From a virus, in the IMG/VR virus record IMGVR_UViG_3300020215_000098, positions 1 through 37,154 of that record: 37,154 nt of DNA; one strand, written 5' to 3'. The translations under genes were made by a program, and so were the position numbers. The notes below the pieces were generated by a model that was given only the letters and a program-made list of their open reading frames with translations, was not told the DNA's origin and did no database searches. This document shows, piece by piece, positions 1 to 37,154 of this stretch; position 1 is the first letter of the stretch, and every line of letters starts with the position of its first letter.

Positions 1-37
1 TTTCACTCCCTCACCTCCAAAATCAGACGGTTAGTGT

Positions 38-349
38 TCATGATGCAGCCAAGTCTCTTAGTGCTTTATTGATTTCGTCTTGCATTGCTTTCCATTTAGC
101 CCACTCGACGCGGCCTTTGTCTGTCAATTCATACCCGATTCGATAGCGCTCTGGCTCTTTGGTAAACCCGTCATCATCGCACATTGCTACAGTGTGCGGC
201 AGTTCCCGCATTAAGCCTTTGGCAATCAATCGGCGCATAACGCTAAGGCGGCAAGAGCGGCCCGTGACAGTGTGCCATCCCATTTTCTTCCAGATGCCTT
301 GTGCGTAGTCGAGCATGTTCATTTCTGCTTTGGTAATTTTCATTTTCAC
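38..349 (-). CDS. Hypothetical winged-helix-like protein, copy 1 of tandem duplicate
   Basis: This 103-aa gene is identical to the next gene. The central part (SVMRRLIAKGLMREL) and the later YELTDKGR segment look like the recognition helix and wing of a winged-helix DNA-binding fold, but this is inference from pattern only. As the last gene seen in the leftward early operon it is likely an accessory phage gene. The start ATG would follow a strong GGAGGTGAGG ribosome binding site in the repeated spacer. No function is recognised. Confidence 0.75.
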   Translation of the reverse strand: MKMKITKAEMNMLDYAQGIWKKMGWHTVTGRSCRLSVMRRLIAKGLMRELPHTVAMCDDDGFTKEPERYRIGYELTDKGRVEWAKWKAMQDEINKALRDLAAS

Positions 350-380
350 TCCCTCACCTCCAAAATCAGACGGTTAGTGT

Positions 381-692
381 TCATGATGCAGCCAAGTCTC
401 TTAGTGCTTTATTGATTTCGTCTTGCATTGCTTTCCATTTAGCCCACTCGACGCGGCCTTTGTCTGTCAATTCATACCCGATTCGATAGCGCTCTGGCTC
501 TTTGGTAAACCCGTCATCATCGCACATTGCTACAGTGTGCGGCAGTTCCCGCATTAAGCCTTTGGCAATCAATCGGCGCATAACGCTAAGGCGGCAAGAG
601 CGGCCCGTGACAGTGTGCCATCCCATTTTCTTCCAGATGCCTTGTGCGTAGTCGAGCATGTTCATTTCTGCTTTGGTAATTTTCATTTTCAC
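381..692 (-). CDS. Hypothetical winged-helix-like protein, copy 2 of tandem duplicate
   Basis: This 103-aa gene is the exact duplicate of the one at 38-349, with no base change, so the duplication is very recent or an assembly product. A strong ribosome binding site (GGAGGTGAGG, about eight bases before ATG) lies in the spacer shared with the third partial repeat. The C-terminal half has the L..KGL...Y.LT..G pattern typical of winged-helix proteins, without a family match I can name. The gene follows the MmcB-like nuclease gene with a 24-bp gap. Confidence 0.8.
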   Translation of the reverse strand: MKMKITKAEMNMLDYAQGIWKKMGWHTVTGRSCRLSVMRRLIAKGLMRELPHTVAMCDDDGFTKEPERYRIGYELTDKGRVEWAKWKAMQDEINKALRDLAAS

Positions 693-716
693 TCCCTCAC
701 CTCCAAAATCAGACGA

Positions 717-1331
717 TTAGTGTTGATTTAAGTTCAGCACAGGCGCTTCCATCATTTCCTTGCCTGCGATTTCCCACGCATTAATGTCTTGCTCGTTCTC
801 TAGCCCCTTGATGGCCTGTATCATGTGCTTGGTAAATCCGCCCGAAAGATACCAGCCGCACAACTCGCTGCTCATCCGCCGAATCAAGGCTAGTCGTGCG
901 CGCACGGAAGGCTTGTTTTCGTGCATTGCTTTGGCTTTTCGTGCGCACTTAAGCATTTTGTGCGCATGATAGTCGCCGTAATTAATCTCGTTCTTAGCTA
1001 CTAGAACCCCATAGCATGGGTTGATTTTAACAGCCTCTTCGAGAGCGGCGTCCTCCAACGACTCAGGCACGAGAAAAAAGAATCGGTTTGGCACAATGCT
1101 ATGTGTGTCCGCCGTGCTACACCGTCGAAAATAGTTGTGCTTTGGCTTTTGCGAATCGACTTTTAAATCCTGCTTGGACACCTTGACTTCAATTTCAACC
1201 GTTTCGTTGTCCGTCATCCCATAAACGTCCGCATTCCAATGGCCTGCCTCCGTTGCCACCAGCTCCATTTGCCGCCCAAAGCGAAGCCAGCAAAGCGCGA
1301 GCGTCTTTAAGTCGCTTGAATTAAGTTTCAT
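717..1331 (-). CDS. MmcB-like PD-(D/E)XK nuclease-fold protein
   Basis: The 204-aa product carries the restriction-endonuclease-like core: ADVYG (Asp35), then VEIEVKVSKQDL (Glu48-Val-Lys50), a Lys/Tyr-rich stretch, and NRFFFLVPESL. This order and spacing resemble the MmcB family of DNA-repair nucleases, in which a similar FYFAVP segment follows the EVK motif. The likely role is processing of DNA during phage replication, recombination or repair. The start ATG overlaps the stop of the upstream gene (ATGA, 1328-1331), so it is translationally coupled. The assignment rests on motif pattern; family membership is likely but not proven. Confidence 0.7.
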   Translation of the reverse strand: MKLNSSDLKTLALCWLRFGRQMELVATEAGHWNADVYGMTDNETVEIEVKVSKQDLKVDSQKPKHNYFRRCSTADTHSIVPNRFFFLVPESLEDAALEEAVKINPCYGVLVAKNEINYGDYHAHKMLKCARKAKAMHENKPSVRARLALIRRMSSELCGWYLSGGFTKHMIQAIKGLENEQDINAWEIAGKEMMEAPVLNLNQH

Positions 1332-1579
1332 TCCCTCACCTCAATCACCAGCGCACCGCTTTCAAGGCGATACGCGCTAATCTCGCAGCAGCGTATTTTC
1401 CGCCTGCCGTCGCCATGTCCGTTCCGCGCTCGATTCACGAATACATGCGTTAACGGGATTACAAACGCTCCCGTGTGCTTCTCGTCCACCGTCACCTGCA
1501 ATTGCGGCGGGAAGGTTAGCGGCGCCTTCGCGCGGGGAAGGGATTTGCGGAGGGCTTTGGCGGCGATTTGGATTCTCAT
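1328..1579 (-). CDS. Small hypothetical phage protein (83 aa)
   Basis: I place the start at the ATG at 1577-1579, because it overlaps the stop of the upstream gene (ATGA). A longer reading would invade the zinc-finger gene. The protein is basic at the N-terminus (MRIQIAAKALRKSLPRAK) and then looks like beta strands ending in ALVIEVRE. It sits in the tightly coupled early operon. No family recognised. Confidence 0.6.
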   Translation of the reverse strand: MRIQIAAKALRKSLPRAKAPLTFPPQLQVTVDEKHTGAFVIPLTHVFVNRARNGHGDGRRKIRCCEISAYRLESGALVIEVRE

Positions 1580-1770
1580 AGTCCAGCGTTCTCCATCATC
1601 TCGGCCTGCCGTTCCTTCCAGCGTTCTAACTGGCTCCTGTCGCTCTCTTTCTTGCGCTTGCGATTGAACTCCATATTGCAGCGCATAGTGCAATGAATCC
1701 TTGGGCGTCTAAGCGGCCACGTCGGCTTGTAGCTAAATATCTTCCCGCAATGGACGCAATGGACTTTCAT
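1576..1770 (-). CDS. Small zinc-finger-like protein (64 aa)
   Basis: The N-terminus shows VHCVHCGKIF and later IHCTMRC, a CxxC...CxxxC arrangement that could bind one zinc ion. The C-terminal half is a charged helix (RKRKKESDRSQLERWKERQAEM). The pattern resembles small phage-encoded zinc-ribbon proteins that bind nucleic acid. The gene is coupled at both ends by 4-base ATGA overlaps (1576-1579 and 1767-1770), which supports it as a real gene. Its function is unknown. Confidence 0.7.
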   Translation of the reverse strand: MKVHCVHCGKIFSYKPTWPLRRPRIHCTMRCNMEFNRKRKKESDRSQLERWKERQAEMMENAGL

Positions 1771-2009
1771 AGCACCTCCACGCCAACAAGCCCGCCAGCC
1801 GCGTCGAAGTCCGCGAATACCTTCCCGCCGATAAGCTCACGTGTTGAGGCAATTGCAGCCTTGCTCACGCGAACGTATGCGCTGTTTTGTAGTACAATGC
1901 GACGACGTTTCGGCCTCTTAGTTTCCATGACTACCTTAGGCATAGGCGACTTTTTAGAATGCCATGCTCCACAAGCACATGGGCCGTTTTTATTGTCGTG
2001 AAAAACCAT
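1767..2009 (-). CDS. DUF2283-like small protein (80 aa)
   Basis: The C-terminal half (YVRVSKAAIASTRELIGG followed by VFADFDAAGGLVGVEVL) matches the usual ending of DUF2283 proteins, whose consensus is a short beta strand, then DYDxxGxLVGIEIL. The function of that family is not known to me. The basic segment KRPKRRR lies before it. The ATG at 2009 has a clean GAGGAG site upstream, and the gene overlaps the next by ATGA. An internal start at MPKVV is a second possibility. Confidence 0.65.
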   Translation of the reverse strand: MVFHDNKNGPCACGAWHSKKSPMPKVVMETKRPKRRRIVLQNSAYVRVSKAAIASTRELIGGKVFADFDAAGGLVGVEVL

Positions 2010-2022
2010 CTGAACTCCTCGC

Positions 2023-3348
2023 TCAATCCATCGCCTCTTTTTCCATGAGTCCCTGTTCCGTCAGCGTCAAACTCTCCCGATTAAATGACAGTGCCGCCGT
2101 CCGCCACGCTCCGGGCCCGTTGCGCGCCTTCAATATCAGCGCCTTCCTGTCAAAGCACACCATCCCCCCCGGCTGCTTGACGCCGTTACGCTCTACACTT
2201 TGTTGCCAGTCGCCGTTTTCAAACCAGATGGCCGTGTGCGTGAACCGTGACAGTGCTGCTCCGCCGCCCATATCGGCCAGCGTAATCCCGCCGTGCTTGC
2301 CGGCCTGTTTCGTGGGATGCGTGACGATAACCAGACTGACGCGGTAATCTTCAACGATGCGCTTGGCCTTGATGACAAACTGCTTCTCTGTCACCCATGG
2401 CCTATCGCCTGTGTCCAACATCGAATACGGGTCGATGGCGATAATGCGGCAGCCGTCACGCGCCCGAGCTTCAATCCAATCCAAAGCCGCTTCAATTGTC
2501 GGTTCAATGCCCGTCGGCAAGTCAAACAGGCATTTGCCGAACGATTCCAACTGCGCTTCGTACTCGGCCATTATTGCGTCGGCTTTGTCGGGATTCTTCA
2601 AGCACCAATCATCGTTGGTAAAGTCCGCGCATTCCGCCACCTGAGCCGTGGCGCGTCGCATGTGGAACGTGCTGCCGTCTTCCAGCATCAATGCCGCACA
2701 CTTGAACTCATGCATATGCCAGAACCACAGCGATTGCAGCAGCGCCAGCGATTTCGACGCACCAGGATTGCCGCAAATCACCGTCACAGTTCCCGGCAGC
2801 AGCGCCCGCGTAGCGAAAGACAACTCCGGCCACGGGAAGGGCACGGCGTAACGCTCGCCTTTCTTGGCTGCTTCGATTTCGGCCTGTAATGCGCCAATCT
2901 GCCCCGTGCGTATTTCGCTGCCGGCAACTGCTTCCAGTTCCCGCGCCGATTTCATCAAGTCCGCCGGCGTTAATTCGCCTTTGCATGCCTTAGCCTGCAA
3001 GCGCGCTGATTCCTCAGTGGCCTTTCTGCGCGCCGCCATCAGCTTTAAACGCGCGCAATATTCCTCAATGGCTGCTGGATTGGGTATGCGCTTAAAAACG
3101 CTCTGTAGCGCGCCCTCAACAGCGCTGCGCGTATGTGCGTCTTGAATGTCGCGGATTTGTCCGGGCAATAGTGCTGCCTCAATCATGCCTGACTTGCGAT
3201 ACATTGTGCGCATGATGACAAACATTTTGCCATTAGCGCCGCTGGTGAAGTCCAGCCCTGTTAACGTCGTGGATGCGTAGTCTGCGGCATCCGTCGAATC
3301 CATCATGGCGGCAAGCACGCCAATTTCGGCTTCGTGGTCTTGGTTCAT
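2023..3348 (-). CDS. DnaB-like replicative helicase
   Basis: The 441-aa product has a DnaB-type helical N-terminal region (NQDHEAEIGVLAAMM...), followed by a RecA-like ATPase domain. The Walker A motif GNPGASKS lies at about residues 193-200 and Walker B, RIIAIDPYSML, near residue 306; a late GGAALSRFTHTAIWF stretch fits the DNA-binding loop region. DnaB-family helicases unwind the fork for phage replication. Serine replaces the more common glycine in the P-loop (GASKS), as also seen in RepA-like relatives, so it may be a RepA/DnaB hybrid type. It abuts the initiator-like gene directly upstream, forming a replication pair. Confidence 0.85.
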   Translation of the reverse strand: MNQDHEAEIGVLAAMMDSTDAADYASTTLTGLDFTSGANGKMFVIMRTMYRKSGMIEAALLPGQIRDIQDAHTRSAVEGALQSVFKRIPNPAAIEEYCARLKLMAARRKATEESARLQAKACKGELTPADLMKSARELEAVAGSEIRTGQIGALQAEIEAAKKGERYAVPFPWPELSFATRALLPGTVTVICGNPGASKSLALLQSLWFWHMHEFKCAALMLEDGSTFHMRRATAQVAECADFTNDDWCLKNPDKADAIMAEYEAQLESFGKCLFDLPTGIEPTIEAALDWIEARARDGCRIIAIDPYSMLDTGDRPWVTEKQFVIKAKRIVEDYRVSLVIVTHPTKQAGKHGGITLADMGGGAALSRFTHTAIWFENGDWQQSVERNGVKQPGGMVCFDRKALILKARNGPGAWRTAALSFNRESLTLTEQGLMEKEAMD

Positions 3349-4164
3349 TTAGAGATTCCCATGTGGCATATCTTGGCCTGCCGCGTGCATCCGTAACGCC
3401 TTTTCAACTAAGTCTGGCTTAGTCGTTTCAACCTTGTCCAGCCACCGCTCCCCGTTGAACCACGTCGCCGGATTAGGTGTAAATTGCGGGTCTTCTCCCT
3501 TGCGCGTCTTTGCGTAACGCTGCACCGCGTCAAGCAGTTCCGTAAACGCGATTTTCTTTAAAGCCGTGCGAATGGCTTTAACCGCCTGCCCTCTGCCGAC
3601 TTTCTTCGGATATGCGTCGTAAAGCGCCTGTATCTGCGATTCATCCGTCAGCACTGGCGGTTCTGGTTTTCCTTTGGATTCCTTTCCGTTAACAGCACTA
3701 CTAACTCCATTTGCATTTGCATTAATTTGATTAACCTGTTGGTTATCCATTCGGTTAAGCAAATTGCTTTCACCTACATACCTACCGCCATTAGACTTAC
3801 TCTGTTTTAAGCGTGGATTTCCACCCATTTGACCAGCTTTAATTCGCTCTTTGCGAATCTGTTCATCACGAACTAATCGAGGCGAAAAGACTGCGCCAGA
3901 CTTGCGCCTGTGCGCGACTCCCTTCGTCAACAGTTCATTGAGGGCTAGAAGGTTTTCGGTTATCGCACCACCGACAGCCACGGCGATTTCATCATCGGTC
4001 CATGGAATGCCGCCAGTTGCTAATACGCCTCTTTCCTCACACCCGGCCATTAAACACAGCATGTCTACCCAAACACCCTTTGCGGCTTTACTGCATCGGC
4101 GCAGATCCTCGTCAGACAACCAGTCTTTCACATAAAACAGCAATGCCGGCTGCTTGTTTTTCAT
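3349..4164 (-). CDS. Phage replication initiator-like protein
   Basis: I start at the ATG at 4162-4164, which overlaps the GIY-YIG stop (ATGA), giving 271 aa. The N-terminus (FYVKDWLSDEDLRRCSKAAKG, then ERGVL, WTDDEIA) is the DNA-binding domain commonly found in phage initiators related to DUF1376. The C-terminal segment (YPKKVGRGQAVKAIRTALKK ... FTPNPATWFNGERW) is the conserved tail of phage replication proteins and primosomal partners. The middle is low-complexity (Asn-rich). It probably binds the origin or loads the adjacent helicase. No origin iterons stood out inside the gene by eye. Confidence 0.8.
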   Translation of the reverse strand: MKNKQPALLFYVKDWLSDEDLRRCSKAAKGVWVDMLCLMAGCEERGVLATGGIPWTDDEIAVAVGGAITENLLALNELLTKGVAHRRKSGAVFSPRLVRDEQIRKERIKAGQMGGNPRLKQSKSNGGRYVGESNLLNRMDNQQVNQINANANGVSSAVNGKESKGKPEPPVLTDESQIQALYDAYPKKVGRGQAVKAIRTALKKIAFTELLDAVQRYAKTRKGEDPQFTPNPATWFNGERWLDKVETTKPDLVEKALRMHAAGQDMPHGNL

Positions 4165-4547
4165 TTCACACCATACCGATTCACGTTGAGTCGCGGCTTG
4201 TAGCGGCAGATAAGACGAATTTCCGTCATTGCCCAATCGCCACAACGAACCGACGGCTTATATTTGATGACAAGATTCTGGAAGGTTCCGATATTGGTAA
4301 ACGTGGTGGCATTGCTAAGTCCAGGACGCAATGTGTAGGCATTGAAGCGGCGCGCCAGATTGACTGTCGAGCCCACATACACCAACACGCCGTTTTCAAT
4401 GAAGCAGTAACACCCTGCGCTTTCTGGCAGTTTGTCGCAGCAATCCTTGAGCGTCTTCCACCGCGCCACTTTTGCCATTACATCCCTTTCCGTCCAGTAA
4501 TCCGGCACAAACTGCGCATCATAAATCTCGTCAAGACTCAGCTTCAC
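4161..4547 (-). CDS. GIY-YIG nuclease
   Basis: The 128-aa protein holds a complete GIY-YIG core: AGCYCFI (residues 44-50), LVYVGSTVNLARRF (about 55-68, catalytic Arg), Glu109 in AMTEIRL, and YKPRLN at the end. Its small size and single domain suggest a free-standing phage nuclease rather than a homing endonuclease with a separate DNA-binding domain, although the first 40 residues might serve that role. The start is GTG at 4547, sharing one base with the upstream TAG stop. It lies between the initiator-like gene and a phage hypothetical gene. Confidence 0.85.
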   Translation of the reverse strand: MKLSLDEIYDAQFVPDYWTERDVMAKVARWKTLKDCCDKLPESAGCYCFIENGVLVYVGSTVNLARRFNAYTLRPGLSNATTFTNIGTFQNLVIKYKPSVRCGDWAMTEIRLICRYKPRLNVNRYGVK

Positions 4548-4948
4548 TACTTCCCCGCCTTAACTTGATTCATCGAAACTAGCTTCCCATCCTTGAAGTA
4601 CGCCGACCACTCAAGCCATCCTCCAGGCACCGGAGTGGTGTAGAACCGTAATTCTCCAATGAAATCGGATACCGGAAGCCACCGTTTGTTGACCCGCGCC
4701 ATAGCCGCTACAAAGCTCCGCCATCCCTTCATTGTTTCAGGTAGCTCCTTGCCCGGATTAGCAGCCTTCCATTTTGCAGCCTCACTCTGATCTTCAGTGT
4801 CGTACACCTCATGCCAAAGCGTGCCATCTTCGCGAATTTCGTAACGATCTAACCATTGTGACGGAGTGCTTTTAGTCTGGTAAATCAACGCATTCGCGCC
4901 GTCATACGGCAGCGGATACTTGCAAGTAATCTCGTCAAACATTCCCAT
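4547..4948 (-). CDS. Phage hypothetical protein of the MGMFDE type
   Basis: The 134-aa product begins MGMFDEITCKYPLP, a start recognisable from many small phage proteins of unknown function that open with MGMFDxxxCxYPLP. I place the start at ATG 4946-4948; the upstream 53-aa gene ends at 4950, one base away. Aromatic residues are frequent (GGWLEWSAYF near the C-terminus), suggesting a compact beta fold. No catalytic motif is visible. It is in the coupled early operon. Confidence 0.75.
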   Translation of the reverse strand: MGMFDEITCKYPLPYDGANALIYQTKSTPSQWLDRYEIREDGTLWHEVYDTEDQSEAAKWKAANPGKELPETMKGWRSFVAAMARVNKRWLPVSDFIGELRFYTTPVPGGWLEWSAYFKDGKLVSMNQVKAGK

Positions 4949-4949
4949 G

Positions 4950-5111
4950 TCACTTCCCCGCCTTAACCAAAACTTCCCGATAAGCCCCCTCTTCCGCCTG
5001 CTCTCTCGAAACTTTCCCCTCAAACTCCCTTATCGCCGCCCGTTCCTCGAACTCGTCACGGAGGTCACGGTGCCAATAGAGCATCTTTCTGTAGAGTTCG
5101 TCGCGGGTCAT
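4950..5111 (-). CDS. Small charged protein (53 aa)
   Basis: A short gene reads MTRDELYRKMLYWHRDL and ends EVLVKAGK before TGA at 4950-4952. It is rich in Arg, Glu and Lys and predicted all-helical. Two features support it: its ATG overlaps the phosphatase stop (ATGA, 5108-5111), and the next gene starts one base after its stop. It fills exactly the gap between two recognised genes. Its function is unknown. Confidence 0.7.
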   Translation of the reverse strand: MTRDELYRKMLYWHRDLRDEFEERAAIREFEGKVSREQAEEGAYREVLVKAGK

Positions 5112-5557
5112 TTCCAAACGCGTCCAAACAACGCTCGCATTAATGTGCGGTAAACGTGATGATTGGGCGCATAGCGTTTGTAAAACAGTTCATCATTACC
5201 CGTGGCTGTCTTGCTGATGGCAGCGGCAATGGCAGGACTGCGGCATGAACCAGCGTCGCAATTAACCACGATATTCTTGACGCTTTTGTATCGCTCTAGA
5301 AAGTCCACAATCTGTTCTGCCTGCTCATCGGTAAATGGAGTCACCTCAACGCCAGTGCCCTTTAATTCATGCGCGAGCCATTCCCTATCCTTGACGTTCG
5401 CAACGTCATGAAAACAAAGCTGGAGTACAGCAAGCCTTTGCGGGTTTTCTGGCAACGGAACCTCAACGTCGCCGGGGGTGTAGACGGCAATGTGAATGTG
5501 CGGCTCGTTAAGCATGAACGTGCTCGCTTCCCATCGTCCCATTACATGAAATTTCAC
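5108..5557 (-). CDS. Dual-specificity/tyrosine phosphatase-like protein
   Basis: The 149-aa protein has the cysteine phosphatase signature NCDAGSCRS (Cys100 and Arg106, CX5R) after a hydrophobic strand (KNIVV) and followed by a helix (PAIAAAIS), exactly the PTP P-loop layout. FHDV near residue 50 may hold a supporting Asp. I choose the GTG at 5555-5557: it overlaps the upstream TGA (GTGA) and has GGAGG seven bases before it. Phosphatases of this size are found in many phages; their substrates are mostly unknown. It sits between two nuclease genes and a small helical gene in the early operon, so a role early in infection is inferred. Confidence 0.8.
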   Translation of the reverse strand: MKFHVMGRWEASTFMLNEPHIHIAVYTPGDVEVPLPENPQRLAVLQLCFHDVANVKDREWLAHELKGTGVEVTPFTDEQAEQIVDFLERYKSVKNIVVNCDAGSCRSPAIAAAISKTATGNDELFYKRYAPNHHVYRTLMRALFGRVWK

Positions 5558-5865
5558 CCCAACACCTCCCGCAACGTGGTCAAGACTGAAAGGGTCCGAA
5601 ACTCGGACGGCGTGCACTTAATCACACGCCAGCCCAAGACAGCAGCCGCATTGAATTTCTCAACGTCCTTCAAGTATCCCGCGCCTCTCGTGTGCCGTCC
5701 TCGCGTCCAGATTCCGCCGTCGATTTCGAGCGCCACTTTCTTTTCAGTCCATGCCCAATCGAAACGCCATTTACGCGACGGGTGAAACTTGAACTCAGCC
5801 ACGGGCACAGGCAATCCAGCCGACGCGCACAGGGATGGAAACATGCTTTCGGAGTTGATGCTCAT
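5554..5865 (-). CDS. PD-(D/E)XK (DUF559/Vsr-like) endonuclease
   Basis: The 103-aa protein carries the small phage endonuclease pattern: KWRFDWAW (Asp36), VALEIDGGIW (Glu47), then RGRHTRGAGYLKDVEKFNAAAVLGWRVI. This is the Vsr/DUF559-like restriction fold that is widespread in phages beside recombination and Holliday-junction genes. It may nick or resolve DNA intermediates. It is coupled to the HNH gene upstream (overlap 5862-5865) and to the phosphatase downstream (GTGA). Length is normal for the family. Confidence 0.85.
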   Translation of the reverse strand: MSINSESMFPSLCASAGLPVPVAEFKFHPSRKWRFDWAWTEKKVALEIDGGIWTRGRHTRGAGYLKDVEKFNAAAVLGWRVIKCTPSEFRTLSVLTTLREVLG

Positions 5866-6392
5866 TTCAGCCCTATCAGCTTGCGTTTTCGAGGATGTCT
5901 ACGATTGCTCGCTTGTTCCTTTGGCGTAGCCCAACGGCAATTGCCAGGCTCATAATTGCCGTTGTTGTTAATACGGTCGAGACTTGTGCCTGCTGGCTTT
6001 TTTCCCATGTCGGCCAGGAAGGTTGCAAATGATTCTCGCCACGCTTTACAGACTGTTATTCCGCGCCCACCGTAAAAGAGATAGCCGTCGTAATTCCTAT
6101 TCTCGCATCTCGCGATCATGGCTCCCCATGAACTATATTCTGGTGTCTTTGATCCTCCGTGTTTTGTACTCAGCGCACGTGCTACGTCGGAATGTAGGCA
6201 GCCACAAGAGCGCGTGCCATTACTCAGTCTCAGTCGATTACCTAGAACATTGACTTGCTTCCCGCATACACACTTGCAGCACCACACGGAGTTCTGCCTT
6301 TTGTCACTTCCAGCATGTCGAATTACTGTTAAACGGCCAAATTGACGGCCAATAAGGTTGTATTTTGGCGCTAACGCTTTATTGATTTTCAT
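5862..6392 (-). CDS. HNH-family endonuclease with N-terminal zinc site
   Basis: The 176-aa product begins with a GRLTVI segment and a zinc-binding stretch (CCKCVCGK ... SCGCLHSD), then a C-terminal module SLDRINNNGNYEPGNCRWAT followed by KEQASNRR. The last part is the HNH-like signature of phage homing-type endonucleases, where D-R-I-x-N-N-G-Y is metal and DNA binding. YGGRGITVCKAW in the middle is also typical of this group. It may be a mobile gene that has settled in the operon, although it keeps ATGA overlaps on both sides, which is unusual for a recent insertion. Confidence 0.85.
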   Translation of the reverse strand: MKINKALAPKYNLIGRQFGRLTVIRHAGSDKRQNSVWCCKCVCGKQVNVLGNRLRLSNGTRSCGCLHSDVARALSTKHGGSKTPEYSSWGAMIARCENRNYDGYLFYGGRGITVCKAWRESFATFLADMGKKPAGTSLDRINNNGNYEPGNCRWATPKEQASNRRHPRKRKLIGLK

Positions 6393-7162
6393 AAGTCGCC
6401 CCCTGTTAGTACGCGATATTGCTTCGTCTCTTCAATCGTAATGTAACGTCGCTTGGGTTCTTCAATGGCTATCTTGACCTCAAGTTTTGCCATCTGCTTT
6501 AGCATAGTTGCGCGCTGTTCGGCTCGTCTGCGCTCGTCCTCTATTCTGGCCTCAAATTCCAGCCGCATCTTTTCCGCCGTGGGAGTGGAGCCGAGGGGGA
6601 CTTTGTGTAAAGCCGATTCCGTTTTGCTTTCCACAACGGGCTTTGTGTCTTGCGGAGTAGTCACAACGTGTGCGTCGTAATCGAGCTTGCAGCCACATTG
6701 AACACATCGTTGAAACTGGTCCCACATTTCCGCGCCGCATTCGCATTGCAGACGCATTTCATTGAGTTGCGCAGTGGACTTAAACTCCTTCTTATCCCCT
6801 TCGCAATATGGCGCGCGGTTGAGGACGGGAACGATTCTCTGTGGTAATTCCCAATTCCAGCCCTCGGCGTCCTCATAGTCGATGCGAAATGCTGGAGTGC
6901 CGGAATCGTTAACTCCACGGCCTGTAATGCGTGCTGGAAATTTGCCTCTATCGAGCACATAGTCATTTATCTGCGGCGTCCATTCCTTGAAATCGGCAAC
7001 GGGAAAGCCGTAGCCCGACGAGTGCACGCCATTATAAATTGCATACAGCGCGTCGTTGTCCTTGCTAAAGTCCGCTCCCGCACACATATAAACCGCGTCT
7101 TTGTACACGGGATAATTCCAGAACACGCTCGCCTTAATACAGCGTAAATATTTAGTGCTCAT
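6389..7162 (-). CDS. Hypothetical protein with zinc ribbon and coiled coil
   Basis: The 257-aa product has an N-terminal domain rich in aromatic residues, then a zinc-ribbon-like segment LQCECGAEMWDQ ... CVQCGCKL around residues 138-160, and a long charged helix (EFEARIEDERRRAEQRATML) predicted to form a coiled coil. This layout suggests a small adaptor, not an enzyme. GGGAGGG lies upstream of the ATG at 7162. I know no family for it. Confidence 0.65.
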   Translation of the reverse strand: MSTKYLRCIKASVFWNYPVYKDAVYMCAGADFSKDNDALYAIYNGVHSSGYGFPVADFKEWTPQINDYVLDRGKFPARITGRGVNDSGTPAFRIDYEDAEGWNWELPQRIVPVLNRAPYCEGDKKEFKSTAQLNEMRLQCECGAEMWDQFQRCVQCGCKLDYDAHVVTTPQDTKPVVESKTESALHKVPLGSTPTAEKMRLEFEARIEDERRRAEQRATMLKQMAKLEVKIAIEEPKRRYITIEETKQYRVLTGGDL

Positions 7163-7201
7163 CTATCGCCCTCCCAAATAAGCCAGAAACAGAATTAAGC
7201 C

Positions 7202-7489
7202 TTAAGGCGCAGCAGCAATCAGGAAATTAGCGTAATAGAGTTTGTGGCTCTTGTTCTGCCGCCCAACCCATTTACCGTTTTCGATTATTTCCCACGTGCC
7301 CTCATTTGGTTCGCCCTTCTTTGCCATTTCTGCCTCAGCAAGGCGAAAGGCTTCTAAGTCCACCTGATGGGGATTAATTCCCCGTCCACTGCACTCCTCG
7401 CATTCGTGCTCATAGCCGCATTCGCCACAGGCAACTTCGCCTTGTCCCTTGCATTCATCGCATTTGAAATCGTAGTTTTTCCAACTCAT
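7202..7489 (-). CDS. DnaJ-type zinc-finger protein (95 aa)
   Basis: The protein starts MSWKNYDFKCDECKGQGEV and continues CGECGYEHECEECSGRG, giving the CxxCxGxG repeats of the DnaJ central zinc domain, without a J domain. Such free-standing domains are common in phages and are thought to bind zinc and perhaps unfolded proteins or nucleic acid. I choose the ATG at 7487-7489, which overlaps the stop of the 36-aa gene (ATGA). A 39-bp spacer follows before the next gene. Confidence 0.75.
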   Translation of the reverse strand: MSWKNYDFKCDECKGQGEVACGECGYEHECEECSGRGINPHQVDLEAFRLAEAEMAKKGEPNEGTWEIIENGKWVGRQNKSHKLYYANFLIAAAP

Positions 7490-7596
7490 ATCCACCCCAT
7501 TCTCGCCGCTGCGTACATCACCCCCGCTCCAATCAGGCATACGGTGACGGTGAAGGCGGGGAAGGTGAAGGCGTCGTCGGTTAGGTTGTCTTGCAT
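7486..7596 (-). CDS. Small single-span membrane peptide (36 aa)
   Basis: A short gene reads MQDNLTDDAFTFPAFTV then a hydrophobic stretch (VCLIGAGVMYAAA) and ends RMGWI. It has one likely membrane span. It is coupled at both ends: its ATG shares a base with the upstream TAA (TAATG) and its stop overlaps the next ATG (ATGA). These exact fits support expression. The role is unknown; it may be an inner-membrane peptide active early in infection. Confidence 0.65.
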   Translation of the reverse strand: MQDNLTDDAFTFPAFTVTVCLIGAGVMYAAARMGWI

Positions 7597-7790
7597 TATT
7601 CCCCCTTCCATCGGAACTCAGTTGCTCCAGTTTCAGGATTTGTAATGACGTATTCGGCTGCTCCATGCCGCACTACCTTCATTCGCCATACGTCGCGGCA
7701 AATTATGACACCGAGAACTACTCCAGCAATGAACCCAATTGCCAGTCCGATGCAACCATGCTTATCTTCGGGGCTCAGCTTTTCGCTCAC
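7596..7790 (-). CDS. Small single-span membrane protein (64 aa)
   Basis: The product has a short polar N-terminus (MSEKLSPEDKHG), one strong transmembrane segment (CIGLAIGFIAGVVLGVIIC, residues 13-31), and a basic, then mixed C-terminal tail, which would face the cytoplasm by the positive-inside rule. It forms a pair with the next 36-aa membrane peptide. It overlaps the upstream gene by ATGA (7787-7790). No family recognised. Confidence 0.7.
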   Translation of the reverse strand: MSEKLSPEDKHGCIGLAIGFIAGVVLGVIICRDVWRMKVVRHGAAEYVITNPETGATEFRWKGE

Positions 7791-8101
7791 TTTGCTTTCT
7801 TCCCTTTCTTCACACGCTTGCGGAGCCAGGGAGCGGAGATGGTGAAGCTAAATGGCTTAACGCGGTTGTGATTGTCGAAAGCGCGGACGAACACGCCACA
7901 TCGCGGCGGCATTAAGCACTGCATCTCGCCATCCACCCACACTTGATTTTGCGTTACCTGCACTTCCTTCCCCGCGCCGACAACACGCTTAACTGCGCGG
8001 GCAATCGGACAGATTCTTGACTGCATGAAAAAGACCCGCCCACGATCCTTACGAGCTTCGGCAATATCCTCCCTCGTCACCCTCACCCTTATCTTCGCCA
8101 T
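7787..8101 (-). CDS. Small basic hypothetical protein (104 aa)
   Basis: I start at the ATG at 8099-8101, which has AAGGAAGGA upstream; extended readings run into a structured leader. The product (MAKIRVRVTREDIAEARKDR ... WLRKRVKKGKKAK) is very basic, particularly at the C-terminus, so nucleic-acid binding is plausible. It follows the inverted-repeat leader at 8118-8233, making it the first gene after that element. Confidence 0.65.
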   Translation of the reverse strand: MAKIRVRVTREDIAEARKDRGRVFFMQSRICPIARAVKRVVGAGKEVQVTQNQVWVDGEMQCLMPPRCGVFVRAFDNHNRVKPFSFTISAPWLRKRVKKGKKAK

Positions 8102-8117
8102 TGGTTCCTTCCTTTTT

Positions 8118-8233
8118 GTGAAGCGGGGCACAGCACACAAAGAAGCGGCCTCAGTTCCGCCCTACGTTCCAAACGCTTGACTCCGAGCACAATACCAGTC
8201 GCCCAGCCCGCCGTATCCGTCGCCCCGCTTCAC
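8118..8233 (-). other. Long-range inverted repeat (element A), candidate structured leader RNA
   Basis: Perfect 12-bp arms (GTGAAGCGGGGC at 8222-8233 and GCCCCGCTTCAC at 8118-8129, read on the minus strand) enclose 92 nt. Inside are smaller hairpins: CGTT/AACG at 8165-8175 and GCGG/CCGC at 8145-8160. The 3' arm ends 16 nt before the ATG at 8101. The element occupies one of the few real gaps in the early operon. It could be a cis-regulatory RNA, an RNase III processing site or a small RNA; no known riboswitch or tRNA fits it. Confidence 0.6.
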
Positions 8234-8853
8234 TTCTCCGTTAATGCCGCGTCAGATCTCAAATGTGGCAATGCATTGTCGAAACAGGCGTAGAACTCTT
8301 TCAGCGCAACGCCAATCGCCTGTTGAATCTTTTCGTCACGTCGCACCGTCAAAAGCAATGGGGGAAACTTGCGGCAATAACTGACGAACTTCCACCAGGG
8401 AGCGCCCGTTACGAACATGCTGAAATGTACTTGGGCACGATAGGTCGCCGGCAGTTCATTCCGCAGCAAGTACCCGACATGCGTATGCGGTTGCGGACAC
8501 TTAATCTCTAATCCGCCATCGTTGAGCAACCCGTCAGGCGAACACCCCGCCCGTCCGTCGTCCGTCTCAATGAATCCAACACGGCGAACGTCGCAATTGA
8601 ATGTAAATTCGAACCAAGGTAAAGCTTCGTCTTCCCTGATTTCCCCTTGTTCCATGTCGCCCGATTGGAACGTCTGCAACGGATGTCCTAGAACCTTCTC
8701 AGCGAGCTTCTTGTGCAGATAGGTACGGAATGTGTCACCCGTTCGCAATTCAAACTTATCCGTGACGACTTGTCCGAACTCACTGGCAGTGACGCGGCCC
8801 GCCCTGAGTGCCAGCCATTCCCCGTTGCCTTGAGTGCAATTGTGGATTTTCAT
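8230..8853 (-). CDS. YqaJ-like viral recombinase (lambda-type exonuclease)
   Basis: The 207-aa protein has the YqaJ exonuclease layout: an N-terminal GEWLALRAGRVTASEFG segment, then AGCSPDGLL (Asp107), LEIKCPQP (Glu116 and Lys118) and a late Gln in YRAQVHFSMFV. These are the metal-binding residues of the lambda exonuclease fold. It would resect double-strand ends to give 3' single strands for the ERF annealing protein encoded two genes upstream. I take the ATG at 8851-8853, coupled by ATGA to the cupin-like gene. Confidence 0.9.
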   Translation of the reverse strand: MKIHNCTQGNGEWLALRAGRVTASEFGQVVTDKFELRTGDTFRTYLHKKLAEKVLGHPLQTFQSGDMEQGEIREDEALPWFEFTFNCDVRRVGFIETDDGRAGCSPDGLLNDGGLEIKCPQPHTHVGYLLRNELPATYRAQVHFSMFVTGAPWWKFVSYCRKFPPLLLTVRRDEKIQQAIGVALKEFYACFDNALPHLRSDAALTEK

Positions 8854-9311
8854 TCGCCGCAACCCTTCCCAACATTTCCGCTATCTGTTTGGTCCACAAA
8901 CTCTGTCCACGGAACAAAGCCCTTTGGACACCAGAAGCCCCATGTTCGTTTCTTTGCACCAGTAATTACGATTGTCCAGCATGGCCGATTAACTTCGCCG
9001 TCTTTGAACAGCCTTACCCTGTGGCGGTCTGTGGCACGACGGAATGCAATTGACGGCGCACTGCGAACCTTGAAACCTTCGTCGCGAAATTCGATGTAGC
9101 CCCCACGAACCATGATTGAGACAAACCACCACGGATGGTCATGGAGCGCCCTGTCGTCATCGTCGCGCATGAATTTGTGCAGATAGATGTTGAACCACGG
9201 ATTGCGCGGAATCAGAAACCAGCGCAACAAATACGGGTTGTCAGCACCGCCAATGATAAAGTGCGGCTTGCCACTCAATAACCATGAGAACCAACACCAC
9301 AAACGTTTCAT
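8850..9311 (-). CDS. Cupin-like phage protein
   Basis: The 153-aa product contains LHDHPWWFVSIMVRGGYIEF, followed by a FRRATDRHRV segment and a C-terminal WTIVITGAKKRTWGFWCP. This HDHPW...GGY...H pattern is that of a small cupin-fold protein seen in many siphophages; two to three His residues could bind a metal. The activity in phage is not known to me. It shares a base with the ERF gene stop (9311) and lies between the two recombination genes. Confidence 0.75.
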   Translation of the reverse strand: MKRLWCWFSWLLSGKPHFIIGGADNPYLLRWFLIPRNPWFNIYLHKFMRDDDDRALHDHPWWFVSIMVRGGYIEFRDEGFKVRSAPSIAFRRATDRHRVRLFKDGEVNRPCWTIVITGAKKRTWGFWCPKGFVPWTEFVDQTDSGNVGKGCGE

Positions 9312-10111
9312 TAGACGGGAATCCTTTCATCCGCCTTCTTATCCAAGAGCTTCACCAGTTCCGGATACATCGCCTCGCGGATCGTCTCGAATGATTGAGC
9401 CTGTGCGAACTTCAAGAACTTAGGCACGTCGGCCTTCACTTCCGCACATCGCTGCCTCAGATACTCCGCTTTGTCTTGGCTGATTTCGTCACCGTCCGCC
9501 CGCGCATCGTCATCCAATTCCGCACCCACGGTGATATTGAGCGCATTGATAAGCGCGTAGCGTTTCGCGTATGTGTTGGCCGCGCCGTCTGCCTGTGTTT
9601 CGCTGGCACCAGGAGGGCCACCGCCGACGCGCACGGCGAAAGAATTTGTGCGCTTGTGTCCGCTGACATGTTGCAGCGTGCAATGTTGCACCAATCGCGG
9701 CGGGGGGCCTTGCGTGTAGTCAGTGGAGAACGTGACGGTAAAGCCGTGTTTCTGGAGCAACGGCCCGACTTGCCGCATGATTTCATCGAACGGCGCGAAC
9801 TTATAGCGCGCGGTTCCGTCCCGATTGGGCACTACCTTTGTGGCCTGTACGCTTGGCATCTCGCCCTGTAGCGCAACAAAGGCCACCGAATATTCCTTTT
9901 CGGCTCGCCTGTCTTCCATCCGCTCTTGAAGCTTGACAAGCTGCTCCACCGCACCAACGGCCTCGCCTGTGATGCCCTTGGTAATCATGGCTTGGAGCAA
10001 TGTGCCAACGGGTACAGGCTCGTAAGCCTCAATCCCCGTCTCTTTCGTCGCCTTCGCTAATTCCGCTTTCATGTTTTCCCCTTTATGTGCTTCCGCGATT
10101 GCTTTGGACAT
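9311..10111 (-). CDS. erf: ERF-family single-strand annealing protein
   Basis: The 266-aa product has the ERF core: MPSVQATKVVPNRDGTARYK, FAPFDEIMRQVGPLLQKHGF, a HVSGHKRTNSF strand and ASETQADGAANTYAKRYAL with NALNI and a DDD acidic stretch. This family anneals complementary single strands in phage recombination and genome circularisation. Together with the YqaJ exonuclease it makes a full two-component recombination system. The first ATG (10109-10111) follows the ASCH gene stop directly; an internal ATG at 10072 with AGGGGAAAAC upstream is a good alternative start. Confidence 0.9.
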   Translation of the reverse strand: MSKAIAEAHKGENMKAELAKATKETGIEAYEPVPVGTLLQAMITKGITGEAVGAVEQLVKLQERMEDRRAEKEYSVAFVALQGEMPSVQATKVVPNRDGTARYKFAPFDEIMRQVGPLLQKHGFTVTFSTDYTQGPPPRLVQHCTLQHVSGHKRTNSFAVRVGGGPPGASETQADGAANTYAKRYALINALNITVGAELDDDARADGDEISQDKAEYLRQRCAEVKADVPKFLKFAQAQSFETIREAMYPELVKLLDKKADERIPV

Positions 10112-10930
10112 TTATTCCTGAGCCTCGATGCGCTTGAAGGCGATGGCCCACACCCACGGATTTGCTGCCCAAGAATCTTTGCCGTGGATGTCTCGCCAAA
10201 GTGATTGGAAATCTTCTTTCGCGTAGACATGCCACGGGAATGGACATGAACGTGGCCGCTTGGAAATGCCCTCCGCAATACAGTCTGCTGGGCTAATGTC
10301 CTGCACCCGCTGCACGCGAACGTCTGTGATTTCCAACGTGATGCGCGACGCCCAGCGCGGCATGTAAATGGACGCCTTCTTTGACCATGGCTTGTCCCAC
10401 GGCAGAAACACCCATTCCCCACACCCGTGATAATCGTCTTCACCGTTCCAGTTATTCGGCGGACTCAGCCACCACTCACCTGGCACTGGCGTATCCGTGT
10501 GGGGACATACCGTCTCTTCATTCGCGCACTTCGGCGGATTCATGCAGGACGGCGTAGCGCAATAGTCGATCCCCGCGTTGTGATTCTCATCATCTCCGCC
10601 AATCTTCGCGCCCCAATCGATCGTCGTGCCGGACATTTCATCCCATTCGGAGTCATGCTTCGCCCAAAATGTTTCACGCACCCAAAGCCGCTCACCAGGC
10701 ATTCCATAGGGTGAATAAAAGTTAGGGTTGTCGCCGCTCGCGCACGCAATCAAATCGCCGTCCCGCGTTCGCCAGCGCCATTGCGTAGTACCGTCGTGGA
10801 ATTTAAATTCTTCAGGCTGCGGCTTCATAATCCGCCGCGTCTGCGTCTTGCGCCCGTCCAGAATCGCGCGCACCATCGGCGCAGAGAACAGAATAGGCCG
10901 CTCTTTAACTGCAATTGCGCTCATCTTCAT
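10112..10930 (-). CDS. ASCH-domain-like phage protein
   Basis: The 272-aa product opens RPILFSAPMVRAILDGRKTQTRR, the hallmark of phage ASCH-like proteins (PUA-like RNA-binding fold), and has GERLWVRETFW and ASIYMPRWASRITLEITDVRVQ, also conserved in the group, and a closing NPWVWAIAFKRI. A Cys-rich insert (CATPSCMNPPKCANEETVCPH) may bind zinc. The role in phage is unknown; RNA or modified-base binding is inferred from the fold. It overlaps the upstream small gene by ATGA. Confidence 0.8.
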   Translation of the reverse strand: MKMSAIAVKERPILFSAPMVRAILDGRKTQTRRIMKPQPEEFKFHDGTTQWRWRTRDGDLIACASGDNPNFYSPYGMPGERLWVRETFWAKHDSEWDEMSGTTIDWGAKIGGDDENHNAGIDYCATPSCMNPPKCANEETVCPHTDTPVPGEWWLSPPNNWNGEDDYHGCGEWVFLPWDKPWSKKASIYMPRWASRITLEITDVRVQRVQDISPADCIAEGISKRPRSCPFPWHVYAKEDFQSLWRDIHGKDSWAANPWVWAIAFKRIEAQE

Positions 10931-11148
10931 CCACCCCTCGAATCATTCGAAAGCATGGCGTCCATCGCCTCCCGACACTCGAAACAAATCATCATTTTCC
11001 CATGCACATAAAGCACGTCCGCAATGTGGCGACAGGCGTCACACGTCAATTCCTCGTGGACTGCGGGCGGAAATGGAAATGAGCAAGTGCCGAGAATCCT
11101 GTCCATTGCCCAGTTCAGTTGCGTTGCGTTGGCTTCGTCGGGGGTCAT
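10927..11148 (-). CDS. Small zinc-ribbon-like protein (73 aa)
   Basis: The product carries LTCDACRHIADV and MMICFECREAM, two CxxC pairs about 20 residues apart, consistent with one zinc site. I prefer the ATG at 11146-11148, with AAGGTG eight bases upstream; a start 21 bases earlier would overlap the upstream gene. Function unknown. Confidence 0.65.
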   Translation of the reverse strand: MTPDEANATQLNWAMDRILGTCSFPFPPAVHEELTCDACRHIADVLYVHGKMMICFECREAMDAMLSNDSRGG

Positions 11149-11150
11149 GG

Positions 11151-11543
11151 TTAGGACACCTTGTTCCATTTGCCTGCTTTAAATTCGTAAATGCCGTCGA
11201 TTAAGTCGGGCGTGTCTTTAATGGCATGTTGCGAACTATTGCCGCAGCCGTGGCTAACGCCGAAATCCTCGCAAATACCCCAGATGGCAGGCCAACCATC
11301 TTCTTTCTTAGGCGAGAATGAAAAGACGCTTCCGCTTGCGCCAAATGGAAAATCCATTGACGCTGGCACCTGCTTGCCGCGCTTGCGAATGGCAATTGCC
11401 GTCAAGCCCTTGTCTGAGCACGCCTTTAAGAACTTGGCAGTAAACACTTGGGCCGATTTGATGGCCTTATTCAGCGCCTTAAGTTCGCTGAGAGCGCTGT
11501 CAATGCGTAGTGCTAGGGCTGCATACTGGCTGTCGTAATCCAT
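11151..11543 (-). CDS. Hypothetical early protein (130 aa)
   Basis: An N-terminal helical half (LALRIDSALSELKALNKAIK) is followed by a region rich in Gly, Ser and aromatic residues (FPFGASGSVFSFSPKKEDG) and ends WNKVS. GAGGGGAAGGAAG before ATG at 11543 is a strong ribosome binding site, so it is a good start. A 43-bp spacer separates it from the upstream gene. I do not recognise the family. Confidence 0.6.
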   Translation of the reverse strand: MDYDSQYAALALRIDSALSELKALNKAIKSAQVFTAKFLKACSDKGLTAIAIRKRGKQVPASMDFPFGASGSVFSFSPKKEDGWPAIWGICEDFGVSHGCGNSSQHAIKDTPDLIDGIYEFKAGKWNKVS

Positions 11544-11586
11544 CTTCCTTCCCCTCTCCTTTCAAACTTCACGAGTTAAAAAGAGC

Positions 11587-11958
11587 CTAGAGCTTGATGT
11601 CGTACGACTCGCCCTCATTGCAGGCGCGGCCATCGGGCCAGTGATACGTCAGAACGTCCATGTTCTGCCGAATAATGTGGCCATCGAAATTGATGGGCTT
11701 TGAAGGAAACGGCGTGAAGTGAATAACGGGAATTTGTCCGAAACGATTGGGCTTTAGCTTGCCGTCATATCCGCCGACACGACAATCCCACCCCTTAACT
11801 CCGTCTTTGACACCACGTGTCGTGTATTCCGCGCCAGCCTCCAGCCGCAATACAGGAGGCTGAACAACGCCAAACTGCGCTTTGAATACTGCATTTACTT
11901 CTGTGGCCTTAACAAGCGCCAGTGTCAGTACGCTTTCGAGCGTTTCCTGTAGTCCCAC
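11587..11958 (-). CDS. Hypothetical early protein (123 aa)
   Basis: The gene starts with GTG at 11956-11958, with an AAAGGAG site just upstream. The product has an N-terminal helix (MGLQETLESVLTLALVKATEV) and a C-terminal beta-rich half (FDGHIIRQNMDVLTYHWPDG). It is the first gene after the inverted-repeat element B (11990-12076). No motif is recognised. Confidence 0.65.
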   Translation of the reverse strand: MGLQETLESVLTLALVKATEVNAVFKAQFGVVQPPVLRLEAGAEYTTRGVKDGVKGWDCRVGGYDGKLKPNRFGQIPVIHFTPFPSKPINFDGHIIRQNMDVLTYHWPDGRACNEGESYDIKL

Positions 11959-11989
11959 GATAATCTCCTTTGCTATTAACCCTTTAATC

Positions 11990-12076
11990 CCCGTACCGCC
12001 CGCAGAGTGGTTGTTGCTTGAGGTCCCATAGTTTTTGGAGCTAGGACTTACTCACTTGTCGTGCTGGCGGTACGGG
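11990..12076 (-). other. Long-range inverted repeat (element B), candidate structured leader RNA
   Basis: On the minus strand CCCGTACCGCC (12066-12076) pairs perfectly with GGCGGTACGGG (11990-12000), enclosing 65 nt. Within lies a second hairpin at 12023-12047 (GTCC/GGAC plus TAG/CTA with a two-base bulge and a loop containing CTCCAAAAA). The 3' arm ends 31 nt before the GTG of the next gene. The architecture parallels element A. It might be a leader RNA, a processing site or an attenuator; no poly-U tract follows, so a simple terminator is unlikely. Confidence 0.6.
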
Positions 12077-12091
12077 AATGGCCCCTCCGAG

Positions 12092-12790
12092 TTATGCGCT
12101 TACTCCAAAGTCGAAAACTTCCTGTTGCAATCGTTTGGCCGCTATTTCGCAGTACTTTTCTTCAAGCTCGATGCCTATAGCGTAGAGCCCTAAGTCCTTT
12201 GCCGCTCGCAGCGTTGAGCCAGAACCCATGAATGGATCGCAAACGGTTGACGGAAGCGGAAGCAACTTCCGCAATAGATACTTCATCAATTCAATAGGCT
12301 TCTGCGCGGGATGCAGAATCGAAGCGCTTGGCATCACAGGAAACTCCAATACCGCCTCGTCGCGAGTGCCGATTAAATTCTCGTTGCGTGCAATTTGGAT
12401 AAGTTCCCAAGATTGCTTCCAGCACTTCACCACATCACCACCGCCGCCAACTGCACCACCCTTATTCCACACGAGGTAATTGCGAAACTCGCCACGCCAA
12501 GGTTTTTTGGGAGAGGCAAAAACGGCAATCGGGCGATTAAACTGACAAGCCCAATCAACAATCCAGTCACCTGCAGCAGTGTTTTCGTCGCCTTTAATCG
12601 CGTAATCACTTGCACGTCTCCGTCCGTGATTGCCGCCTTGAGCATGATTCTCGAGGTTAATTCCGTATGGCGGATCAGTGACAATTGCGTCTAACTGCGT
12701 GATTTGAAGTAGCGACATTTCCGATAAGATGACACGGCAATCCCCGTGATAAATCTGAATCCCTTTGCCGTCGTCGTAATAGGGTTTCAT
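12092..12790 (-). CDS. Orphan DNA methyltransferase (N6-adenine or N4-cytosine)
   Basis: The 232-aa enzyme has the catalytic motif DPPYG at residues 39-43, then HPAQKP (160-165) and the SAM-binding motif DPFMGSGST at about 185-193. Catalytic motif before SAM motif is the beta-class order. DPPY indicates exocyclic amino methylation, usually N6-adenine. No restriction enzyme partner is adjacent, so it is probably a solitary methylase for protecting phage DNA or for regulation. Its target is not predictable from sequence. The stop lies just before element B. Confidence 0.9.
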   Translation of the reverse strand: MKPYYDDGKGIQIYHGDCRVILSEMSLLQITQLDAIVTDPPYGINLENHAQGGNHGRRRASDYAIKGDENTAAGDWIVDWACQFNRPIAVFASPKKPWRGEFRNYLVWNKGGAVGGGGDVVKCWKQSWELIQIARNENLIGTRDEAVLEFPVMPSASILHPAQKPIELMKYLLRKLLPLPSTVCDPFMGSGSTLRAAKDLGLYAIGIELEEKYCEIAAKRLQQEVFDFGVSA

Positions 12791-12814
12791 CGTTCACAAC
12801 CTCGCATCCCAAGC

Positions 12815-13090
12815 CTACGCATCCATCACTTCCCAAATCGTCGCATCACTCACCCGCCAGCGCTCAACGTCAACCCACTCTTTAATTTCATCGTCGTACT
12901 CTTTAACGGCTGTCGGAAAGCCTCTGTCGTTGAACCACACGCGGCATACCGTTTCGCAGCTCCCACCGCTCCGGCCATACAAGGGCAATGTGAGCGTTTC
13001 AAAATCGCCGGCCTGAGCCATGAGGGCGCGATAGTTCGCGGCCAACGTTGGAAGGGTGACGGGTGGAGGGGGTTCGGCGGGGTCTCTCAC
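12815..13090 (-). CDS. Hypothetical early protein (91 aa)
   Basis: I place the start at the GTG at 13088-13090, which overlaps the upstream TGA (GTGA) and has GGAGGG seven bases before it. The product begins with a Pro-rich segment (MRDPAEPPPPVTLPTL), then a beta-rich body (VCRVWFNDRGFPTAVKEYDD) and a short WEVMDA end. No recognised family. A 24-bp gap separates it from the methyltransferase. Confidence 0.6.
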   Translation of the reverse strand: MRDPAEPPPPVTLPTLAANYRALMAQAGDFETLTLPLYGRSGGSCETVCRVWFNDRGFPTAVKEYDDEIKEWVDVERWRVSDATIWEVMDA

Positions 13091-13389
13091 GCTCGCGCCC
13101 TCCATACCTTCGCCCTGCATCCGCTGCTCGTGTTCCGATACTCGCCACTCCATTCAATCCGCGCCGGCAAACCTCTGGAGCCTTGAAGCTCGTTCACCCG
13201 TCCGCAAACTGTCTGGAGCTTGATGCCAAGGCCGTTGGCAATCTCTTCGTTCGTCAGTCCATCAGAGGCCAGAATCAGGTGGTAAATCTGCTCGCGTAAA
13301 CCGCTGGCGTTGGGAGCGATGGCCTTAGCGGCGGCTTCCTGCGTTTCGTTGCCTGGACGATAGGCGGGGATGTCCCAAAGGGTGTTCAC
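13087..13389 (-). CDS. Helix-turn-helix early regulator-like protein (100 aa)
   Basis: The start is GTG at 13387-13389, overlapping the upstream TGA (GTGA). The central segment HLILASDGLTNEEIANGLGI followed by KLQTVCGRVNEL looks like a winged helix-turn-helix: an entry helix, a turn and a recognition helix. The end (GCRAKVWRAR) would form the wing. It may regulate replication or host genes. A longer upstream reading exists but collides with the preceding gene. Confidence 0.65.
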   Translation of the reverse strand: MNTLWDIPAYRPGNETQEAAAKAIAPNASGLREQIYHLILASDGLTNEEIANGLGIKLQTVCGRVNELQGSRGLPARIEWSGEYRNTSSGCRAKVWRARA

Positions 13390-13691
13390 TTGCTCGCCTC
13401 CAGAAACGCCCGCACGTCCGCTGCATCGAACCGCCCGCCGCCGTACTTCTGTTTCAGCTTGCCATTGAACACGGCTTGCAGAACCGAGGCAGGCTTCAAC
13501 CCGAGCACAACCGCCACTTCCGCCGTCCGCATTGGCAGCCCTGCATCGAACTTCGCTTTCGCCATGACGCACAACTTTTCCGCCGCGGCGCTCGCCTTCT
13601 TTTCCTTCAAGAGCGCGTCCAGCTTCGCTTCGATGCGCCGAAGGGTGTCAGTCGGCATTGAGCGGGTTGAGGGTGGGATGGTGGCTCTCAT
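13386..13691 (-). CDS. Helix-turn-helix (excisionase/MerR-like) protein (101 aa)
   Basis: After a helical segment (DTLRRIEAKLDALLKEKK), the product shows MRTAEVAVVLGLKPASVLQAV followed by KYGGGRFDAADVRAFLEAS. This second half is typical of small excisionase-like or DNA-binding domain proteins in which a helix-turn-helix is followed by a wing and RFDxxDVxxFL. Its position near the integrase and repressor makes an excisionase role possible, but it could equally be an early regulator. It is coupled by ATGA upstream and GTGA downstream. Confidence 0.65.
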   Translation of the reverse strand: MRATIPPSTRSMPTDTLRRIEAKLDALLKEKKASAAAEKLCVMAKAKFDAGLPMRTAEVAVVLGLKPASVLQAVFNGKLKQKYGGGRFDAADVRAFLEASK

Positions 13692-14029
13692 TTGTCGAAC
13701 GCCTCCCGCTCTGAGAGATTGGCGTAATAGTCGATTACTTCCGGTTTGCTCGCATCGCGCTCCATCTGTCTGTACTTCGCCTGTCTGTTGCGCTTAACGT
13801 TGCGCTTTTCCCACTTGAGCCACTTCGCAAGCGTCGGCGTGTGCGCTACGTCATGTGCAGTTGCGACGCGGCACATATAGGCCAGTTGTTCGGAGAAAAG
13901 CTGCGTATGCCCCTTTGCACGGAAGTAGTGGATGGCCTCATTGCGCGTGCAGATAGCGCCGTTGCACACAATCGTTTCGTTGCCTACGGACCACTGCTTT
14001 TCAAAGGCCAGACGTTTCGCGCTTTTCAT
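13688..14029 (-). CDS. Hypothetical early protein (113 aa)
   Basis: The protein is basic in the middle and C-terminal half (KWLKWEKRNVKRNRQAKYRQME) and has an N-terminal segment with paired Cys (VCNGAICTRNEAIHYF). It is predicted helical. Both ends overlap neighbours by ATGA. I do not recognise it; nucleic-acid binding is possible from its charge. Confidence 0.6.
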   Translation of the reverse strand: MKSAKRLAFEKQWSVGNETIVCNGAICTRNEAIHYFRAKGHTQLFSEQLAYMCRVATAHDVAHTPTLAKWLKWEKRNVKRNRQAKYRQMERDASKPEVIDYYANLSEREAFDK

Positions 14030-14376
14030 GCCTGCCTCGCCTTCTGCTCCGTCTCGCCGATGATGGGCGCGTGTTCGTAAAGCACTGCTAACTGGCCTTC
14101 GAGTCTGTCAACCTTCGGTTCTTCAGGCTGCGCGTATCGCCAAAGGGGAAGCTCGAAACTGTTGCCCCAACGCCGTCGAAATTCCTTTTGTGTCTTGCAC
14201 CCGTAGAATTTCAGCCATCGCTCTAGCCGCTTCTCTGGAAACCGTTCGGCGTTCTCCACCATCGAAACCATTTCCTGCGACACGCCAATCCACTTAGCGG
14301 CGTACTCTTGATTGCATTCACGCAGAACCCGTCGAGCTTGTGCAAGCGTCTCGATTGGCTCTCTTGGTTTTCGCAT
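14026..14376 (-). CDS. XRE-like helix-turn-helix regulator (116 aa)
   Basis: The product from the ATG at 14376 contains ARRVLRECNQEYAAKWIGVS followed by QEMVSMVENAERFP, fitting the XRE/Cro helix-turn-helix (helices 2 and 3 with the usual Q..A..IGVS). GGGGGG lies eight bases before the ATG. As the second early gene it is a candidate Cro-type regulator of the switch region. Its first 59 bases overlap the upstream antitoxin-like gene in another frame. Confidence 0.7.
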   Translation of the reverse strand: MRKPREPIETLAQARRVLRECNQEYAAKWIGVSQEMVSMVENAERFPEKRLERWLKFYGCKTQKEFRRRWGNSFELPLWRYAQPEEPKVDRLEGQLAVLYEHAPIIGETEQKARQA

Positions 14377-14533
14377 TCTTACTGCCCCCCCGGACAGGTT
14401 CGTCGTCGCACGGAACAATGCGTGCGGCGTTCTTGCCGTAACTTGTGATGAGGAAGGACTCTTTGTTTTTGCGGACGCGACGAATAATGTCGTGAAGCTC
14501 GGTTCGGGCGTCTTTCAGTGGGATTGTTGTCAT
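14318..14533 (-). CDS. Phd/YefM-like antitoxin-fold protein (71 aa)
   Basis: From the ATG at 14531-14533 the product reads MTTIPLKDARTELHDIIRRV, then ESFLITSYGKNAARIVP. This is the Phd/YefM N-terminal DNA-binding fold: a short strand, a helix and the I.....Y.K..A.IVP strand pair. The C-terminus (toxin-binding part) is short and basic. No toxin gene (PIN, Doc, RelE) follows, so it is probably an autoregulator of the early operon. It is the first leftward gene, 55 bases below the promoter -10. The 59-base overlap with the next gene is unusually long here. Confidence 0.7.
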   Translation of the reverse strand: MTTIPLKDARTELHDIIRRVRKNKESFLITSYGKNAARIVPCDDEPVRGGSKNAKTKRANRDACTSSTGSA

Positions 14534-14587
14534 CCGAGGCTGTACTCCAGTGTGCGTTTGTATGAAATATTTAATTCTTATGCTGTA

Positions 14588-14616
14588 ATAATAATACGTT
14601 CGTACAAAAAACGCAA
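14588..14616 (-). promoter_or_regulatory. Probable leftward early promoter
   Basis: On the minus strand TATTAT (14588-14593, five of six to TATAAT) lies 17 bases downstream of TTGCGT (14611-14616, matching TTG only). It faces the Phd-like gene at 14533 and would start the whole early operon. A 10-bp dyad sits in its spacer, where a repressor would block it. The -35 match is weak, so the promoter may need activation or have a strong UP-like A/T context (the surrounding DNA is A/T rich). Confidence 0.5.
14595..14604. promoter_or_regulatory. Candidate operator (dyad in early promoter spacer)
   Basis: TACG-TT-CGTA is a 10-bp dyad with perfect 4-bp arms placed inside the -10/-35 spacer of the early promoter. 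A repressor dimer bound here would block RNA polymerase. It is short, so chance cannot be excluded. Confidence 0.35.
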
Positions 14617-14650
14617 GTGATAAAGTTAGAAACTTGTATTTTTGCAAGTG
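14613..14650. promoter_or_regulatory. Candidate repressor operators (GCAAGTG repeats)
   Basis: GCAAGTG occurs at 14613-14619 and again at 14644-14650, and the inverted half ACTTG at 14632-14636 pairs with CAAGT of the second copy, giving an ACTTG-8-CAAGT dyad. The first copy overlaps the -35 of the early promoter and the second lies at the repressor gene start. Such repeated half sites in a divergent control region are typical of CI/Cro operators. This is inference from position and symmetry. Confidence 0.4.
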
Positions 14651-14668
14651 TTGGTTCATATTGAGGTT

Positions 14669-15301
14669 GTGAGAGAAGATAACCTGCAACAACGAAAAAC
14701 TTATCTGATTGGTTTCAACGAGCGCATGCTCGCGAACCATACGGTTGAGTATATTTCCAAAGCGGCAGACATCTCAAAGAACACTCTTTACAGCTGGCGG
14801 AAGCGTGGGATACCCGACCCGATTGCTATCGAGAAAATCTCGAAGGCGATTAACGTTTCGGACTGCTGGCTAGGATTCGGCCACGGCGCACGTGACCGCG
14901 AAGCATTTAAGAGGGGTGAACAGATAGGACTTGCCCTTGAGCAAGTTGCTCACGAAAAGCGCGAACAGTTCATTACTGGCGTAGCGCACTTATCAGGCGT
15001 CAGTGTGCCCGCTCAATCTTCGCCCGGTCGCGCGCCTTATGAATATTCGCCTGCACTTCCTGAAGTGTCGGAGGTGCAGCGCGTCCTAGCGGATCTGCTA
15101 GAACACGAATCTGTGCTAGCTGTTGGGACGAAGGCCCAGATTTCGGTAAAGAACGCCTCCACGCTGTTAGATCGTCTAGTCGTATCTCTACGGTCCGCAC
15201 TGCAATCGGATTCACATAAGGATTCCGCCGCATCTTCGCCAGCAAAAGCCCTAGCTCACGAGAAACAATCACGGGGTCAAGGCAAACTTGATCTGTCATA
15301 A
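14669..15301 (+). CDS. CI-like phage repressor
   Basis: The N-terminal domain (FNERMLANHTVEYISKAADIS then KNTLYSWRKRGIPDPIAIEKI and NVSDCWLGFG) is the helix-turn-helix of phage CI-type repressors, including the trailing xVSxxWLxxG. The C-terminal part is poorly conserved and shows no Ser/Lys self-cleavage peptidase, so induction may not follow the LexA-like route. The gene is divergent from the early operon. The start is uncertain: GTG at 14669 is used here, with TTG 14651, GTG 14648 and ATG 14726 as options; none has a well-spaced ribosome binding site, so a leaderless message is possible. Confidence 0.75.
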   Translation: MREDNLQQRKTYLIGFNERMLANHTVEYISKAADISKNTLYSWRKRGIPDPIAIEKISKAINVSDCWLGFGHGARDREAFKRGEQIGLALEQVAHEKREQFITGVAHLSGVSVPAQSSPGRAPYEYSPALPEVSEVQRVLADLLEHESVLAVGTKAQISVKNASTLLDRLVVSLRSALQSDSHKDSAASSPAKALAHEKQSRGQGKLDLS

Positions 15302-15383
15302 GAATCGTCTCCAATTAAATAGTCGTGTAAAAAATAGACTCAAGTTCTAGGCAAAGCAAGCCGATAGTGGCGCGGAAATTATT

Positions 15384-16514
15384 ATGGGACTGTATCCCAA
15401 ACCTTGGCAACCAACCGGCTCCGGCTCATACCGCGAAGTCCGCAAAGGCGCGTTTGAACTCTCGTGGCGTCCGTCTGGCAGTCGCGGCCCGAAGCTCCGG
15501 CGGGTTGTCGATTGCACGGCCAAAGAGGCGCGGGCTTTTCTACTTCGTGAGGGTGCAGACAGATCCCGCGCTGGCTTAGGGCTGCCGTCCAACTTGTCTT
15601 GGGATGATGCCATAGCGATGTACAGCGAGCGTCTTGATGCAAAGGGTGTGGTAGCGCGCTACAAGGCGGATGTACTAGAGCGCCTTGAGGACTTGCGCCA
15701 GTTCGCCCCTACACTGCAACACGTGGAACCCCACTCGATTCAAAGCTGGCTGGATGCAATCGCAAAGAACCTCAAGAAAGACAAGCGGGCGGGATGGGCG
15801 CGAACGGCGAACCTGCACCGCTCAATGGTTAGCGGGTTCTTCCGTTACCTCGTGCGAATGCGCAAGCTGCAATACAATCCCGTCTCAGCAACGTTTGAGT
15901 TCCCCGAAACCATCAAGCCGCCGCGCAATGTCTCGCCCCAAGACTACGCTCGCGTGTGGGAAATCAGCGAACCGTCTGTGCGGGATTGCATGGACTTCTC
16001 GCTCATCACCGCGTGCCGATTCTCTGAGATGGCCGAAGCGAAACACGCCGACATCGTTAATGGCGTCTGGACAATCAAGGATAGGAAGGGTCATGATTAC
16101 CTCAAGCTGGCGCTTCCGCCGGAAATCCTTGCCATTGTCCAGCGCCAGCCGAAGACAGAGGACGGGCTTATCTTCCATAAATGGGTGCCGCGCAAACAAG
16201 GCAGCGATGCTGGCCACGGGTTCAATCCTGGTGAGCCGATGGATAGAACATGGTGGAGAGAAGTTATCGCCCAACGATGCAACCAGATACAGGGTCTGGT
16301 GCGTTTCAAGCCGCACGACTTGCGCCACGCCGCTGCTACGTGGGCGCGTGCGGCAGGACTTAGCCCGTGGTTTATCCAGAATCTACTCGGGCACAGCACC
16401 ATCAAGACGACGGAAATTTACGCGGCCAAAGATTTAAGTGGTGCGGAAAAGGTCAGTTTAGCATTAATGAAAATTCGCGACGAAGCCATAAGTAAGCTTA
16501 AACAAACGAGTTAA
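15384..16514 (+). CDS. int: Tyrosine recombinase (phage integrase)
   Basis: The 376-aa product has a full tyrosine recombinase catalytic domain: Arg212 in ITACRFSEMAEAK, Lys235 in DRKGH, HDLRH with His311 and Arg314, LLGHST with His337, and the nucleophile Tyr346 in TTEIYAAKD. The N-terminal part (residues 70-170) is the core-binding SAM-like domain. It integrates the phage at the tRNA-Leu site lying 6 bp after its stop codon. An 82-bp gap after the repressor may hold its own promoter; none is clear. The start ATG has only a weak GCGGAAAT site. Confidence 0.95.
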   Translation: MGLYPKPWQPTGSGSYREVRKGAFELSWRPSGSRGPKLRRVVDCTAKEARAFLLREGADRSRAGLGLPSNLSWDDAIAMYSERLDAKGVVARYKADVLERLEDLRQFAPTLQHVEPHSIQSWLDAIAKNLKKDKRAGWARTANLHRSMVSGFFRYLVRMRKLQYNPVSATFEFPETIKPPRNVSPQDYARVWEISEPSVRDCMDFSLITACRFSEMAEAKHADIVNGVWTIKDRKGHDYLKLALPPEILAIVQRQPKTEDGLIFHKWVPRKQGSDAGHGFNPGEPMDRTWWREVIAQRCNQIQGLVRFKPHDLRHAAATWARAAGLSPWFIQNLLGHSTIKTTEIYAAKDLSGAEKVSLALMKIRDEAISKLKQTS

Positions 16515-16520
16515 CCACAT

Positions 16521-16559
16521 GCGGACGTGGCGGAACTGGCAGACGCGCCAGACTTAGGA
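16521..16559 (+). other. attP: attP core: 5' half of tRNA-Leu(UAG)
   Basis: These 39 bases read as the start of a bacterial tRNA-Leu gene: acceptor GCGGACG, TG, D arm GCG..GGC..GCGC, then CCAGA and the anticodon loop CTTAGGA with anticodon TAG at 16555-16557. After 16559 the expected stem TCTGG is replaced by unrelated sequence (AGAGG), and no 3' half with GTTCGA is found nearby. It is therefore an attachment-site copy, not a working tRNA. Phage genes on both sides show the window is the unintegrated form. Confidence 0.85.
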
Positions 16560-16574
16560 AGAGGCTATAAAGTA

Positions 16575-16647
16575 TCTACTGTTATCGACTTAGCTCTAAT
16601 TAATAGGCGCGGCAAGGATTTAGCAATATCAGTAGAGACAAGTAGAG
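16575..16647. promoter_or_regulatory. Candidate integrase arm-binding sites
   Basis: AGTAGAG occurs at 16631-16637 and 16641-16647, exactly 10 bp apart (one helical turn), and the inverted copy TCTACTG is at 16575-16581, pairing with CAGTAGA at 16630-16636. All lie just downstream of the attP core, where tyrosine integrases bind arm sites. No function is shown beyond position and repetition. Confidence 0.4.
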
Positions 16648-16710
16648 TGTAATAAATAGCGCGTTTTCTGAAAATGTGGTCGGAAAATGGTGCGGGTTTG
16701 GGGAGGGGAT

Positions 16711-16911
16711 ATGAAGAACAAATCATTCAACATCGACCGTTTTATTATCGCCGCAATCGTTGGTGCTGTCGGATACTTTCTCGTTGGCGGGATTGTTGGG
16801 GCGGCGTCGCCAGATAAGAAGAACATAGCGCTCATCATTCAAATCGGCGTGACGGTATTACTTGCACTGGCAACATACGGCTATCTTGTCGCCGCGACGC
16901 CGAAGGAATAA
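16711..16911 (+). CDS. Small two-span membrane protein (66 aa)
   Basis: From the ATG at 16711, with GGGGAGGGG directly upstream, the product has two hydrophobic segments: FIIAAIVGAVGYFLVGGIVG and IALIIQIGVTVLLALATYGYLV, with a short charged loop (SPDKKN) between. It is an inner membrane protein beside attP and transcribed with the lysogeny genes, so it could be expressed from the prophage. Phages often place host-altering genes here (inference). It ends 12 bp from the convergent tail gene; no terminator hairpin is seen between them. Confidence 0.7.
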   Translation: MKNKSFNIDRFIIAAIVGAVGYFLVGGIVGAASPDKKNIALIIQIGVTVLLALATYGYLVAATPKE

Positions 16912-16923
16912 CTACTGCTCATC

Positions 16924-17430
16924 TCACTTGATGATGCTGGTAAACAGCAGGTCCGTTGTGAAGAAGGCCACACCCGAATAAATGGATTCAATGGTAAATG
17001 CTAAGCCGTAGCATGTCCCGCCTTCGATGACAATTCGAGGTGCGAAGTAAGCTTGTCCGGCAGCGCTAACGCCATCTAGTCCTGTCCAGTTTGCAAACTC
17101 TATTATCCTGTTGACGGGCAGTGCTGGCATAGTGTTCCACGTTAGCGTTGCAATGTCCCAATTTTCATAAATTGGATAGACAGTCATTGTCGTTGCGGCA
17201 AGTGTAAGTGGCTGCGCGGAGAACCTAGCCCCAACCTTGAAGACTATTTCGCCACGGTCCTGTGCTTCGTCGAAATGCGCAAAGCCGTAGCGAACGCCGA
17301 ACACGCCGCCCACGGATGCGTTGGCGCTGCTCGTGCTAACTGTTGTCGGATTTAGTTCTGAGACTTGGTTGCCGTGGTAGGGCAGCGGCTCTAAGGCTCG
17401 CGGATTCAAGAGTGCAGGGCGGATTATCAT
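16924..17430 (-). CDS. DNRLRE-like tail tip protein 1 (168 aa)
   Basis: The product is beta-rich and holds NWDIATLTWNTMPALPVNRI, close to the WxxxTLTWxxxP core of DNRLRE-type carbohydrate-binding beta-sandwich domains. The upstream gene has a matching DWDPSTLTWTNQPVIGVDTV segment, so the two are paralogues. As the last late gene it is a candidate receptor-binding or tail fibre accessory protein. It overlaps its paralogue by ATGA. Confidence 0.65.
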   Translation of the reverse strand: MIIRPALLNPRALEPLPYHGNQVSELNPTTVSTSSANASVGGVFGVRYGFAHFDEAQDRGEIVFKVGARFSAQPLTLAATTMTVYPIYENWDIATLTWNTMPALPVNRIIEFANWTGLDGVSAAGQAYFAPRIVIEGGTCYGLAFTIESIYSGVAFFTTDLLFTSIIK

Positions 17431-18131
17431 ATCGCTGTTACTTCCGTAAGACTGGCAATTGTTGCTGTAGGGTCTGTGAGCGAGGTTCCAATCACCACTA
17501 CGCCGTAAATCAGTCGATTCGCAATCGATGTCTGGTCCACTAAAGCACAGAAGCCATTCTCTGCACCAAGAGTCAGTCCCGCATTAAGAAACGACTGGTC
17601 TACGTAGGCATTGTTATTGTTCAAAATCGCCGGGGAAGCCGCTCCGTTAACGACATGTTCTACAGTATCCACGCCTATCACGGGTTGATTTGTCCACGTG
17701 AGCGTGCTTGGGTCCCAATCGACAGTAACGAGATAGACTCGGACGCTTTGCGAACCGTTGCAAATCATTGCCCCCAACGAGCCGAAGAGGGCGGTTGCAG
17801 TGCCAAGCGGGCTCGGGAACTTTGCCCACGCGTAGATAGTTGATGGAGTATATCCGCCGAAGGGCCCATGGCTTGAGGCGAACACTGTTCCTGCGCTGGC
17901 TTCTTTCGTAAGGTTGTATGCTGTCGCTACCACACCTGGAGGATAGGCAACTGTTGGTCGCGCGTCTGTTCGCTCGCCGCTTAAGTCTGCCGCCATGCGC
18001 GCTTCCGACAGCGCTGTGTTGACATTGCCGGCCACAAGGTGCCGATAGACTTCCGGGCGCTCGTGCTGGCCCGTGCGGTCGTAGTCTTGCCGCGCGTAGT
18101 GCTCCGCCAGTCGCCGCTGGATTTCGTCCAT
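17427..18131 (-). CDS. DNRLRE-like tail tip protein 2 (234 aa)
   Basis: After a charged helical N-terminus (MDEIQRRLAEHYARQDYDR), likely the virion attachment part, comes a beta-rich domain with VDWDPSTLTWTNQPVIGVD, related to the smaller downstream gene. This order (attachment helix, then sugar-binding-like domain) suits a receptor-binding protein. It shares one base with the hub gene stop. The domain call is by motif only. Confidence 0.65.
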   Translation of the reverse strand: MDEIQRRLAEHYARQDYDRTGQHERPEVYRHLVAGNVNTALSEARMAADLSGERTDARPTVAYPPGVVATAYNLTKEASAGTVFASSHGPFGGYTPSTIYAWAKFPSPLGTATALFGSLGAMICNGSQSVRVYLVTVDWDPSTLTWTNQPVIGVDTVEHVVNGAASPAILNNNNAYVDQSFLNAGLTLGAENGFCALVDQTSIANRLIYGVVVIGTSLTDPTATIASLTEVTAI

Positions 18132-20341
18132 TAGGAAAGAATCCGCTCGGTTATCTGATCCTTCTCTTTATTGTGGAAGATGACGGTATGGACGATACCT
18201 CTGATGGGGAAGACGCTGCCAATTCCAACGTTGAGAATGTCGGAAATGGCTTGTCCGGGCTGCGCAGTAATGTCGATATGTGGCGTAATCAAACGGCCAT
18301 CTCGTTGCAAGCGTCCGACATCCGCAATCTTACGATGAGCATGCGCCAACGCATAGTCGGAGTCGTCACGCAGCGCAACGCCCGTTGCGGCAGTGGCGTC
18401 CACTACCGTTTCTGGTGTAGGCCACGAGCCCGTAGAGCGCACGTGTTTTGTGTAAAGCTGCGCTGCGTCTGCGTAGTATGAGCGCGAAACGCTGGACGAC
18501 GATTCAATCTGCCCTTCGTCGCCATCGGCAAGGCTTACCGTTGCAATGTTGTCTGCTTCGTCCGTAGCCAGCTTCACCGCCTTAAATAGGCGGTGGTCTG
18601 TTGGGATTGCTAAATTCATACGCAAGGCGCGAGCGCGGATTTCCACAGCGGTTACCGTGCTCCCATCTAACGTCACTGTGGGAGTATTGTATGTTAAGCC
18701 TAAATCGCGCAACCCATCCAATACGATTGATCCGTCCGCCTCAATCTTCAGTCCGTCGCTCTGTGGCGTATAGAGATTCCATGTTGCGCTGTTTGGCTCA
18801 TCGCCCGTGAGTGCGCTATTGTATTCAACGTAAATAGGCGTGCGGGCCGACAGTCGCGAGTACGTAGTTACTGCGGAGTCGCTCGTTCCTGGCGTTCTTT
18901 CTAGAAACGATGTGAGTTGATGCGGCGCAACTGGCCTGCCGAGTTTTGCTAATGGAAACGTTGATTCGCTGGTGCCGGCCTGAAAGTCGTAAGTGCTGGT
19001 GATGCGATAGTGAGAATAGCACTTAGCATACTTCGGCTTTTTCAGCAGCTTCTTGAATTGTGCCAGAGCTTGCGCCGCCGTTGTTTCACCAGCAGCGTTC
19101 ATCAATGTCTTAATTTCGTCGAACAAGTCCGCCAACAGGTATCGCGGGAACGCGCGTACTAAGCCACGTGTTCCGTTATCGTCGTTTCGTTCTGCGGACG
19201 TGCTACTCAACTGCGAGTAAACCCGCCGTTCAACATAAACAAGCCCGCCATGCACTGCCACCCGAGTATATGTGTTGCGTGCCGATAATTTCAGGCTTCC
19301 CGCGTTGATGACATTGATGGCTGCGAGCTTCGGGTCATTGCCGCCAGCATCACCATCGGCAGGACGATTCAACTGGATGCCACCGCCCTTATAGCGCGTG
19401 CGCACAATCTGAATCTGGCTTTGATTTTCCAGCATTGGAGCAAGATAGATTCCATACGCGCCAGCCGCTTCGACCACTTCGGACAGCGCCGCAAGTAGTG
19501 GCACGCCTTCCCAAATCGATTCCCGCCCCTTGCGTCCCTCGGCTACTGTTGCGGCATTATTGTTAAGCGTTGTACTGCCAGTGTCCAAGTCGCCTTTGTC
19601 GATGGCACTGCTGTAACCCGCGGGCCAGATAACAGACGTGGGCAGCTTGGGGTAGTGATAGAAGAGTTTGGCGCGGTCGTAAGCTGTCGTTGAAAAGAAG
19701 AATCGCGCGTAATCCAGTTGCGCTTGCAGATCCCAATGCACGGCCTTTACTCCCATCGCACTGGGGTCGCGCGGCTCGGGAACGGCTTCCCCGTCTGCTA
19801 GTCCGTAGTTTGGTGGACAGAAAACAGGAATATCATTCTCTGTGCCCGTAATGTACATACAATTTGGCATGCCACGCGGGTTAAAGTGCGACGGCCAGCC
19901 CTGGCGGTATTCGATGTTGTTTGTGCTGCCGCTGGAATACCACCAAGAGCCAACGAACTGCACGCCCTCCAACATCCAGCGGTCATCAGCCAGTTCCAAA
20001 ACACCAGCATCCTTGCCGATGTCCGGGTCTTTGTCGATAACGCTGCCTGTGAATACGGTGGTGGATACGCCTCCCGCCGTTACCCATAACACGGTTGCGC
20101 GGGTGAAGGTCTTGATGTTGTGAAAAAGGCTGGACGCGATGCCGGCAATAGTTGGCGCGGTTTCGTCGTTGTTCTGGTCCAACTCAATCAACACTGTGGC
20201 CGTGCTGGCGTTGCGGCCTACACGCAATTCCACTTTGGAAGCGTGCCAGCGCGGGCCCGTCGTACCGCCGATGCTTACCACGAATTGTCCCGCCGTCGAA
20301 TCGGGTGAGTTGCTAGTGACAATCTTCGCGTTAGCTGGCAT
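18131..20341 (-). CDS. Tail hub / baseplate-like protein (736 aa)
   Basis: The N-terminal 130 residues (SKVELRVGRNASTATVLIEL, ATVLWVTAGG, VFTGSVIDKDPDIGKDAG) resemble the gpD/gp27-like hub fold found in tail tip and baseplate hub proteins. The rest is beta-rich with long loops and a C-terminal segment GQAISDILNVGIGSVFPIRGIVH, typical of the late domain in phage hub proteins. It would sit at the tail tip and link the tube to the fibres. Immediately upstream is the FN3-rich tail gene and downstream the DNRLRE-like pair. Confidence 0.65.
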   Translation of the reverse strand: MPANAKIVTSNSPDSTAGQFVVSIGGTTGPRWHASKVELRVGRNASTATVLIELDQNNDETAPTIAGIASSLFHNIKTFTRATVLWVTAGGVSTTVFTGSVIDKDPDIGKDAGVLELADDRWMLEGVQFVGSWWYSSGSTNNIEYRQGWPSHFNPRGMPNCMYITGTENDIPVFCPPNYGLADGEAVPEPRDPSAMGVKAVHWDLQAQLDYARFFFSTTAYDRAKLFYHYPKLPTSVIWPAGYSSAIDKGDLDTGSTTLNNNAATVAEGRKGRESIWEGVPLLAALSEVVEAAGAYGIYLAPMLENQSQIQIVRTRYKGGGIQLNRPADGDAGGNDPKLAAINVINAGSLKLSARNTYTRVAVHGGLVYVERRVYSQLSSTSAERNDDNGTRGLVRAFPRYLLADLFDEIKTLMNAAGETTAAQALAQFKKLLKKPKYAKCYSHYRITSTYDFQAGTSESTFPLAKLGRPVAPHQLTSFLERTPGTSDSAVTTYSRLSARTPIYVEYNSALTGDEPNSATWNLYTPQSDGLKIEADGSIVLDGLRDLGLTYNTPTVTLDGSTVTAVEIRARALRMNLAIPTDHRLFKAVKLATDEADNIATVSLADGDEGQIESSSSVSRSYYADAAQLYTKHVRSTGSWPTPETVVDATAATGVALRDDSDYALAHAHRKIADVGRLQRDGRLITPHIDITAQPGQAISDILNVGIGSVFPIRGIVHTVIFHNKEKDQITERILS

Positions 20342-21918
20342 TAGAGCCCCGTGTAAACGTTGATGGATGCCGGGTCGTCGGGTGCTGCCGTCGTCAGGCT
20401 TACCGCTTCGTATGTGTCGGTGTTGCTGCTTTCCACAAGCGTGGTGCTCGAATACGTGCGCACGGCGAACTTGTAGCGCCCTGGTGCTGCCACGGCGAAC
20501 GAGATGTTCGTATTGATGATGTTGCCAACCGCAGTTCCAACGGCTGCGCTGGCGCTTGGCGTTCCGTAGCTTGGACTGCCGCCGTCCGCAGCGTAGACGA
20601 ACAAGCGCACGTGCGTGGCTGGCGTTTTTTGCTCTGCGGTATTAATCACAACTGGCACCGTGAGCGTTAGCCCGCTGGTGGTTATCTTGCTTGAAATCGT
20701 CGGTGCAGGCGGACGCAAGGCAATCACTGCACCCGAAACATATTCGAGCGTCAGAATATTAAGCCCGCCGTCATCCACTCCGCCATCGAGCGCCCGAACG
20801 CAGATGTAGCGCGTGCCTGTGAATCCCGCGCCCGCAGTGTTCAGAGTCTTCGTTAGCGTTCCTGTTCCCGCCGCTCGCGTGGTGTTGACGGTATCCATGT
20901 CTAGGATGCCCGTCGCCAACGAGTCGTAAATGTCATACGTAGCTGCAACTGTGACAGATGCCGCCCACTGGATAATAGTTGCCGTAGAATCGCCGCTCAC
21001 AAACGACGCTACGCCAGCCTGAGCGGGGGGCGAGTTGACTACAACACTGGAGCCGCCGCCGTTGAGCCCCGTCGATTCCACGCCGTTTTCGTTGACTTGA
21101 TGCGGCACGACGCGATAAGTGCCGGATGCCAGCACGGGCGAACCATACTTGAACGTGTTCGCATAACCATCGTCATAGATGGTTGCTTCCGCTGTGCGGG
21201 GAAAGTCGGGCGCGGTGAATGCGCCGATTTTGTAATGCACTTTCAGTTGTTCAGGGAAGGCGGCTACAAGATACGCGCCTGATGTAACGTTGCCCGTATA
21301 TGTCACCGAAAGAGTTCCCGACACGCCACTACTGTTGGATTCTGACAGCGTGATAGAGCCATCGCCCGAGCGCGAGCCGCTGGCAATGGTTGTTCCATTC
21401 ACCTTCAGCGTCACCGTTCGCGTGCCCGCGGAATTGGTAAGCGTCAAGTCACACACACCCCACGTTGGACGGCGCGGATAAGTCTTGCAGTTGGAGAACC
21501 GCTTAAAGCCAGTAATCGCCAATGACGAAATCTGGCTGTTGTCGCCGAATGTGAATAACGTCGGCTTCGTCGTGATGTCTGCATGAATCCTGTCTGAGCG
21601 GCCTTCCTGCCATTCGGTCTGTTGTGGCGATACGTCAATATCTGGCGTGCTCCAGTCGCCTTGCGGACAGACCGACACAACGTGGGAAGTGCTGGTGTTA
21701 TTGTATGCGCCAACCAGTTCCTGCAAATCGCCCGCCGTGGCGTAGACGGGTTGCGCCTGCGGAATGCCGTCCACTACCAGCCGAAAATACTGCGAGTAAC
21801 TGGCGTGCGGTTCAAAGCGAGCACGCACGCCGCCGCCAACGGACGCGATGTCGCACGTTTTCAGAAACTCCTCGTTGCCTCCGAGCGGAACGCTAAGAGG
21901 AAAGCCAAGCTGGCCCAT
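20341..21918 (-). CDS. Fibronectin-like phage tail protein (525 aa)
   Basis: The N-terminus (MGQLGFPLSVPLGGNEEFLK) is followed by a beta-rich chain. Repeated Ig/FN3-like segments are suggested by RPPAPTISSKITTSGLTLTV and the final GRYKFAVRTYSSTTLVES. FN3 modules are common in tail tip proteins and may bind cell-surface sugars. The gene abuts the XkdW-like gene upstream and overlaps the hub gene by one base. No enzymatic motif is seen. Confidence 0.65.
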   Translation of the reverse strand: MGQLGFPLSVPLGGNEEFLKTCDIASVGGGVRARFEPHASYSQYFRLVVDGIPQAQPVYATAGDLQELVGAYNNTSTSHVVSVCPQGDWSTPDIDVSPQQTEWQEGRSDRIHADITTKPTLFTFGDNSQISSLAITGFKRFSNCKTYPRRPTWGVCDLTLTNSAGTRTVTLKVNGTTIASGSRSGDGSITLSESNSSGVSGTLSVTYTGNVTSGAYLVAAFPEQLKVHYKIGAFTAPDFPRTAEATIYDDGYANTFKYGSPVLASGTYRVVPHQVNENGVESTGLNGGGSSVVVNSPPAQAGVASFVSGDSTATIIQWAASVTVAATYDIYDSLATGILDMDTVNTTRAAGTGTLTKTLNTAGAGFTGTRYICVRALDGGVDDGGLNILTLEYVSGAVIALRPPAPTISSKITTSGLTLTVPVVINTAEQKTPATHVRLFVYAADGGSPSYGTPSASAAVGTAVGNIINTNISFAVAAPGRYKFAVRTYSSTTLVESSNTDTYEAVSLTTAAPDDPASINVYTGL

Positions 21919-22185
21919 TTAATCCGCCTGAATAATCCGCGCTAATGCCTGTTCTGCCGTGGTCAACGTTGCCCAGTTGTCTTTGATGTATTTCTTGGCT
22001 TCAATAAGGCGCAGTTCTCTTTGCGTGGGCTGCATTGCTTGCGCCTGAGTCATTACATCAGCCTCTTTGGGTTTTGGCCCCAACTTAGCTGCGTTCCAGT
22101 TGCTGATTTTGCCGTCTGGCGTGGTGCCAAAATCACACGGATTTGCCGCTGGGTAGAGTTTGTGAAGCGCTCGACCTAGTGTCAT
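21919..22185 (-). CDS. XkdW-like tail protein (88 aa)
   Basis: The product begins MTLGRALHKLYPAANPCDFG and contains TPDGKISNWNAAKLGPKPKE, closely following the pattern of the XkdW family (ALxxLYPxAxxxxDFxxxDDGxxxxxWNxxxxPKPxxxE). These are small proteins in phage tail fibre regions with an uncertain role, possibly fibre assembly. It lies between two tail fibre-like genes, as in other phages. Confidence 0.7.
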   Translation of the reverse strand: MTLGRALHKLYPAANPCDFGTTPDGKISNWNAAKLGPKPKEADVMTQAQAMQPTQRELRLIEAKKYIKDNWATLTTAEQALARIIQAD

Positions 22186-23424
22186 TTATGCAATCCTCAC
22201 TGCCGTCATGCGGCCATAGTGCTGTGGCGTGCCAGCGCTAACGAAACAGCGGCCCTTGAGATACATCGTTTTTGTCGTCGTCGTTGTCTTGCGATAGCCA
22301 GCGATTGAGCATCCTGTAACGAAGCCCGTTACTGTTTCGCGGAAGCGGATGTCATTGTCACCGTCGATATGGTCCGTTGTCGTATTTGCTGAGTTCTCGC
22401 TGATGGCAATATTTGGCGAGCCGTCCATGGTTGCGCCATTCAAGTTGATTGAAAGCGTGCCGTCCATTATCCAGCTTCCCGGCGTCAAGCTGAACGAAGT
22501 AACGTCATCGTATTGCGCATCTGTCATATTTGATGGCGTGCTGTCAATGGCGCGAATTGTGTCCCAGCATTGGGTGACAAGCCAATTCGTTCCATCGGAC
22601 ACTACTTTCTCGAAACTGTATTGCGCATGAAGCCTGTGCGTTAACGCGCCATTGATTGTGATGGTGCCGCCGCCGCCCGCAGTCGCCTCAATCGTGACTG
22701 CATTCGTCGCCGATGCCGTGTCGGCACTCGTCTTGAACACCGTAATTTCAAAGTTCACTGGCACTGTAGACGGCGCTGGCAGAACGATTTCAAACGCCCC
22801 GCCACTCGCGTCACACTTAATAATTTTCCCGTGGTCGCCGACTAAGACTGTGTAATCCGCTGTTTTCGACAACATTCCCGTTGTTGGTTCTAGGGCTGCT
22901 GTTGGATCTGCACAGAGCACCGCTTCCGTTGTGGAGATGGCAATACCAACTACCTTTGCCACCGTGCCTGCCGTCGCCGAATAACCGCCAGCGTCTGTCA
23001 GGTAAACGGGATTGCCGGCAGTCAGTCCGGACAAGCCAGACTTGTATAGATAATGCGTGATGTAGCACGTCAACGCCGCGCCGTCAGAGGTTGCACCCAG
23101 ACTGCCCTTGTGGTCAACGAAGCCGACAACCTTTGCGTTCGCCGCGGTCGTGGCGAGCGCCAGCACGACAGTATTGTTTGCGCTGATGCGAACTGGTTCG
23201 CCAACGGCCAGTCCCGCTAGACAGGTGTAGGATTGGGAATAACCCTTCGTAGCAAGAGCATCCGCAACAAGCGATGCGATTTCGTTCTCAATTGGATAAA
23301 CACCATACTTGCCATCCCATCGAATCGGATTGAAGGCTGAGTAGTTGAACATGTCCGAACGCGTGCGTAATGCGAAGGCTTTAGCTAACGCGTTGGCTTT
23401 TGCGGCAGTATAGTCAGCGGACAT
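22186..23424 (-). CDS. Tail fibre/spike-like protein (412 aa)
   Basis: The product is beta-rich, low in charge and high in Thr, Ala and Gly, with long stretches typical of fibrous phage proteins (KLSGLTAGNPVYLTDAGGYS, TIEATAGGGGTITINGALTH). An N-terminal helical part (SADYTAAKANALAKAF) probably attaches it to the tail. The YTVLVGDHGKIIKCDASGG segment resembles a repeat often found in phage fibre proteins. Host-receptor binding is inferred. Confidence 0.7.
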   Translation of the reverse strand: MSADYTAAKANALAKAFALRTRSDMFNYSAFNPIRWDGKYGVYPIENEIASLVADALATKGYSQSYTCLAGLAVGEPVRISANNTVVLALATTAANAKVVGFVDHKGSLGATSDGAALTCYITHYLYKSGLSGLTAGNPVYLTDAGGYSATAGTVAKVVGIAISTTEAVLCADPTAALEPTTGMLSKTADYTVLVGDHGKIIKCDASGGAFEIVLPAPSTVPVNFEITVFKTSADTASATNAVTIEATAGGGGTITINGALTHRLHAQYSFEKVVSDGTNWLVTQCWDTIRAIDSTPSNMTDAQYDDVTSFSLTPGSWIMDGTLSINLNGATMDGSPNIAISENSANTTTDHIDGDNDIRFRETVTGFVTGCSIAGYRKTTTTTKTMYLKGRCFVSAGTPQHYGRMTAVRIA

Positions 23425-23843
23425 TATGCAAGCCTCTTGCTATCAACAACGATGGTTGCTTCACATGTAAACAACGCCGAAGGCAATCCGGTTGACTTCG
23501 GTACACCCTTTTGCTTGAATCCGCCCGCGTCCACGAAGCAGCCGTAATAGGTTTCGCCCGCCAGCACGAGCGTTGAAGCTGATGCGGTTAGCGTGTCAAT
23601 GTCGTTCTGCATCGCCGTTACCACGCCATCCGCGCTAGAGGCCACGTATTCGACATGCAGCACAATCCGCTGATTTCGGAAACCAAAGTTCTTAGAGCCC
23701 TGCCCGTCAATTCCTGGGGCCGTGATGTACTGACGCGCATATTCGCGCTCCCCGATTGAGTAGTCGGCAAGGAACTGTCCGGCAGACGTGTAAGAGCACG
23801 TTGCCGAGAAAGTAATTCCGCCGATAACCGCACTCTGTGCCAT
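23424..23843 (-). CDS. Distal tail-like protein (139 aa)
   Basis: The product has a compact beta pattern: MAQSAVIGGITFSATCSY, the GSKNFGFRNQRIVLHVEYV strand pair, and a late FTCEATIVVD. The position directly after the tape-measure-like gene and before the fibre genes, and the GxxFGFRxRxIxLxxxF-like pattern, fit a distal tail or tail-tip connector role. The function is inferred mainly from order. Confidence 0.6.
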   Translation of the reverse strand: MAQSAVIGGITFSATCSYTSAGQFLADYSIGEREYARQYITAPGIDGQGSKNFGFRNQRIVLHVEYVASSADGVVTAMQNDIDTLTASASTLVLAGETYYGCFVDAGGFKQKGVPKSTGLPSALFTCEATIVVDSKRLA

Positions 23844-23847
23844 TCGC

Positions 23848-24855
23848 TCAATCGCCTATGTGGAGAATGCTGCCAAATGCTGCCGCTGCGCTAAACCGCT
23901 TATCGTGTGCTGATGCGAGAAACTGCGTTGCCGCCCTCTCGCGGTTTTCGTTGTACAATTCGGCGGCGTTCTTTCGCCGTTTGATTTCCGTGTCTACGTG
24001 CTTGGCCACTTCCTCGGAAATTTTCTTCACCAGCGCGTCACCGTCCTGCAAGTTCTCTTGATTGAGAATCGAAAAGATGGCTTCGCGCGCCACCTCGTTG
24101 CGTTCCTCTGGCGTCAACGCACGCTTTAGGCGTTCTTCTTCCAGCGTGATTTTGGTGTTAATCCGCTGGTTTACGGCAGGCCCGAAAAGCTTGTCGCGCT
24201 TGTCTTCTGGTAGTTGAAGGATTCCGCGTGCAGCCTTCTCCGCGTTATTAAAGCCTTCAATTGGAGAGCCCGTGTAATTCAGCCCGCCATTCTGTCGCGC
24301 CTGAAAGAAGTCGTATTCTGAGCGCGAAATCTGCCCGGAACCATAGCGGCGTCCGACTGACTGCGCGTCCTTCTCTTCCCGCTGCACGCGGTCATAGGTT
24401 TCTTTGAACTGCTCATAGGCGAAAATGCCGAGTCCAGCCGCTCCGCCCACGGCATTCATCACGCCAGCAAGCCGACGCAACCCGACTTTCTTCAACGCCT
24501 TCTCAATCTTGTCATCGCTTAGAAGCTCGCCAATCGCACGCGCGGTGATGCCTTCGGTAGCAATCGCTCTGATGGATTGGGCACGGTCCAGGGTGCGAAA
24601 GAACTTCGCCGCCTTTTCCGCCCGCTCTAGCCCGCCTTCGGCCTTGGCTAGTTTGCTGAAGCGATCCAGTTTTGCCGATGCCTCTTGAATCTTGCGCTGC
24701 ATCTCTACAGGAATAACACCCGTCGTCTTGGAAGCCTGCTTCGCTTCGCGCTCTAGGTTGCGGATTTCCTTGCGTGCTTCGGCGGCAGCCTGTTTGTATT
24801 GGCCGATTTGCCCGAGTGCGTCAGACGCGAATTTGAACGAGATAACGCCAGCCAT
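23848..24855 (-). CDS. Short tape-measure-like protein (335 aa)
   Basis: The N-terminal 160 residues are Ala/Lys/Glu rich and coiled-coil-like (AAAEARKEIRNLEREAKQAS). One hydrophobic stretch (LAGVMNAVGGAAGLGIFAYEQF) lies near residue 135, then another helical half. This is the make-up of a tape measure, which sets tail length, but 335 residues is short; at about 0.15 nm per residue the tail would be near 50 nm. It follows the 224-aa tail gene, sharing one base. A minor tail protein is the alternative. Confidence 0.65.
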   Translation of the reverse strand: MAGVISFKFASDALGQIGQYKQAAAEARKEIRNLEREAKQASKTTGVIPVEMQRKIQEASAKLDRFSKLAKAEGGLERAEKAAKFFRTLDRAQSIRAIATEGITARAIGELLSDDKIEKALKKVGLRRLAGVMNAVGGAAGLGIFAYEQFKETYDRVQREEKDAQSVGRRYGSGQISRSEYDFFQARQNGGLNYTGSPIEGFNNAEKAARGILQLPEDKRDKLFGPAVNQRINTKITLEEERLKRALTPEERNEVAREAIFSILNQENLQDGDALVKKISEEVAKHVDTEIKRRKNAAELYNENRERAATQFLASAHDKRFSAAAAFGSILHIGD

Positions 24856-25529
24856 TATGCAGCCTCCGCAGGGATGCCACGGCGCTGCAATGCTTTAACG
24901 ATGGCGGGAAGCGCTGCGTTAATGATGGCCTGTTGCTGCGTTGGACTCAGTTCAAAGAATCCCTTACGCGGCGGAATCACAGAGATTGTGCCCGCGCTTA
25001 TCGACTTCATTCCAGCGTCAACTTTACTGCGTGGATTGTCGGTGATTTTGCGCTGGAGAACCGCACGCTTTAGTGTTCGCTTCGCACGGTCGCCTAACTC
25101 ACCCGCCGCCTCTTTGCGACGGCGCAACTCTCCCGTAGGCAGGTCGCGGTAAAACGAACCTTTCTTTTTGTTCAAGGGTTGCCGTACTGCGCCATATTTC
25201 AGCGTGCCGGCCACGGCGTAAACTTTGCCTTTGCCTTTGGCATATTTGGCATCCGGGCCAAACTTGACGAAGTAACCGCCAGTCGTCGCGCCAATGATGG
25301 CCTTGTCCACCACAACAGAGTGCAGCGTTCCAGTCCGGCGATTGACACCACTGGCACGGTAGCTATTCGCCAGCTCTTTGCGGATAACTGGCGTTATCGC
25401 CGCAACGACTTCGTTCAAAATGTTCTGCCCCTGCAAGCCTGCGAAGGATTCTAGTTGTCCGACGAGCGCGCCCACCGGCGAGGCCGTCACGGCTTTGAAC
25501 TTATTAATGGCTCGCGTTAGTCGGTTCAT
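24855..25529 (-). CDS. Minor tail / gp10-like protein (224 aa)
   Basis: The product is strongly basic with a segment resembling HK97-gp10-like tail proteins: RRTGTLHSVVVDKA, GGYFVKFGPDAKYAKGK, and a KRTLKRA patch. An unusual proline-rich SAGTISVIPPRKGFFELSP follows, then a C-terminal helix. It lies between a 236-aa tail gene and the tape measure-like gene. A tail completion or internal tail protein is the best guess. Confidence 0.55.
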   Translation of the reverse strand: MNRLTRAINKFKAVTASPVGALVGQLESFAGLQGQNILNEVVAAITPVIRKELANSYRASGVNRRTGTLHSVVVDKAIIGATTGGYFVKFGPDAKYAKGKGKVYAVAGTLKYGAVRQPLNKKKGSFYRDLPTGELRRRKEAAGELGDRAKRTLKRAVLQRKITDNPRSKVDAGMKSISAGTISVIPPRKGFFELSPTQQQAIINAALPAIVKALQRRGIPAEAA

Positions 25530-26236
25530 TTGGGCGGAGCCTTTGGAGCGCGCACAAGCGCTGCTCGCGACAGAGGGTCGTTGGCAATTTCAGGCGGACA
25601 CGTTTCGACAGCATCGTCTTCACTGTTAACGCCAAACGATTGCAGCCATTCTTCGCGGTCGCAGATTTCAGGCTCGCCGCACAAGGCCACGCCACGGGCG
25701 ATGTTTTCAAGACGCGTTACAGGTAGTCGTTCGGGCTTTTTGATTCCGGCCAGGTCCGCCACATAGACAAGCCAAGCCTTCTCAAAAGCGAATTGCTTCT
25801 CTTGTTTCTCTTGCTCGCGTTGCTGTTTGCGAAGTTCGCGTTTCTTTCGGGCATCGTCTTCGGCAGCCAATTCCTGCCGCTTTGCATCCACGTATTCGGG
25901 GCGCTCGAATGTTTCGGGTTTAAAGTTGCCGACAACGAGCCCCGGCTCCAGTTGTTGCAGCATGACACCCGTAAGCGGAATTGGGGCGCGGGTTTCTTTG
26001 TCGATGGCGTCAATGCGATTACAGAAGGCCATCGCGCCATAATGCCGAGTAACATAGACGTTGCCGATTAAGCCCGAGCGGGTGCCATCGTCTTTTGGAA
26101 TGGGCATTTCCGTTTTGACGTGAACGCCCAGATTCATGTTGCGGCGTGCGAGTTCTTCGGGCGGCAGATGCTTGATTAAAGCATTGGCCTTTTGGTGATG
26201 CTCTCCGGTGAAAAAGACGACATCATATTGCGTCAT
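25526..26236 (-). CDS. Tail-region protein with coiled coil (236 aa)
   Basis: I start at the ATG at 26234-26236, which overlaps the stop of the 65-aa gene (ATGA). The product has a mixed N-terminal half (MTQYDVVFFTGEHHQKANAL) and a long charged helix (KKRELRKQQREQEKQEKQFA), and ends with a low-complexity tail. Its place between the major tail and tape-measure-like genes is where tail assembly chaperones are found, but no frameshift slip site was seen at its start. The function is unknown. Confidence 0.6.
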   Translation of the reverse strand: MTQYDVVFFTGEHHQKANALIKHLPPEELARRNMNLGVHVKTEMPIPKDDGTRSGLIGNVYVTRHYGAMAFCNRIDAIDKETRAPIPLTGVMLQQLEPGLVVGNFKPETFERPEYVDAKRQELAAEDDARKKRELRKQQREQEKQEKQFAFEKAWLVYVADLAGIKKPERLPVTRLENIARGVALCGEPEICDREEWLQSFGVNSEDDAVETCPPEIANDPLSRAALVRAPKAPPK

Positions 26237-26430
26237 TCGCAGCAACTCAGTTTCTCAACGGGTACAAACGTCAAGTCGTACATTGCTCTTTCGGGAAACT
26301 TGCCCGCCTCTGCTTCGGGCACTACCAGTGTCAGCTTTGGCCCGCCATTGGTCGGAAAGAGCCTCATTTCCCGCACTTCTTCATTGTCGAGATTCTTGTA
26401 TGCCTTGTGCGGTCCAACTGTGTACTGCAC
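26233..26430 (-). CDS. Small tail-region protein (65 aa)
   Basis: This gene starts with GTG at 26428-26430, sharing its first base with the TAG stop of the major tail gene, and ends in ATGA overlap with the next gene. The product (MQYTVGPHKAYKNLDNEE ... MYDLTFVPVEKLSCCE) is beta-rich. Longer readings exist but would run antiparallel in frame through the major tail gene. The position fits a small tail assembly factor. Confidence 0.6.
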   Translation of the reverse strand: MQYTVGPHKAYKNLDNEEVREMRLFPTNGGPKLTLVVPEAEAGKFPERAMYDLTFVPVEKLSCCE

Positions 26431-26822
26431 TACACGGACACCGTTATTGGATTGGTGGACGAGCCCTTGTATTTGAAGTTGACGATTTGCGAGTAAGGGC
26501 GGGAGTCCATGTCCACTTCCACCGCCCCGTTCAACATGTCCGCAACTGTCACCGTTGCAGATCCACCGTCGAACTCTTCCAGGGTGAACACGAGATTGGC
26601 AGACGTGCCTTTCGATGAAGGCGTAACAAGCCCCTGAAATCGTGCGCGCGCCGTGCAATCATACGTGTCAATCTTGACGCACTCGGGCGCAACAGCGTTG
26701 CCGGGGCGATTCTCGCTCCATGTGACGGACTCCGTGATTGAGCCGCCCACGGGTTGCGCCATCGTGCCCGCGCCCGTGTGAACGATGCTGATGATTTTGT
26801 CTGCATTATCGCAAATGGCCAT
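26430..26822 (-). CDS. Major tail protein-like (130 aa)
   Basis: The product (MAICDNADKIISIVHTGAGT, then GGSITESVTWSENRPG and the strand-rich SANLVFTLEEFDGGSATVTV) is a compact beta protein. It comes after the gpU-like gene and before the small assembly genes, the usual place of the tube protein. A late YSQIVNFKYKG strand is also common in tube proteins. It would polymerise into the tail tube. The assignment is by position and fold pattern. Confidence 0.65.
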   Translation of the reverse strand: MAICDNADKIISIVHTGAGTMAQPVGGSITESVTWSENRPGNAVAPECVKIDTYDCTARARFQGLVTPSSKGTSANLVFTLEEFDGGSATVTVADMLNGAVEVDMDSRPYSQIVNFKYKGSSTNPITVSV

Positions 26823-26834
26823 CTGTCCCGCTCC

Positions 26835-27284
26835 TTAACAAACCTTTTTCCGAACCTCTATGACGTAGTGCGCGAAACAGGGCGATTGCTTTACGTCTAC
26901 TGATTCCAACCGCGCCGTTACTTCGTCTGGCCGGCCAGTTCCGCTGAAATTCGCCTTATCGTCCCAACGCGCCAGAATCGCTTCAATCAAGCCTTCAATG
27001 TCGGCAAACGTGTTGTCGGTCTCGCGAGCGAAACCGAAATACAAATCGCACACCACTGTCCAAGTCCGCAAACTCCGTATGTCCGGGTCAATTCCTGTCA
27101 GTTCGCCCGGTTGAATCCACATCTTTGCAGCACTGGTGCCGATGCCGGAAACTAAAGTTCCTGCCGCCCCCTGGTCGTCGTAACCAACCACCACGCCCGT
27201 TGCCGCCGTTAAGGTGTAGGCACCACTAGTTACACTGGTTCCAATTGCGGCCTTTAGTTGCTCGCGAAAGGTTCCAATGCCCAT
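26835..27284 (-). CDS. Tail completion protein (gpU-like, 149 aa)
   Basis: The product has an N-terminal helix (MGIGTFREQLKAAIGT), a Gly-rich loop, and WTVVCDLYFGFARETDNTFADIEGL followed by ILARWDDK and a strand ending HYVIEVRKK. A helix followed by a beta sheet with a final V.V.. strand is the pattern of lambda gpU-like terminators, which cap the tail tube and join it to the head. The place between head-closure and major tail genes agrees. Confidence 0.65.
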   Translation of the reverse strand: MGIGTFREQLKAAIGTSVTSGAYTLTAATGVVVGYDDQGAAGTLVSGIGTSAAKMWIQPGELTGIDPDIRSLRTWTVVCDLYFGFARETDNTFADIEGLIEAILARWDDKANFSGTGRPDEVTARLESVDVKQSPCFAHYVIEVRKKVC

Positions 27285-27655
27285 TAATCAATCCCGACTT
27301 TCGAGGCCACAGTTCGCGAGCATTGCAATTTAAACAGCGCTTCGTATCCGCCGCTAATGTCTTCCCATCGTTCCACGCGATAGACTTTTGAGTCGAACGT
27401 AACGCCGTCGCCGATGTTAATTCCGTCCGATGGCGGAAAGCTCGTCTGTCTTGGCACTTCAAACTCCCGCGCCGTCATTTCCGCCCGCAGCCCCATCATT
27501 TCAGCCAATTCTCGCGACTCGGGGCCTGGATGCGCCGTTATGCCCGTCGCTGCTGAACCACCGCGATTGGTGTACGAAATCGTGTCGCCTAGAACGTCTT
27601 GGGCGATTTTAGCTACTGCTGCAAACTGGTCCCTAAAGTCAGTGCGAGCGCTCAT
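27284..27655 (-). CDS. Head closure-like protein (123 aa)
   Basis: The product (LGDTISYTNRGGS ... GDGVTFDSKVYRVERWEDI, ending LQCSRTVASK) is beta-rich, with the pattern of head closure proteins such as SPP1 gp16 and HK97 head-tail connectors. It lies next to the adaptor-like gene and overlaps it by ATGA. The function is by order and fold pattern. Confidence 0.55.
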   Translation of the reverse strand: MSARTDFRDQFAAVAKIAQDVLGDTISYTNRGGSAATGITAHPGPESRELAEMMGLRAEMTAREFEVPRQTSFPPSDGINIGDGVTFDSKVYRVERWEDISGGYEALFKLQCSRTVASKVGID

Positions 27656-28113
27656 CGAATCACCGTAAACGAGCTAACACCGCTCGCCCCTGGTCCCGAG
27701 TTCGCATTGGCTGCACCCATACGACGCGCCAATACTTCATGGTGCCGGAAGAAGGGAATCTGATTCTTAATCTTGGCCTTGATTAGCTCGCGTTCTTCGG
27801 TGTAGTTCGCGGTGACGCCGCTAATTGAGCCGATGCCGCCGGCTTCGATGCGCCCTGTCTGTGTGCCAATGGTTATCCACCTATCGAGCAAGACGTTCAT
27901 CACTGCCAATGCACCCGTCGTCACCGTGGTATCTGTTTCGATGTTGGTTGCGACAAAATCAACGATTTCAGTTTTCGCCTGAGCCTGTGTTGCACTGGCA
28001 ATTTCGGTGGAAGCCGACAGCGTGCCCATGCCATCAAGGGTGAAGTATCCGCCGTAGTATGGCGTCTCTAAGATTTCAAAGAGCGCGAGGTAACGCTGAG
28101 TCGTCAACGCCAA
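27652..28113 (-). CDS. Head-tail adaptor-like protein (153 aa)
   Basis: The product has an N-terminal helix (LTTQRYLALFEILETPY), a segment rich in Thr/Ala (TDTTVTTGALAVMNVLLDRWI), and a Gly-rich C-terminal tail. It begins with TTG at 28113, soon after the upstream TGA (28117-28119). Its position first in the connector block suggests an adaptor that binds portal. No decisive motif is seen. Confidence 0.55.
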   Translation of the reverse strand: MALTTQRYLALFEILETPYYGGYFTLDGMGTLSASTEIASATQAQAKTEIVDFVATNIETDTTVTTGALAVMNVLLDRWITIGTQTGRIEAGGIGSISGVTANYTEERELIKAKIKNQIPFFRHHEVLARRMGAANANSGPGASGVSSFTVIR

Positions 28114-28116
28114 AGT

Positions 28117-28302
28117 TCACCAATCCCTCTCGTTCATGTCGTCTTTCGGCTTATTGTTCTGCCCACCGCGCACTACTTTCACGCCACACACCAGACAGCG
28201 CATCGTTCCTTCAGGGTCGCCAAGTAACCCGATAAAGTCCCGCGTCATCTTGCAGGCCGGACAATGAAACGTGTCGTGTATGCGGGGCCACGGCTGGCGC
28301 AT
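28117..28302 (-). CDS. Small zinc-ribbon protein (61 aa)
   Basis: FHCPACKMTRDF and MRCLVCGVKVV form two CxxC pairs about 20 residues apart, a classic zinc ribbon. GAGGCG overlapping the upstream stop lies just before the ATG at 28302. Such small zinc proteins are common beside phage connector genes; the role is unknown. Confidence 0.7.
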   Translation of the reverse strand: MRQPWPRIHDTFHCPACKMTRDFIGLLGDPEGTMRCLVCGVKVVRGGQNNKPKDDMNERDW

Positions 28303-28308
28303 AACGCC

Positions 28309-28455
28309 TCATTTCTTCGGCCTCTTCCAATGCAGGAACACAACTCCGTTTTCATCCACCAGCACAACCACTTGAGGCAAAGCGAGCGCGAACCGTAAAT
28401 CGCAGAGCGACTTATCGAACTTGAAAGAATGCGCCTCTCTACGCTTTGCCGCCAT
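28309..28455 (-). CDS. Small hypothetical protein (48 aa)
   Basis: A short gene reads MAAKRREAHSFKFDKSLCDL and ends VVFLHWKRPKK. It starts inside the end of the upstream gene (17-base overlap) and stops 6 bases before the next ATG, filling the gap. The middle (LALPQVVVLVDENGVVFLHW) is two short beta strands. Its ribosome site is weak (AGGTTGG), so it is less certain than its neighbours. Confidence 0.5.
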   Translation of the reverse strand: MAAKRREAHSFKFDKSLCDLRFALALPQVVVLVDENGVVFLHWKRPKK

Positions 28456-28759
28456 AACCAACCTGCACAAAGGCTTGTACGTATTCTGGAACTTGTCCTC
28501 TTTCCATCGTTAGTGTTGGCGCTCCTATCGGAACCATGCGTGGCAAAACTTCCGTTGAGCGCTTTCCGTTGAAAGCTTCAAACTCCAAAATCAAATCACC
28601 CACGCCACCGACTTCTGGGCGCTGCGTGCATGTCACCCACACTCCGAACGTCGGCAATTCGCCTACATGCTTTGTGCGAATGGCTAACGGAGAACCAAGT
28701 TCGCCGGAGTCATGACGAACGCTAATTAAGCGATGATTTGTTGCTGAAACGTTCGTCAT
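28439..28759 (-). CDS. Hypothetical late protein (106 aa)
   Basis: The product is beta-rich (RLISVRHDSGELGSPLAIRT ... ERGQVPEYVQAFVQVGYGGK) with no catalytic motif. It follows inverted-repeat element C, with GATGAGGC before its ATG. It might be a head or connector accessory protein. No family recognised. Confidence 0.55.
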   Translation of the reverse strand: MTNVSATNHRLISVRHDSGELGSPLAIRTKHVGELPTFGVWVTCTQRPEVGGVGDLILEFEAFNGKRSTEVLPRMVPIGAPTLTMERGQVPEYVQAFVQVGYGGKA

Positions 28760-28775
28760 TTAAGCCTCATCTTAG

Positions 28776-28840
28776 AGCCGGACTTTGCGCGCCGTTGGTC
28801 AAGGGGGAGCTTGGTGCACGGCTTGGCGCATCGTCCGGCT
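28776..28840 (-). other. Long-range inverted repeat (element C)
   Basis: On the minus strand AGCCGGAC (28833-28840) pairs perfectly with GTCCGGCT (28776-28783), enclosing 49 nt, with an inner GCGCC/GGCGC pairing. The 3' arm ends 16 nt before the ATG at 28759. It resembles elements A and B in layout and in sitting upstream of a gene in an otherwise packed region, though the arms are shorter. Confidence 0.45.
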
Positions 28841-28851
28841 ATCACTCGTAA

Positions 28852-28866
28852 TCCACCACTGGTGGA
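28852..28866 (-). other. Compact hairpin after exported protein gene
   Basis: TCCACCA-C-TGGTGGA is a near-perfect palindrome with 7-bp arms, in effect a 6-bp stem with a 3-base loop. It lies 15 bases after the stop of the exported protein gene, between it and element C. There is no T run, so it is more likely a processing or pausing hairpin than a complete terminator. Confidence 0.4.
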
Positions 28867-28880
28867 CAAGGGCCCGTCCC

Positions 28881-29243
28881 TCAAGTCCGCGTGTTGTAAC
28901 CTTCGGGATACACGTAGAACGTTCGCACCAATCGGCCTTCGGGCGCGATAGTCTTGCGCACGGAGTTCTCTGGAATTGGCACCACATCCGCGGGCTTCTT
29001 TTCTTCCTTCGGCACTGGCTTGGCTTTCTCAAAGCGTTTCAATTCTTCCTTGAAGCGTTTCGCAATCGCTTCGTGTTCCTTCTGCGCACTCAATTTCAAC
29101 GCTCGAATGTCGCTCACGTCGATGGATAGCGACTTGCGGTTCGCGTCGTCTTTGTCTGTGCAGAAGTTCGTGCCTTTGGTTAGGTCTTCAGCGGCAAAGA
29201 CAGAACTAGAGAGCGCCAGCAATAGAACGGAAAGCGTTTTCAT
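28881..29243 (-). CDS. Exported lysis-region protein with signal peptide (120 aa)
   Basis: From the ATG at 29243 (ATGA overlap with the upstream gene) the product starts MKTLSVLLLALSSSVFAAED, a signal peptide with a probable signal peptidase I cut after VFA. The mature part has a charged helix (KLSAQKEHEAIAKRFKEELK) and a Lys/Pro/Glu-rich linker (KPVPKEEKKPADVVPIPE). It would act in the periplasm. It may be a periplasmic lysis accessory; no enzymatic motif is seen. Confidence 0.7.
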   Translation of the reverse strand: MKTLSVLLLALSSSVFAAEDLTKGTNFCTDKDDANRKSLSIDVSDIRALKLSAQKEHEAIAKRFKEELKRFEKAKPVPKEEKKPADVVPIPENSVRKTIAPEGRLVRTFYVYPEGYNTRT

Positions 29244-29488
29244 GAAAGTCCTGCTCCGTAGCCTGTGTTGCGCGCACTGCAAATAATCTCTGTATACTGA
29301 GTACCATCCCACGGGCGGTAAGGCTGATATGGCCAATACGGCTCCGGCTTTGAAGGCGCTGGCGTGGGTGGGAAGCTAATGACAGTCGGCGTCTTCGCGC
29401 GCTCCTGAGCCAATTGCTGCTCAAGCTCAACGATGCGCTTTTCCATCTGCTCTTTTGTCATTTCGTTACCGCAATGAGGGTAGTTCAT
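29240..29488 (-). CDS. Small lysis-region protein with coiled coil and Pro-rich tail (82 aa)
   Basis: The product (MNYPHCGNEMTKEQMEKRIV, ELEQQLAQERAK) has one short coiled coil, then a Pro/Tyr/Trp-rich tail (PAPSKPEPYWPYQPYRPW). There is no membrane segment. AGGGGAC lies before the ATG at 29488. It is coupled on both sides by ATGA. Function unknown. Confidence 0.6.
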   Translation of the reverse strand: MNYPHCGNEMTKEQMEKRIVELEQQLAQERAKTPTVISFPPTPAPSKPEPYWPYQPYRPWDGTQYTEIICSARNTGYGAGLS

Positions 29489-29586
29489 TCGTTAAAGTCC
29501 CCTGTAAAGCAAAGTGCTGCAAAGCCAGTAAGTCCAGCAACCATGAAAAACAGCACCCACAGCACAAGATGCTCTGCGCCGCTCAC
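29485..29586 (-). CDS. Small membrane peptide (33 aa)
   Basis: A short gene starts with GTG at 29584-29586, overlapping the upstream TGA (GTGA), and reads MSGAEHLVLWVLFFMVAGLT followed by GFAALCFTGDFNE. It is a single membrane span. Its stop overlaps the next ATG (ATGA). It could be a holin-like or anti-holin peptide given its place in the lysis cluster; this is inference. Confidence 0.6.
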   Translation of the reverse strand: MSGAEHLVLWVLFFMVAGLTGFAALCFTGDFNE

Positions 29587-29819
29587 TTCGCTTCTCCCGT
29601 ATCCGGCAACGCCCACCAGCCTTCAGGAATCACTATCGCGCCTGGGATTTCCTTCCCGTCCTTATCGAGCGCCCAAATCTTGGCCTTCACTGGCTCCCGC
29701 AGGCGCACTGGCTCCCCGTCCTTCACGTATACGGTTCTTGTGCGCGCGCAGCCGTTCATGAAGACGCTGCTTAAGAGCATCAGGGCGAGCAGCGCTGTCT
29801 TCGGCAGTGTCAGGCGCAT
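29583..29819 (-). CDS. Outer-membrane lipoprotein, o-spanin candidate (78 aa)
   Basis: The N-terminus (MRLTLPKTALLALMLLSSVFMNGCARTR) is a signal peptide ending in a lipobox with Cys at about residue 24. The mature part is short and rich in Lys, Pro and Trp. GGAG lies seven bases before the ATG at 29819. The gene begins inside the upstream membrane-protein gene in another frame and runs past its end, the overlapped arrangement of Rz/Rz1. The role would be fusing inner and outer membranes in the last step of lysis. Confidence 0.6.
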   Translation of the reverse strand: MRLTLPKTALLALMLLSSVFMNGCARTRTVYVKDGEPVRLREPVKAKIWALDKDGKEIPGAIVIPEGWWALPDTGEAK

Positions 29820-29889
29820 TTAAGAACTCCAGAAGCACGGGCAGTAGAATCGGCAGCAGTACCCCAAGCACCGCAAGGACGATTTCCAT
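29662..29889 (-). CDS. Inner-membrane protein, i-spanin candidate (75 aa)
   Basis: The product has an N-terminal membrane span (MEIVLAVLGVLLPILLPVLL) and a charged periplasmic helix (ALKQRLHERLRAHKNRIREG) followed by a low-complexity tail. It starts three bases after the upstream stop, and its last 158 bases overlap the lipoprotein gene in another frame. N-terminal anchor plus helix and the overlap fit an i-spanin, though 75 residues is short for one. Confidence 0.55.
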   Translation of the reverse strand: MEIVLAVLGVLLPILLPVLLEFLNAPDTAEDSAARPDALKQRLHERLRAHKNRIREGRGASAPAGASEGQDLGAR

Positions 29890-29892
29890 GCG

Positions 29893-30219
29893 CTACTCCG
29901 CTTTGGTGAATTTCAGTTCGTAGGCTTTCTTGGCGAAGTCGATGGCCGCGTCTTTCAAATCCATCACGGACGGCTCTTTGCCGTAAGTATCTTTGAATCC
30001 TTGGCTGAAATGCTTCATAGCAAAGGCGAGTTTGCCTTCACCGAAGACGTTGGACTTTTCAGCAGCCAGAAACGCCGCCGTAACCAGCCCTTCCCACCGC
30101 TCCGTGTCCCAACCTTGTTTAATCTGGAGCTTGCGGTACACGAACAGGATGATGGCCGCATAGAGAAGCAACGCCTGCTCGCTCAAGGCCAGCTTCAAAA
30201 GCATCTCTTTCCAGTCCAT
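29893..30219 (-). CDS. Membrane protein of the lysis cluster (108 aa)
   Basis: The product has one hydrophobic segment (ALSEQALLLYAAIILFVY, residues 11-28) and a soluble helical C-terminus (GWDTERWEGLVTAAFLAAEK). A GGGGAAATAG site overlaps the upstream stop before the ATG at 30219. It may be a holin-related membrane protein. No family is certain. Confidence 0.6.
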   Translation of the reverse strand: MDWKEMLLKLALSEQALLLYAAIILFVYRKLQIKQGWDTERWEGLVTAAFLAAEKSNVFGEGKLAFAMKHFSQGFKDTYGKEPSVMDLKDAAIDFAKKAYELKFTKAE

Positions 30220-30220
30220 T

Positions 30221-30505
30221 CTATTTCCCCTTTTCCAGCGCCCGAATACGCGTCTCGTGGTCTTTCACCATTTCCACCAGAATTTCACGGATGTTGCGCA
30301 CGTCTGCTTGAAGCGTTGCCGCCCAAAACACCGCGCCGATTACGCCTGACACCACCAGAATCACGAAGCCAAGCTTGACGGGTGTTGAATCGCTGATGGC
30401 CTTGCCGATGCCGCTATCGCTCGCCTTAGCCATTTCGCGCTTCTCTCGCTCCACTTCCTGAGCGCCAATCATGCGGTGGAAATCTTCTTCACGGTTGAAG
30501 GCCAC
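30221..30505 (-). CDS. Hemolysin XhlA/holin-like membrane protein (about 94 aa)
   Basis: The C-terminal half has a membrane span (LGFVILVVSGVIGAVFWAAT) flanked by an amphipathic helix (VRNIREILVEMVKDHETRIRALE), the reverse layout of XhlA-like proteins, which associate with holins in lysis. I use the GTG at 30505, with GGAG eight bases upstream; ATGs at 30472 and 30433 are other starts. It is the first gene after the late terminator, so it needs its own promoter, which I could not locate. Confidence 0.6.
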   Translation of the reverse strand: MAFNREEDFHRMIGAQEVEREKREMAKASDSGIGKAISDSTPVKLGFVILVVSGVIGAVFWAATLQADVRNIREILVEMVKDHETRIRALEKGK

Positions 30506-30538
30506 GGGATGCACTCCGCTAGTTGTGGATAAGCAGAA

Positions 30539-30570
30539 GGGTTGCCGTAGCTCGATGTCTACGGCAACCC
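30539..30570 (-). terminator. Strong hairpin terminator after head genes
   Basis: GGGTTGCCGTAG (30539-30550) and CTACGGCAACCC (30559-30570) form a perfect 12-bp stem with an 8-base loop, 9 bases after the stop of the concanavalin-like gene. On the minus strand TTCTGCTT follows, a weak U tract. This would end transcripts of the portal-to-capsid block and set it apart from the lysis block. The tract is imperfect, so partial read-through is likely. Confidence 0.8.
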
Positions 30571-30579
30571 GAAGGGAGA

Positions 30580-31338
30580 TTAGATGGAGCGGCTGCAAGC
30601 CAGGTAGCGAACCGTGACAGCCTTCGCCGCCGCCGCGCCAGTGGCCGCAACGCCGATGTAGGGCTTGAAATCTTCGCCGCTTACCAGCGCGGGGAAGAGA
30701 CTGTTGCCGGACGGCGCGATGTTCTTGCCGTTGATGCTCACCGTGAAGCGACGTTCGCTGTCAACGTCGATACAGATGCGGTACGCGGTCGAAGCGGCAA
30801 CCGTGATGCCCGTATCGGTTTCAACGTCAGCACCGTCGCGGCTGTGAACGATGACGAACTTGGACGGCAGCGTCGAATGGCCGGAATCCACGCGAACAAA
30901 CACCTGGTCATCGTCGGTGGCGACCGTCGGAGTGTTCGTCAGCTTGAAGCCTGCCCACGCCAGATAATTAGCGACGGACGATCCCGTCTGAATGATCGTC
31001 TCGAAACTCGGGGACTTTTCCGAAGACCACTGGCTGGCGACAGCCCACGCGCTCTGCGTGGAGTCGAGATGCGGCAGGAGGATGCCCTGGTCATTGTCCG
31101 CGCCGGCAGTCGTCAGGGTGATGCCGCCACCCGTGGCGAAAGTGCAGAGGGCCGTCGTCATGTTGGTGCCGAGGACTTCGAAGTCACGATTGGCGATGTT
31201 GGCGGCCAGATGCGCGGCGGCGTTGGAGTTTTCGTCCAGCGCAATCACGGCGTTCAAGGCGGGGCGCTTCAGGAACCGCTCAATCAGTCCGAAGCGATTG
31301 GCCTTTGCAAAGTACAGGTCATCAAGAATGCGGCTCAT
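30580..31338 (-). CDS. Concanavalin-like capsid-associated protein (252 aa)
   Basis: The product is beta-rich with the run SKFVIVHSRDGADVETDTGI, TAYRICIDVDSERRFTVSING, typical of LamG/concanavalin A-like domains in phage virion proteins. The N-terminal 40 residues (RILDDLYFAKANRFGLIERF) are helical and might attach to the capsid. It lies just after the capsid genes and before the terminator. A decoration or head fibre role is inferred. Confidence 0.6.
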   Translation of the reverse strand: MSRILDDLYFAKANRFGLIERFLKRPALNAVIALDENSNAAAHLAANIANRDFEVLGTNMTTALCTFATGGGITLTTAGADNDQGILLPHLDSTQSAWAVASQWSSEKSPSFETIIQTGSSVANYLAWAGFKLTNTPTVATDDDQVFVRVDSGHSTLPSKFVIVHSRDGADVETDTGITVAASTAYRICIDVDSERRFTVSINGKNIAPSGNSLFPALVSGEDFKPYIGVAATGAAAAKAVTVRYLACSRSI

Positions 31339-31871
31339 TTGTTTCCATGCTCCTTAGTTTTAACGCCTGCGGTTGGCGGCGGCGTCTGCTTGGGTGCTTC
31401 TGGCTGCTGCACGGGCATCGCGCCCATAAATGCTTTCGCCATTTCGTGCATCGTTCCTGCGGCCTTCTCTGCGAGCTTCGCGCCGCGATTCTTAATCACT
31501 GCCTCTTTCTGTTCGTCGTCCTGCTTGCGGCAGGCGGCTTCTTCTTCAGCCGTGGCCAGTCGCCACTCACCGCTGAACATCATTTCCGCATGATTCAGAT
31601 GGCCGGCGTAGGCCATCTTCGGGCTGCTGCACTCCAAGTCCTGCTCGGGCTCGTGGCACGTCAGGTTCGGGTAGATATGCAGCGCGGGGTTGTTCTTACT
31701 GATGGCGCAGATGATGAAACGGTCATCGCCCGTCTTGCCGCGCTTTTCGTTCTCTGCCACGCACTGCTTGATGAACTTGTAGCAAGCCCGCACGATTTCC
31801 CGGTGGCTCTTGAACTCAAGCTGCTTTCCCGTCACCGGGTCAAAGGCGATGACTGTTGAACCTAACGGCAT
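31335..31871 (-). CDS. Hypothetical head-region protein (178 aa)
   Basis: The product (MPLGSTVIAFDPVTGKQLEF, REIVRACYKFIKQCVAENEK, then a charged EEEAACRKQDDEQKEAV helix) ends in a Pro-rich tail (VQQPEAPKQTPPPTAGV). GGAGACAG before the ATG at 31871 is a good ribosome site. It may be a capsid-associated or head completion protein. It lies between major capsid and the concanavalin-like gene. No family recognised. Confidence 0.55.
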   Translation of the reverse strand: MPLGSTVIAFDPVTGKQLEFKSHREIVRACYKFIKQCVAENEKRGKTGDDRFIICAISKNNPALHIYPNLTCHEPEQDLECSSPKMAYAGHLNHAEMMFSGEWRLATAEEEAACRKQDDEQKEAVIKNRGAKLAEKAAGTMHEMAKAFMGAMPVQQPEAPKQTPPPTAGVKTKEHGNK

Positions 31872-31894
31872 TCGTCTGTCTCCTGTTCTGGCGA

Positions 31895-32824
31895 CTAGCT
31901 GCGCAGTTCGATTCCGTAGTCGTCATTCACTTCGGCGTAGCCGTAGAGCACGCGAACGATGATTTCATCGCTCAGGGTAGAACCGTCCCACTGCTGGACG
32001 ATCTGGAAGGCGATGGCCGATTCCTGGTCGAAGATGTTGATGGCCTGCGCCGCGTTCGACTTCGGAGCGGTCGGCATGCGCATCGCAATCGCGATAGCGG
32101 ACGGGTTGAACACCAAGTTGCTGGTGCTCGTGCCCGACTTCGGCACGGCGTGACAGGGATACAGGCGGATGCGATGGAACAAGCGGCCCGCGCCATAGCC
32201 GTCTTCAAACTTCGGATTGCTCAAGCCGGTCTGGTCCGCAGCAGTGAACGCGGAAAGCAGATTCAGCGCATACCAGCCGTTCGCATCGGGCTTGATAAGG
32301 CCGATGTACGGGCCGGGGATGCGGGCGGTATCGAGCTTCTGCGCGGCTTCGGAGATTTCGGCTTCCGTGAGCGCAGTGTTGTAGGTTCCGGCGTTGGCAT
32401 TGTTGGCGAAGCTGGAGGCCAGTGACAGAACGTCTTCTTCCATACCGTTCAGCACGGCGGCGATTTGCGAGCGTAGTAAGCCTTCGGCGATGGCGTTGCC
32501 ACCAAGCGCAGCGGCCACAGTCGTCATGGACAGCGCCTTGTAGCGGTGCTTGTTGATGGTCACCGTTTGGCTGCTGCCAACATCATCGTCCTTCGTGATG
32601 GCGCTGCCGTCAGTCAACAGGCGGGAAGTCTGGTTCGGAGCGCTCCACACTTTGCAGGTATCGCCCTGCTCCATGATGTCGCCGGAAACGTCCGTCACGA
32701 AACGCAGAGGCGAACCCTGATTGCGACGGGCTTCGATAACGAGGTCCGAAAGATACTGCACCTGCACGTTTGCGCCGCTGGAACCGATGGAGGCGGCTGC
32801 ACTGGTAATCGGCTGATTGGCCAC
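31895..32824 (-). CDS. Major capsid protein
   Basis: The 309-aa product fits a HK97-fold coat protein: N-terminal arm, then ITKDDDVGSSQTVTINKHRY, AEGLLRSQIAAVLNGMEEDV, TEAEISEAAQKLDTARIPGP, a strand with YIGLIKPDANGWY and a C-terminal AIAFQIVQQWDGSTLSDEII. It follows the scaffold gene, 18 bases away, as in most tailed phages. The start is GTG at 32824 with AAGGATT upstream. The helical E-loop features are not visible by eye, so the HK97 call is on order and general pattern. Confidence 0.75.
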   Translation of the reverse strand: MANQPITSAAASIGSSGANVQVQYLSDLVIEARRNQGSPLRFVTDVSGDIMEQGDTCKVWSAPNQTSRLLTDGSAITKDDDVGSSQTVTINKHRYKALSMTTVAAALGGNAIAEGLLRSQIAAVLNGMEEDVLSLASSFANNANAGTYNTALTEAEISEAAQKLDTARIPGPYIGLIKPDANGWYALNLLSAFTAADQTGLSNPKFEDGYGAGRLFHRIRLYPCHAVPKSGTSTSNLVFNPSAIAIAMRMPTAPKSNAAQAINIFDQESAIAFQIVQQWDGSTLSDEIIVRVLYGYAEVNDDYGIELRS

Positions 32825-32842
32825 TTGATGAATCCTTTTCGC

Positions 32843-33520
32843 TTAACGATTGGCGTTGTCTTCGGCCTGGAGCGCGGCGAAATACGCCTTTCTGTCCTTG
32901 GCCTTGAGTTCCAATCGTTCCTGCTGACTCATTTCCGAGAAGGATTTCGCTTGGCCTGGAGCCACGGCACCATTGGCGCGCGGGACTCCTGCAACGGCGG
33001 GCGCTGGAACGTAGTTTTTGCCCTTGGACTTCATGAAGGACGCAACTAATTCCGCTACGGGTTTGGCTTGTCCGAAGTCGTCTTGATAGGTCACCGCATC
33101 TGTTTCGCGGTCACAAGTAATCTTGTGCCGCTTCTGGAGGTGGTCCATCAAGACTTCTTCATTATCTGGCGTTACACCATGGGCCTTGAGTGCATCGCGA
33201 AGCGTGGAGGAGACAATCTTCGCGTCTGCTCTGGCCTGTCGCTGCTCCACCTCGTTCAACCTGTCGCTAATCGCTTTTTCAGCGGTTGGCGTTGTGCCGG
33301 TTGATTCGGATTTCGCGGGCGAGGATGACTTTAAACGCCTGACTTCAGCCGTAGCCCAATCAAGGGAACGCTTAAGCTCAGCAAATTCTTCTTTGGAAAC
33401 GTAGTCGGTTTTTTCGGCCGATTTGGACTCGGGGGCCGGTACCGATGCGCCGCTTGTTGAAGACCCTGTAGCGGCTGAAGCAGGTGCCGGAGGATTAGCT
33501 CCGTTGGTTACTTCAGTCAT
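32843..33520 (-). CDS. Scaffolding-like protein (225 aa)
   Basis: The product is highly charged and helical. An Ala/Ser/Pro-rich N-terminus is followed by KTDYVSKEEFAELKRSLDWA and a long coiled coil (KAISDRLNEVEQRQARADAK). The C-terminus (LELKAKDRKAYFAALQAE) probably contacts the coat protein. It sits directly before the major capsid gene, the usual place for scaffold. GGAGGTATAGGA is an excellent ribosome site. Confidence 0.75.
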   Translation of the reverse strand: MTEVTNGANPPAPASAATGSSTSGASVPAPESKSAEKTDYVSKEEFAELKRSLDWATAEVRRLKSSSPAKSESTGTTPTAEKAISDRLNEVEQRQARADAKIVSSTLRDALKAHGVTPDNEEVLMDHLQKRHKITCDRETDAVTYQDDFGQAKPVAELVASFMKSKGKNYVPAPAVAGVPRANGAVAPGQAKSFSEMSQQERLELKAKDRKAYFAALQAEDNANR

Positions 33521-33521
33521 T

Positions 33522-33550
33522 CCTATACCTCCGTTCGTTCACTTTGTCAA
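33522..33550 (-). promoter_or_regulatory. Candidate late internal promoter before major capsid gene
   Basis: On the minus strand TTGACA (33545-33550, exact -35) is 17 bases from TATAGG (33522-33527, four of six). The start would fall just after the scaffold ATG, so the transcript would serve the major capsid and later genes rather than scaffold. CACTT-GACA-AAGTG around the -35 is also a small dyad. The site overlaps the scaffold ribosome binding site, which may be coincidence. Confidence 0.35.
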
Positions 33551-33566
33551 GTGGCACGAAAACGCT

Positions 33567-34991
33567 TTATTGTGTTACCGTGGCCGCGTCCTGCTTGGCT
33601 ACCTCTTGTTTTGTGTTGTTGATGCTCTGTGTCGGAACGCCGCTTAACGTGGGCAATTCTTCTTTTTCGTCCAAGCCTTTAATCTCGTATTCGCCCGCGC
33701 CGCGAACCGTTTGGATGATGTCCAGCACGTATTCGAATGCGTCCTTGATGGCCCCGCGATAGGTGGAAATCATCGTCTTTGCGGCGGCGTGGTCGGTAAT
33801 TTTTGCACCTAAGCCCTGACGCGGGTTCTGAACTTGAGCGGGAGCGAGTAGGGGCAGGGCTTGCGCGGCCGCGTAAAGCTTGTCGCGCTTATTTTTGACG
33901 TGCTCGCGGTATTCGGCGAATGGGCCTGAGGCGGGGGCAAGCCATGATGCGTCTTCGGTGGTACGCAGAACCCATGCAGTAAGTTCACCCGCTGTGAGCG
34001 CACGGCCTTTCGCGTCACCCTCCAGTTTCAATAGCATCATTTGATAGCAGTTGGCGAAATACAAAAACTCAAGCGCCGCTTCCGCATTGAACAGATTCAA
34101 TGAAGGCGTGGCGAGTCGATTCATCAGCCACATGCCGGCGGGAATGCGAACGCGTGCAACCGGGAGCTTGCCCTGGTAATTGTAAGGTTGAAGCGTCTCG
34201 CCCTTGATGTGCGTTTTCTTGGCGTCTTTCCATTCTTCGCCAATTTTCTTTTCTGCTACGTAGTCCCGTCGGCCAGCCGGAGTTAAGTAGGTCCAGCAAT
34301 GACGTTCTTTCTCGGCCTTCTCAAGGTTTGCGCGAATCGGCGTGACAGTGTGCAGGCGAATCCAGACGAGATTTCCGCGCTCGTCTTCCGTCCAATCGTC
34401 TACATGCTCGGCGCAATAGGTGCAGATGCGGCCATCCAGCGCCTTACTTATTAACGCCTGTTCAAGAGTCGAATCTGGTGGCGCGCCGCCTGGTAAATCC
34501 GCCGCTACGTAGGCGCGTCCGTAAATCAAAAGCTGCACGGCAACGTCGAGCGTCTGCGCGCTGAAGTCCAAGCCAGTGCCGTCAACGTCTTCGTTCAATT
34601 CTTTTAAATAGGCGTCTTCGCTCTCGATTGACGGGCTTTGCGTAAAGATGTTTCCGGCATGCCAGTCGATGATTGACGAGGCGTCTTCGGAATGGGTAGC
34701 ACAGGCAAGACGGGCTTTAGCGAAGGATTTGTTTAGCGTGTCCTGTTCGCGGGGGTTTAGGTACAGCCCCTTGTTTTTCTCGAAGCGTTCGCCGCCTTCG
34801 TAGATGTCACCGCACTTCTGCAAAATGCCGATCTTCTTGCCTGATGGCGTGGTGACGAGTGGGTTGTAGCAGGGATGACATTCGAGGAGTGTCGAAAGTA
34901 GAATGGAATCGGGTAGCGATGAGGAGTCCGATGGCCGAGTTGCGTCAGCGGTCGGGCTGGAGGCTGCCGAAAGTTTTTCGGACTCGGCCAT
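33567..34991 (-). CDS. Portal protein (DUF4055-like)
   Basis: The 474-aa product has the portal pattern: an N-terminal variable part, a region KGLYLNPREQDTLNKSFAKA, LDFSAQTLDVAVQLLIYGRAYV, and ANLEKAEKERHCWTYLTPAG, then a long helical C-terminus with DAFEYVLDIIQTVRGAGEYE. It resembles the DUF4055-type portals. It forms the dodecameric channel for DNA entry. It is divergent from terminase, which is uncommon. The ATG at 34991 is used; a GTG at 35027 is an alternative. Confidence 0.8.
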   Translation of the reverse strand: MAESEKLSAASSPTADATRPSDSSSLPDSILLSTLLECHPCYNPLVTTPSGKKIGILQKCGDIYEGGERFEKNKGLYLNPREQDTLNKSFAKARLACATHSEDASSIIDWHAGNIFTQSPSIESEDAYLKELNEDVDGTGLDFSAQTLDVAVQLLIYGRAYVAADLPGGAPPDSTLEQALISKALDGRICTYCAEHVDDWTEDERGNLVWIRLHTVTPIRANLEKAEKERHCWTYLTPAGRRDYVAEKKIGEEWKDAKKTHIKGETLQPYNYQGKLPVARVRIPAGMWLMNRLATPSLNLFNAEAALEFLYFANCYQMMLLKLEGDAKGRALTAGELTAWVLRTTEDASWLAPASGPFAEYREHVKNKRDKLYAAAQALPLLAPAQVQNPRQGLGAKITDHAAAKTMISTYRGAIKDAFEYVLDIIQTVRGAGEYEIKGLDEKEELPTLSGVPTQSINNTKQEVAKQDAATVTQ

Positions 34992-35037
34992 CGGAATCTT
35001 AAATTTCCGGGGAGGCCGACACTTCACGCAACCGCGA

Positions 35038-35066
35038 CTTTTACTTTCTCATGGAAAGTTTGTCAA
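35038..35066 (-). promoter_or_regulatory. Probable late promoter for head genes
   Basis: On the minus strand TTGACA (35061-35066, exact) lies 17 bases from TAAAAG (35038-35043, four of six). It faces portal, whose ATG is at 34991, leaving a 5' leader of about 40 bases. A 14-bp palindrome begins 4 bases upstream of the -35, so the promoter may be regulated. Confidence 0.55.
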
Positions 35067-35069
35067 GAG

Positions 35070-35083
35070 TAATGTATACATTA
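35070..35083. promoter_or_regulatory. Palindromic operator candidate between portal and terminase
   Basis: TAATGTATACATTA is a perfect 14-bp palindrome placed between the divergent portal and terminase genes, next to the -35 of the leftward promoter. It is a good candidate site for a dimeric regulator controlling both late directions. No + strand promoter with a good -35/-10 pair was found here. Confidence 0.5.
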
Positions 35084-35121
35084 TTTCGTAGTATCATGCA
35101 CATAGCCCTTGGATGCCTCTA

Positions 35122-35412
35122 ATGGCTGAAATCCACGAACTCCCGAAAAGACGAACGCCCAAGCAATTAGCCCGTGCCTACATGATGGGCGAGCTAGACC
35201 CTGCCGACTACCCGACGCAGGGCGGCCTTCGAAACTGGATGCTGCTTGCAGACCACGCGGAATCTGAAATCGCACGTGACGCCGCCCTTCGCGCTCTTGA
35301 GAAACTGGCCAATCTCGGCCACGACTTTGATGGAGACATGACCGTCGAGTGCAAGCTGATAGCGATAAAGAATGACGGAAAAGGCAACATTGAACGGATT
35401 GCCTCCGCATGA
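35122..35412 (+). CDS. Terminase small subunit-like (96 aa)
   Basis: The product (MAEIHELPKRRTPKQLARAY, MMGELDPADYPTQGGLRNWM and a helical AALRALEKLANLG) is mostly helical and lies directly before terminase large, with ATGA overlap at 35409-35412. The basic N-terminus and helix-turn-helix-like region fit DNA recognition at the packaging site. ATGs at 35113 and 35122 are both possible; neither has a strong ribosome site. Confidence 0.6.
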   Translation: MAEIHELPKRRTPKQLARAYMMGELDPADYPTQGGLRNWMLLADHAESEIARDAALRALEKLANLGHDFDGDMTVECKLIAIKNDGKGNIERIASA

Positions 35413-36698
35413 TGACAGTCGAGTTGTTCGCGACTCCAGAGCAATTTGAAATCATCAACTGCACGGCTCGGTTTATGGGCCTGTTCGCCGGCAGACGATG
35501 GGGCAAAACCGACACTTTCTTTAATCGCTGCGTTAAGCGCTGCCTTGAAACGCCAGGCTTTCAGTACGTCTACGTCGCGCCATCCTACGGGCTCGCCAAA
35601 GAGCAATACGACAGAATCAGCGCCAGCCTTGGGCAACTTGTTAAGCGCGCCGTGGGACAGCCCAAGCCCGTCATCGAACTGATGAACGGCTCACGCATTC
35701 ATTTCCGCAGTTTCGACAAGCCGAAATATCTTCGCGGCCTGCGTCGCATTGGTGAGGTATGGGCGGATGAGATTCAAGACTTCAAGTCGGATGAGTTCTG
35801 GACGGTTCTAACGCCGCTCGTTGGCGACGTTCGCGGGACAATCGTTGTCTCCGGACAGTTTCGCGGGTTGGGCTGCTGGTACTATGAACCGTTCTATGCC
35901 AAAGGCCAAGTTGAAGGGCAGAACGTTTACAAAAGCTGGAAGAAACCAACCTCCAGCGGCCTAGTCTTTCAGGACGAAGGCGGGCGCGAATGGTTGCGGA
36001 TGAAGCAATCCGTGCTGACTAAGGCGCAATACCTTCAAGAGTACGAATGCGAGCCAGTAGCCAATCAAGCCGCTGTGTTTCTGACGGAAGATTTGATAGC
36101 GTGCAAGACGGGCGAAGCACTCGAAAAGCCCCGTCGCGGCGCAATCTACATCATCGGTTATGACTTGGGTGAAATGGCCGATCCATCGGCGCTATGTGTT
36201 CTTGACCATGAATTGAAAACCGTTGTCTATACGGAGCAAATCCCACTACGCACGAAGCATGAAGTGCAGGCGGCGAACTTGGCAGGCAAGGCGAACTTTT
36301 GGAACAATGCCCAAGTGGTGATTGACGGAACGGCGGGCGGCGCAGGCGGGCAAAAGTTGTCAGACGAAAACATCAAACATTACCGCCGCCACATTCCAGA
36401 CGTGCGGGCGCTTGTGTGGGCACCAGGATTCAAGCGGGAAATGGTGCGGGCGCTCTCCCTTGAAATCGAACAACACACGATAAAGATTCCCGCTGCCCAT
36501 CGCCGGCTGCATGAACAGCTTGCGTCATTTGAATACAAGCGACGAGGCGAAGAGTACATCTATGGCGGGCCGATTGGCGGGCCTAGTGGGACTCAACACG
36601 ACGACGAAGTAGCGGCTTTGATGATGGCTAATCACGCGTCACGGGCTGGATGGGTGAAGGATCCTAATGCGATGCCGATTTCGCGGATGATGTACTAG
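35409..36698 (+). CDS. terL: Terminase large subunit
   Basis: The 429-aa enzyme has an ATPase domain with Walker A AGRRWGKT (residues 27-34), Walker B GEVWADEIQ with catalytic Glu121, and a VVSGQF coupling segment. The C-terminal nuclease domain starts at IYIIGYDLGEMADPSAL (Asp252), with VVIDGTAGG and a late TQHDDEVAAL supplying acidic residues. It pumps and cuts DNA at the portal. It ends 35 bases past the end of the convergent 73-aa gene. Confidence 0.95.
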   Translation: MMTVELFATPEQFEIINCTARFMGLFAGRRWGKTDTFFNRCVKRCLETPGFQYVYVAPSYGLAKEQYDRISASLGQLVKRAVGQPKPVIELMNGSRIHFRSFDKPKYLRGLRRIGEVWADEIQDFKSDEFWTVLTPLVGDVRGTIVVSGQFRGLGCWYYEPFYAKGQVEGQNVYKSWKKPTSSGLVFQDEGGREWLRMKQSVLTKAQYLQEYECEPVANQAAVFLTEDLIACKTGEALEKPRRGAIYIIGYDLGEMADPSALCVLDHELKTVVYTEQIPLRTKHEVQAANLAGKANFWNNAQVVIDGTAGGAGGQKLSDENIKHYRRHIPDVRALVWAPGFKREMVRALSLEIEQHTIKIPAAHRRLHEQLASFEYKRRGEEYIYGGPIGGPSGTQHDDEVAALMMANHASRAGWVKDPNAMPISRMMY

Positions 36699-36885
36699 CC
36701 AAAAAGTGCGCTGTGTTAATCTTGTTGCCTAGTATGTCGTGATGGTGCCCGCCTTGACTGTGTTCTTGTTCTTCAAAATAAATCTGCGCGACACGATGCG
36801 CAACTTCGCTAAGTTCTGGCATCTCCACGAATGCTTTATTAATCGCTCGCCGTTCGGCAAGTGTGAGAGGTTTGGACTTTTTCAT
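36664..36885 (-). CDS. Small hypothetical protein (73 aa)
   Basis: From the ATG at 36885 (TTTGAGGACGAT upstream gives GAGG) the product reads MKKSKPLTLAERRAINKAFV, followed by ELSEVAHRVAQIYFEEQEH and a His-rich stretch (GGHHHDI). It is helical. The last 35 bases overlap terL antiparallel. It is convergent with terminase and could be the end of the early operon if the genome is circular. Confidence 0.6.
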   Translation of the reverse strand: MKKSKPLTLAERRAINKAFVEMPELSEVAHRVAQIYFEEQEHSQGGHHHDILGNKINTAHFLASTSSAKSASH

Positions 36886-36892
36886 ATCGTCC

Positions 36893-37117
36893 TCAAATTT
36901 CCTCAAATTTCGTCTCTTCTTCAAGCGTCCATTCAAGACCAAGATACTCTGCGCCTGCAATGAACCCGCGCACCCATGCATCCATTCCATCCCGCCTTAG
37001 CAGCCCGTCTGCCACCAACTGTCCGTTTGCAATCACAAGAACCTTGCAGTCGTTCTTTTCGCTGTAGTCGCGCAAACCTTTGTATATGTAGCGTTTAACT
37101 AAAAGCAATTTGTTCAT
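36893..37117 (-). CDS. Small hypothetical protein (74 aa)
   Basis: The product (MNKLLLVKRYIYKGLRDYSE, KVLVIANGQLVADGLLRR, FIAGAEYLGLEWTLEEETKF) is compact and could be an alpha/beta protein. AGAGGAACC is a good ribosome site before the ATG at 37117. It ends 8 bases before the next gene's start. Its own upstream neighbour lies outside the window. Confidence 0.65.
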   Translation of the reverse strand: MNKLLLVKRYIYKGLRDYSEKNDCKVLVIANGQLVADGLLRRDGMDAWVRGFIAGAEYLGLEWTLEEETKFEEI

Positions 37118-37154
37118 GGTTCCTCTTCTTTTTTCCCCACTTCACGCACGCAGG

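Follow-up and report, generated by a model that had tools for sequence, protein, structure and literature searches.

The textbook reason for integrases targeting tRNA genes is that the host retains the promoter of the tRNA, a rule broken by elements that carry the 5′ part of the gene (the five-prime class). As a first-pass annotation of the locus described here had stated, the 3′ part of the gene is the one that most tRNA-targeting elements bring with them: among 3919 islands in Islander, 3760 had three-prime and 159 had five-prime tDNA fragments (PMC4383910). An archaeal review described the five-prime class as seldom seen in bacteria (PMC8371274). In the plasmid pTN3 of Thermococcus nautili (Cossu et al. 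2017), the core is a 41-bp 5′ half of tRNA-Leu (PMC5495485), and the rebuilt tRNA is cut from its original promoter and set behind the integrase promoter (PMC5495485, PMC8371274). In T7-like cyanophages, int is followed by a 39-bp "first half of tRNA-Leu" (Shitrit et al. 2021), and integration of these phages was shown by PCR and by deletion of int and attP, without stable lysogeny (PMC8776855). In tRNA-dependent lysogeny of actinobacteriophages, the phage integrates into a tRNA gene and the lysogen then relies on tRNA expression supplied by the phage; the host tRNA is not rebuilt, and the phage encodes a whole replacement (PMC10865867).

Like the five-prime islands in Islander, the window (the whole 37,154-nucleotide stretch of DNA analysed) combined a tyrosine integrase, a predicted tDNA target and an element-borne 5′ fragment; those islands are integrated in sequenced genomes, whereas the window is a non-integrated viral contig. 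Positions 16521 to 16559 on the + strand (GCGGACGTGGCGGAACTGGCAGACGCGCCAGACTTAGGA) formed an exact 39-nt 5′ half of tRNA-Leu(UAG), spanning the acceptor 5′ strand, the D arm, the 5′ stem of the anticodon and all of the anticodon loop. When the window was scanned with a degenerate pattern of the half that tolerated up to three mismatches, the single hit had 0 mismatches, and 100 dinucleotide-preserving shuffles of the window gave none. Fusing positions 16400 to 16559 to a genuine tRNA-Leu(UAG) 3′ half gave a product that was called as tRNA-Leu(tag) with every stem paired. ARAGORN found no complete tRNA gene in the 37,154-base window, which may itself be incomplete. The tRNA match ended after CTTAGGA (16553 to 16559, + strand), the 7-nt anticodon loop, and the next bases, AGAGG, were unpaired with CCAGA. 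As tyrosine integrases usually have their 7-bp overlap region in the anticodon loop (PMC8371274), CTTAGGA is the predicted region of strand exchange. The int stop codon TAA ended at 16514, and the spacer CCACAT (16515 to 16520, + strand) left 6 nt before the tRNA half, the shortest int-tRNA spacer among 55 measured cases with int upstream. The first-pass annotation had described 39 bases matching the start of tRNA-Leu through the anticodon loop and then ceasing to match, 6 bp past the integrase stop; the pattern and completion tests confirmed both position and strand. Judged by position and sequence, 16521 to 16559 is almost certainly the attP core, because tRNA-Leu homology extends to the final base of the anticodon loop and no further, a boundary that recurs elsewhere. 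The presumed right arm of attP (16560 to 16660) contained AGTAGA repeats at 16575 (− strand), 16631 and 16641 (both + strand), and the longer AGTAGAG had no occurrences in the window other than those at 16631 and 16641. These repeats are suggestive only as possible arm-type Int sites, a 7-mer pair within 100 nt not being rare by chance. The predicted RNA fold of 16560 to 16700 was ordinary (z = 0.11). Next came a small hydrophobic open reading frame of 74 aa (16687 to 16911, + strand), for which family searches gave no match.

The arrangement of int followed by a tRNA-Leu 5′ half is therefore real and uncommon, with earlier examples in ocean cyanophages and in an archaeal plasmid; the window stands out by its unusually tight int-tRNA junction. 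We confirmed the int-then-half layout in the cyanophages S-TIP37, S-CBP1 and P-SSP7, and saw it in the cyanophage loci L061, L062 and L063. The window resembled S-TIP37, P-SSP7 and their relatives in that int is immediately followed by a 39-bp tRNA-Leu first half, and resembled the cyanophages in having a regulator gene directly upstream of int. However, the cyanophage halves were of tRNA-Leu(CAG) or (UAA) rather than (UAG), the gap between int and half was 82 to 84 nt in S-TIP37 and S-CBP1 compared to 6 nt in the window, and a promoter-like element was frequent in cyanophage spacers and lacking in that of the window. The regulator was of winged-helix, MarR-like type in cyanophages and of HTH_3 type in the window, and attP was followed by a T7-like RNA polymerase in cyanophages and by the 74-aa hydrophobic ORF in the window. 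The Int of the window fell outside the cyanophage family, giving weak or short local alignments to the enzymes of S-TIP37, S-CBP1 and P-SSP7, which share 40 to 45% identity among themselves. In L061 (2041 to 2421), L062 (2044 to 2157) and L063 (around 5900 to 6039), the first gene annotated beyond attP was that of the T7-like RNA polymerase, which integration would place behind the host tRNA-Leu promoter. Unlike the archaeal pTN3, in which att lies within the integrase gene and integration splits it (the suicidal type), the window has an intact int that stops at 16514, before the tRNA half. In contrast to the actinobacteriophages, the tRNA would be rebuilt in the window, its half being completed to tRNA-Leu(tag) by a 3′ half, and no tRNA gene was found in the window.

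The tyrosine recombinase (15384 to 16514, + strand, 376 aa) matched PF00589 (E=2.9e-16) and phrog_1 (E=1.1e-45), with XerA-like proteins and lambda Int among its PDB matches, and the catalytic residues R212, H311/R314, H337 and Y346 were present, judged by motif position. It had no relatives in viral_contigs or in phages; elsewhere we found weak partial matches in plasmids and two weak loci in genome_contigs. The int gene was preceded, 82 nt upstream and in the same orientation, by a Cro/CI-type HTH_3 regulator and candidate lysogeny repressor (14642 to 15301, + strand), barely above the cut-off for PF01381 (23.4 bits, cut-off 23.0) and matching phrog_3037, transcriptional repressor (E=1.8e-4); its actual start codon may lie a few codons further downstream. 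A second HTH_3 protein in a Cro-like position (14029 to 14418, − strand; PF01381, 24.3 bits) was encoded divergently from it, and an HTH_17 protein (13386 to 13691, − strand) was a possible excisionase (phrog_66, E=0.0014; PF12728, E=1.6e-4, under the curated cut-off). The window also encoded Erf/YqaJ recombination genes. An ORF with a Phd/YefM antitoxin domain (14321 to 14740, − strand; PF02604, 33.5 bits) overlapped the start of the candidate repressor on the opposite strand. Elsewhere in the window, a gene in the recombination and replication block (8853 to 9311, − strand) strongly matched PHROG 4786, labelled cysteine dioxygenase, and another (5865 to 6392, − strand) encoded an HNH endonuclease with a CapR-like N-terminal region. 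The contig started with a tandem 343-bp duplication (1 to 643; 300 nt identical, two copies of a 103-aa ORF) with a third, partial copy of 41 nt at 687, reflecting either gene duplication or an assembly effect.

We evaluated how common the five-prime class is using two degenerate scans of viral contigs and phage records together with the window, which returned 76 sites, window included, with a tRNA-Leu 5′ half and without a complete tRNA. At 54 of the 76, an integrase gene of the same orientation ended no more than 400 nt upstream of the half, a count that does not equal the number of independent origins because most are related cyanophage-type sequences; at four sites an integrase converged from downstream. 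Gaps between int and half ranged from 6 nt (window), 18 nt (L045) and 25 nt (L147) through 69 to 139 nt and up to about 310 to 352 nt. The homology ended at the anticodon boundary without any further stem base at 53 of the 76 sites, and extended by 1 to 5 stem bases at the remainder. The integrases belong to several lineages: that of the window was at most 25% identical to others of the class over long stretches, while identities reached about 53% between L004 and L045 and 44 to 53% among L010, L014, L037 and L048. This set of five-prime-half-only tRNA-Leu sites in public loci, served by unrelated integrase lineages, is new. Putative DNA-binding genes lay just upstream of int at several of them, namely MarR-like winged-helix proteins in S-TIP37 and L162, HTH_17 proteins in L010 and L067, and ribbon-helix-helix-looking proteins, without significant Pfam support, in L004 and L045. 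Within the family of L010, int was upstream of the half in L010 only, versus downstream and convergent in L014, L015, L037 and L048. In L004, a tRNA-Leu 5′ half around 2629 (reverse strand) was flanked on both sides by related integrase genes, 55% identical. In L173, identical tRNA-Leu(CAA) 5′ halves (39 to 77 and 1131 to 1169) lay 1.09 kb apart with differing downstream sequence, possibly tandem att sites or a small nested element.

A natural junction in another phage of the five-prime class exposed the promoter swap, an observation that is also new. The hosts represented by the metagenomic contigs L037 and L019 are related. In L019 the tRNA-Leu(UAG) gene was uninterrupted and followed by a terminator-like hairpin, and positions 1 to 520 of L037 matched 4245 to 3727 of L019 at 95.4% over 520 nt, comprising 480 nt upstream and 40 nt of the tRNA. 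Past 520 nt, the sequence of L037 was that of a phage, whose integrase gene was directed towards the junction. The host promoter thus stays on the orphan 5′ half, matching what the geometry predicts. A third contig (L029) carried the same tRNA-Leu(UAG) with its promoter intact in positions 1 to 134, followed by different, presumably phage, sequence; it presumably fits an ordinary 3′-type provirus.

Taken as a whole, we consider it probable that 16521 to 16559 is an attP core, that Int recombines at the anticodon loop of a tRNA-Leu(UAG) gene, and that the rebuilt tRNA lies on a regulator-int transcript. The window phage would be of temperate type, its tyrosine integrase recombining within the anticodon loop of the host gene. 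With the phage-borne 5′ half co-directional with int, integration would rebuild tRNA-Leu from the phage 5′ half and the host 3′ half, 6 nt past the int stop. The rebuilt tRNA would always stand behind phage DNA, because exchange anywhere in the 39-bp identity gives one product. The annotation's proposal that integration places the rebuilt tRNA right behind int is thus forced by the geometry, and the L037/L019 junction agrees. The host promoter would remain on the orphan 5′ half and read into the right arm of the phage, with the 74-aa ORF downstream of this severed promoter. The rebuilt tRNA would form the 3′ end of the regulator-int transcript, probably released by RNase P and 3′ nucleases.

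The sequences searched contained no lysogen of the window phage and none of its attB, attL or attR sites, nor any integrase relative close enough to supply one. The exact 39-mer was absent from viral_contigs, had no full-length identical match among the phage and plasmid matches listed, and was not found in roughly 400 Bacteroidota genomes, Bacteroidota being the only group sampled for host tRNAs; the nearest match there, 38/39, occurred in a small Bacteroidota family. TerL had no relatives in viral_contigs and only weak phage matches, none naming a host, the portal protein had one 26% match naming no host, and a survey of gene starts (SD) in the window did not decide the host. Several isoacceptors read leucine codons. 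Integration might occur while other host tRNAs read the same codons, leaving the promoter swap without consequence, as the non-essential trnS-leu2 of B. subtilis, the site of ICEBs1, would suggest (PMC3715440); we regard this as somewhat unlikely, the tRNA-Leu(UAG) gene being single-copy (at up to two mismatches) in the three genomes of the family that have the 38/39 match.

If instead attP works as proposed and a promoter lies inside the 3′ end of int, the rebuilt tRNA would be constitutive and independent of regulator and int expression. Other members of the class lend this some weight: many five-prime-half attPs had promoter-like elements facing the tRNA half, a new observation, and that of the window had none. 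Removing spacers more than 75% identical left 53 non-redundant spacers, of which 31 contained an extended −10 element (TGnTAnnnT) within 100 nt before the half, versus 2 in reverse orientation; within 70 nt there were 22, versus 1.7 ± 1.4 in shuffles. Nearly all of these spacers were cyanophage-type, so shared ancestry contributes to the count, and the element could instead serve the downstream RNA polymerase gene. Its distances from the tRNA start clustered near 34, 54, 74 and 84 nt; in cyanophage-type loci such as L066, L068, L080, L082 and L107 they came in steps of about 20 nt. The P-SSP7 spacer contained TTGTTA-N16-TATAAT. Four loci (L010, L014, L015 and L022) shared TTGCNN-N16-CTWRKG 10 to 11 nt upstream of the half, a pattern picked after viewing the sequences, whose frequency elsewhere in the loci examined was about 5 per million bases; candidate host promoters (L012 and L019) were similar-looking but 17 to 18 nt from the tRNA. 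In the window, however, the spacer is 6 nt long, and the 85 nt before the tRNA half had a promoter score under that of 98% of shuffles, by a sigma-70-type consensus that the host may not share. TGnTAnnnT did not occur in 15300 to 16560, and the sole sigma-70-like site within int (16068 to 16097) was at chance level. An internal promoter therefore seems quite unlikely, and we return to the regulator-int transcript as the likeliest source of the tRNA, because no promoter was recognisable just upstream of the half. On this sequence evidence, a regulator-int-tRNA transcript is most likely the source of the rebuilt tRNA, which would be co-transcribed and then processed. A crude scan found no + strand terminator in 13600 to 17000. 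The annotation's inference that the tRNA of a lysogen would come from phage transcription is strengthened by the upstream regulator and by the lack of a nearby promoter and of a terminator; as a consequence of integration it is not new, the promoter swap being already in print for pTN3 (PMC8371274, PMC5495485).

The phage might also integrate without stable lysogeny, giving the fate of the rebuilt tRNA little physiological weight. The closest functional precedent, the T7-like cyanophages, integrates during lytic infection without lysogeny (PMC8776855), yet the window, unlike those cyanophages, has two divergent HTH_3 genes by int, and with its possible excisionase and Erf/YqaJ genes shows the usual temperate layout, which makes this reading rather improbable. 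tRNA genes are common in phages, and decayed copies exist, as in L043, which has one full and one broken copy. That the 39 bases are such a decayed tRNA gene and no attachment site is nonetheless highly improbable, and we rejected this and the phage-tRNA-gene reading, since the half, which begins 6 nt behind int, is intact, has its end exactly at the anticodon loop, and shares this boundary and int adjacency with unrelated phages, including cyanophages in which it is proven attP (PMC8776855).

The five-prime class is widespread among tRNA-Leu-targeting phages and arose in several integrase lineages. Our comparison suggests two routes by which such phages cope with the lost promoter, either carrying one in the spacer or hooking the tRNA to the int transcript. 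A new feature of the window is the CI-like HTH gene 82 nt upstream of int, through which the rebuilt tRNA may be read from a repressor-int unit. It is possible, though doubtful, that a single transcription unit comprises the regulator, int and the rebuilt tRNA-Leu, the tRNA-Leu(UAG) of the lysogen being an output of the prophage repressor promoter. If so, tRNA-Leu(UAG) would be expressed for as long as the prophage stays silent and would drop upon repressor loss at induction, the gene would regain its own promoter only after precise excision, and selection would act against prophage decay at the tRNA end. A coupling of tRNA supply to lysogeny in the window phage is plausible, and the int-transcript route would make a housekeeping tRNA part of the phage lysogeny operon.
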